64,000 bases of DNA from Bacteroidia bacterium (GTDB lineage: Bacteria; Bacteroidota; Bacteroidia; AKYH767-A; OLB10). The translations under genes were made by a program, and so were the position numbers. Below the pieces are notes generated by a model. It did no database searches. It was not told where the DNA came from and saw only the letters and a program-made list of their open reading frames with translations. The stretch spans positions 1 to 64,000 of the forward strand of contig JAEUTH010000042.1 of assembly GCA_016788165.1 (NCBI GenBank), read 5' to 3'. Shown piece by piece: positions 1 through 64,000 of this stretch. The first letter of the stretch is position 1. Every line of letters starts with the position of its first letter.

Positions 1-393
1 TACATTATACGCACCAATGCACAAGGCACCGAACTGTGGAACCGCACCTACGGTGGTGCCCTTAACGATGGCAGCTACAGCATTATACAAACTTACGACA
101 GTGGCTTTGCCGTATGCGGCTACACAGCCAGCACCGGTGCCGGCCTTAAAGATATGCAACTGCTAAAGTACAATGCCAGTGGCAACCTGCTTTGGCAAAA
201 AACCTACGGTGGCGCCCTTGACGAAACCGCTTACGCCTTAATACAAACTTCCGATAGCGGCTTTGTACTTACCGGTACTACCAAAAGTTACAGCGGCAAT
301 GGCAACAGCGATATTTACCTGCTTAAAACCACATCCACAGGCGATACCACTTGTTTGGGAACATTAAAAACAGTAAGCATAAGCGATAAATAA
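1..393 (+). CDS. Secreted propeller-like repeat protein, 3' part
   Basis: The reading frame is open from base 1, so the gene starts before the window; 130 codons are present. They hold two copies of a repeat of about 60 residues with the pattern 'W.+TYGGAL-D-(S/T)AY--IQT-DSGF---G-T', which resembles the delta-60/beta-propeller-like repeats of secreted Bacteroidota proteins. The same pattern occurs in the gene at 9637. There is no recognisable T9SS sorting domain at the C-terminus, which ends in LKTVSISDK. The next gene starts 4 bases after this stop and is probably co-transcribed. Its function is unknown; a surface or extracellular structural role is an inference from the repeats alone. An internal ATG at 154 gives a shorter frame, but the repeat runs straight through it, so it is not the start. 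Confidence 0.75.
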   Translation, partial: YIIRTNAQGTELWNRTYGGALNDGSYSIIQTYDSGFAVCGYTASTGAGLKDMQLLKYNASGNLLWQKTYGGALDETAYALIQTSDSGFVLTGTTKSYSGNGNSDIYLLKTTSTGDTTCLGTLKTVSISDK

Positions 394-397
394 AGCC

Positions 398-1705
398 ATG
401 AAAAAAATCATAATGGCTTTGCTAATTGCTTGCAATTGCATAGCCCAACCGCAAATTACCTGGCAGAAATATTTTTATGCATCTTCAGGTTATAATGCAT
501 GTTTTGGCATACTTCAATTAAATGATAGCGGATTCATAATTACAAATAGTTGGCCTCAAAGGCCTTATATCGGCAGGATATTAAAAACAAATCAATTGGG
601 AGATACCCTGAAATCAATAAAAATTAACACCTGGTCTAATATTATTCATACACTTGATAGCAATTTTGCTTTCGCTGGTGGTAGCACTGTGCTTGGCCAA
701 GGAAGATTAACAAAATTTGATATTGATTTAAATGAATTATGGACACAGTACTACCCACAATTTAACAGTATTAGCGTAGCCACCTGCAACGATGGGGGCT
801 TTTTGCTATACAATGCTTACAATATTTGTAAAACGGATAGCTTAGGCAATATAATTTGGTCGCATAATATTGGTAACATCAGTAAGGCTATTTCATGCAA
901 AAATGGTGATGTTTTAATTGTAGGTCAATATAGCAATGGCCCCGAACAATACATTGCCTGTCTATATGATTCAACAGGCATGTTGCTTTGGAATCGCTCT
1001 TATGGCAACTGGTTTATCTTTTGGGGTCAAAGTAGTTTCGGTGGTATATTAGATGCTGTAGAATTGCCCGATGGCAATTTTTTGGCTGCATGTATTGCAC
1101 AATGGGGTATAGCCAATGCCGGTGGCGATTGGGATTTAATGAAAATAGAGCGTTTTACAGGTGATACTTTAATGACGCGCAGATACATGCCTTCAGGCGC
1201 TTATGGTGGCCCGTATGGTAATATTTGTTATACAAAAGATTCGAACCTGATAGCAACTTATGGGTCTGCAATTATGAAAACAGATACGGCCGGTAATATA
1301 ATCTGGACCAAAAACACAATGGTTGAAATTATTGATGCCATTGGTTGCAGCGATGGTGGTATTGCCATAGCCGGCCAATACTACAATCAGGCGGGCTTAT
1401 CACATTCCACCTACGCCAAATTAGACAGCTTAGGCAATATTTACAACTTCCAGGGCATGCCCTATATACAACCCCAATTGGTAAGTGTGTACCCCAACCC
1501 GGCAAGTAATCAATTAACAATTGATAATTTACAATTGACAAATAAACCGTTTACAGTTACTATATATGATGTTTTGGGTAAAGCGCATCTAATGCAAAAT
1601 TCCAATGCCACCACCATTGATATAAGCAAACTAACACCGGGCTTATACGTACTGCATTTACAACAAGGCGACACAATATATTATGGCAGGTTTGTGAAGG
1701 AGTGA
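398..1705 (+). CDS. Secreted repeat protein with T9SS type A sorting domain
   Basis: A 435-aa protein. The N-terminus (MKKIIMALLIACNCIAQ) is a typical signal peptide. The body carries degenerate propeller-like repeats: 'D-GF-I', 'TDSLGNIIW' and 'TKDSNLIATYGSAIMKTDTA' mark successive blades. The last 75 residues form a T9SS type A C-terminal domain, with VSVYPNPASNQLTI, then VTIYDVLGK, then LTPGLYVLHLQQGDT and a terminal GRFVKE. Family knowledge predicts export through Sec and the T9SS and anchoring or release at the surface. It lies 4 bases behind the preceding repeat protein, so the two probably form an operon. A short palindromic stretch falls inside the sorting-domain codons and is listed separately. 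The ligand or substrate is unknown. Confidence 0.85.
   Translation: MKKIIMALLIACNCIAQPQITWQKYFYASSGYNACFGILQLNDSGFIITNSWPQRPYIGRILKTNQLGDTLKSIKINTWSNIIHTLDSNFAFAGGSTVLGQGRLTKFDIDLNELWTQYYPQFNSISVATCNDGGFLLYNAYNICKTDSLGNIIWSHNIGNISKAISCKNGDVLIVGQYSNGPEQYIACLYDSTGMLLWNRSYGNWFIFWGQSSFGGILDAVELPDGNFLAACIAQWGIANAGGDWDLMKIERFTGDTLMTRRYMPSGAYGGPYGNICYTKDSNLIATYGSAIMKTDTAGNIIWTKNTMVEIIDAIGCSDGGIAIAGQYYNQAGLSHSTYAKLDSLGNIYNFQGMPYIQPQLVSVYPNPASNQLTIDNLQLTNKPFTVTIYDVLGKAHLMQNSNATTIDISKLTPGLYVLHLQQGDTIYYGRFVKE
1509..1525. repeat. Small palindrome within T9SS domain codons
   Basis: A perfect 7-bp inverted repeat (ATCAATT / AATTGAT) surrounds AAC. A further CAATTG-containing stretch follows to about 1538. 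In protein it gives the low-complexity run NQLTIDNLQLTN just after the YPNP motif. The repetitive TTGAYAATT-like texture suggests a small repeat insertion or local duplication inside a tolerant loop. Confidence 0.5.
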
Positions 1706-1894
1706 TTAGTTGAGAGTGGTTAGTGGGTAGTGGGTAGTGTAATGTAAGATAGCTTGAATAAGAAAAATTTATAAAACTTGTGTTTGCTGCGATTTTTTGT
1801 GCTACGGCATAAAGCGGGCAGGGACATTTGTTTCAAAAAGGGGCTTGTACCCACAATACTACATGGCACAAAAGTTAACTGCAGCTTTAAAGGC

Positions 1895-2866
1895 TTAAAA
1901 AAAAAGAGGATAAAATTTAAATCCATTATGCGCATCGTAACCAAGTGTAGGCATCGGAATCTTAATCATGTTTACGGTATTTAAAACAGCTTTCAATGTT
2001 TTTGATTTGCATTTAATACGGCTTAAATCTATATCAGCCGAAATGTAAAATTGCCTGTAACGCTGGTATGCTTTTCCTAAATCAGGGTTGGTATGGCCAC
2101 CCGTCATACCATTAGCACCATAGCCTACTGATATGGCAAACCATTGCGGCAGTTTGCTTTTTGGCAACCAACAATTTAATGTGGTACTTAACCAGTAAGT
2201 TTGGCCATTATAATCTTTAAATAAACGTGTAACAGGCGTGTTGCCTAAAATATTGGGCCGCTCATTAGCATAAGGCGAAACATGGTATGAAAACTTTATT
2301 GCCACCTTTTGCTCCTGCCAGGCCATTTGCTGCCCTGCAAAAATACCGCCTCCTGTTGCATTGGCAATCATATCAAACCAACTAAAACCCCATGCACTAC
2401 TTAAGCCGTCAAAAACTTCGATAGTAGTTTGAAATAACAATGCATAACCTGTACCATATACGCATGCCTGTTTATGGCTAAAACCGGCCCACAATAAAGC
2501 GTCATTGCTTAATCTGCTTAATTGATATGTTGTAAATGCATGGCCAAATTTATCAACCTGAAGCCACTCATTGCCATCGTTAAAAAAATGGAATTTTTGA
2601 TTTTCATAATCCGCATACCAAAGTTGGTATAAGCCTGCCATACCCCCTACATATAAAACACTGCCTGTGCCAATAACCAAATGCTTCTTACCAATAGCGC
2701 TTTGTTTATCGTTTAAGTGTATTTGGCTTTCTGCTATTACATCAATTGCGAACGGCTTATTTAGTGAAGCTATTTGTGCCTTTGCTGTAATTGCAAAAAT
2801 TGCAGGCAATAAAAAAACGCTGCCCATTTTTGGTAACAGCGTTTTAAAATAATTTATGCCATGCAT
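1895..2866 (-). CDS. DUF2279-like secreted/envelope protein
   Basis: A 323-aa protein with an N-terminal signal peptide ending near AITAKAQ (residues 1-31). The middle part, with FGHAFTTYQLSRLSNDAL, GTGYALLFQTTIEVFDG and WGFSWFDMIANATGG, matches my memory of the DUF2279 (YfiM-like) family of predicted periplasmic or outer-membrane-associated proteins. The rest has a beta-rich look (SFHVSPYANERP, YWLSTTLNCWLP). The function is unknown. The start at 2866 gives a positively charged n-region (KTLLPK); an alternative ATG at 2827 would lack one. It lies 13 bases behind the phosphomutase gene, but a terminator-like hairpin falls inside its first 20 codons (see 2811-2845), so co-transcription is uncertain. 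Confidence 0.7.
   Translation of the reverse strand: MHGINYFKTLLPKMGSVFLLPAIFAITAKAQIASLNKPFAIDVIAESQIHLNDKQSAIGKKHLVIGTGSVLYVGGMAGLYQLWYADYENQKFHFFNDGNEWLQVDKFGHAFTTYQLSRLSNDALLWAGFSHKQACVYGTGYALLFQTTIEVFDGLSSAWGFSWFDMIANATGGGIFAGQQMAWQEQKVAIKFSYHVSPYANERPNILGNTPVTRLFKDYNGQTYWLSTTLNCWLPKSKLPQWFAISVGYGANGMTGGHTNPDLGKAYQRYRQFYISADIDLSRIKCKSKTLKAVLNTVNMIKIPMPTLGYDAHNGFKFYPLFF
2811..2845 (-). terminator. Terminator-like hairpin overlapping signal-peptide codons
   Basis: On the minus strand a 9-bp perfect stem AAAACGCTG / CAGCGTTTT with a 14-base loop is followed by a run of T (A-run at 2811-2817 on the plus strand). It starts 35 bases after the phosphomutase stop, a usual distance for an intrinsic terminator. 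It also encodes residues about 7-18 of the DUF2279-like protein, and the alternative ATG at 2827 lies in its loop. It could terminate or attenuate read-through from the upstream gene. Confidence 0.55.
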
Positions 2867-2879
2867 GCTAAAAAAGCAT

Positions 2880-4286
2880 TTAGGATAACAGCGTTTGTTT
2901 GCCGGCAGCTAATATATCGTAAGCAGCTTTACTGGTATCGCTTTCGGCATAGGTACGTAACACCGGTTCGGTACCCGATGCCCTGATCATTATCCAGTCG
3001 CCATTTTCGAAAAAGTATTTATAACCATCTAAATCATCGGCCTTGGCAATTTTATAAGAACCAAAAGCCGTTAACGACCCACTTTTACATTTATCAATAG
3101 CTTTGTTTTTCTCGGCTTCGGTAAGGTGTAAATCAACACGCTCAAAAGCAAACGGGCCGGTAATTGCATATACTTCATCAATTAGTTGTTGCAGGTTTTT
3201 ACCGCTCTTGGCCATAAATTCCCAAATAACTAACCCCATCCATATACCATCGCGCTCGGGTATATGTCCCTTAATGGCAATACCTCCACTCTCTTCGCCA
3301 CCCACTAAAACATCTTCCTTAATCATTACCTCGCAAATCCATTTAAAGCCAATTTTAAGTGTTTGCATTTCGAGGCCATAGTGGTCGCACAATTTTTTTA
3401 CGCGTGGCGTAACCGAAAACGCTATGCATACTTTGCCACTTTGTTTTTTGTATTTAACCAGGTAGTGTATTAACAATAAAATGATGTGATGCGAATCCAC
3501 AAAATTGCCCTTTCCATCATATAAGCCAATACGGTCGGCATCGCCATCGGTTGCCAAACCACAATCAATTTTACCATCGCTTTTAATCAGATTCGAAAAT
3601 TCTTGTAAGTTTTTATGAATAGGCTCGGGTGCCTGTCCCATAAACGATGGGTTATAATCGCAATGTATTTTAATGGTTTCGGGCAACAATCTTTTAATCA
3701 CATTTTGGCCGGCACCATACATAGCATCATAAGCCAAACGCAAACCCGAATTTCTGATGGCATCTAAATCGAAGTTTGCCTCAACATGTTTACAATACAT
3801 GGTTTCGAGGTCGGTGTATTCCAATAAACCTTTCTTTTCAAAATCGGCAAGCGATAAACTGTCAGCATCAATAGATGGCACATCGGGTATAATATCTTCA
3901 ATTTCCTGCACCTGTGCCGGAGTAAGCGGCCCGCCATAACTGCCTTTTAATTTATACCCATTGTATGAAGGCGGATTGTGACTTGCCGTAATAATTACAC
4001 CCAAATCGGTTTTGTGGTTTACGGCACCTAATGAAATCATGGGTGTAGAAACAAAATCTTTTGCCAAAAAAACCTTTACCCCTTTGGCACAACAAACTTT
4101 AGCAACGGTATGTGCAAACATTTCGCCTGCAAAGCGGCAATCGTGGCCAACTACCACCGATGCATTTTTATTGCGGGCTATCATCCAGTTGGCTGTAGCT
4201 TCGGCAACCCTTGTTACGTTATTTACTGTAAACTCCTTGGCAATAATGGCACGCCAACCATCGGTGCCGAACTTAATTTTATCCAT
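2880..4286 (-). CDS. Phosphoglucomutase/phosphomannomutase family protein
   Basis: A 468-aa cytosolic alpha-D-phosphohexomutase that would interconvert hexose 1- and 6-phosphates to feed sugar-nucleotide synthesis. All four domains are visible in order. The phosphoserine loop is TASHNPPSYNGYK, with Ser at about residue 102. The metal loop DGDADR is at about 247-252, the sugar-binding loop is GGEESGGIAIKGHIPERDG, and the C-terminal phosphate-binding motif is RASGTEPVLRTYAES. Length and motifs are complete. The exact sugar (glucose, mannose or glucosamine) cannot be told from the sequence; the ASHNP rather than SAGHNP form fits PGM/PMM enzymes. It is transcribed away from the unknown genes at 4411-7486, with about 120 bases of AT-rich sequence before it and no clear TAnnTTTG element. 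Confidence 0.92.
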   Translation of the reverse strand: MDKIKFGTDGWRAIIAKEFTVNNVTRVAEATANWMIARNKNASVVVGHDCRFAGEMFAHTVAKVCCAKGVKVFLAKDFVSTPMISLGAVNHKTDLGVIITASHNPPSYNGYKLKGSYGGPLTPAQVQEIEDIIPDVPSIDADSLSLADFEKKGLLEYTDLETMYCKHVEANFDLDAIRNSGLRLAYDAMYGAGQNVIKRLLPETIKIHCDYNPSFMGQAPEPIHKNLQEFSNLIKSDGKIDCGLATDGDADRIGLYDGKGNFVDSHHIILLLIHYLVKYKKQSGKVCIAFSVTPRVKKLCDHYGLEMQTLKIGFKWICEVMIKEDVLVGGEESGGIAIKGHIPERDGIWMGLVIWEFMAKSGKNLQQLIDEVYAITGPFAFERVDLHLTEAEKNKAIDKCKSGSLTAFGSYKIAKADDLDGYKYFFENGDWIMIRASGTEPVLRTYAESDTSKAAYDILAAGKQTLLS

Positions 4287-4410
4287 TTTTAATAATTTAA
4301 TGTTTGTAATAATGCCTGCGAACTTGCAGTATTTAATTGATGTTTTTTAATGCGCTATTATAAATAAGAATTACTTAATAGTATAACAGAAAATTTTGAA
4401 ATAAAACCTG

Positions 4411-5469
4411 TCATTCTATAATCGAATTAATATTTTGCCATTGCAAATTTAGCAGTGCCCGTTGATATAAAAAGGCGTTTTTACGTTCGATGTTTTGCGT
4501 ATTTACAGATGTGATTGTATATAAAAAGTCCTTTTGATTTATTAAGCCTGTTAAACTGATTGGAGGCACCTTAATATTTTTTGCCTGTGTTTCGGTTAGC
4601 ACAATCGTACCGGTGTTTGTATGGATTATTACTTTTTCGATTTGCATTTGTAGTTGATACAACAGCGTCCAAATTTCGGTAACTTCTATTTTAGTAACTG
4701 CACAATCGGTTGTTTTACAAAGCAAACTATCGGTAGCCAAATAATTTTGTACCCATTGCAAAATACTATCGGCCTGTAATGCCAATGGCATAAGACTTAC
4801 TGCACGCTCAACTACATAGGTAATTTTTTTTTGTTGCGGCAAGGGCGGAAATAAAACCTGATTAAAACCCCGGTTTACCAACATCTCTTTTAAAGCATTT
4901 TTACTTTCAGCATCGTTCGAAAAAACATGCTTACCGGCTTGCAGCAATTGATATTCGAACTGTTTGGTTAACAAAGTATAGCCCAGCGTTAAATTGCTGT
5001 TTCCATTTGCATCACTTTGTATAAACTGACGTGCCAGCAGTGCGGCTACATCATTAAAATCAACATAACCAAAGTTAACTTCGTTGATTGCATTTTTTGC
5101 GCTAAAACTAAAACCATGGGTGGTTGTTATAATCTCTTGATTTCGCTTGTTCCATTGTTCATATATAAATATATGGGTGCTGGCAGTAAATAAAATATTC
5201 GATGTTCGTTCAATTTCCTTTAACGATGTGCCCATAATCTGCACTTCTTTTTCGCGCGAATCCCAAAGTTTTACCTGCCCGCTTATAATTCCGCTATAAA
5301 CACAATTGCTTAATTGATTTACAAAATTATAACCCCGTATATTTTCTTGTTTATCAGCTAACAAACGCAAAATTACAGGCAAATTTTCGTCTGATGCGCC
5401 CATCAGTTTTTTAGTGTTATTCAAATAAATGAGGGCAAACAATACCCAAATAAATTTATAGCGATGCAT
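4411..5469 (-). CDS. Unknown secreted protein, partner of multihaem cytochrome
   Basis: A 352-aa protein that I do not recognise with certainty. It starts with a hydrophobic segment (YKFIWVLFALIYL), read as a signal peptide or membrane anchor. There are no cysteine-rich or haem motifs. The N-terminal half has the order 'VYSGIISGQVKLWDS', 'IFIYEQWNKRNQEIITTTHG' and 'VNFGYVDFNDVAALL'. This layout faintly recalls GldN/PorN gliding-motility proteins (output helix, 'EEW' strand, 'xFWIYYPD' strand), but the match is weak and is my inference. Its start overlaps the end of the cytochrome gene by 14 bases, so the two are translationally coupled and probably work together. C-terminal residues 170-352 are mostly helical with no motif. 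Confidence 0.6.
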   Translation of the reverse strand: MHRYKFIWVLFALIYLNNTKKLMGASDENLPVILRLLADKQENIRGYNFVNQLSNCVYSGIISGQVKLWDSREKEVQIMGTSLKEIERTSNILFTASTHIFIYEQWNKRNQEIITTTHGFSFSAKNAINEVNFGYVDFNDVAALLARQFIQSDANGNSNLTLGYTLLTKQFEYQLLQAGKHVFSNDAESKNALKEMLVNRGFNQVLFPPLPQQKKITYVVERAVSLMPLALQADSILQWVQNYLATDSLLCKTTDCAVTKIEVTEIWTLLYQLQMQIEKVIIHTNTGTIVLTETQAKNIKVPPISLTGLINQKDFLYTITSVNTQNIERKNAFLYQRALLNLQWQNINSIIE

Positions 5470-7486
5470 GTATTTGCTGAAGCAGTTGCTTAACTTTTTG
5501 ATTGTTGGGGAAACGTTTTAAATAATCGTTTAATAGTTTTTGTGCACCTGTTTCATTCCCTTCATACATAAACAGCGATGCCATGTTTACCAATGCCTGA
5601 TCGTAATCGGGGTTAAGGGCTAACGACTTTTGATAGCAACTTTTAGCTTGTGCCTGATTATTTTTAAAAGCCAGTTGTAAGTATCCCAAGTTACACCAAG
5701 CCATGGCATTGCCATTGTCTTCGGCTACAATAAAATTAAAAACATCAAATGCTTTTTGCAATTGGTTTAGCTGCACCAGCAATGAACCGTATTTATTTTG
5801 AAAACTTAAAACATAAGGAGCCAGTTTAACTGCACGTTGTAAGTATGGCAATGCCTCCTGATATTGTTGTAACTGCCAAAAACTTTCGCTAATGCGGTAA
5901 CAGGTCCAGGCATGGGTGTTGGTATATGATTGCTGATTTAATATTGACAGGCTATTGCCAACCATACGGTTATAGCTAAGTACTTTTTGATAATCGCTAC
6001 GCAAATAAGCCAAATGAATTAACTGGTTAAAATTATTTGGGTTTACATTATTATCAGGCAAATAACGGGCAGCCGAGTCGAGTGCAAATGTTTCATTCGT
6101 AAATTTTTCGTAGTAGTTGATGTAGGCCATTGCCATAGATAACGAATCGGCATGGTTGTTATTTATGCAAGCCAAACCTATGAACTGTTTTATTTTTTGT
6201 ACTTCTTTTGCCGGCACCGGTTTGGCTATGTAATGGTCGGTAACACGTACGTGTGGAATATCAATAGCGCCACTTTTAGGCATGTGGCATTGTATGCAAT
6301 TGTTTTTGGCCGCATTTAGTTTTACCGTTGGTGCTGTACAAAGTTTGTGGCCATTACTTTGATGGCAATTTACACAGGCGCGGTTATAAATTTCTTTGCC
6401 GGTTACTTTTACACTTACATGCGGATTATGACATGTAATACAAGTAAGTGCATTTTTGTAAGGACGTAAGGCTTGTAACTTTGCCGTGTTGTTACTTATT
6501 TGCTCTGATGTATTAATATAACATTGACTCATTTTTAAACGCTCGGCATGGCTTGCCATAATATGTTCCGTTTCCTGACCTGTATAAACGGGCATGTAAA
6601 CATCCATTACACTGCTTAACGATATACCGGGTTTAAAATCGAAAAAACTTTTGCCGGGTTTTAATACGGCATTTCCTTGTATATGGCAACGCTGGCACAC
6701 ATCAAGCTGCAAGTTAATAGGCAACTTAGCCGGGTTTACAATACTGTAATCAATTGCATTTGCTGTATCGGTTAAGTGCCCCGCTTGTATGTGTTGCACA
6801 TGTGCAGCACCCGGCCCGTGGCAACGTTCGCAGTCAATGCCATTAGCTACAAAACTGTATTTGTTTTCGCTACCCATTTGCATGGTTGGGTATGCATTGT
6901 GGCAAGTAATACATTCCTGGCCAATGGCGCGGCTAAAGCGCGTGTTATTACCATTTTCGAAACCGGGTGGCAAATCCCATATTCCTTTTTGTGTATAGTA
7001 AGTCATGGGCGCCTGATACAGGTAACCATTGTTATTATAAATGTGCGAATTGGTATGTTGCCCGCTGCCAACTATATAATTTATAAGTTGTTTATGCGCA
7101 TGTATGGTATCGTGTTGCTGCAACCGATACTCGCTAAACATTAAGTAATTGTTTTGCCATGCTGCATGATAGTACAAATCGCTATGCTTATCATAAATGG
7201 TAGCATGGGCAAAATCTGCTGAGGATTTTTGTTTTGAAGCTACATCAAACGACTGCCCCATACCGGTTTCGATAAATGTATTATATATAGCTGCATGGCA
7301 TTGTTTGCATGTTTGCATGCCTACGTATTGCACCGTATCGTTTAAGCCGGCATAGGTAGTAACACTTTGAGCAGGCACATTAGTTTTTACGTTGCAAAAC
7401 ATGGTAGTACAACAAACGCTGATTGCCACTAATAAAAAAACCGGAGCAGTAAAGTTGTTACGAAGCGTTTTTTTTGAGTACATCAT
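5456..7486 (-). CDS. Seven-haem cytochrome c with C-terminal TPR repeats
   Basis: A 676-aa exported protein. After a signal segment (residues about 13-32) come seven CxxCH haem-binding motifs: CKQCH, CITCH, CERCH, CQRCH, CITCH, CVNCH and CIQCH, between about residues 60 and 400. A scattered set of His residues (HVRVTDHYI) could be distal ligands. The last 200 residues form tetratricopeptide repeats (QEALPYLQRAVKLAP, NAMAWCNLGYLQLAFKN, AKSCYQKSLALNPDYDQALVNMA). This cytochrome-plus-TPR build occurs in Bacteroidota and Planctomycetes proteins of the cytochrome c554/NrfA-like superfamily. It probably transfers electrons in the periplasm, with the TPR part as a docking platform. No catalytic haem motif such as CxxCK is seen, so an enzyme activity cannot be assigned. 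The unknown gene at 4411 overlaps its 3' end. Confidence 0.85.
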   Translation of the reverse strand: MMYSKKTLRNNFTAPVFLLVAISVCCTTMFCNVKTNVPAQSVTTYAGLNDTVQYVGMQTCKQCHAAIYNTFIETGMGQSFDVASKQKSSADFAHATIYDKHSDLYYHAAWQNNYLMFSEYRLQQHDTIHAHKQLINYIVGSGQHTNSHIYNNNGYLYQAPMTYYTQKGIWDLPPGFENGNNTRFSRAIGQECITCHNAYPTMQMGSENKYSFVANGIDCERCHGPGAAHVQHIQAGHLTDTANAIDYSIVNPAKLPINLQLDVCQRCHIQGNAVLKPGKSFFDFKPGISLSSVMDVYMPVYTGQETEHIMASHAERLKMSQCYINTSEQISNNTAKLQALRPYKNALTCITCHNPHVSVKVTGKEIYNRACVNCHQSNGHKLCTAPTVKLNAAKNNCIQCHMPKSGAIDIPHVRVTDHYIAKPVPAKEVQKIKQFIGLACINNNHADSLSMAMAYINYYEKFTNETFALDSAARYLPDNNVNPNNFNQLIHLAYLRSDYQKVLSYNRMVGNSLSILNQQSYTNTHAWTCYRISESFWQLQQYQEALPYLQRAVKLAPYVLSFQNKYGSLLVQLNQLQKAFDVFNFIVAEDNGNAMAWCNLGYLQLAFKNNQAQAKSCYQKSLALNPDYDQALVNMASLFMYEGNETGAQKLLNDYLKRFPNNQKVKQLLQQIHASL

Positions 7487-7494
7487 CTATGCAG

Positions 7495-7527
7495 CAAATG
7501 TATGGCTTGCATGATGCAAAGCACAAA
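7495..7527 (-). promoter_or_regulatory. Candidate Bacteroidota promoter for cytochrome gene
   Basis: On the minus strand TACATTTG (plus 7495-7502) matches TAnnTTTG. A TTTG (plus 7524-7527) lies 21 bases upstream, close to the usual 19-20. The -7 box sits only 8 bases before the ATG, so the transcript would be almost leaderless. Confidence 0.4.
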
Positions 7528-7684
7528 AAAACTTCTATTGATTAAAGATGCCATATACGTATCATTTTAATTTTATATCATTTTTATGCGCTAACTATTT
7601 GATTTAGCAACTTTTCGGTTTTTAATAAAACTAAAGTTGAATTAAAATAATTATTTAATTTGGTAGGTACGAAATTTAACCTAT

Positions 7685-7737
7685 GCTACACGCTACACGC
7701 TACACGCTACACGCTACACGCTACACGCTACACGCTA
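7685..7737. repeat. Tandem heptanucleotide repeat (GCTACAC)n
   Basis: Seven perfect head-to-tail copies of GCTACAC (7685-7733) are followed by a broken eighth copy (GCTAAGC). The array lies 114 bases before the ATG of the secreted protein at 7851 and about 200 bases before the cytochrome start. A 7-bp unit is prone to slipped-strand change in copy number, and being intergenic it would change spacing rather than reading frame. Confidence 0.95.
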
Positions 7738-7850
7738 AGCCTATGCGTAGCTGTAAATTACAAAACCCATTACTATTGTAAACTTCGTTATGGCGATGTA
7801 AGTTAAACGATTACACAAACTTTAATCTTTAACTTATAATCCATAATAAA

Positions 7851-9344
7851 ATGAAAAAAATAATTTTATCCTTAATAGCCTTTATCTATATGTTTGCTTT
7901 AAACAGCAAAGCCCAGTTTGCCCCTGCTACCATTGTTGCCAACAATGCACAGCCTTCTTATGGACCATTTATACTTACCAATTGCGATATGCTAACAGGC
8001 TTAAACACTTTAAGTAACACACGTATTTCTGTTATAGTGATGACTGATGGGGTAGCTGGTACATTATTTAGTGAAGCTGTTAATGCAACAACCGGTAATC
8101 TACTTGGCACAAATATTATCAATCTTGCTGATACCGATGCAACATTTGCCGATGTATGTTTGGTTGCCCGTGCTAACAGTGTGTATGCCTTAGTACTTTA
8201 TAAAAAAGCCAGTAACGGACATACCGTTTTACAAACTTTTTTGTGGCATGCGCCTACATATTCATTTACAGATGTACAAACACAAACACTTGATACCGAC
8301 CCTATGGATGAAATGGGGCATATTGATAGCGACACAAACGATTATTGGGTGGCTACCTGGAGTACCGTTGGCACCCAAACCATTAAAACGTGTGTAGGCC
8401 GCACCAATAGCACCGGGCCGTTCATTGTAAATAATTGTAGTAATGTAGAATTAGATTATCCAAATAATATAGGCGCAATTGGTGATTTACGCAACCCTGA
8501 TGTAGCCATTTATAGCAACTCAAACGTTACACCATCGGTTACCACAATTTATTATACTTATACTGCTGCTGGCGACAGAAAAGTAGTGGTACAGGATTAT
8601 AAAATTGTGGGTAATATTAATAATAGTTTTACTGCAATTTGCGATGGCAATAATGGCAGTTTGCCAGCAGCCAATGTGGATGTAATTGATGAGCTTACTG
8701 CCCCACCTCCTCCATTAAACAATGGCTTTGCAGGGGTACGTATTGCCTGCCACCGCGAAGATAACGATGTCAACATATTGCAAGAAGGCTTTATTATAGT
8801 ATATCAACGAATTGGTATTGTTGCCGTTAGCCCAACCCTGCAACAAACGCATGAAGTTTTAGGTCGTGCTTTTTTTTGCTCTTCAAATTCAGCTTGCAAA
8901 TACTTTCCTCCATTAAATAATCCTGCTAATAATTATTGCAACGGAAGTTTACAATTCCAAGGCGTTAACCCAACGCAAACCTTACCAGACATTAACAGTG
9001 TGATGGAGGAAAACAAACTACCACAAATTACTTTAGACCGATTTACCGGTACATTCGACTCAAACCCCAATGCCGATGGCAATACAGCCATATTAACCTG
9101 GAATTACTATGATGGAACCACTTATAAACACAGGCCCGTTATGCTCTATATCAATATCCAAACAGGTTTACCACAGGTGACGCCTAATTTTACGCCTACA
9201 TCTCAGGCTAATTTGTACTTGTTTAATAATGTTTCTACAACTAACGATAATCAAATTGCCGTATCGGTATGTTCCGAAACGGGTAATACCCGTCATATTT
9301 TATATGCCTGGGTGGATGATGCCAATAATATTGTAAAATATTAA
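7851..9344 (+). CDS. Secreted protein, cut before its T9SS domain
   Basis: A 497-aa protein with a clear signal peptide (MKKIILSLIAFIYMFALNSKAQ). The body is beta-rich, with no domain that I can name. It has segments such as WHAPTYSFTDVQTQTLDTDP, DSDTNDYWVATWSTVGTQT and DNQIAVSVCSETGNTRHILY that recall a propeller of sequence-diverse blades. It ends at an in-frame TAA (9342-9344) after NNIVKY. The same frame then continues without another stop through 9635 and encodes a T9SS-like C-terminal domain. So this is either a gene broken by one nonsense change, a base-calling error, or a case of stop read-through. If read through, the product would be 594 aa. The gene at 9637 follows one base after the continued frame. 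Confidence 0.75.
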   Translation: MKKIILSLIAFIYMFALNSKAQFAPATIVANNAQPSYGPFILTNCDMLTGLNTLSNTRISVIVMTDGVAGTLFSEAVNATTGNLLGTNIINLADTDATFADVCLVARANSVYALVLYKKASNGHTVLQTFLWHAPTYSFTDVQTQTLDTDPMDEMGHIDSDTNDYWVATWSTVGTQTIKTCVGRTNSTGPFIVNNCSNVELDYPNNIGAIGDLRNPDVAIYSNSNVTPSVTTIYYTYTAAGDRKVVVQDYKIVGNINNSFTAICDGNNGSLPAANVDVIDELTAPPPPLNNGFAGVRIACHREDNDVNILQEGFIIVYQRIGIVAVSPTLQQTHEVLGRAFFCSSNSACKYFPPLNNPANNYCNGSLQFQGVNPTQTLPDINSVMEENKLPQITLDRFTGTFDSNPNADGNTAILTWNYYDGTTYKHRPVMLYINIQTGLPQVTPNFTPTSQANLYLFNNVSTTNDNQIAVSVCSETGNTRHILYAWVDDANNIVKY

Positions 9345-9635
9345 CACGTAAATACCGGTTTTATTATGCGTAATGGTACACCTGCACAGGTAGTAACACA
9401 AGCACTGTTTTATGAAGACTTATTACACACAGGATTGCAATTACCCAATGAAGATAATATGCACTTAACATTAATGCATTACAACGGCCAGCAATTATTA
9501 AACGTAAAAGGTAACAGCGATAAGTTAAATCAAATTTTACTAAGCCAGTATGATAAAGCAGCACCGGGTTTATTAATTTTAACGCTAAACACAGCAAAAC
9601 AAACATTTATTTTCAAACTACTTAAAACCCAATAA
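9345..9635 (+). pseudogene. Detached T9SS sorting domain of the preceding gene
   Basis: This stretch is in the same frame as the gene at 7851, directly after its TAA. An ATG at 9366 would allow an 89-aa product, but that product would have no signal peptide. The sequence has T9SS type A features: MHLTLMHYNGQQLLNVKG (the 'vxIyDxxGkxv' strand) followed by KAAPGLLILTLNTAK and the final FKLLKTQ ('GlYilri...fkvvK'). The usual YPNP motif is replaced by LFYEDLLHTGL. A sorting domain without an export signal should be useless on its own, so I read it as the severed 3' end of the upstream gene. It ends one base before the ATG of the next gene. Confidence 0.7.
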
Positions 9636-9636
9636 A

Positions 9637-11304
9637 ATGAAACAATTAATAATATTAATGCTGTGCCTGCCTTTTGCATTAAGCGGCCAGGGCATTATTA
9701 CCGATTGGCAAAGAAGTGTTGGGGGTTATGCTAATGAATCACCTGGTATTTGGGGTAGCCATTTTATTTGTCATGGTCCTGATAAATCATGGATATTAGG
9801 TGTATGTAGCAGCAGTGGTGTGGGTGGCGATAAAAGCCAGCCACCTTGTAATGACCAAGGTAATGCCAACGACTTTTGGCAAATAAAATTCGACTCCACA
9901 GGCCAAAAAGTATGGGATTATAAATATGGTAGCTTAGATTTTGATGAGGGCAATTGCATTATAGCAACCAACGATGGCGGTTATTTATTAGCCGGGCGCT
10001 CCTTTGGTGAAGATTGCGATAAAACACAAAGTGCTTATGGCATGGATTATTGGATGGTGAAAACCGATAGCATGGGTTTGTTTCAATGGAATAAACGTTT
10101 TGGTGGCCAGGGGGGGGATGCCGGTTTTGGGGTTTTACAAAGTGCCGATGGCGGCTTTTACTTTTGGGGTTTATCGCAAAGCGGCATTGGCCAGCAAGTA
10201 ACCGATACCAATCATGGTGGTTTTTACGAAGCCTGGTTGGTACGTACCGATGTTAATGGCAATAAATTATGGGATGTAATGCTGGGCAGTATGTTTGAAG
10301 ATGTTTTAAATGGTGCCGTTACCTTGGCCGATAACAGTATTATATTGGTAGGTAGTACCAATGCCGATGGGCCAGATGGTACGGTAAGCCAACCCAATAA
10401 AGGGCCAACATTTACTGAAGACGTATGGATAGTAAAAGTAAATGCTATGGGCCAGATTTTATGGGACAGACGATATGGTGGCATGGGAAACGATGGTGCT
10501 AATGACATTTGTTTGGCGCCCGATAGCGGTTTTTACGTGGTTGGTACTGTTCATAGAGACAGTAAACTACCAGATGTTGCTGATACTACAGATAAGGGAC
10601 TAAATGCGGTTTGGTTACTGAAATTAAATAGCTTGGGTGATAAAGAATGGGATAAAAAATATGGAGGCGACAGCCTAAGTGGAGCGTTGGAAGTATTATA
10701 TTCGGTTACAACTAATACACTGGTAATTTGTGCAATAAGTATGTCGTCTGACACTTTAGATAAAACAGAACCTCATTACGGACATTACGATTTTTGGATT
10801 GTATGTACCGATACTATGGGCAATAAATTATTGGATAAAACCTATGGTGGTTACAGTCAGTTTGTTGATGAGTACAACCCTTCCTTATTAGATATGGGTA
10901 ACCACCATTACATTGTTGCAGGTGCATCGGCTACACCCATAAGCGGCAATAAAACCGTTGCCATACACGATAGTGTGGGCAATGCCACGTCCAATTACCC
11001 CGATATTTGGGTTATTGGTTTTCATTATGATAGTACGGCCACAGCCATGCAGCAGCAGCAACTTATGCCCTTGCAATTGTACCCCAACCCTGCATTGGCT
11101 TATTTGCAAATAGGTTTGCCTTTTGATATCAGCAAAGCTACCTTACTTATTACCGATATGCTGGGCCGCACGGTATGGCAACAATACCTGCCACAAGCTT
11201 ATGATGTAATTACAGTACCTACTGCTACACTTATGCCGGGTATGTATCACCTCAGCTTAACTACGGCAACACATCACACCATAAAAAAGTTTGTAAAGCA
11301 GTAA
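9637..11304 (+). CDS. Secreted repeat protein with T9SS type A domain
   Basis: A 555-aa protein starting with a signal peptide (MKQLIILMLCLPFALSGQG). About seven repeats follow, each with 'W-(K/R)-(Y/F)GG---D-(A/G)--I---DGG(Y/F)-L-G-S' and a 'DYWM/VVKTDSMG' strand, the same style as the partial gene at base 1. The C-terminus is a T9SS type A domain: LQLYPNPALAYLQI, LLITDMLGRTVWQQYL, LMPGMYHLSLTTATH and a final KKFVKQ. It lies one base after the continued frame of the preceding gene and shares its direction, so the two are probably one transcript that ends at the strong hairpin at 11331-11373. The protein is presumably surface-exposed; its binding partner is unknown. Confidence 0.88.
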   Translation: MKQLIILMLCLPFALSGQGIITDWQRSVGGYANESPGIWGSHFICHGPDKSWILGVCSSSGVGGDKSQPPCNDQGNANDFWQIKFDSTGQKVWDYKYGSLDFDEGNCIIATNDGGYLLAGRSFGEDCDKTQSAYGMDYWMVKTDSMGLFQWNKRFGGQGGDAGFGVLQSADGGFYFWGLSQSGIGQQVTDTNHGGFYEAWLVRTDVNGNKLWDVMLGSMFEDVLNGAVTLADNSIILVGSTNADGPDGTVSQPNKGPTFTEDVWIVKVNAMGQILWDRRYGGMGNDGANDICLAPDSGFYVVGTVHRDSKLPDVADTTDKGLNAVWLLKLNSLGDKEWDKKYGGDSLSGALEVLYSVTTNTLVICAISMSSDTLDKTEPHYGHYDFWIVCTDTMGNKLLDKTYGGYSQFVDEYNPSLLDMGNHHYIVAGASATPISGNKTVAIHDSVGNATSNYPDIWVIGFHYDSTATAMQQQQLMPLQLYPNPALAYLQIGLPFDISKATLLITDMLGRTVWQQYLPQAYDVITVPTATLMPGMYHLSLTTATHHTIKKFVKQ

Positions 11305-11330
11305 GCTTACGAAGTAAGATAGTTGCCTCA

Positions 11331-11373
11331 AACAAAAGCGGCTGTATCAGTAAACGATACAGCCGCTTTTGTT
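11331..11373. terminator. Bidirectional intrinsic terminator
   Basis: A perfect 18-bp inverted repeat (11331-11348 with 11356-11373) has a 7-base loop. The GC-rich core GCGGCTGTATC is flanked by A4 and T4. It lies between the converging genes that end at 11304 (+) and 11419 (-), so it can stop transcription from both sides. Confidence 0.9.
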
Positions 11374-11418
11374 TAACGTACTTTAAATAATATGCTTCAA
11401 ACCAATAACATCAAACAT

Positions 11419-12756
11419 TTAATGTGCTCCGGCCGGGAAATCGGTTTTAATGGTTTGTTTAAAATCTTCTTTACTCACCTGATCTTTTTTACCTAAGTAA
11501 GTCCACTTAATGGCTTGTGTATAAGCTTTAAATACACGGTTAACCTCGGCTAAGGTTATGGCATTTACTTTGGCTGCAAATTTTTCGTCTAACAAATAAG
11601 AGCCACAAGCTTCGGCACGGCCCAATGCAAACGATTGTGCTGCCGATGTTTCCATTTTCATGTAAGTGGTTGTAAGGTACTTTTGTTTTTTATCAATCAA
11701 TTCTTTCTCTTTAAAACCCATTTGTTTTACCGAGTCAATAACCTGTACCATTACCTGCATGGCTTCTTTGGGTTTTTGTGTGGTAATGTAAATGGTGTTA
11801 ATGGGGCTTGTAATGGCTTCGCGATTATAGCCTGCAGCAGGTGCATACGATAAACTGCGTTTGGTGCGCAACTCCACAAAGTAACGGTCGTATAAAATAT
11901 TCATACCAACCATCATGGGTATGCCGTCTTCGCTGTTATAAGCAGGTGCACTCATTATGCCCATTAAATAATTGGTTGCAATATCGCGGTCAATTACATT
12001 TTCGCTGCCTTTTGTAATAAGCAATTTGGGTTCGCTGGTTGCTGCCGTACCGGCTTGTAGTTTGCCTAAAGTAGCCATTACTTTAGCGGTTACATCGGCT
12101 TGGGTAACGTTACCTACAATTACTAAGAAACAACGTTTTTTACCAACAGTGGTTTCGAAATATTTTTTGGTTTCGGCCAGGGTTAGTTTTTCTAAACTTG
12201 TTGCCGTGCCTGCAGCAATTTTTGCATAGTTACGCATGCCAAAAGCATTTTGCATAGCCAGTTGCTCTAAATAACCATCAGGGTCGCCTTCGGTTTGGTG
12301 TGCTGCCGATATCATTTGCTCCTTAGCCAAATTAAATTCCTTTTCGTCAAATGCAGGTGTAAGTATGGCATCGGCAAATAAAGTCCACGATTTATCCCAA
12401 AACGGTTTAATACAGGTCATGTTTAAATCGCCATAATCTAAACTGCTGCTGCTGTGAAAAGTAGTGCCTATTTTTTCGGCTTCAGTTGCAAAAACTTCTT
12501 TATTCATTTTAGTGGTGCCACCATCCATAGCTACGCTAAATGCCAAGGCTTCTATGCCTTCTTTATCTTTGGCATAATTTGCAGTACCGCCTTTTACAAA
12601 TAAGCGGGCGCTAATAACATCTTTAGGTGTTGGCCTTAATATCACTTTTAAACCTGCTACATCAAAGGTTACGGTTTTTTGGCCTTGTGCAAATGTTGTT
12701 AATGTTAAGCAACTTGCTAACCCTAACATACTGAGTTGTTTTATAATATTTGTCAT
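11419..12756 (-). CDS. M16 family peptidase-like subunit lacking zinc motif
   Basis: The 445-aa product has the two-lobed M16 fold signature: an N-terminal half with VILRPTPKDVISARLFVKGG and a C-terminal half with YLMGIMSAPAYNSEDG and ELRTKRSLSYAPAAGYNR. At the place of the HxxEH zinc motif it reads GIEALAFSVA, so it cannot bind catalytic zinc. This is typical of the non-catalytic partner of bacterial M16B heterodimers. The frame is open up to 12810, but the ATG at 12756 starts directly with a good signal peptide (MTNIIKQLSMLGLASCLTLTTFAQ), so I chose it. The gene lies 25 bases behind the stop of the active M16 gene and is surely co-transcribed. The pair probably acts in the periplasm on peptides. 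Confidence 0.88.
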   Translation of the reverse strand: MTNIIKQLSMLGLASCLTLTTFAQGQKTVTFDVAGLKVILRPTPKDVISARLFVKGGTANYAKDKEGIEALAFSVAMDGGTTKMNKEVFATEAEKIGTTFHSSSSLDYGDLNMTCIKPFWDKSWTLFADAILTPAFDEKEFNLAKEQMISAAHQTEGDPDGYLEQLAMQNAFGMRNYAKIAAGTATSLEKLTLAETKKYFETTVGKKRCFLVIVGNVTQADVTAKVMATLGKLQAGTAATSEPKLLITKGSENVIDRDIATNYLMGIMSAPAYNSEDGIPMMVGMNILYDRYFVELRTKRSLSYAPAAGYNREAITSPINTIYITTQKPKEAMQVMVQVIDSVKQMGFKEKELIDKKQKYLTTTYMKMETSAAQSFALGRAEACGSYLLDEKFAAKVNAITLAEVNRVFKAYTQAIKWTYLGKKDQVSKEDFKQTIKTDFPAGAH

Positions 12757-12781
12757 TGTGAGTGGTTTTATATGTTGGTAA

Positions 12782-14155
12782 TTACTTAGCCAATGTTTCC
12801 ATTGAATCAACTTTAGCCATTGCTTTCATTTGTGGTGAAATAAGCAAACCGGTTACCGATGGTTTGCCTTTTATGTATTGCTGTACATATTTTTTAATAT
12901 CGGCACGGGTAACTTTTTTAAGGTTTGCCACATAATCCGTATAATAATTAATGCTGGCCGAAGCCCACCAAAAAGTTACTGTGTGTACAAAATCGCTGGT
13001 TTTTTCTTTGCTGTAAGTATCTTGTATAGCCAGTTGATTTTTTGCCATTTCTAATTGCTCATCGGTAAAATAATCATCGGTATCGAATAAACTTATTTGT
13101 TTTTGCAATTCCTGATAGGCTTCTTTCATTTTCATCGGATTTGGTACCAATTGTACATTGATAGGGCCTGTGTATTTACAAGTTTGATAACCAATAGCTG
13201 CCTGATAGGCCAAACCTCCATCAACCAAAGCTTTCTGAAATTTTGATGATTGTAATCCCAAAATAAATGAAAACACATCGGCAGCATAGGTGGCCGGTAA
13301 ATCATTACGTGTATCGGGGCCGTGATAACCCACTAAAATAAATGGTGCCTTGGCATTATCGTTTTCAGTAGTAAAATAAGTAGTGCCTTCTAATGGTTTA
13401 AATTCAGGTATGGGCCATTTTTCGAATGGGTTAAAAGTACTGGGTTTCCAATCGCCAAAAATTGACTTTACTTTATCAAACATGGCTGTATGTTGTACAT
13501 CACCGGCAATAACCAACATACTGTTATTAGGCCAATAATATTTATCCTGTATAACACGCATTTTTTCAGGCGTAGCCGTAAGTATAATATCATGATCGCC
13601 AATTGCATTTTTGCGCGAATAATTATCGCCCCACATGCGGTGGTTCATGGCATCAAACAAATGGAAATACGGGTTTGATTCATTACGTTGAAACTCGCCA
13701 TCTACTACCGGATTTTCTTTTTTCATTTCCGTTTCTAAAAACAAGGGATACCTGATGGCATTATTCATAAACTCCAAACCTTCGTTAACCTTGCTATTGC
13801 TCAGTGTAAAAAAGTAATTTACACGTTCATCGCTGGTAGTACCGTTAAACACAATGCCCAATTCATTTACGCGGGCTAAAAACTGCTCTTGAGATGGCAA
13901 TGCTTTATTGGCCTTAAAAAACATGTGTTCGTATAAATGCGAAAGTCCGTTATACTGTGCATCTTCTGTATAAGCACCGTTACGTACCACAATTTCTACT
14001 GTTGCTAATGGCACCGATGCATCTTCGATAACCAATACTTCCATACCGTTGTCGAGTTTGGTCATAAAAAAGTTATCGGGTAGTTTTTGCGCCTCGCTGT
14101 TTTGCGCAACAAGCGCAATACCTGCAGCTACAAGTAAGGATTTAAATTTTTGCAT
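12782..14155 (-). CDS. M16 family zinc peptidase, catalytic subunit
   Basis: A 457-aa exported protease. The signal peptide MQKFKSLLVAAGIALVAQNSEA precedes an M16 N-terminal domain with the inverted zinc motif HLYEH (His73, Glu76, His77). A downstream acidic ligand lies in the NPVVDGEFQRNESNP region. The C-terminal domain has TYFTTENDNAKAPFILVGYHG and GLAYQAAIGYQ, the latter near the usual Arg/Tyr substrate-binding site. Family knowledge: M16B enzymes degrade peptides as a catalytic/non-catalytic pair, and the inactive partner is the next gene downstream. About 300 bases of AT-rich sequence precede it, with no clear consensus promoter. Confidence 0.92.
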   Translation of the reverse strand: MQKFKSLLVAAGIALVAQNSEAQKLPDNFFMTKLDNGMEVLVIEDASVPLATVEIVVRNGAYTEDAQYNGLSHLYEHMFFKANKALPSQEQFLARVNELGIVFNGTTSDERVNYFFTLSNSKVNEGLEFMNNAIRYPLFLETEMKKENPVVDGEFQRNESNPYFHLFDAMNHRMWGDNYSRKNAIGDHDIILTATPEKMRVIQDKYYWPNNSMLVIAGDVQHTAMFDKVKSIFGDWKPSTFNPFEKWPIPEFKPLEGTTYFTTENDNAKAPFILVGYHGPDTRNDLPATYAADVFSFILGLQSSKFQKALVDGGLAYQAAIGYQTCKYTGPINVQLVPNPMKMKEAYQELQKQISLFDTDDYFTDEQLEMAKNQLAIQDTYSKEKTSDFVHTVTFWWASASINYYTDYVANLKKVTRADIKKYVQQYIKGKPSVTGLLISPQMKAMAKVDSMETLAK

Positions 14156-14463
14156 GTTTTTAGTTTTTGATGTTGTTGCGAATGAAATTAATATTAAATG
14201 GAAATAGGACGTTTAAAATTATTTTAACAGTAGATATATTAAATCGAACGATGTTACATTTTAAAAAGTTATGATTTAGTTGTGAATGAAAGCCCTTGTT
14301 AATCGCTTTCGAAATAAAACAGATGCAAATTATTACAAGTTGATGTTAATGTTTTGTTTTGTAATTTTTAGACTAATGGTGTATGGTAAAAAACAAAATT
14401 TGTTGTTCTTACATTTTTCAAAAACAATAGGCATCCATTAAATTTAACATAGAACAGCATCGC
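14156..14463. other. AT-rich divergent intergenic region
   Basis: These 308 bases between the M16 operon (-) and the sugar dehydrogenase gene (+) must hold both promoters. I found no full TAnnTTTG element on either strand, no hairpin and no coding frame. It contains many short A/T runs. Confidence 0.5.
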
Positions 14464-16341
14464 ATGAAAGCAAAACTTAAATTGATACTGACTATGGTTG
14501 TAACAACCATTTCGGCAAGGGCACAAACACCTAATATCGTACTAACTAATTTAGGCAGTGGCTTAAGCGAACCTGTTGCCGTTGTTAATGCAGGCGATAA
14601 CCGTTTGTTTGTTGTAGAGCAAGGCGGATTAATAAAAGTTTATAAAAACGGTGCTTTTTTAGCAACACCTTTTTTAAATCTCACATCTGTTGTAACCAGT
14701 ACAGGCAATGAACAAGGCTTATTGGGTATGGCTTTTAGTCCCAATTACAGTAGCAATGGTTTTTTTTATGTGAACTATACCGGTGGTAGCCCCACCAAAA
14801 CCAATGTGGTGCGTTACAGTGTTTCGGCAGCTAACCCCGATGTGGCCGATGCAGCTTCGGCACAGGTGGTATTAACACAAAATCAACCTTACAGTAATCA
14901 TAATGGTGGCAATTTGGTTTTTGGCCCCGATGGTTATTTATATATTGGCTTAGGCGATGGTGGTTCGGCTAACGACCCACAGGGTAATGGACAAAACACA
15001 CAAACGCAACTGGCAAAAATGTTACGTATAGCAGTTGACAGTGCAACCACTTATACCGTGCCTGCCGATAATCCATTTGTAGGTAATGCAGCTTTTTTGC
15101 CACAAATATGGGCTTATGGACTGCGTAACCCATGGCGTTACAGTTTCGATAGGCTTACCGGTGATTTATGGATTGCCGATGTAGGACAGGATGTGTATGA
15201 AGAAATTAATAAAGTACCGGCTGGTGTTGGCGGGCAAAACTATGGCTGGAAGTGTAAAGAAGGTTTTAGTACTTTTAGTAGCAGTGGCGTATGTGCAGGT
15301 GTTACCAACCTTACTCCTCCTATATTTGATTACACACATGGTAGTGCCGGCTGCTCGGTTACAGGTGGCTATGTTTACCGTGGCGCTATGCACAAAAATT
15401 TATATGGCAAATACATTTATGCCGATTACTGCAACAATAAAATTTATGCAATTACCACTAATGCCAATGGCACTTATACCAATGCTTTAATTAAAGATGT
15501 TGCCGGTTCGGGCATTTCGTCTTTTGGCGAGGATATGTATGGCGAATTATATGTTACCGATCGTGACAACAATAAACTTTACAGCCTAACAGATACTTCC
15601 GATTGCAGCCCGGTGGCACATATAAATACGGCCTCCATTGTATCAACTTGCGATACTACGTATGCATTTAGCACACCTTACCATCCTAATTTAGTATATC
15701 AATGGAATTTAAACGGCAATGCTATTGCCGGTGCCGATAGTGCATATTATGTAGCCATACAAAGCGGTACATACAGCGTAACAGTTGCCAATTTTATTAA
15801 TGCATGTAACAATACTTCCGACACAGTACAGCTTACTTTGGGTATAATTGTTCAGCCAACCATAACAGGGTTAGATACGCTCTATTGCAGCAATGCGGCC
15901 ACTGTTACACTCAGCGGATTTCCGGCAGGTGGTACTTTTAGTGGCAACGGTATAAATGGCAATACTTTTAATGCACAAACTGCAGGTGTTGGCAGCCACA
16001 CTATTACCTATCAATACCAACTTAATGGCTGTAATGCCAGCACACAATTATCTACTACCGTATCTACTTGCGCAGGTATCAATGAAAACCAATCTGCTAA
16101 CCTTACCGTTATACCCAATCCCAACAACGGAAGTTTTAATATTCGCTTCAATCAAAATCAAACCGAAACTATAACCGTTAGGGTTGTCGATGCATCAGGC
16201 AAAACCATTTACAAACAACAGCATCAGGTTAATGCAGGTACAGTAAACCTGCCCTTGCAAATTCAAACAAAAGCCGGTGTTTATACACTGCAAATACAAA
16301 ATAAAGCCGGCAAACAACAGTTGCCATTTATAATTGAATAG
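14464..16341 (+). CDS. Secreted PQQ-type sugar dehydrogenase with T9SS domain
   Basis: A 625-aa protein. After a signal peptide (residues 1-20, ending SARA) comes a glucose/sorbosone dehydrogenase six-bladed propeller (about 25-375). Its hallmarks are GLLGMAFSPNYSSNGFFYVN, HNGGNLVFGPDGYLYIGLGD, LRNPWRYSFDRLTGDLWIAD, VGQDVYEEIN and VTGGYVYRG. A Cys-containing Ig-like/PKD-like section follows (about 385-535), then a T9SS type A tail (VIPNPNNGSFNIRF, VRVVDASGKTIYK, KAGVYTLQIQNKAG). It would oxidise sugars or related polyols outside the cell with PQQ; the substrate and true PQQ use are unproven. Similar proteins are called Hhip-like or ASST-like. The next gene starts 69 bases on and looks functionally unrelated. 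Confidence 0.9.
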   Translation: MKAKLKLILTMVVTTISARAQTPNIVLTNLGSGLSEPVAVVNAGDNRLFVVEQGGLIKVYKNGAFLATPFLNLTSVVTSTGNEQGLLGMAFSPNYSSNGFFYVNYTGGSPTKTNVVRYSVSAANPDVADAASAQVVLTQNQPYSNHNGGNLVFGPDGYLYIGLGDGGSANDPQGNGQNTQTQLAKMLRIAVDSATTYTVPADNPFVGNAAFLPQIWAYGLRNPWRYSFDRLTGDLWIADVGQDVYEEINKVPAGVGGQNYGWKCKEGFSTFSSSGVCAGVTNLTPPIFDYTHGSAGCSVTGGYVYRGAMHKNLYGKYIYADYCNNKIYAITTNANGTYTNALIKDVAGSGISSFGEDMYGELYVTDRDNNKLYSLTDTSDCSPVAHINTASIVSTCDTTYAFSTPYHPNLVYQWNLNGNAIAGADSAYYVAIQSGTYSVTVANFINACNNTSDTVQLTLGIIVQPTITGLDTLYCSNAATVTLSGFPAGGTFSGNGINGNTFNAQTAGVGSHTITYQYQLNGCNASTQLSTTVSTCAGINENQSANLTVIPNPNNGSFNIRFNQNQTETITVRVVDASGKTIYKQQHQVNAGTVNLPLQIQTKAGVYTLQIQNKAGKQQLPFIIE

Positions 16342-16410
16342 CTGCAAACAATTACATTTTTACGGCTTTGTTAAAAATGTATTTTCACCCCCCAATAAAA
16401 ATCACGTACA

Positions 16411-17397
16411 ATGAGAGAATTAGCATTTAGAGAAGCCTTACGCGAGGCCATGTCAGAAGAAATGCGCAGAGATGCCCAGGTATTTTTAATGGGCGAAGAA
16501 GTAGCCCAATACAATGGCGCATATAAAGTAAGCCAAGGCATGTTAGACGAGTTTGGGCCAAAGCGTGTTATTGATACACCCATTGCCGAATTAGGTTTTG
16601 CCGGTATAGGCGTAGGTGCCAGCATGAATGGTTTACGGCCTATAATTGAGTTTATGACATTTAATTTTTCGCTGGTTGCTATTGACCAGGTAATAAACAG
16701 CGCTGCAAAAATGATGAGTATGAGTGGCGGCCAGTTTACATGCCCTATCGTATTCAGAGGGCCAACAGCCAGCGCAGGTATGCTAAGCTCACAACACTCG
16801 CAAGCCTTTGAAAACTGGTATGCCAACTGCCCCGGCTTAAAAGTAATTGTGCCCAGCAATCCGGCCGATGCCAAAGGATTATTAAAAAGCGCCATACGCG
16901 ATAACGACCCCGTTATTTTTATGGAAAGTGAACAGATGTACGGTGATAAAGGTTTAGTACCCGATGGCGAATACCTGATGCCCATTGGCGTTGCCGATAT
17001 TAAACGAACCGGCACCGATGTAACGTTAGTAACCTTTGGTAAAATGCTTAAAGTAGTAATGGCTGCAGCCGATGAATTGGCAAAAGATAATATCAATGCC
17101 GAGGTAATTGATTTACGTACCGTGCGCCCTATTGATTACGCAACTGTAATCAGCAGCGTTAAAAAAACCAATCGTTGTGTTTTTATTGAAGAAAGCTGGC
17201 CTTTAGGTAACATAAGCACTGAAATATGTTTTAGAGTTCAAAAAGATGCTTTCGATTATTTAGATGCGCCCATGTTACGCGTAACCGGTGGCGATGTGCC
17301 CTTGCCTTATGCACCCACATTAATAGAAGCATACTTACCCAATCCGGCCAAGGTGGTTAAAGCGGTTAAAGAAGTAATGTATTTACAAAAGGCTTAG
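16411..17397 (+). CDS. pdhB: Pyruvate dehydrogenase E1 component, beta subunit
   Basis: A 328-aa protein of the usual length for E1 beta. Visible motifs are REALREAMSEEM (N-terminus), the thiamine-diphosphate glutamate region FLMGEEVAQYNGAYKV, TPIAELGFAGIGVGASMNG, VFRGPTASAGMLSSQHSQ and, in the transketolase C-terminal domain, VIDLRTVRPIDYATVISSV and EESWPLGNISTEI. With E1 alpha it would decarboxylate pyruvate in the pyruvate dehydrogenase complex. No alpha, E2 or E3 gene lies in the window, so the complex genes are scattered, as is common in this phylum. A branched-chain 2-oxoacid E1 beta is possible, but the FTCPIVFRGP and SEQMYGDKG segments favour pyruvate. Confidence 0.9.
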   Translation: MRELAFREALREAMSEEMRRDAQVFLMGEEVAQYNGAYKVSQGMLDEFGPKRVIDTPIAELGFAGIGVGASMNGLRPIIEFMTFNFSLVAIDQVINSAAKMMSMSGGQFTCPIVFRGPTASAGMLSSQHSQAFENWYANCPGLKVIVPSNPADAKGLLKSAIRDNDPVIFMESEQMYGDKGLVPDGEYLMPIGVADIKRTGTDVTLVTFGKMLKVVMAAADELAKDNINAEVIDLRTVRPIDYATVISSVKKTNRCVFIEESWPLGNISTEICFRVQKDAFDYLDAPMLRVTGGDVPLPYAPTLIEAYLPNPAKVVKAVKEVMYLQKA

Positions 17398-17545
17398 TTG
17401 GTTGCTTAGCTGCAATAGTTTTTTATACATTATCAATTAAAATTGTTGTGAGCATAAAAACAACGCACAGCTTTAAAAATTCGTTTCGTGTTTAGCCTAC
17501 ACCGGTTACATTGCATACCAAGCATTTTAGTAATAAATCATTTTT

Positions 17546-18688
17546 ATGAAAATTGTTATTGTTGGTCCGGCACATCCATTACGAGGCGGATTAGCAGCTT
17601 ATAATGAACGTATTGCCAAAGCATTTATTGATGCTGGCCATCAGGTAGTTATTTATACTTTTAGTATGCAATACCCTAAACTGTTGTTTCCGGGTAAATC
17701 GCAGTATAGTAATCAACCGCCACCATCACTTAACATTAAAGTATGTATTAACAGTATCAATCCCTTTAACTGGATTAAGGTTGCACAAAAAATAAAAAAA
17801 GAAAATGCCGACATATTATTGGTAAAATTTTGGCTGCCATTTATGGCTCCTTGTTTTGGTACGATTAACAGGTTGGGACGTACAAAAAACAAAACCACTG
17901 TAGTAAGTATTATTGATAATATTATACCACATGAAAAACGTTTGGGCGATAAAATTTTAGCAAACTACTTTGTAAAAAGTGTAGATGGATTTATTGCCAT
18001 GTCACAATCGGTTTTAACCGATTTGCAAAAGTTTGATAACAGCAAGCCAAAATTATTTTCGCCACATCCATTGTACGATAATTTTGGACCGGCATTAAAC
18101 CGGCCGGATGCCATAAAACATTTAGGCTTAGACCCTCAATTCGAATACATTTTATTTTTTGGTTTTATTCGTCCATATAAAGGGTTGGAGGTTTTACTCG
18201 AAGCCATGGCCAATACCGAAATCAAATCGAGAAATATTAAATTGATTGTTGCCGGTGAATTTTATACCGACCGGGCACCGTACGATGCACTTATCGAAAA
18301 ACATCAGTTACAACAAACCGTATTAATGCATACCGATTTTATTCCTGATGATAAAGTACGTTATTATTTCTGTGCCAGCCACTTAGTAGTACAACCCTAT
18401 ACACATGCCACACAAAGTGGTGTAACCCAAATTTGTTATCATTTTAATATACCCATGTTGGTAACCAACGTAGGTGGGCTTCCCGAAATGGTGCCGCACA
18501 ATCAGGTTGGTTATATTGCACAACCCGATGCTGCTGATGTAGCACATTATATTTTAAAATATTTTGATGAAAACAAGGAGCAAAACTTTGTGCAAAACAT
18601 CATACAGTATAAAACCAGATATGACTGGCAGGTTATGGTTGATAAGGTATTTGAAATTGCATCGCTACATAAAAACAAATACAAATGA
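17546..18688 (+). CDS. Glycosyltransferase family 4 (GT-B fold)
   Basis: A 380-aa cytosolic glycosyltransferase. The N-terminal Rossmann half starts MKIVIVGPAHPLRGGLAAYN, giving the glycine-rich acceptor loop. The C-terminal half has ILFFGFIRPYKGLEVLLEAM and the donor-binding region VVQPYTHATQSGVTQICYHF with NVGGLPEMV. It is the first gene of a packed run: its last 4 bases overlap the heptose kinase start (ATGA). The context suggests that it transfers a sugar, perhaps heptose or a core sugar, during surface glycan building. Donor and acceptor are inferences from neighbours only. Confidence 0.9.
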   Translation: MKIVIVGPAHPLRGGLAAYNERIAKAFIDAGHQVVIYTFSMQYPKLLFPGKSQYSNQPPPSLNIKVCINSINPFNWIKVAQKIKKENADILLVKFWLPFMAPCFGTINRLGRTKNKTTVVSIIDNIIPHEKRLGDKILANYFVKSVDGFIAMSQSVLTDLQKFDNSKPKLFSPHPLYDNFGPALNRPDAIKHLGLDPQFEYILFFGFIRPYKGLEVLLEAMANTEIKSRNIKLIVAGEFYTDRAPYDALIEKHQLQQTVLMHTDFIPDDKVRYYFCASHLVVQPYTHATQSGVTQICYHFNIPMLVTNVGGLPEMVPHNQVGYIAQPDAADVAHYILKYFDENKEQNFVQNIIQYKTRYDWQVMVDKVFEIASLHKNKYK

Positions 18689-19707
18689 TATACCGCAGCA
18701 AAGCACCACTTCGATTAGGCCTGGCCGGTGGTGGCACCGATGTAAGCCCCTATGCCGATGATTTTGGCGGATGTATTTTAAATGCAACCATTGGCATGTA
18801 TGCTTATGCCACCATTGAGCCTTTAAGCAATAATCAGATTATTTTAAATGCTATTGACAGAAATCAATCGCTCACCTTCGATTCGCAAGCACAGTTACCC
18901 ATTAATGGCGAATTAGATTTGCTAAAAGGCATATACAACAGGCTGGTAAACGATTTCGAACTAAAGCCATTGTCGTTTAAGCTAAGTACGTTTGTTGATG
19001 CGCCTCCGGGCTCAGGTTTAGGCTCTTCGTCAACACTGGTAGTTGCTGTAATAGGTGCATTTGTCGAATGGTTAAAACTGCCTTTAGGCGAATACGATAT
19101 TGCACACCTGGCTTACCGTATTGAAAGAGTAGATTTAAAAATGGCCGGTGGCCGGCAAGACCAATATGCTGCCACATTTGGAGGGGTAAATTTTATGGAG
19201 TTTGGTGCCCATGATAAAGTAATAGTTAACCCATTGCGCATTAAGGAAAAGTGGCTTTATGAACTGGAAAATAATTTAGTGCTGTTTTTTACCGAAACCT
19301 CTCGCCTATCATCAACCATTATCGAAAGGCAAAGTAACAATGTGAAACAGCAAAATGAAAAATCAATAGAAGCCATGCACAGCCTCAAAGAACAGGCATT
19401 GCGCATGAAAGAAGCTTTACTAAAAGGCGAAATTGATCAAATTGGCGAGATATTACATTTTGGCTGGCAGCATAAAAAACAAATGGCCGATGGTATTACC
19501 AATGCACAAATTGATACCATATATAAAACCGCTATGGATGCAGGTGCAACCGGTGGTAAAATATCGGGTGCGGGTGGTGGTGGCTTTATGATTTTTTATG
19601 CACCAAACATTGGCAAACACAAAGTAATTGAAGCATTAAATAAAATTGGTGGCCAGGTTATGCGCTACAATTTTACGCAAACAGGCCTTACCACATGGAC
19701 CATATAA
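18685..19707 (+). CDS. hddA: D-glycero-D-manno-heptose 7-phosphate kinase
   Basis: A 340-aa GHMP kinase. The N-terminus RSKAPLRLGLAGGGTDVSPY is typical of sugar-1-kinases of the HddA/fucokinase type. The ATP loop is DAPPGSGLGSSSTLVVAVIG (about 106-125), AGGRQDQYAATFGGVNFMEF follows, and GKISGAGGGGFMIFYAP is the C-terminal GHMP motif. It would phosphorylate D-glycero-D-manno-heptose 7-phosphate at C1 on the way to GDP-heptose. The neighbours support this: a nucleotidyltransferase overlaps its end by 13 bases and a HAD phosphatase follows, which are the other two steps. The isomerase gmhA is not in the window. Confidence 0.88.
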   Translation: MIYRSKAPLRLGLAGGGTDVSPYADDFGGCILNATIGMYAYATIEPLSNNQIILNAIDRNQSLTFDSQAQLPINGELDLLKGIYNRLVNDFELKPLSFKLSTFVDAPPGSGLGSSSTLVVAVIGAFVEWLKLPLGEYDIAHLAYRIERVDLKMAGGRQDQYAATFGGVNFMEFGAHDKVIVNPLRIKEKWLYELENNLVLFFTETSRLSSTIIERQSNNVKQQNEKSIEAMHSLKEQALRMKEALLKGEIDQIGEILHFGWQHKKQMADGITNAQIDTIYKTAMDAGATGGKISGAGGGGFMIFYAPNIGKHKVIEALNKIGGQVMRYNFTQTGLTTWTI

Positions 19708-20396
19708 AATGCAACCATGCAATAATTTTAGCCGGTGGTTTTGGCACCCGTTTACGTGCCGTTATCGAAGATGTGCCAAAGCCCATGGCTCCCATTAATC
19801 AAATACCCTTTTTACATTACTTATTGGTATTTGTAAAAAAAAATGGGATAAGCAATGTTACCCTTGCAGTAGGATACAAGCATCAAAACATCATACAATA
19901 TTTAGGCAACAAGTATTTAGATATTGATATTACTTATGCAATAGAAACAGAGCCATTAGGCACCGGAGGCGCCATAAAACAAGCATTAACCGGTTTTGAA
20001 AATACTTTTGTTATTAATGGCGATACGTATTTTGATGTTGACCTGCAACACATGTATGCCAAACATTTAAGCAACCATGCCGATATAACTTTAGCATTAA
20101 AACCCATGCAAAATTTTAGCAGATATGGCGCAGTTGAGTTGGATCAAAATAAAATAATTGCATTTCATGAAAAAAAGCAGGTTGACTTCGGTTACATCAA
20201 TGGTGGCATTTATATTTTAAATCAAAAATTATTTAGCCGAATGCAATTGCCGTTAAAATTTTCGTTCGAAACCGATGTGTTGCAAGCACATTTAAAAACT
20301 TTGCATTTAAATGGTTACGTGTCAGATGGCTATTTTATTGATATTGGCATACCCGAAGATTATGCAAAAGCACAAATTGATTTTAAATTTCTTTAA
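19695..20396 (+). CDS. hddC: D-glycero-D-manno-heptose 1-phosphate guanylyltransferase
   Basis: A 233-aa single-domain nucleotidyltransferase. The signature AIILAGGFGTRLRAVIEDVP with KPMAPI is at residues 9-32. The metal-binding aspartate lies in FVINGDTYFDVDL, and GYINGGIYILN and GYFIDIGIPEDYAKA complete the fold. Length and motifs fit HddC-type enzymes, which join GMP from GTP to heptose 1-phosphate. The nucleotide (GDP, ADP or CDP) cannot be read from the sequence, so the assignment rests on the adjacent hddA and gmhB-like genes. Its start lies inside the hddA end, which indicates coupled translation. Confidence 0.82.
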   Translation: MDHIKCNHAIILAGGFGTRLRAVIEDVPKPMAPINQIPFLHYLLVFVKKNGISNVTLAVGYKHQNIIQYLGNKYLDIDITYAIETEPLGTGGAIKQALTGFENTFVINGDTYFDVDLQHMYAKHLSNHADITLALKPMQNFSRYGAVELDQNKIIAFHEKKQVDFGYINGGIYILNQKLFSRMQLPLKFSFETDVLQAHLKTLHLNGYVSDGYFIDIGIPEDYAKAQIDFKFL

Positions 20397-20402
20397 TGCA
20401 TT

Positions 20403-20957
20403 ATGATTTTTTTTAATAATGGGCCTATTGATAGCACATGGACTTTGTTTTTAGACAGGGATGGTGTAATTAACCGGCAAATACCTGATGATTATGTGCG
20501 CACTTGGGATGACTTTATTTTTAACGAAGGTGCCCTGCATGCATTGCAACAATTTGCACAAATGTTTAATCGCATCATCATAGTTACAAACCAACAAGGC
20601 GTTGGAAAAGGGCTTATGACAGAAGCTGATTTAGATATTATTCATCAAAAAATGTTAGACCTCATTTCGAAAGCCGGTGGGCGTATTGATGCTATTTATG
20701 CTGCAACACCCATTGTTGCACTTGATGATAAAGGCATGCGAAAACCGAACATTGGCATGGCTTTACAAGCACAACAGGAAAATTCGAAAATTGATTTTAC
20801 AAAAAGCATCATGATTGGCGATAGTAAATCGGATATGGAATTTGGCAAAAATGCCGGTATGCATACCATTTTTATTCACAAAAATAAACCGCATCAGATA
20901 CCGGAAAATCTAATTGATGCACAAGCTGAATCGTTAGCACAAATCCGCTTTTTATAA
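20403..20957 (+). CDS. gmhB: GmhB-like heptose bisphosphate phosphatase (HAD)
   Basis: A 184-aa HAD-IIIA phosphatase. The nucleophile motif is FLDRDGVINRQIPDDYV, motif II is IIVTNQQGVGKG, the lysine lies in MRKPNIGMA, and motif IV is IMIGDSKSDMEFGKNAG. It should remove the 7-phosphate from heptose 1,7-bisphosphate between the HddA and HddC steps. The Zn-binding Cys/His loop of classical GmhB (between motifs II and III) is absent: here it reads YAATPIVALDDKGMRKP with no cysteine. So this is the zinc-free variant or a related histidinol-phosphatase-like enzyme. It starts 6 bases after hddC. Its stop overlaps the stop of the convergent comB-like gene. Confidence 0.82.
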   Translation: MIFFNNGPIDSTWTLFLDRDGVINRQIPDDYVRTWDDFIFNEGALHALQQFAQMFNRIIIVTNQQGVGKGLMTEADLDIIHQKMLDLISKAGGRIDAIYAATPIVALDDKGMRKPNIGMALQAQQENSKIDFTKSIMIGDSKSDMEFGKNAGMHTIFIHKNKPHQIPENLIDAQAESLAQIRFL

Positions 20958-21677
20958 TGCATACAGCGTATGGCCACGTAACACCGGAACTACAGGCGCT
21001 TTATTTAGTTGCAAACAATAATGGATATCATCTTCAATGTGCAAACGCTCTAATCTTTTACGGTGTGACGAATTATCCAAGTAGCCATATAAATCGTTTT
21101 TGGCCAAACTGTAAAGCTGCTGCGCAGCAATAGCCGAGTCTCTGAAATCCGAAAAATCAAAATCGTTTTGTAATGCATCAACCAAAGCACCGGCAAACAA
21201 TGTGTCTTCTAAATTCATACTGTTTTTCCAACCTGCACACAAGCAAATAACATTGCGGTTTTGTTTAACCAACCATTGGCTAAGCACATCTATATTTAAA
21301 AACGATCCCACAACTACGGTGTGCGCATTCTTGGCAATGTTTAATGCTTTGGTTCCATTGGTTGTAGTTAATGCTATATTACTATTCTTAATACGTGCAT
21401 CCATATAACTAAAAGGCGAATTGCCAAAATCAAATCCATCTAACATTGCTCCCTGACGCTCGGCACCAATTAAAAATCCTTTTGTTTTATAAGCCATACT
21501 ATCCTCAATGGTAGCAACCGGAACCAAACTTGAAGCGCCATTTGCAAAGGCTACACAAATTGACGATGTAGCACGCAAAATATCAATAACCACAACTATT
21601 GAATCCTGCGGTGAAAACTGTGGATACAATGCCGGACTTATACAAACATCAATTAGTGGTTTACTACTTCGATTCAT
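20952..21677 (-). CDS. comB: 2-phosphosulfolactate phosphatase family protein
   Basis: A 241-aa protein with the ComB family marks: VVVIDILRATSSICVAFANG near the N-terminus, FLIGAERQGAMLDGFDFGNS, IALTTTNGTKAL and NVICLCAGWKNSMNLEDTLF. ComB hydrolyses 2-phosphosulfolactate to sulfolactate using Mg. In Bacteroidota, which lack coenzyme M, it may serve sulfolactate or sulfonate metabolism, but no partner gene (comA, comC) is nearby. The frame is open to 21725. I chose ATG 21677 because family alignments begin near IDV and because a good promoter (-7 box at 21695-21702) lies between the two possible starts. It converges on gmhB with a 6-base overlap. Confidence 0.85.
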   Translation of the reverse strand: MNRSSKPLIDVCISPALYPQFSPQDSIVVVIDILRATSSICVAFANGASSLVPVATIEDSMAYKTKGFLIGAERQGAMLDGFDFGNSPFSYMDARIKNSNIALTTTNGTKALNIAKNAHTVVVGSFLNIDVLSQWLVKQNRNVICLCAGWKNSMNLEDTLFAGALVDALQNDFDFSDFRDSAIAAQQLYSLAKNDLYGYLDNSSHRKRLERLHIEDDIHYCLQLNKAPVVPVLRGHTLYAL

Positions 21678-21694
21678 AATAAATATTATGCCGC

Positions 21695-21726
21695 CAAACC
21701 TACAGCATTGTAATCTTTCAAACAAA
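21695..21726 (-). promoter_or_regulatory. Promoter of comB-like gene
   Basis: On the minus strand TTTG (plus 21723-21726), 20 bases, then TAGGTTTG (plus 21695-21702): a full match to the Bacteroidota consensus. The -7 box ends 17 bases before the ATG at 21677, which fixes the start choice. Confidence 0.65.
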
Positions 21727-21874
21727 CATCAAACCCAAGGTTCTGTTTCAAATTAATAACAAACTATGTATAGCGGCCAATAGTAACACCTGCTGTTGCT
21801 TAAAACTTTATTACAGTTAAATGACAAAGTAACATGGGTTGCAAATAGTTTTGCGCTCCGAAAAAAATGCCTCC

Positions 21875-22966
21875 ATGTACTATTCAATTCTGGGATTATT
21901 GCTGTTGATTTTAATACAAAACACCCAAGCTCAAACTACTAACCTTCCTAAATTTAACGCCAAAAAATTAACCTATAAAGGCGAAAAACATCTACGAAAC
22001 GTAAAGCAATTAACCTTTGGAGGCGATAATGCCGAAGCTTATTTTAGTTTCAACAATCAATTACTTACCTATCAGGCAAAAGTACCGGCATGGCATGTCG
22101 AATGCGACCAGATTTATTTATTGGATTGGCGAACCCAAAAAGCATCGGCCACACAAATTCCGCAATTGATTAGCACCGGCAACGGACGCACTACTTGTAG
22201 TTACTTTTTACCGGGCGATACTACCATACTTTATGCATCCACACATTTGGCCGATACCAATTGCCCACCTGTGCCTTTGCCCCGTGCCGACCATAAATAC
22301 GTTTGGCCTATTTATGAAAGCTTCGATATTTTTACTGCCGATTTAAAAGGCAATATTAAGCAGCAACTTACACAAACACCGGGTTATGATGCCGAAGCAA
22401 CCGTATCGCCCAAAGGCGATAAAATAGTTTTTACCAGCATACGCAGTGGCGATTTGGAACTGTGGACCATGAATATTGATGGTAGTAATTTGCAGCAAGT
22501 TACTTCTGATTTGGGTTACGATGGTGGTGCATTTTTTTCGCCCGATGGCAGCCAACTTATTTTTAGAGCCTCACGACCAAAAACCGACACCGAAATTGCA
22601 ACCTATAAGCAATTACTGCAAGAGGGTTTGGTTATGCCCACACACATGGCTTTGTATATTTGTAATGTGGATGGCAGTAACCTCAGGCAATTAACACAAC
22701 TACCCAATGCCTCGTGGGCGCCTTTCTTTCACCCATCCGGCAAAAAAGTAATTTTTGCCAGTAACTATAAATCAAAACGCGGACTGCCTTTTAATTTATA
22801 CATGATTAACACTGACGGAACCGACTTAAAACAAATAACTTTTGATAGTATGTTTGATGCGTTTCCTATGTTTTCGTCCGATGGTAAAAAATTAATTTTT
22901 TCGAGCAACAGGAATAACAACGGCAGTAGCGAAACCAATTTATTTATTGCCGATTGGGTTGAATAA
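21875..22966 (+). CDS. TolB-like PD40 repeat protein
   Basis: A 363-aa exported protein. The signal peptide is MYYSILGLLLLILIQNTQAQ. The body holds WD40-like/PD40 beta-propeller repeats of the TolB type: DAEATVSPKGDKIVFTSIRS, LWTMNIDGSNLQQVT, GAFFSPDGSQLIFRASRP, LYICNVDGSNLRQLTQ and FPMFSSDGKKLIFSSNRNN. Such proteins bind partners in the periplasm; this one has no catalytic domain. An upstream in-frame ATG at 21839 exists, but a TAGTTTTG -7-like box (21846-21853) lies between the two starts, and the inner ATG begins directly with the signal peptide. It has no operon partner: the genes on both sides are separate. Confidence 0.82.
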   Translation: MYYSILGLLLLILIQNTQAQTTNLPKFNAKKLTYKGEKHLRNVKQLTFGGDNAEAYFSFNNQLLTYQAKVPAWHVECDQIYLLDWRTQKASATQIPQLISTGNGRTTCSYFLPGDTTILYASTHLADTNCPPVPLPRADHKYVWPIYESFDIFTADLKGNIKQQLTQTPGYDAEATVSPKGDKIVFTSIRSGDLELWTMNIDGSNLQQVTSDLGYDGGAFFSPDGSQLIFRASRPKTDTEIATYKQLLQEGLVMPTHMALYICNVDGSNLRQLTQLPNASWAPFFHPSGKKVIFASNYKSKRGLPFNLYMINTDGTDLKQITFDSMFDAFPMFSSDGKKLIFSSNRNNNGSSETNLFIADWVE

Positions 22967-23029
22967 TTTAATTGCTTTTCTGAAGTTTACCACTTAATAT
23001 TTTATAACACTTTAGTCAACACTGATTTT

Positions 23030-23164
23030 ATGACTGAACCACAACCTAATAAATTTATGTACTGGCTTAAAAAATTAGGGTGGATCGGTTTTCTATTTTT
23101 TCTGATTAAAGGTTTAATATGGTTGGCTGTGTTTTTTGGCCTTGCAAAGTATTTTAGCAATTAG
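23030..23164 (+). CDS. Small one-helix membrane protein (44 aa)
   Basis: A short frame with coding character. After a polar start (MTEPQPNKFMYWLKK) comes one strongly hydrophobic helix (LGWIGFLFFLIKGLIW and on) and a short basic tail. I recall similar tiny proteins with 'GWxGFLFFLIKGLxWL' in many Bacteroidota; some are misannotated as alanyl-tRNA synthetase, for which there is no evidence here. It stands alone, 63 bases after the TolB-like gene and 204 before hsp20. Its function is unknown. Confidence 0.6.
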   Translation: MTEPQPNKFMYWLKKLGWIGFLFFLIKGLIWLAVFFGLAKYFSN

Positions 23165-23368
23165 CTTAAACTGTTTTTACCAGAACCGAGCCATTTTGAC
23201 TGCAAAAGTCAACAGTAGCAGCCATAAAGTCGCAACTTGTTTTCATAAACCGTCATTCTGTTTGATTTAATCGCATGGCATTTCAATTGATTGCCATAAA
23301 TCGTCCAACGTTTGAAGAGCTCCTAACCTTGGATAAAAACAAAATTAAACAATTAAAAAAATTATAAA

Positions 23369-23821
23369 ATGACACTTTTAAAATTCAACAACAACTTAGC
23401 GAAGCATTTTGATGCCCGCCCCGTATTTAACGAACTGTACAATGAACTGTTCGAAAACTTTGGTCCTATGCACAAAATGCACACAGTGCCTACAGTAAAT
23501 ATCAGCGAAAGCGATGATAAGTTTAATATTGCATTGGCAGCACCGGGCTTAAACAAAGAAGACTTTAATGTAAATGTGCAACAAGGTGTATTAACCATCA
23601 GTGCCGAACAAAAATCGGAAGACAAAGAAGGCACTGCTAAATTTACACGCAGAGAGTATTCTTACACCAAGTTTTCGCGCTCATTTACATTGCCCGAAAC
23701 TGTAAAGGCCGATAACATAAGCGCTACTTATTTAAACGGAGTATTAAGTTTAGATATACCTAAAATCGAAAGCGAAATACTAAAGAACCGTTCAAATCCG
23801 TTAGAGATTAAAATAAGCTAG
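23369..23821 (+). CDS. Small heat-shock protein, Hsp20/alpha-crystallin family
   Basis: A 150-aa cytosolic chaperone that holds unfolding proteins. The alpha-crystallin domain spans about residues 35-130. It runs from VPTVNISESDDKFNIALAAP through GLNKEDFNVNVQQGVLTISA and RREYSYTKFSRSFTLPETV to NGVLSLDIPK. The short N-terminal arm (LKFNNNLAKHFDARPVFNEL) is the usual oligomerisation part. The C-terminal I-x-I-like tail is degenerate (PLEIKIS). A strong terminator follows at 24008-24042. No inverted-repeat operator of the CIRCE type was seen upstream. Confidence 0.93.
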   Translation: MTLLKFNNNLAKHFDARPVFNELYNELFENFGPMHKMHTVPTVNISESDDKFNIALAAPGLNKEDFNVNVQQGVLTISAEQKSEDKEGTAKFTRREYSYTKFSRSFTLPETVKADNISATYLNGVLSLDIPKIESEILKNRSNPLEIKIS

Positions 23822-24007
23822 TGCCGTTTAAACTGCAAGGTTAATAAAGGTTTAAAGTCATATACAACGGCTCTTATACATAGAAACTTCATGATGATAT
23901 AAAAAAAATAAGGACTTTTGACTTCAATAATTTTTAACTAAGCTTGCAACAAACAGTAAGTATAACTTACAATAGAAATAAAAGAATTTAGGTTGGTTTA
24001 GGTTGTC

Positions 24008-24042
24008 GGGACAGTAGTGGTACTGTCCCGCTTTTTTTTTTT
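24008..24042 (+). terminator. Intrinsic terminator after hsp20
   Basis: A perfect 10-bp stem CGGGACAGTA / TACTGTCCCG with a GTGG loop is followed by C and ten T. It lies 187 bases after hsp20 and before surE. Confidence 0.9.
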
Positions 24043-24099
24043 ATAAAACACGCCTTGTATTGCATGAAACAAATTGCCTTATAAAATTACTTTTGCGGC

Positions 24100-24882
24100 A
24101 TGAATTCGAAACCAACTATATTAATTACCAATGACGATGGCATAACAGCACCCGGCATAAGAGCGCTTGCAAACGCCATGAAACATTTTGGAGATATTGT
24201 AATTGTTGCCCCCGATAGTCCACAATCAGGTATGGGACATGCAATAACCATAAACAAACCATTACGCCTCGATAAAGTAACCTTGCCCGATGGGCTTGAA
24301 GGCTATCAATGTTCGGGTACACCGGTTGATTGTGTGAAACTGGCCGTAAATAAAATTTTGCATCGCAAACCCGACTTATGCGTATCGGGTATTAATCATG
24401 GCTCCAACTCGTCAATAAATGTAATCTACTCAGGCACCATGTCGGCTGCAATGGAAGGTGCCATTGAAGGTATTCCGTCAATAGGTTTTTCATTATGCAA
24501 TTATGCATTGGATGCCGACTTTGAAGCAGCTGCCCTGTTTGCACAAACCATTGTTTGGCAAGTGTTACAACATGGCATGCCAAATAATACTTTACTTAAT
24601 GTAAATATTCCCGACTTAAAGTTAGATGCAATTAATGGCATAAAAATTTGCCGCCAAGCCAAAGCAAAATGGGTTGAAGAATTTGATGAACGACAAGACC
24701 CCAGTAAAAGAAAATATTATTGGTTAACCGGCAAGTTCGAAAATTTTGATCATGGTCAGGATACTGATGAATGGGCCCTGGCTAACGGCTATGTTTCTGT
24801 GGTGCCTGTGCAATTTGATTTTACGGCACATCATGCCATGGCAGCACTAAACAGTATGAATTGGGATGTGCCTAATGTATAA
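24100..24882 (+). CDS. surE: 5'/3'-nucleotidase SurE
   Basis: A 260-aa protein of normal SurE length. The metal site is ILITNDDGITAPGIRAL (Asp-Asp at about 11-12). APDSPQSGMGHAITI, CSGTPVDCVKLAV, CVSGINHGSNSSINVIYSGT and SAAMEGAIEGIPSIGFSL are the family blocks. It removes phosphate from nucleoside monophosphates and acts in stationary-phase survival and nucleotide repair in other bacteria. A TACTTTTG box at 24088-24095 ends 4 bases before the ATG, which hints at a leaderless transcript, but no properly spaced -33 element accompanies it. The next genes (24993 onwards) are separated by 110 bases. Confidence 0.95.
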   Translation: MNSKPTILITNDDGITAPGIRALANAMKHFGDIVIVAPDSPQSGMGHAITINKPLRLDKVTLPDGLEGYQCSGTPVDCVKLAVNKILHRKPDLCVSGINHGSNSSINVIYSGTMSAAMEGAIEGIPSIGFSLCNYALDADFEAAALFAQTIVWQVLQHGMPNNTLLNVNIPDLKLDAINGIKICRQAKAKWVEEFDERQDPSKRKYYWLTGKFENFDHGQDTDEWALANGYVSVVPVQFDFTAHHAMAALNSMNWDVPNV

Positions 24883-24992
24883 TGGATAAACCGCTGCTTT
24901 GTATGGGTACATTTAAAATAACCATTACAATATACGTAGTACTTTATATTTTCCACAAACACGGGCTTTATTAAATTTTATAGTACGCTTTG

Positions 24993-25304
24993 ATGAATAA
25001 AAATAAAATATACGATCATACCATTACAGGTATCATTTCAGGATTATTAGCTCCTATCATAGGCTTTTACTTTTTTAAATGGTCGTTTTTCAACTACTTT
25101 GATAATGCCGGTTTTTTTAACCATTTGCTGGGCAATAACTTATTATCGCCTGTTATCAGTATCAGTTTAATTTGCAATGCCGCTGCCTTTTTCTTCTGCA
25201 TTAACCGCAACTGGCTATACACAGGGCGCGGTATTATTTTAGCAACATTCGTATATGGTTTGCTCATTGTATATTTAAAGTTTTTCTACCATACAGCGGC
25301 TTAA
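24993..25304 (+). CDS. Small membrane protein upstream of lpxB
   Basis: A 103-aa hydrophobic protein with about three membrane helices: ITGIISGLLAPIIGFYFF, LLSPVISISLICNAAAFFF and GIILATFVYGLLIVYLKFF. I do not recognise a domain. Its start is the ATG at 24993; a TTG lies just before it. It ends 15 bases before lpxB in the same direction, so it probably belongs to that operon and may aid lipid A or membrane assembly, which is inference from position only. Confidence 0.75.
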   Translation: MNKNKIYDHTITGIISGLLAPIIGFYFFKWSFFNYFDNAGFFNHLLGNNLLSPVISISLICNAAAFFFCINRNWLYTGRGIILATFVYGLLIVYLKFFYHTAA

Positions 25305-25319
25305 TAAATTACTGAATCT

Positions 25320-26426
25320 ATGAAGTATTATATTATTGCAGGCGAAGCATCGGGCGATTTACATGGTTCGAACCTGATAGCGGCATTAAAAACAAAAGAT
25401 CCGTATTTTGAAGCACGCGGTTGGGGCGGGCCTTTGATGCAACAGCAAGGTATGAGCTTGGCAAAACATTATAAAGACCTTGCTTTTATGGGCTTTATTG
25501 AAGTTGCATTAAATTTAAAAACCATTCTAAACAATCTTGCATTTTGTAAAAAAGATATTCTTCAATATAACCCCGATACTTTAATTTTAATTGATTACCC
25601 GGGTTTTAATTTACGCATTGCCAAGTGGGCTAAGCAACATGAGATTAAAGTATTATACTATATATCACCACAAATATGGGCCTGGAAACAATCGCGTGTT
25701 TACACCATAAAAAAGTGTGTTGATAGCATGTATGTAATACTGCCTTTCGAAAAACCTTTTTATGCGCGCTTTAATTATGATGTAACCTATGTGGGTCACC
25801 CGCTTTTAGATGCTATTGAAAAGTTTAATTTACAGGAACATGGCAAAGCCGTAAAAACCAACAAACCAATTTTAGCACTATTGCCCGGCAGCCGCCAACA
25901 AGAAATTAAAACTATGTTGCCCATTATGCTGCAGGCAGCCAAACAATTGCCTCAGTTTCATTGTGTAATTGCCGGTGCCCCAGCTATCACACCTGAATTT
26001 TATAATCAATTAATAAAGGGCTATGAGGTAACGGTATTGTACAACAAAAGCTATCCGATTTTAAAACAAGCTACTGCTGCATTGGTTACAAGCGGTACAG
26101 CAACTTTAGAAACTGCATTGTTTCATGTACCACAAATTGTTTGTTATAAAGGCAACAAATTATCATACTACATAGCGCGCCAACTGATAAAAATTAAGTA
26201 TATAAGCTTAGTTAACTTAATTATGGATAAGCCTCTGGTTACAGAGTTAATTCAGGATAACTTAACTGCCAATGCTTTAGTGCAAACATTAAATCACATG
26301 TTACTGCCCGATCAACTGAAACTGTTAATGGCCGAATATAATGCCTTAACAACCATGCTCGGAAATAGTGGCGCATCGCAAGTTGCGGCCAATGCTATGT
26401 ATAATTATTTACTGCAATCAAAATAA
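25320..26426 (+). CDS. lpxB: Lipid-A-disaccharide synthase
   Basis: A 368-aa GT19 enzyme that condenses UDP-diacylglucosamine with lipid X to make the lipid A disaccharide on the inner face of the inner membrane. The N-terminus YYIIAGEASGDLHGSNLIAA, RGWGGPLMQQQGM and FMGFIEVALNL are signature blocks. LIDYPGFNLRIAKWAKQ, YYISPQIWAWKQSRV and LLPGSRQQEIKTMLP follow, and the donor site is TSGTATLETALFHVPQIVCYK. The length is normal. Together with lptD at 51626 it shows that the organism makes lipid A. It sits between two small membrane-protein genes, 3 bases before the second. Confidence 0.95.
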   Translation: MKYYIIAGEASGDLHGSNLIAALKTKDPYFEARGWGGPLMQQQGMSLAKHYKDLAFMGFIEVALNLKTILNNLAFCKKDILQYNPDTLILIDYPGFNLRIAKWAKQHEIKVLYYISPQIWAWKQSRVYTIKKCVDSMYVILPFEKPFYARFNYDVTYVGHPLLDAIEKFNLQEHGKAVKTNKPILALLPGSRQQEIKTMLPIMLQAAKQLPQFHCVIAGAPAITPEFYNQLIKGYEVTVLYNKSYPILKQATAALVTSGTATLETALFHVPQIVCYKGNKLSYYIARQLIKIKYISLVNLIMDKPLVTELIQDNLTANALVQTLNHMLLPDQLKLLMAEYNALTTMLGNSGASQVAANAMYNYLLQSK

Positions 26427-26429
26427 AAT

Positions 26430-26945
26430 ATGAATCAAATTAAAGTAGCAAGTGCACTTACATTTAAGCCATACTTCCGATTTATTTTCAGACAAAATTT
26501 TTTAAAACCATTGCCCTTATTAATAGTACTGTTTGCATTGATAAACCTGTTTCTGCTTAGCAATTACTTTTTAAAATTTATGTATTTCGAACTAAAATAC
26601 CCTTGGTTTCAAATGATACTTGTATTAACGGTTTTTGTTATTACGCCCGTTTACTTTTATTACATCAATAAAAAACATTTTTATAAAACGCCTGATATTT
26701 CCGAAACCAAAACTTACGATATAAATGACGATGAAATAAAAATTAGTAATGTAAACAGTAATGTAACTATAGCCTGGAATCAGTTATACAGAATATCCGA
26801 ATCGCGCGATTTTATTATTATTTATTTTGATTATGCAACTGCGTACCTGATTAACAAAGCACACTTTCAATCAACGGACGATTTAAATACGCTTTATGCT
26901 ATTGTTAAATCGAAACCCGGCTTGTTGCAGGATATGTTGAAATAA
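26430..26945 (+). CDS. YcxB-like membrane protein
   Basis: A 171-aa protein. Two hydrophobic helices (PLLIVLFALINLFLLSNYF and FQMILVLTVFVITPVYFYYI) precede a cytosolic C-terminal domain. In that domain, KTYDINDDEIKISNVNSNVT, IAWNQLYRISESRDFIIIYF and AYLINKAHFQSTDDLNTLYA match the YcxB-like pattern. The function of this family is not established. It starts 3 bases after lpxB and 27 bases before comEC, so it is read as part of that operon. Confidence 0.75.
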   Translation: MNQIKVASALTFKPYFRFIFRQNFLKPLPLLIVLFALINLFLLSNYFLKFMYFELKYPWFQMILVLTVFVITPVYFYYINKKHFYKTPDISETKTYDINDDEIKISNVNSNVTIAWNQLYRISESRDFIIIYFDYATAYLINKAHFQSTDDLNTLYAIVKSKPGLLQDMLK

Positions 26946-26972
26946 TCACTTTTATAATTTATTTTAGATGGG

Positions 26973-29129
26973 TTGAAAAAGAAAACCCATAACCATCCGG
27001 TAAAAATAAAACCGTTACCATTTAAATGGAATACAGTTCCATTGCTCAGACTGCTGATAGCATTTGTATTGGGCATTGTGTTGCAAATTTTTATGCTGTT
27101 TGATGCCACTACCCTGCTTACACTAGTAAGCTTGGCCGTTTCAATTTTTCTAACTATAGCAATATACTACAAATATAATAAGAACTACGCAAAGCGTTGG
27201 CTATATGGTTTTACGGGCTCATTGCTGTTTATGTGTTTGGGTATGAGCATCACTTTTGTGCAAAGCCATTTAAATTATCAAAGTCACTATTCAAATATTA
27301 AATCAAATCAATACGTTGTAAAATTAATCGAACCCGTTGTAGTTAAGCCTCGTTCAGTTAAACTAATTGTTGAAGTTGTAGCTGCAGGCAATCCATTACA
27401 ACGTACTACCGGCAAATTGCTTTGCTATCTGCAATCATCTGTACAAGCAACTGCGCTAAAATATGGTGACATTTTAGTTTTTAACGGCTCGCTTCAAACC
27501 ATTAATGCCCCGGCTAACCCTGCAGAATTTAACTACAAACGATTTTTATACTTCCATCAGATATTTAGCCAGGTGTATTTAAAGCCTACGCAATGGAAGT
27601 TAGTTAGCAGCAACAACGGCAATGCTTTGTTTACATACTCTTACGAACTACGCCAAAAGCTTGTTAACGTTTTTAAAACGTATTTGAGCGACACACGTTT
27701 AATTGCAGTTGCATCTGCCTTAACCGTAGGTTATGACGATAATATTGACATAGAATTAATGCAAGCCTATGCAAGTGCTGGTGCATTACATGTGCTAAGT
27801 GTTTCGGGTATGCATGTGGGCCTTGTGTATGGTGTATTGGTTTTTTTGTTGGCATTTATGGACAAACACAAATGGCTAAAACATCTGAAATTTCTGTTGC
27901 TCATTTTATTTTTAATGTTCTATGCCATATTAACCGGCATGTCGCCAAGCGTTATGCGCTCGGCAGCTATGCTTTGCTTTGTGATATTGGGGCAATGGAT
28001 TGGCAAACAAAATTTAGTGTACAATACACTTACCATATCGGCCATTGTACTGTTATGCTATAACCCTTTTTACATTACCGAAGTTGGTTTTCAGCTTTCT
28101 TATGCTGCCGTTTTTGGTATTGTTTATCTGCATCCGCTCATTAATAAATGGTATGAACCCACAACATTTATAGCCCGCCAAATCTGGACAATTACAAGTG
28201 TATCGTTAGCAGCACAATTATTAACTTTTCCATTAGGGTTGTTATATTTTCATCAGTTTCCCATACTGTTTATCATATCTAATTTAATTGTGATACCCTG
28301 CAGTACAGTTGTAATTTTTGCAGGCATTGCATTGCTACTTGTTTCCTTTTTTGTTGGCTTGCCGGTATTTGCCTGGATAGCCGTTGCAATAGCCAAGTTA
28401 CTAACAATTACTATCTCATTCATTAATTTTGTGGTTTTAAGAATTGATGCATGGCCACAAAGTATTATTAACGGCATTTCGATTTCCATTGCCGAAACAT
28501 GGATAATTTACCTGATAATTTTTATTGGTGTTTCGTTTTTGGTGCAACAAAAAGCCCAACAGTTAAGTGCTATTTTAATTGCCTGTATTGTATTAGCATG
28601 TATGCAACTATTTGAAAACTTTCAAATTTACAATCAAAAACAACTGGTAGTTTACAGTGTAAAAAAGCACAGAGCCATTGATTTTATTAATGGCAAACAG
28701 CATTACTTTATTGCGGATAGCAGTTTGTTGGCCGATAAAAGTAAATTACTGTTTCATGTGATACATTACTGGTGGGAAACATCAGTAGAGCCCAAGCAAG
28801 CTGATATATCACAAAAGCATATTTTGAAGGATAAACATTATTTCAGAAACCAAAATATTATAAATTTCAACCAAAAAAAGATATTGCTAATTGATAGCAA
28901 CCTGCAACAATTTAATACAAACAATAAAATTAACTTTGACTATGGTATCATTAGTCATTGCAGGCCAATGCAAGTAATACAAAGCACAACCTGGGCCAAT
29001 TGCAAGCAATACATAGCCGATGCAACTTTATCGAAGAAAGATCTGAATGAACTAACTGCTTGGGCAAGAAAAAAGCAAATAATCTTTTATAATGTGCAAA
29101 CACAAGGCGCATTTATGGCGCGCTGGTAA
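26973..29129 (+). CDS. comEC: ComEC/Rec2-like DNA-uptake channel protein
   Basis: A 718-aa polytopic membrane protein. It has an N-terminal DUF4131-type region with three helices and a soluble OB-like part (YVVKLIEPVVVKPRSVKLIV). The Competence domain (about 230-540) follows, with YASAGALHVLSVSGMHVGLV, LTGMSPSVMRSAAMLCFV and EVGFQLSYAAVFGIVYLHP. ComEC carries single-stranded DNA across the inner membrane in natural competence. The C-terminal 170 residues correspond in position to the metallo-beta-lactamase-like domain but show no HxHxDH motif, so nuclease activity is unlikely there. The start is a TTG at 26973; the ATG five bases before it is out of frame and stops at once. No other competence genes are near. 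Confidence 0.88.
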   Translation: MKKKTHNHPVKIKPLPFKWNTVPLLRLLIAFVLGIVLQIFMLFDATTLLTLVSLAVSIFLTIAIYYKYNKNYAKRWLYGFTGSLLFMCLGMSITFVQSHLNYQSHYSNIKSNQYVVKLIEPVVVKPRSVKLIVEVVAAGNPLQRTTGKLLCYLQSSVQATALKYGDILVFNGSLQTINAPANPAEFNYKRFLYFHQIFSQVYLKPTQWKLVSSNNGNALFTYSYELRQKLVNVFKTYLSDTRLIAVASALTVGYDDNIDIELMQAYASAGALHVLSVSGMHVGLVYGVLVFLLAFMDKHKWLKHLKFLLLILFLMFYAILTGMSPSVMRSAAMLCFVILGQWIGKQNLVYNTLTISAIVLLCYNPFYITEVGFQLSYAAVFGIVYLHPLINKWYEPTTFIARQIWTITSVSLAAQLLTFPLGLLYFHQFPILFIISNLIVIPCSTVVIFAGIALLLVSFFVGLPVFAWIAVAIAKLLTITISFINFVVLRIDAWPQSIINGISISIAETWIIYLIIFIGVSFLVQQKAQQLSAILIACIVLACMQLFENFQIYNQKQLVVYSVKKHRAIDFINGKQHYFIADSSLLADKSKLLFHVIHYWWETSVEPKQADISQKHILKDKHYFRNQNIINFNQKKILLIDSNLQQFNTNNKINFDYGIISHCRPMQVIQSTTWANCKQYIADATLSKKDLNELTAWARKKQIIFYNVQTQGAFMARW

Positions 29130-29162
29130 CTTTACTTTAACCAATTAGCATGCTATTAAGTA

Positions 29163-29192
29163 TTGGCCTAAAAACCAAATAATGTAGGTTTG
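29163..29192 (+). promoter_or_regulatory. Promoter of the S9 peptidase gene
   Basis: TTG (29163-29165), 19 bases, then TAGGTTTG (29185-29192): an exact match to the Bacteroidota sigma-ABfr consensus. The ATG lies 23 bases after the -7 box. Confidence 0.7.
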
Positions 29193-29215
29193 ACACAACT
29201 TAAACACCTATCGTT

Positions 29216-31393
29216 ATGAAAAAATTGTTTGTCTATTTATGTTTTGTAACAGTTACTGTACATGCACAGCAAAATATTACCCTTGAAGACATTTTTGTTA
29301 AAGGCAGTTTCAGATCAAAATCGTACCACATTCAAACTCTGAACGATGATAAACAGTTTGTTAAAGAAGAAGTTGATAGCGTAACCAAGCATAATAATTT
29401 AAATTGTTATGACATCCTATCGGGAGCTAAAACAAAAACAATGTTTAACGGAAGTGATTTAAAAATCAACGGTAAAGTTATTGACTACGATAATTTTACG
29501 CTAAGCGTTGACGAAAAGAAAATATTATTCAGTGCCGAAACCGAAGCCATATACCGTCATAGTACACAAGCGCTGCATTATGTGTTCGATTTGGAAACCA
29601 AAAAAATTACCGACCTGTCAACTGCAGGAAAAGTTATGCTTTGCACACTATCACCCGATGGCAATAAAGTTGCGTATGTACGCGATAATAATTTATATAT
29701 CAGAAATCTGACCGCATTGCATGAAGAAATGATAACACATGATGGTCTAAAAAATCACATAATTAATGGGGCGCCTGACTGGGTTTATGAAGAAGAGTTT
29801 TCGTTTAACAAAGGTTTTGAGTGGAGCCCTGATGGTAAAAAAATTGCATTCATGCGCTTTGATGAATCGGCAGTGAAAGAATTTACAATTACCTATTATG
29901 ACTCATTGTATCCGCGTCAGGAAAAATACAAATACCCCAAGGCCGGTGAAACAAACAGTACTGTACAAGTGATAATTATTGATTTAGAAAATGGCAAACA
30001 AACCCAGGCCGATTTAGGTACTGAAAAAGACCAGTATGTACCACGTATTGGCTGGACTGCCAATGCCGACATATTATATGTTTACAAACTTAACCGCCTG
30101 CAAAACAAATTAGATGTTTTAACCGTAAACAACCAAACAGGTAAAACCCAATTACTATTTACCGAAACAGACAAAACCTACATTGACATTGACAACAGTG
30201 CACAAATATATTTTACAGCAGATGGTAAAAATTTTATTTGGTCGAGTTATGAAAGTGGATACAATAATTTATGGTGGTATGATATAAGCGGTAAAAAAAT
30301 TAAACCTTTAACACAACTAAAAAAGGATGTACTACAGTTTTATGGTTATAACGAAAAACTAAAAACAGCCTATTACCAAAGCTATGAAAACACTCCGGTT
30401 GATAAACAAATTTATAGTGTAACGCTTAATGGCAAAACCCAATTGCTTAGTTACAATAAAGGAAGCAATACCGCCTTTTTTAGCAATGGATTTTCATACT
30501 TCGTTAATGCCCACAGCGATGCCAACCATGCTGCCAAATATGAGTTGTATAAAACAAATACAGGCAAAGTTGTTAGGTTGTTAGAAGACAATGCTGCACT
30601 AAACAATAAAATACAGAGTGGACATTTAAGCGAAAAAACCTTTTTTACTATACCCAACCGAAATGGCACAGCCTTGCAAGCATGGATGATTAAACCTGCT
30701 GATTTTGATGCATCAAAAAAGTATCCGGTACTAATGTATGTGTATGGTGGGCCGGGTGCGCCTACGGTTAATAATACGGCACCATCGGGACGAGATTTTT
30801 GGTATTACCTGTTGGCACAAAAAGGTTACATTATTGTTTCGGTTGATAACAGAGGAACTACCAAACAAGGCTATGAGTTTTTACGAAGCACTTACATGCA
30901 ATTAGGAAAACATGAATGCGAAGATCAAATTGATGCTGCTAAGTGGTTGGGTAGCCAGGCTTATGTGGATGCAAAACGTATTGGTATTTGGGGCTGGAGT
31001 TTTGGCGGATATCTGACAGCGCTTTGCATGGCAAAAGGCAATGATGTTTTTAAAGCAGGCATGTCGGTAGCACCGGTTACGAATTGGCGCTTTTATGATA
31101 GTATTTATACAGAGCGTTATTTACGTACACCACAGCAAAACGCTTCGGGTTATGATGATAATTCGCCCATAAATTTTGCCGAAAAGATTAAAGGCCGTTT
31201 TTTATTAGTGCATGGCACAGCCGATGATAATGTACATTATCAAAACACCATGATGTTTGCAAACAAACTTATTAAACACAATGTTAGTTTCGAAAGCATG
31301 AATTATCCAAACCGGAACCACGGCATTAACGGGGGTGGTGCTACCATGCATATATATAATTTAATGACAAACTTTGTTTTAAATAACTTATAG
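29216..31393 (+). CDS. Dipeptidyl peptidase IV-type S9 peptidase
   Basis: A 725-aa exported serine peptidase with a signal peptide (residues 1-18, ending VHAQQ). The N-terminal propeller has the DPP-IV mark PDWVYEEEFSF, whose two glutamates bind the substrate amino end. The C-terminal alpha/beta hydrolase has GIWGWSFGGYLTAL (nucleophile Ser595), VHGTADDNVHYQN (Asp at 670-671) and NRNHGINGGG (His702). The triad and the Glu pair are complete, so it should release Xaa-Pro (or Xaa-Ala) dipeptides from peptides in the periplasm. It has its own consensus promoter. It converges with the patatin gene, whose stop is 5 bases away. Confidence 0.93.
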   Translation: MKKLFVYLCFVTVTVHAQQNITLEDIFVKGSFRSKSYHIQTLNDDKQFVKEEVDSVTKHNNLNCYDILSGAKTKTMFNGSDLKINGKVIDYDNFTLSVDEKKILFSAETEAIYRHSTQALHYVFDLETKKITDLSTAGKVMLCTLSPDGNKVAYVRDNNLYIRNLTALHEEMITHDGLKNHIINGAPDWVYEEEFSFNKGFEWSPDGKKIAFMRFDESAVKEFTITYYDSLYPRQEKYKYPKAGETNSTVQVIIIDLENGKQTQADLGTEKDQYVPRIGWTANADILYVYKLNRLQNKLDVLTVNNQTGKTQLLFTETDKTYIDIDNSAQIYFTADGKNFIWSSYESGYNNLWWYDISGKKIKPLTQLKKDVLQFYGYNEKLKTAYYQSYENTPVDKQIYSVTLNGKTQLLSYNKGSNTAFFSNGFSYFVNAHSDANHAAKYELYKTNTGKVVRLLEDNAALNNKIQSGHLSEKTFFTIPNRNGTALQAWMIKPADFDASKKYPVLMYVYGGPGAPTVNNTAPSGRDFWYYLLAQKGYIIVSVDNRGTTKQGYEFLRSTYMQLGKHECEDQIDAAKWLGSQAYVDAKRIGIWGWSFGGYLTALCMAKGNDVFKAGMSVAPVTNWRFYDSIYTERYLRTPQQNASGYDDNSPINFAEKIKGRFLLVHGTADDNVHYQNTMMFANKLIKHNVSFESMNYPNRNHGINGGGATMHIYNLMTNFVLNNL

Positions 31394-31398
31394 CATTT

Positions 31399-33690
31399 TT
31401 AATCCAAAGCTCTTTTATTAAATAGTATGTATCCGAAGTGGAACATAATGCCTATTGGGTCGTCAAAATCCTGATAATAGTTAATACCTAAACTGGCCGG
31501 ACCAACCGGTGTGTGGTAAATGGCATCGAATGACCCAATAAAATAACGCTTAGCCCAGGCATCGCCATAGTTGGGTTTATCATTATTAATACCCGGCAAT
31601 ATTTCCTGATAAGGCTGAAACGCGTAACCCTCTAATCGCAAATCAAAATTACGGAAAGGAGTATAAACAGTTTTTAAACCTAATCCACCATAATTATGTG
31701 AATGATATTGTGGCAAAAAAATAGTTTTGGTTTCGGCTATCGGTTGAAAAACCGGTGCAGCCAAAATACTTGCTGTGTAATTGGCAAAAAAACCTTGCGT
31801 ACTTGCAACCAGCTCGGTTAAAAATGCAAATCGAACGGGGCCTGCTTTTGCAAAGTAGTTTTCGTACGAAAACTTAAATTGTAACCATTGGTGTGATGCC
31901 CTTATCGTATCTTGGTTTATACTGTTTGTCCCGGGCATGGTGCGCTCATCGCCCGAAACAAAACGCAAGCCGAATGAAATGTATGAGCCTTGATTTGCAT
32001 ACATTTTTTTATTAAGCGTATTGCGCTCATAATTTAACGCCACAGTAAATCCATAAAACTTGGTTATGTCGGCTGTATCGGCTTGCGAAAAACTTCGTGT
32101 TTGATAGTAGCTTTCACGGATATTAAAGTAAGATGCATCGCCATAAATTTTACCAATTTGTCGTGATGGAACACCCAACCGAATGCCTGTTTTCCAATCG
32201 TCTTGAATTAAGTATGCAGGCTTAATATCTTCTAATAACAAACTGCTGCTGCGGTAGTAGTTAAAGCTGTTAAAAGTAATTTCAGGTTGTATAAAATACG
32301 GATGCTTGCCCGGTATATCAATACGCAAACTTGCATGACCTGAATTATAAAGTTTGCCAAAGTATATATTACCGTATGCACGATAGGAAAACCGGTTTAG
32401 CCATTGATATTGCACACCAATAAAACCTGTATTAATAGGTCTTGATGAAAAATTGCCGCCAAAATCAACCTGCAAATCTTTATTGCGTTTTACATCTGCA
32501 CGTAAATCATACAAATTAGTTGAGTCATTATATGTAAGGATGGGAAAAATCTGACGTATGTTATCATTGGCTACTAAGCGCGAAAAGTTGCGCGATAAAT
32601 AATAGGATATCAGCTTTTTGTTTTGCTGACGCAGTGTTTTTTCAATATACTCTTGCTGGCCTTTATTAACGCCACTCACTTCAATTTTACCAACTTCTAT
32701 GGCTTGCTGGCCGGTAAAAAAGGCAGCTCGTTTTAATTGCAACGTGTCGGAATAAATACGTGTTTTTATACTTTGCAAAATTAATGGCAATTGTTTTTTT
32801 GTTGCTTCATAACCTGCTTCTATAGCGGCTTTTGCATCTTCAAAATCAAAAATTCCGACCGAGCTTTCAGGCACAATAAGAATATCTGTGGGCCTCGGTA
32901 CGTTATAGTTAGTTGGTCGTTGTACAATCATGGTGCGCACTTGCGATAGTAAATTATCTTCAACTACCACTGCTTCATCATTGCCAACCGAACTTCCGAT
33001 TATTATATCGGGGTTATAGGTATTTAACATCAAATCGCATGGAAAGTTATCGTATAAACCGCCATCAAACATAACACGACCATCAACCGCTACAGGCGAT
33101 AAATAAAATGGGAATGCCATAGAAGCACGCACAGCACGTGCCAAATCGCCATGCGAAAAAATAACCGGCTCTCGGTTTTTTATGTCAGATGCCACACACC
33201 TGAAGGGAACAAACAGCGAATCAAAATTACCTTTTGCTTTTGCAACTGCAGGTGCATAGCTCTCCATAAGGGCATAATCAATTGCACTTGACTTAATAAC
33301 GCTTTCGGGCAAGCGCATGCGCAAAATACTATCGTACGAAAATTTAATTGTTACCCATGATGCATCGGGATCTTTATCATTAAAAAAATACAACTGATTG
33401 ATATTTTTTTTCCCGTTCGAACGGTCGATAACTTCTTTGCTGGTAACTAAATCTTCTATTTGTTTAGGCGATAAGCCAATGGCATACATACTGCCCACCA
33501 ATGCACCCATACTGGTGCCGGTTATATAATGCACAGGTATATTATTTTCTTCGAGGGCTTTTAGTACACCTATGTGTGAGTAAGCGCGTGCACCGCCACC
33601 ACTTAAAACCAAACCTACACTTTGGCCAAATGCACCACTCAAATTGGTAATTATAAACAGGATGATAAGTAGTCGTACCAGCATACGCAT
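31399..33690 (-). CDS. Patatin-like phospholipase with BamA-like barrel
   Basis: A 763-aa outer-membrane protein of the PlpD/RssA-like patatin group. A signal peptide (residues 1-23) is followed by the patatin domain: VGLVLSGGGARAYSHIGVLK (oxyanion loop), ITGTSMGALVGSMYAIG (nucleophile Ser60) and the DG dyad in FDGGLYDNFPCD. Next comes a POTRA-like spacer (IEVGKIEVSGVNKGQQEYIE). Finally there is a beta-barrel of the D15/surface-antigen type with many alternating aromatic strands, ending in FHFGYILFNKRALD. It probably hydrolyses membrane lipids at the surface or periplasm. A TTG precedes the chosen ATG at 33690. Next upstream in the same direction are the NlpC/P60 and rlmD genes, 70 bases away. 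Confidence 0.9.
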   Translation of the reverse strand: MRMLVRLLIILFIITNLSGAFGQSVGLVLSGGGARAYSHIGVLKALEENNIPVHYITGTSMGALVGSMYAIGLSPKQIEDLVTSKEVIDRSNGKKNINQLYFFNDKDPDASWVTIKFSYDSILRMRLPESVIKSSAIDYALMESYAPAVAKAKGNFDSLFVPFRCVASDIKNREPVIFSHGDLARAVRASMAFPFYLSPVAVDGRVMFDGGLYDNFPCDLMLNTYNPDIIIGSSVGNDEAVVVEDNLLSQVRTMIVQRPTNYNVPRPTDILIVPESSVGIFDFEDAKAAIEAGYEATKKQLPLILQSIKTRIYSDTLQLKRAAFFTGQQAIEVGKIEVSGVNKGQQEYIEKTLRQQNKKLISYYLSRNFSRLVANDNIRQIFPILTYNDSTNLYDLRADVKRNKDLQVDFGGNFSSRPINTGFIGVQYQWLNRFSYRAYGNIYFGKLYNSGHASLRIDIPGKHPYFIQPEITFNSFNYYRSSSLLLEDIKPAYLIQDDWKTGIRLGVPSRQIGKIYGDASYFNIRESYYQTRSFSQADTADITKFYGFTVALNYERNTLNKKMYANQGSYISFGLRFVSGDERTMPGTNSINQDTIRASHQWLQFKFSYENYFAKAGPVRFAFLTELVASTQGFFANYTASILAAPVFQPIAETKTIFLPQYHSHNYGGLGLKTVYTPFRNFDLRLEGYAFQPYQEILPGINNDKPNYGDAWAKRYFIGSFDAIYHTPVGPASLGINYYQDFDDPIGIMFHFGYILFNKRALD

Positions 33691-33760
33691 CAATAACGAT
33701 TACGAAATTAGAAAATTGAAAGGCTTGTAATTTTTTTTACTTAAATGTTATCAGCAAGTG

Positions 33761-34240
33761 TTATTTGATAACTCCAAACCCGGCAAAACGATTTTTCCAA
33801 TAGGGTTCATTTACATCGCTTATTATAATGCCTTTTGATGAGCTTGCATGTGCAAATTTGTTATCGCCCAGATAAATACCAACATGCGATACTCGTTTTC
33901 GGCCCAGTTTAAAAAAAATTAAATCGCCTTGTGCAGCAGTAAACATTTTAGTAATGGTACAGCTACGATACAATTCGTCAGCAGTACCGTCAATGTTTTG
34001 CCCGAATGCATAGTTGTAAATAGTAATTGCAAAACGCGAGCAATCAATGCCATCTTCGTTACTGCCGGCCAAGCGATATTTGGTACCTAACCATAAATCA
34101 ACACAATCAAATAACCTGGGTTGGCTTACCGAAGTAACCCGATATCCAAATGCTTGCGTATAGTATGCCGTATCATATCCCTGCCCATTACAAACCATGT
34201 AAACACAACAAAATAACAATATGATACCTAAACGTTTCAT
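33761..34240 (-). CDS. NlpC/P60 cell-wall peptidase
   Basis: A 159-aa exported cysteine peptidase that cleaves peptide bonds in peptidoglycan stem peptides. The signal peptide (MKRLGIILLFCCVYMVCNGQ) contains cysteines that could act as a lipobox, but no clear LxxC is present. The catalytic triad is visible: Cys67 in DGIDCSRF, His119 in RVSHVGIYLG and His131 in FAHASSSKG. The domain is minimal, with no SH3 or LysM part. It starts one base after the end of rlmD and is probably translated from the same message, an unrelated pairing typical of compact operons. Confidence 0.9.
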   Translation of the reverse strand: MKRLGIILLFCCVYMVCNGQGYDTAYYTQAFGYRVTSVSQPRLFDCVDLWLGTKYRLAGSNEDGIDCSRFAITIYNYAFGQNIDGTADELYRSCTITKMFTAAQGDLIFFKLGRKRVSHVGIYLGDNKFAHASSSKGIIISDVNEPYWKNRFAGFGVIK

Positions 34241-34241
34241 A

Positions 34242-35627
34242 TTATTTTAATAGTAACAGGACTACATTTTCAACATGGTGTGTGTGCGGAAACATATCTA
34301 CAGGTTGTATTTCAGCAACCTTATAGTTTTGGGCAAGCAGTGCAATATCGCGTGCCTGTGTAGCAACATTACAGCTTACATATACAATGCGTGCAGCACC
34401 ACTTTGGTTTAGCATTTCAACTACTTTGGCATGCATACCTGCCCGGGGCGGATCGGTAATTATTACTTCGGGATAACCATGTTGATTAAAAAAATCCGGT
34501 GTAAGCATATCTTTTATATCACCTGCAAAAAAAGTGGTGTTGCTTATATTGTTTATGGATGCATTAATGCGCGCATCATCAATTGCCGAAGGCACATATT
34601 CAATACCGATTACTTTTTGTGCCTGAGCAGCTATAAAGTTAGCTATGGTTCCGGTGCCGGTATATAAATCGTAAACTATTTGCTTGCCTGTAAGTTGTGC
34701 AAATTTTCGGGTTACTTGATATAATGTTAATGCCTGGCTGCTGTTGGTTTGAAAAAATGATTTGGGGCCCATGCGATAAACAAGTCCTTCTAACGATTCT
34801 TCAATATAGGGATTGCCGGCATAAAGCACAAAATCCAAGTCATAGATACTATCATTTTTCTTTTTATTGATAGCATACATTAAACAGGTTATCTGACTAA
34901 ATTTTTGATGTAACGCTTCTAATAAATCATTGCGATTGGTTTCAACATCTTCGCTAAAAATAACCGATACCATCCATTGGCCTAAACTGGAATTTCTGAT
35001 TATCAAATTACGCATTAATCCAACCTGCCGCTTTAAGTCGAAAAATGGGTAGTTATGTTTGATACAAAATTCTCGCACAAAATTGCGGATTTGATTACTT
35101 AAATCATCTTGCAAATAACATTTATCAATATTAAGTATTTTATCAAATCTGCCTTTTATATGAAAGCCCAAAGCGGGTACCTTATCACTTTCCTGGTTAG
35201 CACGTTCTTCGTTGGTAAGCCATTTTACTTTGCTGAATGTAAACTCTAACTTATTGCGGTAGTATTTTGTTTGTGCAGAGGCTATAATATTTTGCGTAGG
35301 CACATCGGATATGTAAGCCAAACGTTTTAAAGTTTCGGTTACTTGTTGTTGTTTAAAAAACAATTGTTGTTCATAGGTAAGGTACTGCCATTTGCATCCA
35401 CCACAAATGCCAAAATGTTCGCAAAAAGGTTCAATACGATGGGCTGATGGTTGCACCATCTCTGTAATGAATGCTTCGGCAAAGTTTTTATTCTTTTTAA
35501 ACACATGCACATTTACAACATCACCGGGAACCGCTTTTTCGACAAATACCACTAAATCATTAAACTTGCCTACTGCCCTACCCTCGTCAGCAATATCGGT
35601 TATCAGTAAATTTTGTATTGATTTCAT
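34242..35627 (-). CDS. rlmD: 23S rRNA (uracil-1939-C5)-methyltransferase RlmD
   Basis: A 461-aa TrmA-family RNA methyltransferase. An N-terminal TRAM domain (about 5-60) is followed by a 4Fe-4S site: Cys69, Cys75 and Cys78 in FCEHFGICGGCKWQY, with the fourth, Cys170, in ILNIDKCYLQ. The SAM site is VYDLYTGTGTIANFIAAQAQ, then ITDPPRAGMHAKVVEML. The nucleophile Cys is in IVYVSCNVATQARDI and the final block is PVDMFPHTHHVENVVLL. It uses SAM to methylate U1939 (or a related uracil, as in RlmCD) of 23S rRNA. A TAATTTTG box at plus 35656-35663 lies 29 bases before the start, without a matching -33. Confidence 0.9.
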   Translation of the reverse strand: MKSIQNLLITDIADEGRAVGKFNDLVVFVEKAVPGDVVNVHVFKKNKNFAEAFITEMVQPSAHRIEPFCEHFGICGGCKWQYLTYEQQLFFKQQQVTETLKRLAYISDVPTQNIIASAQTKYYRNKLEFTFSKVKWLTNEERANQESDKVPALGFHIKGRFDKILNIDKCYLQDDLSNQIRNFVREFCIKHNYPFFDLKRQVGLMRNLIIRNSSLGQWMVSVIFSEDVETNRNDLLEALHQKFSQITCLMYAINKKKNDSIYDLDFVLYAGNPYIEESLEGLVYRMGPKSFFQTNSSQALTLYQVTRKFAQLTGKQIVYDLYTGTGTIANFIAAQAQKVIGIEYVPSAIDDARINASINNISNTTFFAGDIKDMLTPDFFNQHGYPEVIITDPPRAGMHAKVVEMLNQSGAARIVYVSCNVATQARDIALLAQNYKVAEIQPVDMFPHTHHVENVVLLLLK

Positions 35628-35711
35628 TTTGTTGTGTTTATTTTACAAAAGGCTGCAAAATTATAAAAGGCAAAATATGTGATGCGTTAAAAATTGCTTT
35701 AATTAGCATAT

Positions 35712-38057
35712 ATGTTACGGTTTACATTGATACTGCTGTGCTTTTTATACTTGAGTAAGGTTAAAGCATATCATATTGTTGGAGGCGATTTTACTGCAGA
35801 ATGGGCTGGCGGTAATGATTTTGAAGTTACTTTAAAATTGTTTAGAGACTGTGCAGCCATAAACGGAAGTGGTTTTGATCAGGCAATAAATATTGCCGTT
35901 TATGATAAAGTAACGCATATACAACAACAGTATTTTGTAATGTATTTGGGGGGTGTATCATCGTTACAATATGCGGGTAATTTATGCTCGCCACCGCCAC
36001 AAGTTTGTGTAGAGGAAGGCACCTATATACAAACAGTTACATTACCTAACAACCCCAATGGGTATTACTTAATTTGGGAACGCTGTTGCCGCAACAGCAA
36101 TGTAGTAAACCTGAGTAACCCCAATGCTGCTGCAATGGCTTTTTACTTAGAAATTGCCGACCCTGCCTTACAAAATTCAACTCCTGTTTTTTTAAACGAT
36201 CCGTTGCCATACATGTGTTTAAACCAACCTTTTAATTTTAATTTTTTAGGTTACGACATGGATGGCGACTCAATTTCATTTGCCTTCGAAACACCGTTAG
36301 ACGGTGGCCACACATCACAATCATCGCCCAATCCGTTTTCGTTTAATGGGCCCGGTGCCGGTAATTTAATCCCCCCTGCAGCACCTTATGCATTTACCAA
36401 CTGGCTGGCGGGTTACAGCACTTCAAATATTATTAATGGTAACCCAACATTAAGCATCAACCCTATAAACGGGCAAATGTATGCCGTACCAACAAACACC
36501 GGTTTATATGCAATGGCTGTAGTAATGTATGAATGGCGGCAAGGAGTTAATATTGGTAAGGTAAGGCGCGAAATTGAATTTGTTGTAATTAACTGTAATG
36601 GCAATGTAGTGCCCAACATACTTACATCTTTAAGCCAAACCAGCAGTAATACTTTTATAGTTAATGCAGACGACACTTTGAGTTTTAGTATTACGGCCAG
36701 CGATGTTAAAGACTCACTTTATATAACACATAGTGGAAATGTATTTGCCGGCAGTGGTATTACACCGCCTTATGCAATTTCGTTCGACACGGCAGGGCTT
36801 AAACAAGTTACCACACAGTTTTTTTGGATACCGTCCTGCAATCATGTTTCGGCATCACCCTATACTTTAACCTATACAGTAACAGATAACGGATGCCCAT
36901 TACCTGCCTCTAAAACTTTTGACATTAGCATACTCGTAGTGCCACAGCAAGCCATTGTGCCTCCTGCCCTTTTATGTATTGAGAAAGATATGCCTATACC
37001 CGTTTTACATTGGGCCGATACCATTTCATACAACCCACATTTTGATAAAGCAATTATTTACAGATCAACTAATGGTGCTGCTTATTATCCTATTGATACA
37101 TTATATCAACAGCAAAACAATACCTACACCGATAGCAGCGCCAATCAGTTTCAATACAACTATTGCTATTATATTTCTTTATTTAATAAATGTGAAACAT
37201 CTATTACTTACAGTGATACTTTGTGTACACAGCAACAGTTTAATGGCGATGTAATTAATATTAATCAGGTTAGTGTTTCGGCTCAGAATAAAATAACTAT
37301 TCAATGGCCATCATTTGCAAAAGCAGCATTTAACACCATTCTTATATATAAAAAAGAAACCACCGATACAACATATTACTTGTGGAAAACACTGCCTAAT
37401 TATTTGCCTGATAGTATTAGCGATAGCGAGGTAAATACCAATGCACATTCATACAGCTATATTATTACAAATAAAAACACTTGCAACATACCTGCTAACT
37501 TTGGCGATGAAGGTTGCACCATCTTATTAAAAGGTGATGCTATACCATACCGGCACACTATTTATTTTACACCTTATAGGGGTTGGCTTAGTGTGAAGCA
37601 CTATGAAATTTACCGGAAGGATGACCATAACCGTAATTATCAATTGTTAAACACACAAAACGACACCAGCTTTATTGATGATCAGTTGCCCTTATTAGGC
37701 GGACAATTTACCTATCTGATAAAAGCTATTGCTGATGGTAAACCTGCATACAGCTACAGTAATGAAATAACTTTACTGCAACAACCAACGGTATTTTTAC
37801 CCAATGCATTTTCGCCAAATGATGATACTGTTAATGATGTTTGGAAGCCCGCTGTTTCTTTTGTAAACACCTTTAAGTTGCTTGTTTATAACCGTTGGGG
37901 CGATTTAGTATTTAGTGCCGCTAATGAGTTAAGCGGTTGGAATGGTTTTTCAAACAGCAAGCCTTGCGATGCGGGTATATATTTATACAAACTATTGTAC
38001 ACCGGTTTTAAAGGCGATGCCTATGAAAAAACCGGAACAATTACTTTGGTTAAATAA
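35712..38057 (+). CDS. Large surface protein with T9SS type B (CHU_C) domain
   Basis: A 781-aa protein with a signal peptide (MLRFTLILLCFLYLSKVKAYHI). The N-terminal half opens with HIVGGDFTAEWAGGNDFEVT and continues with LKLFRDCAAINGSGFDQAIN and WERCCRNSNVVNLSNP. This pattern is common in large Bacteroidota adhesins tagged 'gliding motility-associated', with PKD/Ig-like modules after it (about 300-670). The last 85 residues are a type B sorting domain: VFLPNAFSPNDDTVNDVWKP, LLVYNRWGDLVFSAAN, GWNGFSNSKPCDAGIYLYKL and TGTITLVK. It is exported by the T9SS, probably as an adhesin. Its stop codon directly abuts the stop of the convergent gene at 38058, with no base between. Confidence 0.88.
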   Translation: MLRFTLILLCFLYLSKVKAYHIVGGDFTAEWAGGNDFEVTLKLFRDCAAINGSGFDQAINIAVYDKVTHIQQQYFVMYLGGVSSLQYAGNLCSPPPQVCVEEGTYIQTVTLPNNPNGYYLIWERCCRNSNVVNLSNPNAAAMAFYLEIADPALQNSTPVFLNDPLPYMCLNQPFNFNFLGYDMDGDSISFAFETPLDGGHTSQSSPNPFSFNGPGAGNLIPPAAPYAFTNWLAGYSTSNIINGNPTLSINPINGQMYAVPTNTGLYAMAVVMYEWRQGVNIGKVRREIEFVVINCNGNVVPNILTSLSQTSSNTFIVNADDTLSFSITASDVKDSLYITHSGNVFAGSGITPPYAISFDTAGLKQVTTQFFWIPSCNHVSASPYTLTYTVTDNGCPLPASKTFDISILVVPQQAIVPPALLCIEKDMPIPVLHWADTISYNPHFDKAIIYRSTNGAAYYPIDTLYQQQNNTYTDSSANQFQYNYCYYISLFNKCETSITYSDTLCTQQQFNGDVININQVSVSAQNKITIQWPSFAKAAFNTILIYKKETTDTTYYLWKTLPNYLPDSISDSEVNTNAHSYSYIITNKNTCNIPANFGDEGCTILLKGDAIPYRHTIYFTPYRGWLSVKHYEIYRKDDHNRNYQLLNTQNDTSFIDDQLPLLGGQFTYLIKAIADGKPAYSYSNEITLLQQPTVFLPNAFSPNDDTVNDVWKPAVSFVNTFKLLVYNRWGDLVFSAANELSGWNGFSNSKPCDAGIYLYKLLYTGFKGDAYEKTGTITLVK

Positions 38058-40331
38058 TCAGTATTCGTTTTTAATACACTTGCTGCCCTTACCCATATAA
38101 GTGCAAAAATATCCACATTCATCAATAACTTCTGCCATATACTTAGTATTACTGAATTCCGTTTTTAACTGTTTAAAATATTTACCTGCTTCAAAATCTT
38201 TTTCGCCCTGTTTAAATGCCCGGCTTGCATACCAGTTGTTTAATTCACATTTGGCACTCATCCAGGTATATTTTGCTTTTAACTCGCTGTTGGTTGCAAA
38301 ATTTAATGCCAGTTGATAGTACTTTAATGCCATTTGGCAACCGCCAATACTATAGCCATCGGGGTTATATGCAACATAACCACTTTCGTTAGCAAATGTT
38401 GAAGTTATTGTTCGTCCATTACCGTAATAAGTTTGATTGTACAAGCCATTGGCATACAAAAAATAATTATAGGATTTAGTGTTTGAATCATTACTGGAAT
38501 TAGCTGTTTTTAAAATATCCACCATTTTTTGGCAATAGCTTTGTTTGGTGAAAATAGTATTTTGCTTGGCCAGGTGATCGCAATCATGGCAGTCGTTTAT
38601 GCGAATATTAAATGGATTGCCGGGCAATGTTTTTTTTCCCGATTCAGGCATTGATGTAAATAAATTTATAGCGGCATCAAATTGCCCTGCCTTAATTTTT
38701 TGTACGGCTTTGTATTCTACCAAATCATTGGCCTTATAAGGATAATTTTTAATATAAAAACTTTCGAATACCGAGTGGTTTGTGTTGCTTAAAAATGAAA
38801 GCATGGCTTCGAACTGATTTTCATTTTTGTAAAAATGTTTGCCATTTGGCAAACATATTTCGGCCATTAAATAATTTTTTTGCGCCAAGTAATGATTGGC
38901 CAATGAAGCACTTATATATGAAATCAAATCAGCACCTTGCCTTGTATCAGTGCTAACGCGATTTAATATAGAAGCTATGGTGTCTAAATTGGATTTGCTT
39001 AGTTCATGCATGGTGCTGTACTTTAACAAAGCATCGGTAATAAAATATTGTTGTGTTGAAGTTTTATCTAACGTAAACAAACTTAACATTTGCAAAAATT
39101 TAGCTGCTGTTTTATTATCCTTTTGTAACCAATTTAAATATGCAGCAGCATTTATCCACACTGCACTTTTATTCTGCAATGCTTGATTGTTTACAAACTT
39201 TATCAATGTATCGGTTGCGGTATCCTGTTTAAAAGCACGAAACGATACCGATGAATCAAAAATTTTAATTTCACTGCTTTCATCATTATAAAACTCGTTT
39301 TCAAATAAGCCTTCATGGTTGTTTATCAGTTTATCCCGTTCTAAAATATTTATAGCTCTTACTAAAAGTAAATCGGCAAAATTTGATTTGGCATTGATTT
39401 TTAAAATTTCCTGCATTCCTTTTAGCGGGTCGGCATAAATTCCAAACAAATGCCACAATGTTTCTTTTTCTGTATTGCTTTTTGCCATTGCCAGCGTTGC
39501 ATTCCAGTCGCTATCGCTCCAGGGATGAAAACTTAAAAAAGCGCTTTCTTTTAATGCGGGATGTTGCCTGTATATTTTCGAAAACAAATAATTTGAAGTT
39601 GCATAATCTTTTAAGCGGTAATAGCAACCTGCATAGTATGATAAAGCACGGGCTGTAATGCTGTTGTTTATTTTTATAGATGAAAATTTTGTGTTATAAA
39701 AGGCAATACATGCTTGATAATCGTCTAAATAAAAAAGCGTGCGCAGCACCTGAAATGCATAACGTTGTTTCAAAAAAACATCGGAAGTGTTTTCTGTTAG
39801 CGCTTTTAAATCAGCGATGTTGTGCAGATAAACTGCTGTGTCAATAACTGTGGGTTCATAGCTCCAGTAATCAGCTTTAGCTTGTACTAAAGGTTCTGTT
39901 TTTTTTGCCCATAAAAAGTAATCAATAGCTGCTGTATTTTTTGTAGCTGCTAACTGCGTGAAAAGTTTTGAAAGCGACTGATTAACACGGGTGTTTTGTT
40001 TTATGCTTTGCGCTAATTGTTTTGTTTCGTTTTGGTTTAGCTGGAACAGTTGTTTTAATTGATCCAGTTCTAACCGGTTATTAAAATATTGTTGCCATTC
40101 GGCCATACTGCTATCGGTAATGCTGTATATAAAATTATTATCATGCAAACCGTGGCAGGTAACAAAAAACGACTCAACATGGGGTTGTTGTATCACTTCG
40201 GGATTAAAGAATGCATAATGCCATTCATCGCAATCATAAAAAAAGGAGCAAGCATTATTTTTATACCCTATAAAAACAATGGCAGCACTAACGATAAGTA
40301 TCGAACAACTTTTTAAAATCGGAAATTTCAT
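38058..40331 (-). CDS. Unknown secreted helical-repeat protein
   Basis: A 757-aa protein I cannot name. It starts with a signal peptide or anchor (ILKSCSILIVSAAIVFIGYK). Then comes the conserved-looking CSFFYDCDEWHYAFFNPEVI, which I associate with a family of uncharacterised Bacteroidota envelope proteins. The middle is a long TPR-like helical array (ARALSYYAGCYYRLKDYATS, ANHYLAQKNYLMAEICL). Near residue 590 lies INDCHDCDHLAKQ, a Cys/His cluster that may bind metal. The C-terminus again has TPR-like helices (CQMALKYYQLALNFATNSEL). Its start overlaps the end of the upstream gene by 44 bases, so the two are coupled. A scaffold or assembly role is inference only. Confidence 0.65.
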   Translation of the reverse strand: MKFPILKSCSILIVSAAIVFIGYKNNACSFFYDCDEWHYAFFNPEVIQQPHVESFFVTCHGLHDNNFIYSITDSSMAEWQQYFNNRLELDQLKQLFQLNQNETKQLAQSIKQNTRVNQSLSKLFTQLAATKNTAAIDYFLWAKKTEPLVQAKADYWSYEPTVIDTAVYLHNIADLKALTENTSDVFLKQRYAFQVLRTLFYLDDYQACIAFYNTKFSSIKINNSITARALSYYAGCYYRLKDYATSNYLFSKIYRQHPALKESAFLSFHPWSDSDWNATLAMAKSNTEKETLWHLFGIYADPLKGMQEILKINAKSNFADLLLVRAINILERDKLINNHEGLFENEFYNDESSEIKIFDSSVSFRAFKQDTATDTLIKFVNNQALQNKSAVWINAAAYLNWLQKDNKTAAKFLQMLSLFTLDKTSTQQYFITDALLKYSTMHELSKSNLDTIASILNRVSTDTRQGADLISYISASLANHYLAQKNYLMAEICLPNGKHFYKNENQFEAMLSFLSNTNHSVFESFYIKNYPYKANDLVEYKAVQKIKAGQFDAAINLFTSMPESGKKTLPGNPFNIRINDCHDCDHLAKQNTIFTKQSYCQKMVDILKTANSSNDSNTKSYNYFLYANGLYNQTYYGNGRTITSTFANESGYVAYNPDGYSIGGCQMALKYYQLALNFATNSELKAKYTWMSAKCELNNWYASRAFKQGEKDFEAGKYFKQLKTEFSNTKYMAEVIDECGYFCTYMGKGSKCIKNEY

Positions 40332-41340
40332 AGGTGGTTATTAAGTTTTCGTTTAAATGAAATAATGCTACTGTTTGCGGCTTATTGGATGAATACTGCA
40401 CAAGCATTTTGGCCGCCTTTTGTGCCAAAGCATCATCAACAAATTCGGCACGGATTAAATCATTGGTCTTTAAATATATGCCCCGGTAAAATTGATCTTT
40501 TACAACCATGTACCGGTTAGTTGAAAGCTTTTTAATGTATGCCATTGTATCAAGCGTAGTTGCATAGGTATCATTTAATATACCCTGCGACTTGCCATTT
40601 CTAAAATAAATACTCCACCCGAAAACCGGCAAAGCATAATCTAAAGGCAGCGGATAATTATCAAGATAAGATACATACTTGCCTGCATCATAGTTGTTAA
40701 ATATAGAGTTAGTTGTTTCAATTTGTTTAAGCTTACCCATGTTGTAAAACATGAGCATGCCCCTATCAACCGGTGGTACACCAGTACGCGATTTGTATTT
40801 TATTTGATGTAAACGAATAGTAGCACTAAGGTTTACATTACTAAACCTTTTGTCACTTTTAAAAAGATGTAAAAATTTAAAATACTTTTCTGTTGTTTTA
40901 TCTGTCCAGTCACAATCAAATTGTATTTCTGTTGGATTATAATTCACATTAATTGCTAAAATTAATTTTGTAATATTTATATATAAACTGTCAACGCTTT
41001 TCTTTGATAAATTTTTAAAAACTTCATTGGTAATATAAACAACAGGCACATAATCTTTATTACACGGTTTATTAAAATGTACTGTTGCAACAGGCTGCGC
41101 CCTTAATAAATTTGCATCCCACACCACATCAAAATATTTAATGTATAGTTTGTTAACCGCTAATGTATCCATTAGACTATTTTCGCTTAACGAAGGGTTA
41201 TAAGTTTGTTGCCAATAATAAAATGCCTTGTTAACAGGTTGTTTTGTTTGATACTTAAAAACAGCTATTACAGCCACAATTACAAGAAATATAACAAAGC
41301 TTGTTAAAACCCAAATTGTTTTGTTTGATAACTTTGCCAC
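40288..41340 (-). CDS. Unknown membrane-anchored barrel-like protein
   Basis: A 350-aa protein with one N-terminal membrane helix (IWVLTSFVIFLVIVAVIAVF) and a periplasmic domain. In that domain NPTEIQFDCDWTDKTTEKYF, LSATIRLHQIKYKSRTG, GVPPVDRGMLMFYNMGK and YPLPLDYALPVFGWSIYF look like strand-loop ends of a TIM-barrel glycosidase-like fold. It reminds me of DUF3142 (barrel proteins with 'DxDxxT' and 'LPxF'), but I hold this loosely. The acidic D-x-D-W motif could be a substrate or metal site. It is the first gene of a two-gene unit with the helical-repeat protein at 38058, a pairing worth following. Confidence 0.6.
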   Translation of the reverse strand: MAKLSNKTIWVLTSFVIFLVIVAVIAVFKYQTKQPVNKAFYYWQQTYNPSLSENSLMDTLAVNKLYIKYFDVVWDANLLRAQPVATVHFNKPCNKDYVPVVYITNEVFKNLSKKSVDSLYINITKLILAINVNYNPTEIQFDCDWTDKTTEKYFKFLHLFKSDKRFSNVNLSATIRLHQIKYKSRTGVPPVDRGMLMFYNMGKLKQIETTNSIFNNYDAGKYVSYLDNYPLPLDYALPVFGWSIYFRNGKSQGILNDTYATTLDTMAYIKKLSTNRYMVVKDQFYRGIYLKTNDLIRAEFVDDALAQKAAKMLVQYSSNKPQTVALFHLNENLITTYEISDFKKLFDTYR

Positions 41341-41408
41341 CTTGTAAATAAATTATTTTTAATTTCGAATAAACTAAAAATCAACCAATTTGTTCAATAA
41401 ATGAAACT

Positions 41409-42785
41409 ATGAAAACATCAATTACTTATTATTTAATAATTTTTCAAATCATTTTTGGATATCAAATTTCGAAAGCACAAAGCAGTAATGCCTTAGCGTT
41501 TGATGGTAGTAATGATTTGGTTACCATACCCAATGCATCCGCTTTAATATCGGGTAGTAATGCTATTTCATTGGCTTGCTGGGTGTATCCTACTAACCCA
41601 ACACCCAATACCAGCAGTTATGACGGTATTGTGGGCATCAGAAATAATACCGATGCCGATTTTTATATTCTTCATTTTACGGCCAATACGGTTGAATGTC
41701 GTTTCAGAAACAGTAACGGAAACAATTTTGATTTGATTGGCACAGGCATCGTTTTAAATGCGTGGCAACATTTGGCATTTACGTATGATGGTAGCATGTT
41801 AAGATATTATCGTAATGGCGTACTTACTGATTCGTTACCTGCAAATGGTGATATTACTTTAAATAATGAGTCGCTTTTTATTGGTGGTACACCATACCAG
41901 GGTAATCAATTTCTTTTAGAAGGACGTGTTGACGAAGTAACCTTTTGGGATAAAGCAATTAACGGTACCGATTTAAACTGCCTGTTAAATGGAAGTGCCG
42001 ATACAAGTGATGCAAACTTACTTTTGTATTACAAGTTTAATCAGGGAACTGCAGCGGGAAACAATACTGCTATTACAACACTTATTGATAGTAAAAATAA
42101 TATTAATGGTACCCTTAGTGGATTTGCGCTAACAGGTTCAACTTCTAATTTTATTTCAAACCCTAATTCAGCCAGTAATACAGTGAGTGCTTCTATTTGC
42201 CAAGGCGATACTTTTTTATTTGCAGGGCAGCCACTAACCGTAACAGGCATTTACTTCCACACATTTACTTCAACTGCCGGTTGCGATTCATTAGTCGAAT
42301 TATCGTTATTGGTGTCTAATGTAAATGCAACAATCACACAAAATGGCAGTACGCTCTTGGCGTCACCATCGTTTGCTACCTATCAGTGGATAAATTGCAT
42401 AACCGGTTTGCCAATAACTAATGCAACCAGTGTTTCATACAACACACAAAACATTAACGGCTTATATGCTGTTGCAGTAACCAGCAATGGTTGTACCGAT
42501 ACATCGGCATGTTTTGCAATAACCACAGGAATTAATGAGTCTGTTTTATCGGGCATTGTTACCATTTATCCAAACCCTGTAGCCGAAACCTTAAATATTA
42601 AACTGGCAAAAAATCTTACCCATGCATCTTATATCGTTTATAGTGTAAGTGGTAAAGAAATAATACGACAAAACATAAATGCAACCAGTACTCCGGTTTT
42701 ATTGTCCGAAATAAATAGTGGCTATTATCTGATTAAAGTTGTTTCAGATGAAGGTGTAATTCAGTTTCCTTTTATCAAAAAATAA
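41409..42785 (+). CDS. LamG-domain secreted protein with T9SS domain
   Basis: A 458-aa protein. The signal peptide (about 1-24, ending SKAQ) is followed by a concanavalin/LamG-like domain at about 27-220 with ALAFDGSNDLVTIPNASALI, ISLACWVYPTNP, WQHLAFTYDGSMLRYYRNGV and EGRVDEVTFWDKAI. A middle section with TVSASICQGDTFLFAGQPLT and CTDTSACFAITTG is the usual Cys-rich Ig-like spacer of Bacteroidota secreted proteins. The T9SS type A tail is VTIYPNPVAETLNIKL, YIVYSVSGKEIIRQN, INSGYYLIKVVSDEG and a final FPFIKK. LamG domains usually bind glycans or proteins, so an adhesin role is likely. It stands alone between opposed genes. Confidence 0.88.
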   Translation: MKTSITYYLIIFQIIFGYQISKAQSSNALAFDGSNDLVTIPNASALISGSNAISLACWVYPTNPTPNTSSYDGIVGIRNNTDADFYILHFTANTVECRFRNSNGNNFDLIGTGIVLNAWQHLAFTYDGSMLRYYRNGVLTDSLPANGDITLNNESLFIGGTPYQGNQFLLEGRVDEVTFWDKAINGTDLNCLLNGSADTSDANLLLYYKFNQGTAAGNNTAITTLIDSKNNINGTLSGFALTGSTSNFISNPNSASNTVSASICQGDTFLFAGQPLTVTGIYFHTFTSTAGCDSLVELSLLVSNVNATITQNGSTLLASPSFATYQWINCITGLPITNATSVSYNTQNINGLYAVAVTSNGCTDTSACFAITTGINESVLSGIVTIYPNPVAETLNIKLAKNLTHASYIVYSVSGKEIIRQNINATSTPVLLSEINSGYYLIKVVSDEGVIQFPFIKK

Positions 42786-42838
42786 AAATTAAAACTGCAC
42801 AACAGACAGCAGGTTTTTAATTGTCAATAATTAGTAAC

Positions 42839-44338
42839 CTACTGCCTGTTGCGTTTCCAATTGCTTGTTGCCGTATAAGGTTCATCAGCAATTATTTGTT
42901 GTTTTTCTGATAACACCATTGCTGCCATAAGCACGGCAATATCATTATCAGTGCCATTATTGGTCAACACTTCAGGCTTAAAATATAAGGGAACAAAATG
43001 CGTATCGAAATTGCCTGAAACAAAAGCCTCATGTTGCATTACAAATTTGCAAAAGCCAAGTGTAGTTGCAACACCTGAAATCTGATAATTATCAATTGCT
43101 TGAATCATTTTATCAATTGCCGCTTGACGCGATTCGGCATGTGTTATTAATTTGGCAATCATTGGATCATAATAGATAGGAATATCCATACCCTCTTCGT
43201 AGGCATCGTCCACTCTTACACCCGGTCCCTGTGGTATTTTGTAGGTAACTAATTTTCCGATATCCGGCAAGAATTGGTTTAATGGGTCTTCGGCATACAC
43301 GCGCACCTCAATAGCATGCCCATTAATTTTTAAATCATCTTGTTTAAATGATAATTCTTGCCCTTCGGCAATTTTTATTTGCTCTTTTACCAAATCCAAA
43401 CCGGTAATTATTTCGCTTACCGGATGTTCAACTTGCAAACGGGTATTCATTTCCAAAAAATAAAAATTGAGTTGCTCATCCATTAAAAACTCAACTGTAC
43501 CTGCATTATAATAATTACAGCTTCGAGCTGCCTGCACAGCACATTCGCCCATTTTTTTTCTTAAATCCGGGGTTAAGATGGATGATGGTGCTTCTTCAAT
43601 AACCTTTTGGTGCCTGCGTTGCACACTACATTCGCGCTCGAACAGGTAAACTAAATTACCATACATATCGCCCAATACCTGTACTTCAATATGCCTTGGT
43701 TTGGCAACATATTTTTCTATAAAAACAGCATCGTCATTAAACGAACTCATTGCCTCGCTTTGTGCAAGTTTAAGCAACTCTTCAAACGAAGCAGCATCGT
43801 GTACAATTCGCATACCTTTGCCGCCTCCACCAGCACTGGCTTTAATTAAAACCGGAAAACCAATTTGGTGGGCTATTTTTTTTGCTTCTTCTATATCTCT
43901 TATTGCATAGTCAATGCCCGGCACTAATGGTATATTAAAAGACTTAGCAGTATTTTTTGCTGATATTTTATCGCCCATTTTATTCATAGACTCGGCTGAT
44001 GGACCAATAAATATAAGTCCGGCTGCTTTAACTGCATCAGCAAATGCAGCATTCTCGCTTAAAAAACCGTAACCGGGATGTATGGCATCACAACCGGCTT
44101 CAATTGCTACTTCTATTATTTTATCGCCACGAAGGTATGATTGTGTTGATGCAGGTTCGCCAATACAAAATGCTTGCTGTGCAAATCGAACATGTAACGC
44201 ATTGCGATCGGCAGTTGAATAAACGGCAACAGAGGCAATTTGCATTTCATGTAATGAACGCATTATACGTATGGCTATTTCGCCACGGTTGGCAACGAGC
44301 ACCTTACTTATTTTCGAAACTTTGGTAATATTATTCAT
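42839..44338 (-). CDS. accC: Biotin carboxylase subunit of acyl-CoA carboxylase
   Basis: A 499-aa ATP-grasp enzyme that carboxylates biotin on a carrier protein. Its blocks are VLVANRGEIAIRIMRSLHE, AIEAGCDAIHPGYGFLSENA, the glycine-rich ATP loop IKASAGGGGKGMRIV, FIEKYVAKPRHIEVQVLGD, FERECSVQRRHQKVIEEAPS and the catalytic FLEMNTRLQVEHPVSE. It is longer than E. coli AccC (449 aa), with a C-terminal extension (LTNNGTDNDIAVLMAAMVLS). This is the form often found beside propionyl- or methylcrotonyl-type carboxylases in this phylum. No biotin carrier (M-K-M) motif and no partner subunit are in the window, so acetyl- versus propionyl-CoA cannot be decided. Confidence 0.9.
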   Translation of the reverse strand: MNNITKVSKISKVLVANRGEIAIRIMRSLHEMQIASVAVYSTADRNALHVRFAQQAFCIGEPASTQSYLRGDKIIEVAIEAGCDAIHPGYGFLSENAAFADAVKAAGLIFIGPSAESMNKMGDKISAKNTAKSFNIPLVPGIDYAIRDIEEAKKIAHQIGFPVLIKASAGGGGKGMRIVHDAASFEELLKLAQSEAMSSFNDDAVFIEKYVAKPRHIEVQVLGDMYGNLVYLFERECSVQRRHQKVIEEAPSSILTPDLRKKMGECAVQAARSCNYYNAGTVEFLMDEQLNFYFLEMNTRLQVEHPVSEIITGLDLVKEQIKIAEGQELSFKQDDLKINGHAIEVRVYAEDPLNQFLPDIGKLVTYKIPQGPGVRVDDAYEEGMDIPIYYDPMIAKLITHAESRQAAIDKMIQAIDNYQISGVATTLGFCKFVMQHEAFVSGNFDTHFVPLYFKPEVLTNNGTDNDIAVLMAAMVLSEKQQIIADEPYTATSNWKRNRQ

Positions 44339-44363
44339 AAGCGCATTACAGTTTAAAAAGGAT

Positions 44364-44394
44364 AAAAAAAATCCGAAACTATTTGTTTCGGATT
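44364..44394 (-). terminator. Intrinsic terminator of tRNA-His
   Basis: A perfect 10-bp stem AATCCGAAAC / GTTTCGGATT (44370-44379, 44385-44394) has a 5-base loop. On the minus strand it is followed by a U-run (A-run 44364-44370). It lies 13 bases after the tRNA 3' end in its direction. Confidence 0.85.
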
Positions 44395-44406
44395 AATATT
44401 AAGGTG

Positions 44407-44481
44407 GGTGGAAGATGGGGCTCGAACCCACGACCTCCTGAACCACAATCAGGCGCTCTAACCAACTGAGCTACAACCACC
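44407..44481 (-). tRNA. tRNA-His (anticodon GTG)
   Basis: Read on the minus strand, a full cloverleaf forms. The D arm is GCTC...GAGC. The anticodon stem CCTGA/TCAGG carries loop TTGTGGT, and the T arm is GTGGG-TTCGAGC-CCCAT. The extra G at -1 (complement of 44481) faces C73, the His identity pair. The 3' CCA is not fully encoded. Acceptor pairs 1-72, 2-71, 3-70, 4-69 and 7-66 are good, but 5-68 and 6-67 are U opposite U. A consensus promoter and a hairpin terminator frame it, so it is a one-gene transcript. Confidence 0.93.
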
Positions 44482-44517
44482 GTATATTTTATTTAAGCAT
44501 GCTTAAAAAGCGGTTGG

Positions 44518-44547
44518 CAAAAGTATTTAATAAATCATATTTAGCAA
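44518..44547 (-). promoter_or_regulatory. Promoter of tRNA-His
   Basis: On the minus strand TTG (plus 44545-44547), 19 bases, then TACTTTTG (plus 44518-44525): a perfect match to the Bacteroidota consensus. It ends 36 bases before the tRNA 5' end. Confidence 0.75.
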
Positions 44548-44774
44548 CCACAATTACACTTTGTATAAATTTTAATCTGCAATAGTTTAATACGGTTTTA
44601 TAATTAAGGTAATTAAAATTTGATGTTCTAATTCTATTCTGACATTAAAAACTGCATGAAAAACAAATGACTACTTTTTAACAATGAATTGTTTATTGCT
44701 TCAGAAGCCAATAAAATCAAGCTCTACAGCAGTGAAATGTTTTTAAAAAAATTACACTTAGCTAACTTAAAAAG

Positions 44775-44804
44775 TTGGTGCATGTTTAAAAATATCTACT
44801 TTTG
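44775..44804 (+). promoter_or_regulatory. Promoter of T9SS protein at 44839
   Basis: TTG (44775-44777), 19 bases, then TACTTTTG (44797-44804): a perfect consensus. A leader of roughly 28 bases follows, including an A-rich stretch (AAAAAACAAAAAGAG) just before the ATG, as is usual for strongly translated genes of this phylum. Confidence 0.75.
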
Positions 44805-44838
44805 GAATTCATAATTAAATCAAAAAACAAAAAGAGCT

Positions 44839-46779
44839 ATGAAAAAACAATTACTATTTGTTGTTTCTGCTGCAATAGCGTTACAAGCTAATGCACAAAA
44901 CAAAAGAGTGTTGAACACACCAAGAGTAGCCGATACGCAAGTATCGCGCTTATTGGTTGAGCCAGCAACACAAAATGCCGCCAGTACCGCTGCCCATAAA
45001 AATGGAAGTATTGGTGTAAACTCTACACCACTTTCATTTGGTCCAAATGCATTTGGTATGGCATCCAATGCACGCCCTGTAATTTGGGCTGATCCATCAA
45101 TCAATGCAATTAGTTTCATTCACCGTAACCATAGTGCTACATCTGGTTTTGGTATCAGTGGTGATTTAAACTCTGATTTCTCTACTGATGGTGGTACTAC
45201 ATGGACTTTAAACCACCAAGTTTACAATGGTGCAGCAACAGCAGGTCCATTATTCCCTGCACGTTATCCATCAGGTGGAATTTATAATCCTCCAGGCAAT
45301 ACAACAGCTTCGAATGCATTTGCAGTTGCAGTAGGCCCAACTTTAGATGCTACTAACGATGCATGGGGTGGTTTTGCAAATGGTTCAGGTCAGCTTACAG
45401 CAGGTGCCACACCCGTGTCGTCACAAGAAAGTTCTGACGGTGCTGCAGGTTTTTATCAGTACATTCCAGAAGGTTTTCAAATTATAAAAAACACAGGTGC
45501 TGCCGTTGCATTAGATCAATCAATTGATGTTGCAACTGATTACACTGACAATATGATACTACACAAAGGTACCTGGGGTGCTGGTGCATATACTTATACC
45601 CGCAGTTTAGTTCCGGTTCCGGTATCTACAAGTGCAGCCGGTAGTAAAGCAATGGCTACTTATACAATTGCAATGAGCGATGACGGTATGGTAGGATATA
45701 TAGTTGCTATCGGACATAATGATTTTACATTATTCCCTGATGAAGCTTATTATCCAATTGTTTATAAAACAACTGATGGTGGTACTACTTGGGTTGGTCC
45801 TTGGAATTTAGATATGGCTCCACTTGAAGCAGTTATACCTGCTTATGATGGTACTACAGGTAATCTGGTATCTACTTCATTTGAAGTTGATGCAGTTATG
45901 GATAATGCAAATAACTTACACATTATAACATCAGCATGTGCAGGTGCAGGTACATTCTCTATTTATCAAGGTGATAGCGTATCTGCAGTTGTTGATATTT
46001 ATACTACTGATGGTGGTGCAAGCTGGAAAGCTCAAGAACTAGGTTTACCTGTTACTGCCCGTGGTACTTACGGTGATAACAGTGCTACTAATGCAAACCT
46101 TACCCATGATAACCGTACACAAGCTTCACGTAACTGGGATGGTACTAAATTAATGTTTACCTGGTTTGATACTGATGAGGCTTCATTCCCAGGCTTAGGT
46201 AATACTTACCCAGATGCTTATGCAATTGCTTACAATGTAACAACCGGTTTATGGACTGCTGCTGCAAATAAAACGCCTGGTTTAAGTACTATTATGTTTG
46301 GCCAATGTTCATATTATGCAATGGATGCTGCCGGTACACAGACTGTACCGATTGCTTTCCAGGTTATTAGTGGAACAACTGCAACTGGCGAACCCTTAAA
46401 TACAGGTGGTGTTGTTGATTATGTTTATACGGGCGATGTAACATTTAATGATGCTGATTACACTGTTGTTGGTAACCCAATTAACATTCCGATCGCTGCC
46501 GGTGTTAACGAACAACCAATTGTATCTTCTTCAGTTTCATTGGTTCCAAACCCAGCTGCCGGAAGCACAAAACTTACTTACTTATTAAACACTTCAAGTG
46601 ATGTAACTATTAAAGTGGTTAACATGATTGGTGCTACAGTTGTTGAAATGGTTAAGCCAGCTCAAACTGCAGGTCAACATGAAGTTGCTTTAAACGTATC
46701 TGAACTTAAAGCCGGTGTTTACTTTGTAAACGTTACAGCTAAAGGAAGTGTAAGTACTACTAAACTTATTGTTAAGTAA
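44839..46779 (+). CDS. Abundant T9SS-exported repeat protein (probable)
   Basis: A 646-aa protein with a signal peptide (MKKQLLFVVSAAIALQANAQ). The body has sialidase/BNR-like strands (SDFSTDGGTTWTLNHQVYN, VYKTTDGGTTWVGPWN, IYTTDGGASWKAQELGL), suggesting a six-bladed propeller without visible catalytic residues. The T9SS type A tail is SVSLVPNPAAGSTKLTYLL, IKVVNMIGATVVEMV, ELKAGVYFVNVTA and a final KLIVK. Codon choice is unlike its neighbours (many GGT, ACT and GCA; few GGC and ACC). Together with a perfect promoter and two strong terminators, this points to high expression. Its function is unknown. Confidence 0.88.
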   Translation: MKKQLLFVVSAAIALQANAQNKRVLNTPRVADTQVSRLLVEPATQNAASTAAHKNGSIGVNSTPLSFGPNAFGMASNARPVIWADPSINAISFIHRNHSATSGFGISGDLNSDFSTDGGTTWTLNHQVYNGAATAGPLFPARYPSGGIYNPPGNTTASNAFAVAVGPTLDATNDAWGGFANGSGQLTAGATPVSSQESSDGAAGFYQYIPEGFQIIKNTGAAVALDQSIDVATDYTDNMILHKGTWGAGAYTYTRSLVPVPVSTSAAGSKAMATYTIAMSDDGMVGYIVAIGHNDFTLFPDEAYYPIVYKTTDGGTTWVGPWNLDMAPLEAVIPAYDGTTGNLVSTSFEVDAVMDNANNLHIITSACAGAGTFSIYQGDSVSAVVDIYTTDGGASWKAQELGLPVTARGTYGDNSATNANLTHDNRTQASRNWDGTKLMFTWFDTDEASFPGLGNTYPDAYAIAYNVTTGLWTAAANKTPGLSTIMFGQCSYYAMDAAGTQTVPIAFQVISGTTATGEPLNTGGVVDYVYTGDVTFNDADYTVVGNPINIPIAAGVNEQPIVSSSVSLVPNPAAGSTKLTYLLNTSSDVTIKVVNMIGATVVEMVKPAQTAGQHEVALNVSELKAGVYFVNVTAKGSVSTTKLIVK

Positions 46780-46793
46780 TATTACGCACTTTT

Positions 46794-46828
46794 AAAAAAA
46801 TCCCGATTTGTTAATCGGGATTTTTTTT
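46794..46828. terminator. Bidirectional terminator 1
   Basis: The stem A7-TCCCGAT / ATCGGGA-T7 has loop TTGTTA and T8 on the right. It lies 14 bases after the T9SS gene stop. Confidence 0.9.
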
Positions 46829-46835
46829 GCTTAAT

Positions 46836-46874
46836 AAAAAAGCCTCAGATGATATTTCGATCTGAGGCTTTTTT
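46836..46874. terminator. Bidirectional terminator 2
   Basis: A second hairpin directly follows the first: A6-GCCTCAGAT / ATCTGAGGC-T6 with a 9-base loop. On the minus strand it ends the Fe-S operon whose last gene stops at 46903. The two hairpins in tandem separate converging transcripts. Confidence 0.9.
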
Positions 46875-46902
46875 ATTGGATATAAAATTTAGCGGTAAAT
46901 CG

Positions 46903-47682
46903 TTACAACTCTTCGGCTTGTGCAATTAACTCAGCAATATCTAAAACCTGAACTGCATCTTCTTTATTAAAATTTTTAACGCCATCGGTAAGCATAGTCA
47001 TACAAAATGGGCAGGCTACAGCAATTACATTGGGATTTAATTCAAGTGCCTCTTCGGCACGTTCCACATTTACATCTTTACTTCCGGGCTCGGGTTCTTT
47101 AAACATTTGTGCACCTCCTGCGCCACAACATAAGCCTTTTGCGCGGCTTCGGTGCATTTCACTTAATGCCACATCTAACTTTTGAATAACTTCACGTGGC
47201 GCTTCATATACATCGTTTGCCCGCCCTAAATAACATGGGTCGTGAAACACAACTTTTTTACCTTTAAATGTACCTCCGTTGATAGTTAGTTTGCCTGAGT
47301 TAATAAGTTGCTGTAACAACATACTGTGATGAATAACTTCGAATGTACCGCCCAAATCCGGGTATTCATTTTTTATAGTATTAAAACAATGTGGACAAGC
47401 AGTAACTATTTTTTTTACTTCATAACCTTGTAATAGCTGAATATTCATTAATGCCTGCATTTGAAACAAAAATTCATTACCGGCTCGTTTTGCCGGATCG
47501 CCTGTGCAAGATTCTTCTGTACCTAAAACAGCAAATGAAACACCGGTATGATTTAATATTTTAACTAATGCCTTGGTTACTTTTTGTGCGCGCTGATCAA
47601 AACTACCGGCACATCCAACCCAAAATAAATATTCGGGTGTTTTACCTTCGGCCAGCATAGATGCTAAGGTTGGTACATTCAT
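46903..47682 (-). CDS. CCG-domain Fe-S protein (HdrB/GlpC-like)
   Basis: A 259-aa cytosolic protein with two cysteine-rich CCG domains as in heterodisulfide reductase subunit B, GlpC and LutA. The N-terminal half has LFWVGCAGSFDQRAQKVTKA and TACPHCFNTIKNEYPD. The C-terminal half has FHDPCYLGRANDVYEAPREV, KGLCCGAGGAQMF and VACPFCMTML. Such domains bind an unusual Fe-S cluster and pass electrons to a thiol or quinone partner. The gene begins 42 bases after the membrane 4Fe-4S protein, so the two act as the halves of an HdrDE-like oxidoreductase. The substrate is unknown. Two tandem terminators lie beyond its stop. Confidence 0.88.
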   Translation of the reverse strand: MNVPTLASMLAEGKTPEYLFWVGCAGSFDQRAQKVTKALVKILNHTGVSFAVLGTEESCTGDPAKRAGNEFLFQMQALMNIQLLQGYEVKKIVTACPHCFNTIKNEYPDLGGTFEVIHHSMLLQQLINSGKLTINGGTFKGKKVVFHDPCYLGRANDVYEAPREVIQKLDVALSEMHRSRAKGLCCGAGGAQMFKEPEPGSKDVNVERAEEALELNPNVIAVACPFCMTMLTDGVKNFNKEDAVQVLDIAELIAQAEEL

Positions 47683-47724
47683 AAAAGTATTGTTTAGCTT
47701 GATGTTTGATTTTTATAGGTCTGA

Positions 47725-49029
47725 CTAATCTTTCCAATTTAAACGATCGGCTGGCGAAAACTGCCAAGGAGCCTGATTATTTTCAATTTTAGTAAACATT
47801 CCGTTTAGCTCGGCCGGTGCTGCCGATTGCTCCATAACAACAAATCTTCGTAAGTCGAGTATAATCGAAACCGGATCAATATTAACCGGGCATGCATCTG
47901 TGCAGGCATTGCAGGTTGTACATGCCCACAATTCGGTTTCGGTAATGTAATTGCCTAATAAGCTTTTGCCATCGTCATAATTAGCACCTTGTTTATCCAG
48001 GTTTATACCAACTTCGGTAATCCTATCTCGGGTGTCCATCATTATTTTGCGAGGCGATAATTTTTTACCTGTAATATTAGCCGGACAAACACTGGTGCAT
48101 CTGCCACACTCTGTACAACTATAGGCGTCTAATAACTGTTTCCAGGTTAAGTCTGTTACATCTTTGGCGCCAAAACGCATGGGGGCTGCATTTGCATCAA
48201 CTGCTGGTGGCGGTAGTGTCGGGTCGAGCATTAACTTAACTTCTTGTGTAACCGCTGTAACGTTATTTAATGTCCCCTTTGGTAAAAGTTTGCTAAAATA
48301 CACGTTGGGAAAAGCTAAGAATATATGCATGTGTTTTGAATAAGGCACATAGTTTAAAAAAGCCAGAATACCTATGATATGAAACCACCAACAAAATCTT
48401 TCGATAACAACCAAAGTAGTTGGTTGTAACGAAGCAAAAATGGGTGCTATTAAGCTGCTAACCGGAAACGAACCGGCCTTTATATAATGGCTATAATTTT
48501 GTTGTTGTAATAGCATATCACATGCATTCATGGTTAAGAATGCAGTCATTAAAGCAATTTCTGATATTAAAATAATATTTGCATCGCTGCGTGGCCAGGA
48601 CGACATTTCTGCACTCCAGAACCTTTTAATTTTTAAAAAATTTCTTCGGCAAAAAAACAATACGCATGCTAACAAAACGCCTAAGGCCAGTATTTCAAAG
48701 CTGCCAATTAAAAAATTATAGAAAGCACCCATAAATGCTAACATCCGGTGCGTACCAAAAATGCCATCTAAAATAATTTCAAGTACTTCGATATTAATTA
48801 TAACAAAACCCACGTAAATTAATATGTGAAAAAAACCTGCAACAGGTCGCACCATCATTTTCGATTGACCAATTGCAACCATAGCCATTGTTTTCCATCT
48901 TAACCCTGGCTGATCATTTATAACCACATCGCGCCCTAATTTTATATTGCGTATTAATGTGCGTATATTTTTGCTGAACCAATAAATACCGGCAGCCAAA
49001 AGGACAATAAAAATCAGGCTTTCAATCAT
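47725..49029 (-). CDS. Membrane 4Fe-4S electron-transfer protein
   Basis: A 434-aa protein. The first 240 residues hold five or six membrane helices (SLIFIVLLAAGIYWF, VAGFFHILIYVGFVIINIEV, ILALGVLLACVLFFC, FCWWFHIIGILAFLNYVPYS) with histidines suited to haem b, like a NarI/HdrE cytochrome. The C-terminal 200 residues carry two ferredoxin-type clusters, CTECGRCTSVCPANITG and CTTCNACTDACPVNIDP. It probably moves electrons between the quinone pool and the CCG protein encoded next. The same order (amidase, MCE, this protein, CCG protein) is, to my memory, frequent in Bacteroidota. No dedicated substrate enzyme is nearby, so its physiological donor is open. Confidence 0.88.
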   Translation of the reverse strand: MIESLIFIVLLAAGIYWFSKNIRTLIRNIKLGRDVVINDQPGLRWKTMAMVAIGQSKMMVRPVAGFFHILIYVGFVIINIEVLEIILDGIFGTHRMLAFMGAFYNFLIGSFEILALGVLLACVLFFCRRNFLKIKRFWSAEMSSWPRSDANIILISEIALMTAFLTMNACDMLLQQQNYSHYIKAGSFPVSSLIAPIFASLQPTTLVVIERFCWWFHIIGILAFLNYVPYSKHMHIFLAFPNVYFSKLLPKGTLNNVTAVTQEVKLMLDPTLPPPAVDANAAPMRFGAKDVTDLTWKQLLDAYSCTECGRCTSVCPANITGKKLSPRKIMMDTRDRITEVGINLDKQGANYDDGKSLLGNYITETELWACTTCNACTDACPVNIDPVSIILDLRRFVVMEQSAAPAELNGMFTKIENNQAPWQFSPADRLNWKD

Positions 49030-49079
49030 ATAATCAGCTTTTTATTTGATAGGTGTTTTAGTTCGTTTTTAAAAACTTC

Positions 49080-50033
49080 TTATTGCGACTTTTTGCCGAA
49101 TACAGAAAAATGCACATACTTTTTTGGGTTCTTATTGAAATCAATTAACAACGAATCTAAATGACCTGATGCACTGTTTAAATTGTTGTACATTTTTTCA
49201 TCGTTTAATAATAAACCTAAAGTTCCCTCACCATCATTTACCTTTTTTAAAACTGTTGCAAACTCGCTTAAATTTTTGTTTAAATTATTAGCGGCTTCAT
49301 GTATTTGTGCCGATGCTAAAGTATCGGAAATTGCAGTTGCATTAGCCATAAATCTATCCATGTTAGCAGCGTTGTTAGCCAAACTTTTGGTAATGGTAGC
49401 CACGTTTTTAAATGTTGAATTTATATCGCCTTTATCGTTAGTCATGGTTTCGAGTTGTTCACTTATTTTCGATAGGTGTGTTATGGTTTTATCTATCGAA
49501 ATAATGCTGCTTTCAATATGAACTTTATTACCCGGACTTATAACACTATTTAAATTTCGAATTAATGAGTCCAGCGATCCAACCAGCATTTCCACTTTAT
49601 CTTTTACAGGTTCAATTTGTGCCATCATACCGGTTGCTACTTTTCCGTATAAAGTATCGCCATCATTTGCCTGCTCCGTACTTTTACCCAAAACCAATCT
49701 GATTTCTTTAGTACCTAATATATCAGCATTGGTAATTAATGCCTGAGCGTCTTTATTAATTAATGCACTGGCAGCTACTTCTAATTCAATTAATATACGG
49801 CCTGAGTTATCGGGCAAAAACGATACATCATATACTGAGCCTACTTTGTATCCATTAATGCGTACCATATTCGACTGCGCCAATCCATCAATGTTTTCAT
49901 AAACAACATAAAAGTTTTTGTATCGCGAAAACAGATCCTGTCCCTTTAAATAATTTATGCCCCAAATGCCTGCTGCAATGGCACATGTTACTATTAAGCC
50001 TACTTTAATTTCTTTTGAGTATTTACTTATCAC
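49080..50033 (-). CDS. MCE/MlaD family lipid-transport protein
   Basis: A 317-aa protein with one N-terminal anchor helix (VGLIVTCAIAAGIWGINYL) and a single MCE domain (about 35-120: YVVYENIDGLAQSNMVRING, YKVGSVYDVSFLPDNSGRIL, NADILGTKEIRLVLG). A long helical tail follows, rich in heptad-like spacing (about 140-300), that probably forms a needle or coiled coil as in MlaD-like PqiB/YebT proteins. It would move phospholipids across the periplasm with an MlaE/MlaF ABC permease, whose genes are not in the window. A -7 box lies just upstream (50053-50060). It lies between the amidase and the Fe-S genes. Confidence 0.9.
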   Translation of the reverse strand: MISKYSKEIKVGLIVTCAIAAGIWGINYLKGQDLFSRYKNFYVVYENIDGLAQSNMVRINGYKVGSVYDVSFLPDNSGRILIELEVAASALINKDAQALITNADILGTKEIRLVLGKSTEQANDGDTLYGKVATGMMAQIEPVKDKVEMLVGSLDSLIRNLNSVISPGNKVHIESSIISIDKTITHLSKISEQLETMTNDKGDINSTFKNVATITKSLANNAANMDRFMANATAISDTLASAQIHEAANNLNKNLSEFATVLKKVNDGEGTLGLLLNDEKMYNNLNSASGHLDSLLIDFNKNPKKYVHFSVFGKKSQ

Positions 50034-50052
50034 GTATGTTTAATTAATTTTT

Positions 50053-50082
50053 CAAATCTATCAATATTAATAACCCTTCAAA
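50053..50082 (-). promoter_or_regulatory. Candidate promoter of MCE gene
   Basis: On the minus strand TTTG (plus 50079-50082), 18 bases, then TAGATTTG (plus 50053-50060). The spacing is one short of the usual 19-20. It lies 19 bases before the ATG at 50033. Confidence 0.4.
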
Positions 50083-50120
50083 TTTACTTTCGGTTCAGTT
50101 ATCCAACTGCAACTAGCACT

Positions 50121-51545
50121 TTATTTAATATCGGCTGCTTGCTTTAATGTAATTCGTTTGCCTTGATGGTAGGGTGTAATAAAGGCATCGTTGTAACCTT
50201 TTGTTTTTAAAATTTTTTGTTGCTGCTGGGCTTGATGTAATGTTTTATAATGGCCCATGGTTATCCGCAGCATTTTTCCATCCTCTGATGTAATTATCCG
50301 CGCGCCACTATTGGCATATTTTAATTTTTCGTCTTCAGTTAATATTGGTGTTGCCCCAATTTGAATGGTATAAAATAAAGCTTCATCAATACCTTCGGGT
50401 GATTTGGGTGGCGCTTTAATATCGGTTCGGGCTTCTGATTTTTCTTGCGTTTTAACCACAGGCTGTTTATGTGTTTTTGCATGGGCCAGGCTATCGGCTT
50501 TTTTAGCTGATGCTATAATGCCGGTGTCGGTTGTTTTTGAATTGGAATTAGTAGCAGGTTTTGTATTTGCTACTGGTTCAATAGCACTGTTCTTTGGTTT
50601 GGCATTTGTATCTGATGCGCCAACTTTAACTGTATCGGTATTTTTATTTGAAGTGGTTGCTTTTACTTCGTTTTGATTAGCCTCAATTACGGTTGTATTA
50701 GTTGCTTCACTTGATTTTGTTTGTGTACTACCGGGTTGTGCATCGCCTTCTTCCATATCAACTTTATACTCTTTAAAGGCATTGTAAATAGCTGTAGCCG
50801 TTTGTTCTTGTCCTTTATCGCTTAGCAAATACTTTTCATCATTGGCATTGGTTAAAAAACCGGTTTCGATAAGTACACTGGGCATAGCGGTTTTGTATAA
50901 AACTAAAAAGCCGGCTTGTTTTACACCCCTGTTATACCGGTTGGCATATTCTTCGAAATTGGCTTGTACTTTACTGGCAAAGGTTAAGCTTTTTTCCATG
51001 TAAACATTTTGATACAAGTTAAATATTATATGACTTTCGGGCGAGTTTGGGTCATATCCATCGTATTTGGTTTTATAATCCTTTTCAAGCAAAACCGAGG
51101 CGTTTTCGCGTTTTGATACACTCAGGTTATCATCGGTTTTATGCAAACCCATCACAAAAGTTTCAACTCCGTAAGCCGCTTTGTTACCGCTGTTACAATG
51201 GATGCAAATAAACAAATCAGACTCATGTTTATTAGCAATATTGGCACGTTCATGCAACTCAACAAACACATCTGTTTTTCGGGTATAAACCACTTTTATA
51301 TCCGGATAACGTTCTGAAATCATTTTACCTAAACGCAATGCTACATTTAATGCAATTACTTTCTCTTTAGAGCTACTGCCTAAACAACCGGTATCGTGCC
51401 CCCCATGGCCGGCATCAATTACCACCGTACGAATACGGTAACCTGTACGGTTTAACGGCTTAAACGAAAACAATAAAAATGGTAGGATAAACACGATATA
51501 TAAAGCGTTTATACCGCACAAGTTTTTAATTTTTAGCTTTGGCAT
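50121..51545 (-). CDS. N-acetylmuramoyl-L-alanine amidase with SPOR domain
   Basis: A 474-aa cell-wall hydrolase that cuts the bond between MurNAc and L-Ala. After a membrane/signal helix (NALYIVFILPFLLFSF) comes an Amidase_3 domain: TVVIDAGHGGHDTGC (zinc His47), VELHERANIANKHESDLFIC with IHCNSG (second His), and SVLIETGFLTN (catalytic Glu). A low-complexity linker rich in Thr, Asn, Ala and Lys (about 250-380) leads to a SPOR domain (LFYTIQIGATPI to YNDAFITPYHQG). SPOR binds denuded glycan at division sites. The frame is open to 51632, but ATG 51545 begins directly before the helix and avoids overlap with lptD, so I chose it. Confidence 0.9.
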   Translation of the reverse strand: MPKLKIKNLCGINALYIVFILPFLLFSFKPLNRTGYRIRTVVIDAGHGGHDTGCLGSSSKEKVIALNVALRLGKMISERYPDIKVVYTRKTDVFVELHERANIANKHESDLFICIHCNSGNKAAYGVETFVMGLHKTDDNLSVSKRENASVLLEKDYKTKYDGYDPNSPESHIIFNLYQNVYMEKSLTFASKVQANFEEYANRYNRGVKQAGFLVLYKTAMPSVLIETGFLTNANDEKYLLSDKGQEQTATAIYNAFKEYKVDMEEGDAQPGSTQTKSSEATNTTVIEANQNEVKATTSNKNTDTVKVGASDTNAKPKNSAIEPVANTKPATNSNSKTTDTGIIASAKKADSLAHAKTHKQPVVKTQEKSEARTDIKAPPKSPEGIDEALFYTIQIGATPILTEDEKLKYANSGARIITSEDGKMLRITMGHYKTLHQAQQQQKILKTKGYNDAFITPYHQGKRITLKQAADIK

Positions 51546-51625
51546 TTTTAAAATATAGCTGGGCGAAAATATTGATTTCTGTGTGTTTACCATCAAAGTT
51601 TTGGGATGTAAGTTGTAAATCTTGC

Positions 51626-54130
51626 ATGGCATTAATAATTTGTGTTTTGTTATGGATTATCAATGTGGATGCTTATGCACTTCCATTTTATCAATTTACA
51701 CCTGATAGTGTAATCATTGTAACGCCTGACTCGGTTAAAAATGATACGCTAAAAGCATCGGTTGCTAATGATTTGCAATCGCAAATTAAATACACATCGG
51801 CCGATTCGATAACCGTAAGCTTAACTGAAGACAAATGGAAAATGTATAGAAACGCATCTTTAATTTATGAAGATTTAGATCTGAAAGCGGATTATATTGA
51901 AATAGATTTTAATAACCGTACCTTATTTGCAAGCGGCATTACCGATAGTGCAGGAATTGTAACGGGCAAACCCGTATTTAAACAAGGTAGCGATTCGTAC
52001 AATGTTGAAACCGTAAATTATAATTTTAAAACCAAAAGGGGCCGTATAAGCGACATTAGCACACAACAAGGCGAAGGCTTTATAAGAGGCGAAAAAGTAA
52101 TAAAATCAGAAAACGACAATTACTATATCCGCGATGGCTTTTTTACAACCTGCGATAAGGCGCATCCCGATTTTTGTATGCGTACGCAGAAACTTAAAAT
52201 GATTAAACGAACCAATGGTAATCAGGTAATAACAGGCCCGGCATATATGGAAATTGCCGATGTACCTACACCACTTGCAATACCTTTTGGTTTTTTTCCG
52301 GCTGATAAAGGGCGGAAATCGGGTGTAATTTTTCCGGCTTATGGCGAAAGTCAGGAGTTAGGTTTTTTCCTGCGTAATGGTGGCTGGTACTTTGGGATTA
52401 ATGATTATGTAGATGCTTCGATAACGGGCGATATATACTCAAAAGGATCCTGGGCATTGCATGGCAGCACCAATTATGCGCTCAGGTATAAATTTAACGG
52501 AAGTTTTGGTATAGATTATTCGATTAATAAAATTGGCGAAAAAGAATTGCCCGATTACTCGGTTAATAAAAATTTCTTTGTCAACTGGCGTCATTCCCAG
52601 GATGGTAAAGCACGCCCAGGCACCACCTTTAGTGCCAGTGTTAGTGCGGGCTCGGCCGATTATTATAATAACAATGTAACCACCGGTTTAAACTATCTTA
52701 CCAATACTTTTAACTCATCAGTAGCCTACTCAAAAACCTGGGGTACACTTTATAACTTAAGCGTTGCAGCGCGTCATTCGCAAAACAACTTAACACGCAT
52801 TTTCGAAATTACTTTGCCCGAAATAGGTTTTGGTATTGGACGCGTAAACCCTTTTAAACGAAAAGTAAGTGTTGGCCGCGAAAAATGGTTCGAAAAAATT
52901 GGCTTTAGTGTTACATCAAACTTCAGAAATCAAATTACATCACCCGATTCTATTTTGTTTAGTAACGATGCCGTTGAACGTATTCAAAATGGCTTACAAA
53001 CTTCTATACCGGTTACCACCAGCTTTCAGCTTTTAAAATATTTTACGCTAACCCCTGCCGTAAACTTTAACTCGAAATGGTATTTAAAAACATACGAGCA
53101 GCGGTATGATAGCAGCAGCAAACAAATATTACTGGATACCATTGAAGCTTTTAAAACTGCTAATGAAATGTCGTTAAGTGCCGGTTTAAATACCCGTATT
53201 TATGGTATGGCAAATTTTAAGAAAGGTAGTATTGCTGCAATCAGGCATGTGGTTATACCAACCATTGGTTTTAGTATCAGACCTGATTATGGCCGCCAGC
53301 ACTTTGGCTACTACAAAACCGTTACCGATAGTATGGGCATTGAACGCCTGTACTCTATATTTAACGGCAGCACACCAACAGGCATAAGTTACAACAGTAT
53401 TTTTGGTGGCCCGGCAGCAGGTAAATACGGTTTTTTAAGTTTTGGTGTTGATAACATACTTGAAATGAAAACCAGGCAGGTTACCGATACGGCTGTAAAC
53501 CTAAAGAAGATAAAAATATTGGAAGGCTTTTCGCTAAATACGGGTTATAACCTTGCAGCTACACAGTTTAAATGGTCGGTTTTAAATATGGCTGCGCGTA
53601 CCACTATTCTCGAAAAGTTTACATTGAATGGGACAGCCGTTTTTGATCCTTATGCAATTGATAGCAGCGGCCTTAGAATTAACGCGTTTCAATATAATAA
53701 TAATGGCAACCTTTTTAGGTTTACCAATGCTACAGTTGCATTAGGTTTTAGCTTAAACAGTGTTATGTTTAACGATAAAGATAAAACCAACTCAGGCTAT
53801 TATAAAATTCCCTGGAATCTTACTTTTAGCTATAGCTACAATTATAGCAAACCGGCCTTAACCGCTGTAAAAACGCAAACATTATATTGCTTTGGCGATT
53901 TTAGTATGACTGAACGGTGGCGTATTAATTTTAGCAGCGGATGGGATTTTATAGCAAAGGATGTTAGTTATACCCAATTAGCAATTGTGCGTGATTTGCA
54001 TTGTTGGGAAATGCGTTTAAGCTGGGTGCCTTTTGGTTTACAACAAAATTATTTTTTTACCATAAATGTAAAAGCAGGGATGTTACGTGATTTGAAGTTG
54101 GATAAAAAACGAGATCAATTTGACCGTTAA
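51626..54130 (+). CDS. lptD: LPS-assembly outer-membrane protein LptD-like
   Basis: An 834-aa protein with signal peptide MALIICVLLWIINVDAYA. An N-terminal OstA/LptA-like beta-jellyroll (about 60-200: LKADYIEIDFNNRTLFASG, YNVETVNYNFKTKRGRISD, NDNYYIRDGFFTTCDKAHPD) leads into a large beta-barrel. The barrel has many alternating aromatic strands (WYFGINDYVDASITGDIYSK, WALHGSTNYALRYKF) and ends ... FFTINVKAGMLRDLKLDKK. It inserts lipopolysaccharide into the outer membrane. Bacteroidota forms are longer and diverge from E. coli LptD. A TTG-initiated frame reaches back to 51539, but ATG 51626 starts with the signal peptide. It is divergent from the amidase gene, 80 bases apart. Confidence 0.88.
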   Translation: MALIICVLLWIINVDAYALPFYQFTPDSVIIVTPDSVKNDTLKASVANDLQSQIKYTSADSITVSLTEDKWKMYRNASLIYEDLDLKADYIEIDFNNRTLFASGITDSAGIVTGKPVFKQGSDSYNVETVNYNFKTKRGRISDISTQQGEGFIRGEKVIKSENDNYYIRDGFFTTCDKAHPDFCMRTQKLKMIKRTNGNQVITGPAYMEIADVPTPLAIPFGFFPADKGRKSGVIFPAYGESQELGFFLRNGGWYFGINDYVDASITGDIYSKGSWALHGSTNYALRYKFNGSFGIDYSINKIGEKELPDYSVNKNFFVNWRHSQDGKARPGTTFSASVSAGSADYYNNNVTTGLNYLTNTFNSSVAYSKTWGTLYNLSVAARHSQNNLTRIFEITLPEIGFGIGRVNPFKRKVSVGREKWFEKIGFSVTSNFRNQITSPDSILFSNDAVERIQNGLQTSIPVTTSFQLLKYFTLTPAVNFNSKWYLKTYEQRYDSSSKQILLDTIEAFKTANEMSLSAGLNTRIYGMANFKKGSIAAIRHVVIPTIGFSIRPDYGRQHFGYYKTVTDSMGIERLYSIFNGSTPTGISYNSIFGGPAAGKYGFLSFGVDNILEMKTRQVTDTAVNLKKIKILEGFSLNTGYNLAATQFKWSVLNMAARTTILEKFTLNGTAVFDPYAIDSSGLRINAFQYNNNGNLFRFTNATVALGFSLNSVMFNDKDKTNSGYYKIPWNLTFSYSYNYSKPALTAVKTQTLYCFGDFSMTERWRINFSSGWDFIAKDVSYTQLAIVRDLHCWEMRLSWVPFGLQQNYFFTINVKAGMLRDLKLDKKRDQFDR

Positions 54131-54163
54131 CTTTTTTACAAATCCTGTGTTTGGGCATTTGCA

Positions 54164-54187
54164 TAAAAAAAGGGCCTTGCGGCCCTT
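54164..54187 (-). terminator. Terminator of cold-shock gene
   Basis: The stem AAGGGCC / GGCCCTT (54170-54176, 54181-54187) has a 4-base loop and, on the minus strand, a U-run (plus A-run 54165-54171). It lies 28 bases after the cold-shock gene and 34 after lptD. Confidence 0.85.
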
Positions 54188-54215
54188 GTTACTGAAACTC
54201 AAAAGTTAAAATTAT

Positions 54216-54410
54216 TTATGCGATGCGTTCAACATTTACTGCATTTAATCCTTTTTTGCCTTGTGTAATTTCAAAGGTTACTTCATCACCATCGCGTACT
54301 TCTGTTTTTAAGCCGGTTGAATGAACAAACACTTCTTGGCCATTCTCATGGTCAACAATAAAACCAAAGCCTTTTGATTGGTTGAAGAATTTTACTTTTC
54401 CTTTTTTCAT
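54216..54410 (-). CDS. Cold-shock domain protein (CspA family)
   Basis: A 64-aa nucleic-acid-binding protein. It holds the full cold-shock domain with RNP-1 KGFGFIVD and RNP-2 VFVHS, beginning KKGKVKFFNQSKG. It binds single-stranded RNA and DNA and melts RNA structure. The upstream AT-rich region (54411-54480) could hold a leader; I see no certain -7 box (TAAATGTA is one base off). A hairpin terminator follows. A single-gene unit. Confidence 0.95.
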   Translation of the reverse strand: MKKGKVKFFNQSKGFGFIVDHENGQEVFVHSTGLKTEVRDGDEVTFEITQGKKGLNAVNVERIA

Positions 54411-54505
54411 TTTAAAAAATTTAATAGTTATTGAATGGGCTAAATGTAGTATAAATAAAATACGCCCCTCATTTTTTTAATTGTATCAGCTAATAGCCAA
54501 ACATC

Positions 54506-55747
54506 TTAGTTACCCGGTGTAAAAATATTTATTGCCTTGCCCTTTAACATGGAACCTATATAAGGCGTGTTGTTTGATTTCGACTGTATATGGTTGTTCG
54601 AAAAACAATAATCATCTAAACTAAATAAGGTAAGGCATGCGGGTTGATTTTCGGCAATGGAATAAACCGGAAGCTTTAAAATTTTTCGTGGGTTAGTTGT
54701 AAATGTTTCTATGATTTTATCTAAAGGCATTTTTTCGGCCAAACATTTGAAAACAATACCAAAAAACGACTCGCATCCTATCATGCCAAATTCAGCATAA
54801 TCAAACTCTACTTTTTTTGCCTCAACATCTTGGGGCGTATGGTCGCTCACTATGATATCTATTACACCTTGCACTAAGCCGTCAATTAATGCAGCTACAT
54901 CATGTGCACTGCGTAACGGTGGTTTTACTTTATAATTACTATCAAACTTTTGCAGGGCTGCATCTGTATCGTATAAATTATAAGCCGCTACATCGCACGT
55001 TACGGGCAAACCATTTTTACGCGCTTGTGCAATTAGTTGAACACTGCCGGCTGTACTAATTCTGCTAATGTGTATGGGAGTTTGTGTATAACTGCATAAT
55101 TGTATATCGCGCATTACCATTATCTCTTCGGCAATGGCAGGTATGCCTTTAAAGCCAAGCATAGTTGTTTGCGCACTTTCATTTACCATATTCTGACCGG
55201 TTAAGCTTTTATCTTCGGCAAAACTTAAAAGCGTGCTGTTTATATTTTTAATATACAGCATAGCACGTTGCATTACGCCACTATTTGTAATCGTATTTTT
55301 ATGGTTACTAAATGCAACAGCCCCGGCTTGCTGCATATCATACATTTCGGTTAACTCAGTGCCATCGGTATTTAAAGTAACTGCACCTATAGGGTGTACA
55401 TTTACTTCGTGGTTTTGGGTTTTCGAAAGTATGTAATCTACTTGTGCTTTGCTTTGTATTGCCGGTATGGTTGATGGCATTAAGGCAACATCAGTAAAAC
55501 CGCCTGCTTTAGCCGCATTGCAACCTGTAATTAAATCTTCCTTATGCTCCATGCCGGGGTCACAAAAATTTACACCCATATCAAACCAGCCTGTACTTAA
55601 GTACAATCCTTTGCCATCAATAAGGTTGCCTGTTGGGTTTAGGGTATTTGCTATTGTTTTTATCAACCCATTTTCTATCAACACATCGCAAACCTTGTTG
55701 TTGTAAACAGATGTGCTATCAACAATGGTTACTGACTTAATGAGCAT
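54506..55747 (-). CDS. Dihydroorotase homologue without metal ligands
   Basis: A 413-aa amidohydrolase of the class I dihydroorotase family: KEDLITGCNAAKAGGFTDVA, ALMPSTIPAIQSK, TTMLGFKGIPAIAEEIMVMR and IDIIVSDHTPQDVEAKKVEF. The conserved zinc motif HxH ('DLHVHLREPG' in active enzymes) reads DMGVNFCDPG here (about 56-65). The His of 'HAED' reads FAED, and the second His of 'HxxHxS' reads R (HISRIS). Only the late Asp remains. So it probably lacks catalytic zinc and may be a non-catalytic partner, as PyrC-like pseudo-dihydroorotases are of aspartate carbamoyltransferase. From memory, Bacteroidota homologues also lack several ligands. It lies 24 bases downstream of the BatA-like gene, in the same direction. 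Confidence 0.85.
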   Translation of the reverse strand: MLIKSVTIVDSTSVYNNKVCDVLIENGLIKTIANTLNPTGNLIDGKGLYLSTGWFDMGVNFCDPGMEHKEDLITGCNAAKAGGFTDVALMPSTIPAIQSKAQVDYILSKTQNHEVNVHPIGAVTLNTDGTELTEMYDMQQAGAVAFSNHKNTITNSGVMQRAMLYIKNINSTLLSFAEDKSLTGQNMVNESAQTTMLGFKGIPAIAEEIMVMRDIQLCSYTQTPIHISRISTAGSVQLIAQARKNGLPVTCDVAAYNLYDTDAALQKFDSNYKVKPPLRSAHDVAALIDGLVQGVIDIIVSDHTPQDVEAKKVEFDYAEFGMIGCESFFGIVFKCLAEKMPLDKIIETFTTNPRKILKLPVYSIAENQPACLTLFSLDDYCFSNNHIQSKSNNTPYIGSMLKGKAINIFTPGN

Positions 55748-55771
55748 GTTCTTACAGTTTATATTAGTTTA

Positions 55772-57805
55772 TTATTTTAAAAATCGGAGCAATAAAATTT
55801 CAAGTCCTAAAAAGAACAATGTAATAATAATACACCACTTCCATAAGTGTATGCCCGTTTGTTGTTGTGCCAATTGTTGCGTTACACTTCCGGCAACAGC
55901 TTTAATAACATTAGCATGGCTTACATTTAAATTTGTAAATATTTGCATCAGGTTATCGGCAGTAAAAAACTTTTGATCTGACTCGCGCCTATCATAGTTT
56001 AATGCAATTACAGCTTGCAAAATATTATTCAGTTTTAATTGATATAAGCCTGCTTGCTTAACTACATCGCTAATAATAACCTGTACCCCATTATTGTTTT
56101 TATGCGCTGGTATAATGTCAAACTTAATAGCATCGTTGGTAAGATGAAATACGCTTTCGCCCAAATTACCTGCATCTAAATTGATGGTGTTGGTTTGTGC
56201 TATTGTATAAGCAATTGGTTGCTGTTGCTGACTATACAATGCCATATTATAAATGGCGGGCGCAAATAAATAATGATTTACAAAATTACTGGCCAACGGA
56301 TTTAGAGGTACTGCAAATAGATATGCTTTTCCTTTTCCGGTTGTATATGATTTTAAAAAAGGATAGCCGCCTTGCAGGTTCATTATTACTTCGCCACTGC
56401 TTAATGCGTTTGATATGCCGAAGTAAGTTGATGCTGTAGGCATAATGGTGTTTTCAGGTGTTTTGCTGAATACATTTTTAAACAATTTATTTTCTATTTC
56501 AATTTTATCAACCAATGCTTTGTTATGTATGAGCCCCGTAAGCATATCGGCATGTAACTGTTGTAATAAATTATTATATGAATTTATATCGCATGCCGTA
56601 TCCGGAAAAATTACAAGTGTGCCGCCTTTGTTTACAAAATTTTGTAATTCAGTTGCCATGCCACTGCTTATTTCTTTTAGCTCATTTAATAAAATGATGT
56701 TGGACTTATGTACTAATGCATAATCAATTTGATTGCTGTTTATTGCTTTATAAGTAAAATTAGTGTTGCTGCTAAAAAGCCTTTGCAAATAGTTGCTTTC
56801 GGTTTGGTGGTAAACATGTAAAACAGGTATTGATTGTTGTATGTTAAAACTAAAGTAATAGCTATCATCAAATGTGATGGGATAGTCTGTTAATTTAATT
56901 TCAGCACCTTGCCAGCCTGCTTGTGTTGATGTATATGCCAATACAACATCACTATATTTATCGGCACCTACGCTCACAGTTGCTACAGCCTTTTGTTGTT
57001 GATTAATGGTAAGTTTCAACGGAATGTTTTCAACCTCAGTATCGCCATTGTTTTTTACACGCACATAAATATTTACGGGTTGATTTATTTGCACAACAGG
57101 CGACTCGAGCCAGCAACTATCAATGTAAATATTATTTGTGGTTTTTGCAGCAAGTGCAATTAACGATACAGGTGCCGTATCTGTTTTAAGCAAGTTAAAA
57201 TCAAAATAGTTTTGTTGAAAATCGGAAATGATGTATGACTGTTGCCGGCTGATGCCTGCATTTAGTAATGCCTCGTTTTGCCTGGCTCTTATTTGTGATA
57301 GTGTTTTACCCGGTGCACTGCTTTTAATTTGTTGTACCTGATCAATAAATTCTTCGCGGCTAAGCATCCGTTGATTTTCGGGGTTAAAATCAGCCGTAAG
57401 CAACTGAAACTTGTCGGTAGCTGTATAAGCACGTGCTACTTCTATTGCCTTTTCTTGTGCCTGTTGCAGCAACGTACCCTGACTGCCAATAGCATCCATG
57501 CTAAATGAATTATCTACAAAAACACTTATGGCTTGCTGGCCTGCTACCGGTTGTTTTTTTTGTGGAATGAATGGTTGTGCAAATGCCAACACTAAAAACA
57601 CTATAGCCAATATACGGCATATAAGTACCAACAAGTGCTTTAGCTTACTTTGTGCATTGGTTTCCTCTTTAAGTTGTTGTAAAAATCTAACATTGGTAAA
57701 TGCAACTTTTTTAAATCGTCTGAAATTAAAAAGATGTATTAATATGGGTATGGCTATCAGAAAAAGCGCATATAAAAATGCTGGGGTTACAAAGCTTACA
57801 TTCAT
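55772..57805 (-). CDS. BatA-like (aerotolerance) membrane protein
   Basis: A 677-aa protein. The N-terminal 'BatA' region has two helices (PAFLYALFLIAIPILIHLFN and LLVLICRILAIVFLVLAFAQ) with FRRFKKVAFTNVRFLQQLKE between them, which defines the family. A von Willebrand-like domain follows (AISVFVDNSFSMDAIGSQGT, the D-x-S-x-S metal site), then long periplasmic beta-rich segments and a C-terminal helix (CIIITLFFLGLEILLLRFL). Such proteins are uncharacterised relatives of the Bacteroides aerotolerance operon. No MoxR ATPase or other Bat gene is next to it. The dihydroorotase-like gene follows 24 bases downstream. Confidence 0.87.
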   Translation of the reverse strand: MNVSFVTPAFLYALFLIAIPILIHLFNFRRFKKVAFTNVRFLQQLKEETNAQSKLKHLLVLICRILAIVFLVLAFAQPFIPQKKQPVAGQQAISVFVDNSFSMDAIGSQGTLLQQAQEKAIEVARAYTATDKFQLLTADFNPENQRMLSREEFIDQVQQIKSSAPGKTLSQIRARQNEALLNAGISRQQSYIISDFQQNYFDFNLLKTDTAPVSLIALAAKTTNNIYIDSCWLESPVVQINQPVNIYVRVKNNGDTEVENIPLKLTINQQQKAVATVSVGADKYSDVVLAYTSTQAGWQGAEIKLTDYPITFDDSYYFSFNIQQSIPVLHVYHQTESNYLQRLFSSNTNFTYKAINSNQIDYALVHKSNIILLNELKEISSGMATELQNFVNKGGTLVIFPDTACDINSYNNLLQQLHADMLTGLIHNKALVDKIEIENKLFKNVFSKTPENTIMPTASTYFGISNALSSGEVIMNLQGGYPFLKSYTTGKGKAYLFAVPLNPLASNFVNHYLFAPAIYNMALYSQQQQPIAYTIAQTNTINLDAGNLGESVFHLTNDAIKFDIIPAHKNNNGVQVIISDVVKQAGLYQLKLNNILQAVIALNYDRRESDQKFFTADNLMQIFTNLNVSHANVIKAVAGSVTQQLAQQQTGIHLWKWCIIITLFFLGLEILLLRFLK

Positions 57806-58082
57806 TATTTAATGGAAATGCTTTTTATGGCGTGGCGAATATATAAATATGGCTAAACCAAAGCAGTTGCATTAAAACGTTGTCAGGGCTTCATTTATTA
57901 GTAAGCTCATTTTTTAACTGAAAATTATTCTTTTAAAAAACAAAACCCGTTTTACTTCCTATTTTCCAGATAATTCTAAAGATTAAAATCTGATACGCTG
58001 ATAACGTAAATATCAAAAGCAAACAAAAGGCCTGCATTTTAATTTAGGAACCGTGCGCTTGAATCAATAACTAAATTCAAAT

Positions 58083-59345
58083 CTATTTTTTATCAGTTGG
58101 TGTAACTGGCTCGGTATCGCTATCCGCATCAGTTTCATCTGTATCCGCATCAAAAGGTTGAACCGATTTAATTTTTGATGGGTTAACTGTTAGTGTTGCT
58201 TCCGTTGTTTTTACATCGTTGGCTGGTATTTGGCCCGAACCTTTTATAGCTTTCAGTTTGTTTAATAAATCGAACCAAAATGGTGCACCTAACGATATTG
58301 CCATTGCTGTTACCAAAAAGCCCCAAAGGTTATTTATGGGGTTAAATGAGCGCCATGCTATGTATTTAATTTTATCCCAGGTATTAAATCGTTTCAACGA
58401 TACGTTGCCATCAGCATCTTTTACTTTTTTACGCATTTTATCAAATCCCCAACCCGAGCCTAAAATATTGGCTATATCTGCCTGGTCGGATAATAGCGTT
58501 TCATACGTTTGGCGTAATATACTATCGCTTGTAAGTGTTGTGGTGTCTTTACTAATGGTAATTATCTGATTTAAACTGTCTGATTTACTGGTACTCATAG
58601 CTAAAGCAACCAACTGGCTACGGGCATCTTTATCTTTCGATAATACATCCACTATCTTAAATGTATTTACATTAAAAGCTGCTGCAATAAAAAAGCCTAC
58701 AAAAAATAATATCAGTTGTACCTTACGTTTGTACCAACCTGAGGTACGCTCCATGGTTTGGTCGAACCAGGTTTCTAAACTTGCTTTAAATTTCACAAAA
58801 TCAAAATCGGCCATTACCAATTTACTCATCAACTCTTCGCGCGTTTCTTTATCCAGATGTATGGTTTTGCCATTAAGTTCAAATTCATTTGCCTGCAATG
58901 CTTTGCGTATAATAAGCATGTCATTTGCAGGGTTGCCTTGGTTTTTGCTTAAAATAGCCAGCAATACATCTGAAAAATTTTGCGCATCCATATAGGATGG
59001 TTTGCTGTGCAATTTGTTTTCGGCCATGTAATATATTGCCGGATGGTCGTAAAATTTGGCAGCAAATGATTTTTTGTAATTACCGGTTTCGAGTAAGAAA
59101 AACCCACGGATACTGCGTTTGGTATTTCTGTAAAACATACGCACTTTATCTAAAACCGAAAGTGCATTTTCATATTTCTCAACATACTCATCGTTGAGCA
59201 TACGCTCAATGCCTTTGCGTAAAAACCGGGCACGCATGCCTATGTTGGTTGTAATTATTTCATTTAAAATGGTGGCTAATAAACTGTATAACAGGTATAT
59301 AAAAACCAAACCAATGGTTACATCTAATACTACTGAACCAAACAT
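58083..59345 (-). CDS. Unknown membrane protein with four helices
   Basis: A 420-aa protein I cannot assign to a named family. The first helix (VVLDVTIGLVFIYLLYSLLA) is followed by a polar helical region (RARFLRKGIERMLNDEYVEK). A helix at about residue 213 (VQLILFFVGFFIAAAFNVN), a long soluble part, then another helix (LWGFLVTAMAISLGAPFWF) and a highly acidic Asp/Thr-rich tail (DTDETDADSDTEP) follow. The arrangement suggests an inner-membrane protein with large cytosolic parts. It lies 25 bases behind the homogentisate dioxygenase gene in the same direction and may share its message, but a functional link is not evident. Confidence 0.7.
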   Translation of the reverse strand: MFGSVVLDVTIGLVFIYLLYSLLATILNEIITTNIGMRARFLRKGIERMLNDEYVEKYENALSVLDKVRMFYRNTKRSIRGFFLLETGNYKKSFAAKFYDHPAIYYMAENKLHSKPSYMDAQNFSDVLLAILSKNQGNPANDMLIIRKALQANEFELNGKTIHLDKETREELMSKLVMADFDFVKFKASLETWFDQTMERTSGWYKRKVQLILFFVGFFIAAAFNVNTFKIVDVLSKDKDARSQLVALAMSTSKSDSLNQIITISKDTTTLTSDSILRQTYETLLSDQADIANILGSGWGFDKMRKKVKDADGNVSLKRFNTWDKIKYIAWRSFNPINNLWGFLVTAMAISLGAPFWFDLLNKLKAIKGSGQIPANDVKTTEATLTVNPSKIKSVQPFDADTDETDADSDTEPVTPTDKK

Positions 59346-59370
59346 AGTGTTGCGGTATTAAGGGTTTATT

Positions 59371-60528
59371 TTAAGTTAACCAGCTTTTATGATAGCTATC
59401 ATCATAAATATCCAATGCGGCTTGTGTTACCCACAAGGGCTTAAATGTATCAATCATAACAGCCAATTCTTTGGTTTCTTTTTGACCCAAACTTTTTTCG
59501 ACCGTACCCGGATGCGGTCCATGCGGAATACCTGCCGGATGCAAAGTAATCTGACCACGCACAACTGATTTGCGGCTCATAAAATCGCCATCAACGTAAT
59601 ACAAAACTTCATCGCTATCTACATTACTGTGGTTATATGGTACGGGTATGCTTAACGGATGATAATCGTACAAACGTGGCACAAAGGAGCAAATCACATA
59701 ATTATGGGCTTCAAAAGTTTGATGTATGGGCGGAGGCATGTGTATGCGTCCGGTTATGGGCTCAAAATCATGAATGCTAAATGCATAAGGGTAATGGTTG
59801 CCGTCCCATCCAATGGCATCAAAAGGATGTGTGGCATATACATAATCATACAGCATTTGTTCCTTTTTTATAATCACTTTAAAATCGCCTGTTTGGTCAA
59901 AAGTTTTTAAATCTTTTGGTTTTCTGAAATCGCGTTCGCAATAAGGCGCATGCTCTTCGTATTGCCCATAAGCATTACGATACCGCCTGGGTGTTTCAAT
60001 GGGACTAAACGAATCAACTATCAATAGCCTGTTATTGCTATCATTAAAATGCATCTGATAAATGGTACCTCTTGGAATGATTAAATAGTCGCCATAAGCA
60101 AAATCCAAACTTCCATAAATAGTATCTAACCTGCCACTGCCTTCATGTATAAAAATCATTTCATCGGCATCGGCATTTTTAAAAAAATAGTCGGTGTTTG
60201 ATTGCTGTGGTGCTGCCAGGCTAATATGCAAATCGCTGTTAACTAAAACGGGCGTCCGGCTTTTTAGGTAGTCGGATTGCGGCTTTACGTTATACCCAAT
60301 AAAACTCTGATGTTTAAGCGAGCGTTTAAAGGCCAATGCAGGCGAAATATCAACACCCTCGCCAACTGATTTTACCATGGTGGGCGGATAGCAGTGATAA
60401 ATTAACGAATAAACATTACTAAACCCATGTGTTGAAACCAACTCTTCGGCATATAGCTGGCCATTGGGTTTCCGAAATTGTGTATGGCGCTTAGGCGGTA
60501 TGTTGCCGGCCGAGTAATATTGTGGCAT
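59371..60528 (-). CDS. hmgA: Homogentisate 1,2-dioxygenase
   Basis: A 385-aa Fe(II) dioxygenase that opens the ring of homogentisate in tyrosine and phenylalanine breakdown, giving maleylacetoacetate. The fold's double cupin is shown by GNIPPKRHTQFRKPNGQLYA at the start, FIHEGSGRLDTIYGSLDFAY, and the catalytic region HMPPPIHQTFEA with YNHSNVDSDEVLYYVDGDF and HPAGIPHGPHPG. The His and Glu iron ligands look intact. The length is slightly short of the human enzyme but normal for bacteria. No other gene of the pathway (4-HPPD, FAH) is in the window. A TAAATTTG box (plus 60548-60555) lies 19 bases before the ATG, with a TTG 15 bases further up, closer than usual. Confidence 0.93.
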   Translation of the reverse strand: MPQYYSAGNIPPKRHTQFRKPNGQLYAEELVSTHGFSNVYSLIYHCYPPTMVKSVGEGVDISPALAFKRSLKHQSFIGYNVKPQSDYLKSRTPVLVNSDLHISLAAPQQSNTDYFFKNADADEMIFIHEGSGRLDTIYGSLDFAYGDYLIIPRGTIYQMHFNDSNNRLLIVDSFSPIETPRRYRNAYGQYEEHAPYCERDFRKPKDLKTFDQTGDFKVIIKKEQMLYDYVYATHPFDAIGWDGNHYPYAFSIHDFEPITGRIHMPPPIHQTFEAHNYVICSFVPRLYDYHPLSIPVPYNHSNVDSDEVLYYVDGDFMSRKSVVRGQITLHPAGIPHGPHPGTVEKSLGQKETKELAVMIDTFKPLWVTQAALDIYDDSYHKSWLT

Positions 60529-60667
60529 AACGATTTTTATTATAGTGCAAATTTAATGGGTTTTTATTGTCAATGTTTTTTTATCCGATAAAAATTTGAA
60601 TTAAAGAACATGGATGCTTGTTGCAATTGCTTTTTAATTTAGCCGCCTTATTTGAGAGAAACTACGT

Positions 60668-61957
60668 GTGGATAAAACCGTTTTAATTATTGCCTATTAT
60701 TTTCCGCCTGTAAAGGGTGCTGCACCATGGCGTCCGTATTCGTGGTGCCAGTATTTTGGCCAACAACAATTAAAAACAACTGTAATTACCAGACACTGGC
60801 AAGGTTTTGAAAGTAATTGGGCGCAAATGACAGCGCCCAATTTTGAGCCCCCAAAGGTAGGCATAGAAAAAGATTATACACTTATTCAGTTACCAACCAA
60901 AGCATGGTGTTTATATACTTTTTACCGTAACTATTTATTTAAAATACCGGGTTTGAGCGCCTTGTTTTTTGCCTTTGCCGCAGCATTAGGTCGCTTTGGT
61001 TTAGAGGTAGATGCTTACACTACTTTTGCAGCTTACCTTATAAATCATTTAAAAACTAATAACTACGATGCCATTGTTGTTACTTACCCGCCAAGTAATT
61101 TATTAAAACTATTACCGCTTTTACGAAAGCATAGCCGGGCAAAAATTATTGTTGATTTTAGAGATTGGCTTAACAATGAAATGCTTCAGCACAATTATAA
61201 GCCGGGCATAAAGCAGCAATATTTAAACTACTGTCAGAGTTGTTATGCTAAAAAGCATTTAAAATTTGCCGATGCTGTAACGGTGGTTACACCTGCTTTT
61301 ACACCATTGGTACAAGCGCTTTATAAAGGGCCGGTACATTTAATTTATAATGGCTATGAGCATGAGTTGCTTGCATCTTTATCAAAACAAAAGCAACGTA
61401 AATTTACCATTGCTTACATAGGCAATATGTATGCAAATATGAACATGGATTTGTTGCTGGATGGTTTGCAAATTTTTTTAAAAAATAAAACCCATAATAT
61501 TCAGGTGCAGTTTATTGGTGTGGCTTCGCAGCAAGCAATGTTGCAAAAAATAAATGCTTTTATACCACAACCATTTTTAATAACTACACCTATGCTCGAC
61601 AAGCAGGAAGCATTACAATACACCAAAAATGCCGATGTATTATTGCAATTTGGTTGGACGGATTATAACGGCATAGTAGGCACTAAAACTTTTGACTATA
61701 TGGCATCGGGCAATCCGATTTTGTTGGCACCTGCCGATGTTGTAATGCAACAACTTTTCGATAAAACCAATGCCGGTATAACTGTAAGCACCACACATTT
61801 ATTTGTGCAAGCATTAGAAACCTGGTACGATGAATGGAAACAAAACGGCCATATTAAATGGCATACCCACTTGGGTGTTGTTGAAACTTACAGCCGTAAA
61901 AACCAAAGCAATCTAATGGCAGCACTTATTTTTGAAACTTTAAATACACCTGCATAA
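60668..61957 (+). CDS. Glycosyltransferase (GT-B, GT4-like)
   Basis: A 429-aa protein. The N-terminus VLIIAYYFPPVKGAAPWRPY is the typical opening of family 4-like transferases that act on lipid-linked sugars. The C-terminal Rossmann half has FTIAYIGNMYANMNMDLLLD and VLLQFGWTDYNGIVGTKTFD, ending the donor site with MASGNPILLAPADVV. The start is a GTG at 60668: the in-frame codons before it lead to a stop (TGA) at 60653, and no ATG is available. It begins a three-gene run of glycosyltransferases that are almost touching. The sugar and acceptor are unknown; surface polysaccharide assembly is likely by context. Confidence 0.87.
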   Translation: MDKTVLIIAYYFPPVKGAAPWRPYSWCQYFGQQQLKTTVITRHWQGFESNWAQMTAPNFEPPKVGIEKDYTLIQLPTKAWCLYTFYRNYLFKIPGLSALFFAFAAALGRFGLEVDAYTTFAAYLINHLKTNNYDAIVVTYPPSNLLKLLPLLRKHSRAKIIVDFRDWLNNEMLQHNYKPGIKQQYLNYCQSCYAKKHLKFADAVTVVTPAFTPLVQALYKGPVHLIYNGYEHELLASLSKQKQRKFTIAYIGNMYANMNMDLLLDGLQIFLKNKTHNIQVQFIGVASQQAMLQKINAFIPQPFLITTPMLDKQEALQYTKNADVLLQFGWTDYNGIVGTKTFDYMASGNPILLAPADVVMQQLFDKTNAGITVSTTHLFVQALETWYDEWKQNGHIKWHTHLGVVETYSRKNQSNLMAALIFETLNTPA

Positions 61958-63064
61958 ATGCATATAGTAGTAGTGTTTTCAAATATCGAAAACAGCTTAG
62001 CCTTTTACTGGATGGCAGAAGCGTTTGCAAAACTGCCACATCAGTTTACCTATGTTTTTATGCATCCGCATAAACCGGCACTTGCAACGCAAATAGAGGC
62101 TTTGGGTAATCGGGTAATACAAATAAAATATGCAGGCAAAAACGATGGACTAACAGCAGGCATGCAACTATATAGTCTTTTTAAAAAGTTGAAACCCGAT
62201 GTAGTGCATGCCCATTTGTTTGATGCTTCGATGTTTGCACTTACTGCGGCATGGCTGGCAGGCATAAAGAAAAGAGTTTATACACGGCACCACAGTGATT
62301 TCCACCACAAATCATACAAACATGCTATAAAGTATGATAGATGGATAAATAACAGAGCCACACATATAGTTGCTATTTCTGAAAACGTAAAAGAGATACT
62401 TATAAAGTTGGAACATGTAAAACCAACAAAAATTTACTTAATACATCATGGCTTTAATCTGGATGCACTTGTGCAAGTAGAAGCCGAAGCAGTTGATGCG
62501 TTAAAACTGAAGTACAATGCAAAACAGCAATATCCGGTAATTGGTGTTATATCGCGTTTTACTTACTGGAAAGGCATTCAATACATCATACCCGCTTTTG
62601 AACAACTACTGCAACAACACCCCCATGCACTACTTATTTTAGCTAACGCCACCGGTAGCTATAGCCAAGTACTGGACGAAATGTTGGAAAAATTACCGGT
62701 TGGTTCCTGGCAAAAAATTGAGTTTGAACCAAACATTGCAGCACTTTACAAATTGTTTGATGTATTTGTGCATGTGCCTGTTGATAAAGCCTTTGAAGCC
62801 TTTGGGCAAGTGTATATCGAAGCACTGGCTGCCGGGGTACCATCAGTATTTACGCTTAGCGGTATTGCCCCTGAATTTATCGAACATGGTAAACATGCTT
62901 ATATAGTTGATTATTGTAACAGTGTTCAAATTAATGAAGGCATACAATATTTACTTTCCAGTTCCAATGGCAGCGACATGGTGCAAAACGGCCGCAATGC
63001 AGTTTACAACTTATTTGGTATAGATAAAATGATAACTAAGTTGATGTTTGTTTATGAGCAATAG
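61958..63064 (+). CDS. Glycosyltransferase family 4
   Basis: A 368-aa GT-B enzyme. KPDVVHAHLFDASMFALTAA and KRVYTRHHSDFHHKSYKHA are the acceptor-side blocks, and the donor side has VIGVISRFTYWKGIQYIIPA and EAFGQVYIEALAAGVPSVFT (the EX7E-type motif). It starts directly at the base after the previous stop, so the two are translated in tandem. Its 3' end overlaps the next transferase. A role in building a surface glycan is inferred from the group. Confidence 0.9.
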   Translation: MHIVVVFSNIENSLAFYWMAEAFAKLPHQFTYVFMHPHKPALATQIEALGNRVIQIKYAGKNDGLTAGMQLYSLFKKLKPDVVHAHLFDASMFALTAAWLAGIKKRVYTRHHSDFHHKSYKHAIKYDRWINNRATHIVAISENVKEILIKLEHVKPTKIYLIHHGFNLDALVQVEAEAVDALKLKYNAKQQYPVIGVISRFTYWKGIQYIIPAFEQLLQQHPHALLILANATGSYSQVLDEMLEKLPVGSWQKIEFEPNIAALYKLFDVFVHVPVDKAFEAFGQVYIEALAAGVPSVFTLSGIAPEFIEHGKHAYIVDYCNSVQINEGIQYLLSSSNGSDMVQNGRNAVYNLFGIDKMITKLMFVYEQ

Positions 63065-63953
63065 CCCCTTTTTCAGTTTAATAATTCCCAGTTATAACCG
63101 CGCTGGTTTTATTGCCAAGGCAATTCAATCGGCTACGCAGCAAACATTCAGTTCTATTCAGATTATAGTAATTGATGATGGCAGCACCGACAACACAAAT
63201 GATGTAGTTGCAAGTTTAAATTTACCTAATCTGCAATACTATAAAACCGAAAATGCCGAACGTGCAGCAGCCCGAAATTTTGGCGTATCAAAAGCAACAG
63301 GGCAATACATTACTTTTTTAGACTCGGACGACTACTTACTTCCAAACCATTTTGAAGTTGCTTACCGGTTTATACAAGCACAAAATAACCCCGCCATTTT
63401 TTACCAACCCAATAATTTTGTGGATGCCAACGGAAAAGTTACCCATCCGCATAAAAAAATTAAGGACGATGTTACCCGTGCATTAATTGTAGAAGGCAAC
63501 CTGATGAGCTGCATAGGCGTGTTTTTAAGAAATGAAATAGCACAAACATTTAAATTTAATACCGACAGGGCTTTAAGCGGTACCGAAGACCATGAACTTT
63601 GGCTACGTATTGCTGCACATCACACCATACTTTATAATCGCGTAGTTACCTCGTGCATGGTACAACACGATAGCAGAAGTGTAATGGCTGTAAATGATGC
63701 AACACTGATCAAGCGATTGCAGTTATTTGTGTATTATATGAAGCAAAACCAGCAATTTATTGCCAGATATAAAAATTTACTGCCAGCCATGGAAGCGCAA
63801 GCCTGGTCGTACTTATCGCTACACTTTGCATTAACAGGCAAGCATAAAAAACAAGCAATTCATTTTTTCACAAAAGCTGTACGTACCTACCCGCCTTTTA
63901 TATTTCAGAAAAGATGTGCAGCCATAATTAAACAACTGCTTTTAAACAATTAG
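63054..63953 (+). CDS. Glycosyltransferase family 2 (GT-A)
   Basis: A 299-aa GT-A enzyme. FSLIIPSYNRAGFIAKAIQS, then the UDP-sugar loop IIVIDDGSTDNTNDVV, ARNFGVSKATGQYITFLDSD (DxD at the end) and GTEDHELWLRIAAHH (catalytic 'ED' motif) are all present. It overlaps the previous gene by 11 bases. I chose ATG 63054 (MSNSPFF) rather than the TTG at 63048, because GT2 proteins begin just before the PxxSIIxPxxN block. It ends 47 bases from the window edge. Together with the two GT4 genes it forms a glycan-assembly cluster that may continue beyond the window. Confidence 0.9.
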   Translation: MSNSPFFSLIIPSYNRAGFIAKAIQSATQQTFSSIQIIVIDDGSTDNTNDVVASLNLPNLQYYKTENAERAAARNFGVSKATGQYITFLDSDDYLLPNHFEVAYRFIQAQNNPAIFYQPNNFVDANGKVTHPHKKIKDDVTRALIVEGNLMSCIGVFLRNEIAQTFKFNTDRALSGTEDHELWLRIAAHHTILYNRVVTSCMVQHDSRSVMAVNDATLIKRLQLFVYYMKQNQQFIARYKNLLPAMEAQAWSYLSLHFALTGKHKKQAIHFFTKAVRTYPPFIFQKRCAAIIKQLLLNN

Positions 63954-64000
63954 TTTTTAATTGAAAATTTTAGCAATAAAAAAAATAGGATATGCTTAGA

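What the first reader, a model, noticed from the sequence alone, without database searches (positions are those of the whole stretch)
9339..9635. Single in-frame TAA severs a T9SS sorting domain from its secreted protein
The frame of the signal-peptide protein (7851-9344) continues past one TAA with no shift for 97 codons and encodes a T9SS-like C-terminal domain that ends one base before the next gene. The detached part has no export signal. Either a recent nonsense mutation disables surface display, or the stop is read through, which would make a secreted/anchored switch, or it is a base error.
Basis: partly seen in the sequence, partly recalled or inferred. Interest (0 to 1): 0.6.

Follow-up and report, generated by a model that had tools for sequence, protein, structure and literature searches.

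The report
Stop-truncated T9SS cargo gene, decaying copy
One stop codon cuts the export tag, and the end of the main fold, off a secreted propeller protein; all 22 relatives compared at this site lack the stop and a second copy of the locus in the same genome has lost almost the whole gene, so this looks like ordinary gene decay, not a read-through switch.

Summary
The frame of 7851-9344 continues past TAA 9342-9344 for 96 codons to TAA 9633-9635. The tail has the codon usage of real genes and weakly matches the T9SS type A sorting domain (TIGR04183, 20.0 bits, cut-off 23). The gene belongs to a sparsely distributed family of secreted beta-propeller proteins with a C-terminal T9SS tail. In 22 relatives (14 genomes, one a paralogue in this genome) the frame runs unbroken from propeller into tail; 16 have lysine where the window has TAA. 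The predicted structure puts the stop inside the last propeller strand, not in the linker, so the short product loses the end of its fold as well as its tag. No ochre-suppressor tRNA, no folded RNA after the stop, no relative with a stop here; TAA is the main stop codon. Elsewhere in the genome (C7:204-290) a second copy of the locus keeps the upstream region and the first and last codons of this gene, with nearly all between deleted, in front of a second copy of the next gene. Best reading: a nonsense mutation in a dispensable cargo gene. A consensus base error is the main rival; programmed read-through is unlikely. Ordinary.

The parts
7685..7737 (+). 7.6 perfect copies of GCTACAC, upstream of the gene
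   Evidence: one other array of three or more copies in the genome, C17:64728-64755
7851..9344 (+). Truncated ORF: N-terminal signal-like segment (MKKIILSLIAFIYMFALNSKAQ) and beta-propeller body, ending at the in-frame TAA
   Evidence: family and fold:
9330..9353 (+). Last predicted strand of the propeller (residues 494-501), which holds the stop site (residue 498)
   Evidence: matches to solved propellers run to model residues 500-516
9342..9344 (+). In-frame TAA; Lys in 16 of 22 relatives, a sense codon in all 22
9345..9635 (+). Detached 96-codon continuation with its own stop: end of the propeller, linker and T9SS tail
9420..9632 (+). T9SS type A-like C-terminal domain (approx. residues 524-594)
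   Evidence: TIGR04183 positions 14-71; mostly strands, pLDDT about 70-80
9637..11304 (+). Next gene: SBBP-like repeat protein with its own T9SS tail; relatives of it follow the family's genes at many loci

Best explanation
The gene at 7851-9635 was one continuous gene for an exported beta-propeller protein with a C-terminal T9SS sorting domain. A single-base nonsense change turned a codon in the last propeller strand into TAA. The cell now most likely makes a 497-residue product that enters the periplasm through its signal peptide, lacks the end of its fold and its sorting domain, and so is not sent through the T9SS and is probably degraded. The tail is left untranslated and still looks intact, which points to a fairly recent event. 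Shown here: the continuous frame in relatives, the place of the stop in the predicted fold, the coding quality of the tail, and a second copy of the locus in this genome from which nearly all of the same gene is missing. Inferred: that the stop is real and not a base error, that the product is unstable, and that the gene is dispensable.
For: All 22 relatives that could be compared at this column, one of them a paralogue in this genome, read through it in one frame into a C-terminal tail; 16 have Lys there and 2 Arg. The stop is inside the last propeller strand (propeller matches to solved structures, Z up to 28.2, rmsd 3.1 over 338 residues, model 28-505). The tail has normal codon usage and no further damage. 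Relatives of the same taxonomic family also lack the YPNP motif (G006, G008, G009, G015, paralogue C23), so its absence is not a sign of decay. The C7 copy keeps the upstream region (93% identical over 147 bases), the first codons and the last codons (MKKIIQQRMQSFKENGQKTQVYKLIKTQ*) directly before a second copy of the next gene. Another relative, in G022, is also broken, by a stop and a deletion. Other cargo-type genes in this genome are broken in the same way: TAG at C31:165010-165012 in a large repeat protein, TAA at C19:9160 and C2:6702 inside T9SS tails, so nonsense breaks in secreted genes are not exceptional here.
Against: One assembled consensus only; a base error would look the same. 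No close relative is held (one genome in the genus), so neither dN/dS nor the age of the event can be had. The tail is somewhat more diverged than the body (tail/body identity ratio 0.65, within the 0.58-1.01 range of the relatives), which would also allow an older event.
Confidence: 0.68

Rival explanations
1. The TAA is a wrong base in the consensus of an assembled genome, or one strain's allele chosen by the assembler; the gene is intact in the organism.
For: The genome is a 46-contig assembly; a single substitution is enough; the rest of the gene is clean and all 22 relatives compared are open here.
Against: In 464 kb only one other clear within-gene stop was seen among 24 candidates, so the consensus is not riddled with errors; the same gene is nearly deleted at the C7 copy, which suggests that this genome can do without it.
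Confidence: 0.24
2. The TAA is read through at some rate, so that a short periplasmic form and a full-length exported form are both made (a switch).
For: The tail is open and coding-like; the base after the stop is C and not the strongly terminating U (PMC5289835).
Against: No stop at this site in 22 relatives; stop inside a strand; no tRNA with a UUA anticodon among the 33 tRNA genes found; no RNA structure after the stop (z +1.2 and +1.4) and no Rfam match; TAA ends 25 of 38 long ORFs; UAA has the least read-through of the three stops in bacteria (PMC5289835).
Confidence: 0.04
3. The truncated protein is a working periplasmic protein that has given up secretion.
For: The body keeps 36 of 53 positions conserved in seven relatives.
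Against: The stop cuts the last propeller strand; none of the 22 relatives lacks the tail.
Confidence: 0.04

Closest known systems
T9SS type A cargo proteins (TIGR04183 / PF18962 sorting domain)
   Same: N-terminal signal-like segment, exported domain, C-terminal sorting domain at the very end of the frame; at least 150 such tails score above cut-off in this genome.
   Different: The sorting domain is cut off by an in-frame stop; its match is under the curated cut-off and it lacks the YPNP start, as do same-family relatives.
Ordinary bacterial nonsense pseudogenes
   Same: One premature stop in an otherwise intact frame; relatives intact; a second copy of the gene in the genome decayed further.
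   Different: Nothing found that sets it apart.
Programmed stop-codon read-through (selenocysteine UGA, pyrrolysine UAG, phage coat extension proteins)
   Same: An in-frame stop followed by a coding continuation.
   Different: UAA, no decoding tRNA found, no stimulating structure found, stop not conserved.

Membership tests
T9SS type A cargo (before the stop arose) | Sorting domain of TIGR04183/PF18962 at the C-terminus | tested here: inconclusive
   Tail alone E 5e-4, 20.0 bits, cut-off 23; no Pfam match; 14 of 22 members of the aligned set match TIGR04183 and 13 match PF18962; the set's profile matches T9SS tail chains 8glk_D and 8glj_D
T9SS type A cargo (before the stop arose) | N-terminal Sec signal peptide | not tested
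   MKKIILSLIAFIYMFALNSKAQ looks like one and is modelled as a helix; no signal-peptide program was run
T9SS type A cargo (as it stands) | Sorting domain in the same polypeptide as the exported domain | tested here: not met
   In-frame TAA 9342-9344
Nonsense pseudogene | Relatives carry a sense codon and a continuous frame at the stop | tested here: met
   22 of 22 compared at this column
Nonsense pseudogene | Stop present in the organism and not a consensus error | not testable with these tools
   No reads are held
Programmed read-through | Stop conserved at the site in relatives | tested here: not met
   0 of 22
Programmed read-through | tRNA able to decode UAA (UUA anticodon) | tested here: not met
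   33 tRNA genes found, none with this anticodon; a missed tRNA is not excluded
Programmed read-through | Stimulating RNA structure after the stop | tested here: not met
   z +1.2 and +1.4 against shuffles; no Rfam family
Programmed read-through | Full-length product made | not testable with these tools
   Needs protein data

The most novel reading that the evidence does not exclude
A UAA stop inside the last propeller strand is read through at a low, regulated rate to make a small share of exported protein.
Probability: 0.03. Interest if true: 0.6.

Novelty: new member of a known kind. Interest (0 to 1): 0.14.

Why it matters
Mostly as a caution: a gene caller would report a secreted protein of 497 residues with no T9SS signal and would miss the tail. 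It also shows a paired surface-protein locus from which the first gene is being lost in two ways in one genome while the second gene is kept. If read-through were real it would be a new way to set how much cargo is exported, but nothing found here supports it.

Tried and rejected
Single-sequence searches with the body found only a few weak relatives and none by pattern scan; the family came from profile searches. A first structure from three sequences was poor (pLDDT 37.8) and was not used; 22 sequences gave 70.7. The idea that the missing YPNP motif shows decay of the tail (4 of 13 conserved tail positions kept, against 36 of 53 in the body, Fisher p 0.025) was dropped when same-family relatives proved to lack the motif too. 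A general use of in-frame stops before T9SS tails was considered, because two other T9SS genes have a TAA inside the tail (C19:9160, C2:6702), the second in a frame that is also broken further upstream; too few, and unlike each other, to be more than decay. A comparison of such stops in six related genomes listed only the best-scoring tails and could not give rates. Viral contigs held no relative.

Full report
Observation. The window has an ORF from ATG 7851 to TAA 9342-9344, and the same frame goes on for 96 sense codons to TAA 9633-9635, one base before the ATG of the next gene at 9637. The continuation is coding: its codon score in frame (0.40) is at the 69th percentile of real coding pieces of that length from the window, and none of the off-frame pieces reaches it. 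It resembles the T9SS type A sorting domain (TIGR04183, E 5e-4, 20.0 bits against a cut-off of 23).

What the gene is. Single-sequence searches found almost nothing, but profiles built with two distant relatives reached a family spread over the order. I compared 22 relatives from 14 genomes at the stop column, including a paralogue in this genome (C23:68328-69914). All read through the column in one frame and end in a C-terminal tail of 83-111 residues, against 96 in the window. The residue at the column is Lys in 16, Arg in 2, and D, F, L and W once each. Some relatives, mainly from the window's own taxonomic family, lack the YPNP start of the sorting domain, as the window does, so this is a trait of the clade and not damage. 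A further relative in G022 is itself broken, by a stop and a deletion. At about a dozen of these loci the gene is followed, on the same strand, by a relative of the window's next gene, so the two form a recurrent pair.

Fold. AlphaFold2 on the read-through protein with 21 relatives gave pLDDT 70.7, pTM 0.72: a beta-propeller followed by a mostly stranded tail. Solved propellers match model residues 28 to about 505 (best Z 28.2, rmsd 3.1 over 338 residues); a shared propeller fold says nothing on function. Residue 498, the stop site, lies inside the last propeller strand (494-501). The stop therefore does not part two domains at a linker; it removes the end of the propeller as well as the tag. 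For a T9SS cargo the tail is needed for secretion: loss of two residues from the end of RgpB keeps it in the periplasm (PMC11285876).

Read-through. Nothing found supports it. None of the 22 relatives has a stop here. All 33 tRNA genes found carry ordinary anticodons, none for UAA. RNA after the stop folds no better than shuffled sequence and matches no Rfam family. TAA ends 25 of 38 long ORFs in the window, so it is not reassigned, and UAA is the stop with the least read-through in bacteria (PMC5289835). The base after the stop is C and not the strongest-terminating U, which at most leaves a little room for it.

A second, more decayed copy. The start of contig C7, read on the minus strand, carries the same upstream region (93% identical over 147 bases, including two copies of the heptamer), the first codons of this gene, then its last codons, giving a 28-residue frame MKKIIQQRMQSFKENGQKTQVYKLIKTQ* at C7:204-290, followed two bases later by the start of a second copy of the next gene. 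The end of contig C3 carries the 3' end of a copy of the next gene at 93.8% DNA identity; that C7 and C3 hold the two ends of one copy is an inference. So in this genome the first gene of the pair is nearly gone at one place and carries a stop at the other, while the second gene is kept. This favours real decay over a base error, but does not prove it.

How common such breaks are here. A filter for two coding-like pieces in one frame separated by one stop, over 464 kb of this genome, gave 24 candidates including the window's. On reading them, nearly all are neighbouring genes (for example RimO/BshC and FtsA/FtsZ) or low-complexity frames on the wrong strand; one other looks like a real within-gene stop, TAG at C31:165010-165012 in a large repeat protein of secreted type, and C31:214261-214263 is unclear. 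This reading was by eye. Outside that sample, two T9SS genes have a TAA inside the tail itself (C19:9160, C2:6702). Broken cargo genes are thus present at a low rate, as expected for dispensable surface proteins.

Verdict. A nonsense mutation in a dispensable T9SS cargo gene is the best reading (0.68), with a consensus base error as the main rival (0.24). Read-through is unlikely (0.03-0.04). The finding is correct as seen and ordinary in meaning.

Noticed in passing
7685-7737: 7.6 perfect copies of the heptamer GCTACAC, 114 bases upstream of ATG 7851; one other array of three or more copies in the genome (C17:64728-64755), and two copies at the C7 paralogous locus. Could slip and vary expression; not tested.
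   Followed up: partly
L068:204-290 (G000:C7, minus strand): A 28-codon frame made of the first and last codons of a paralogue of this gene, in front of a second copy of the next gene: looks like an in-frame internal deletion, perhaps kept as a leader.
   Followed up: partly
G000:C31:165010-165012 (minus strand): In-frame TAG between a 517-codon and a 2247-codon frame of a large repeat protein; the downstream part has no signal peptide in view. Probably a second severed secreted gene.
   Followed up: no
L044 (G000:C19:9160) and L045 (G000:C2:6702): Two other T9SS cargo genes in this genome have a single in-frame TAA inside the sorting domain.
   Followed up: partly
L155 (G022:C2:379-1398): A relative of the gene in another genome is broken by an in-frame stop and a deletion of part of the propeller.
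   Followed up: partly
9637-11304: The next gene, an SBBP-like repeat protein with a T9SS tail, recurs next to this family; a second copy lies at the ends of contigs C7 and C3.
   Followed up: partly
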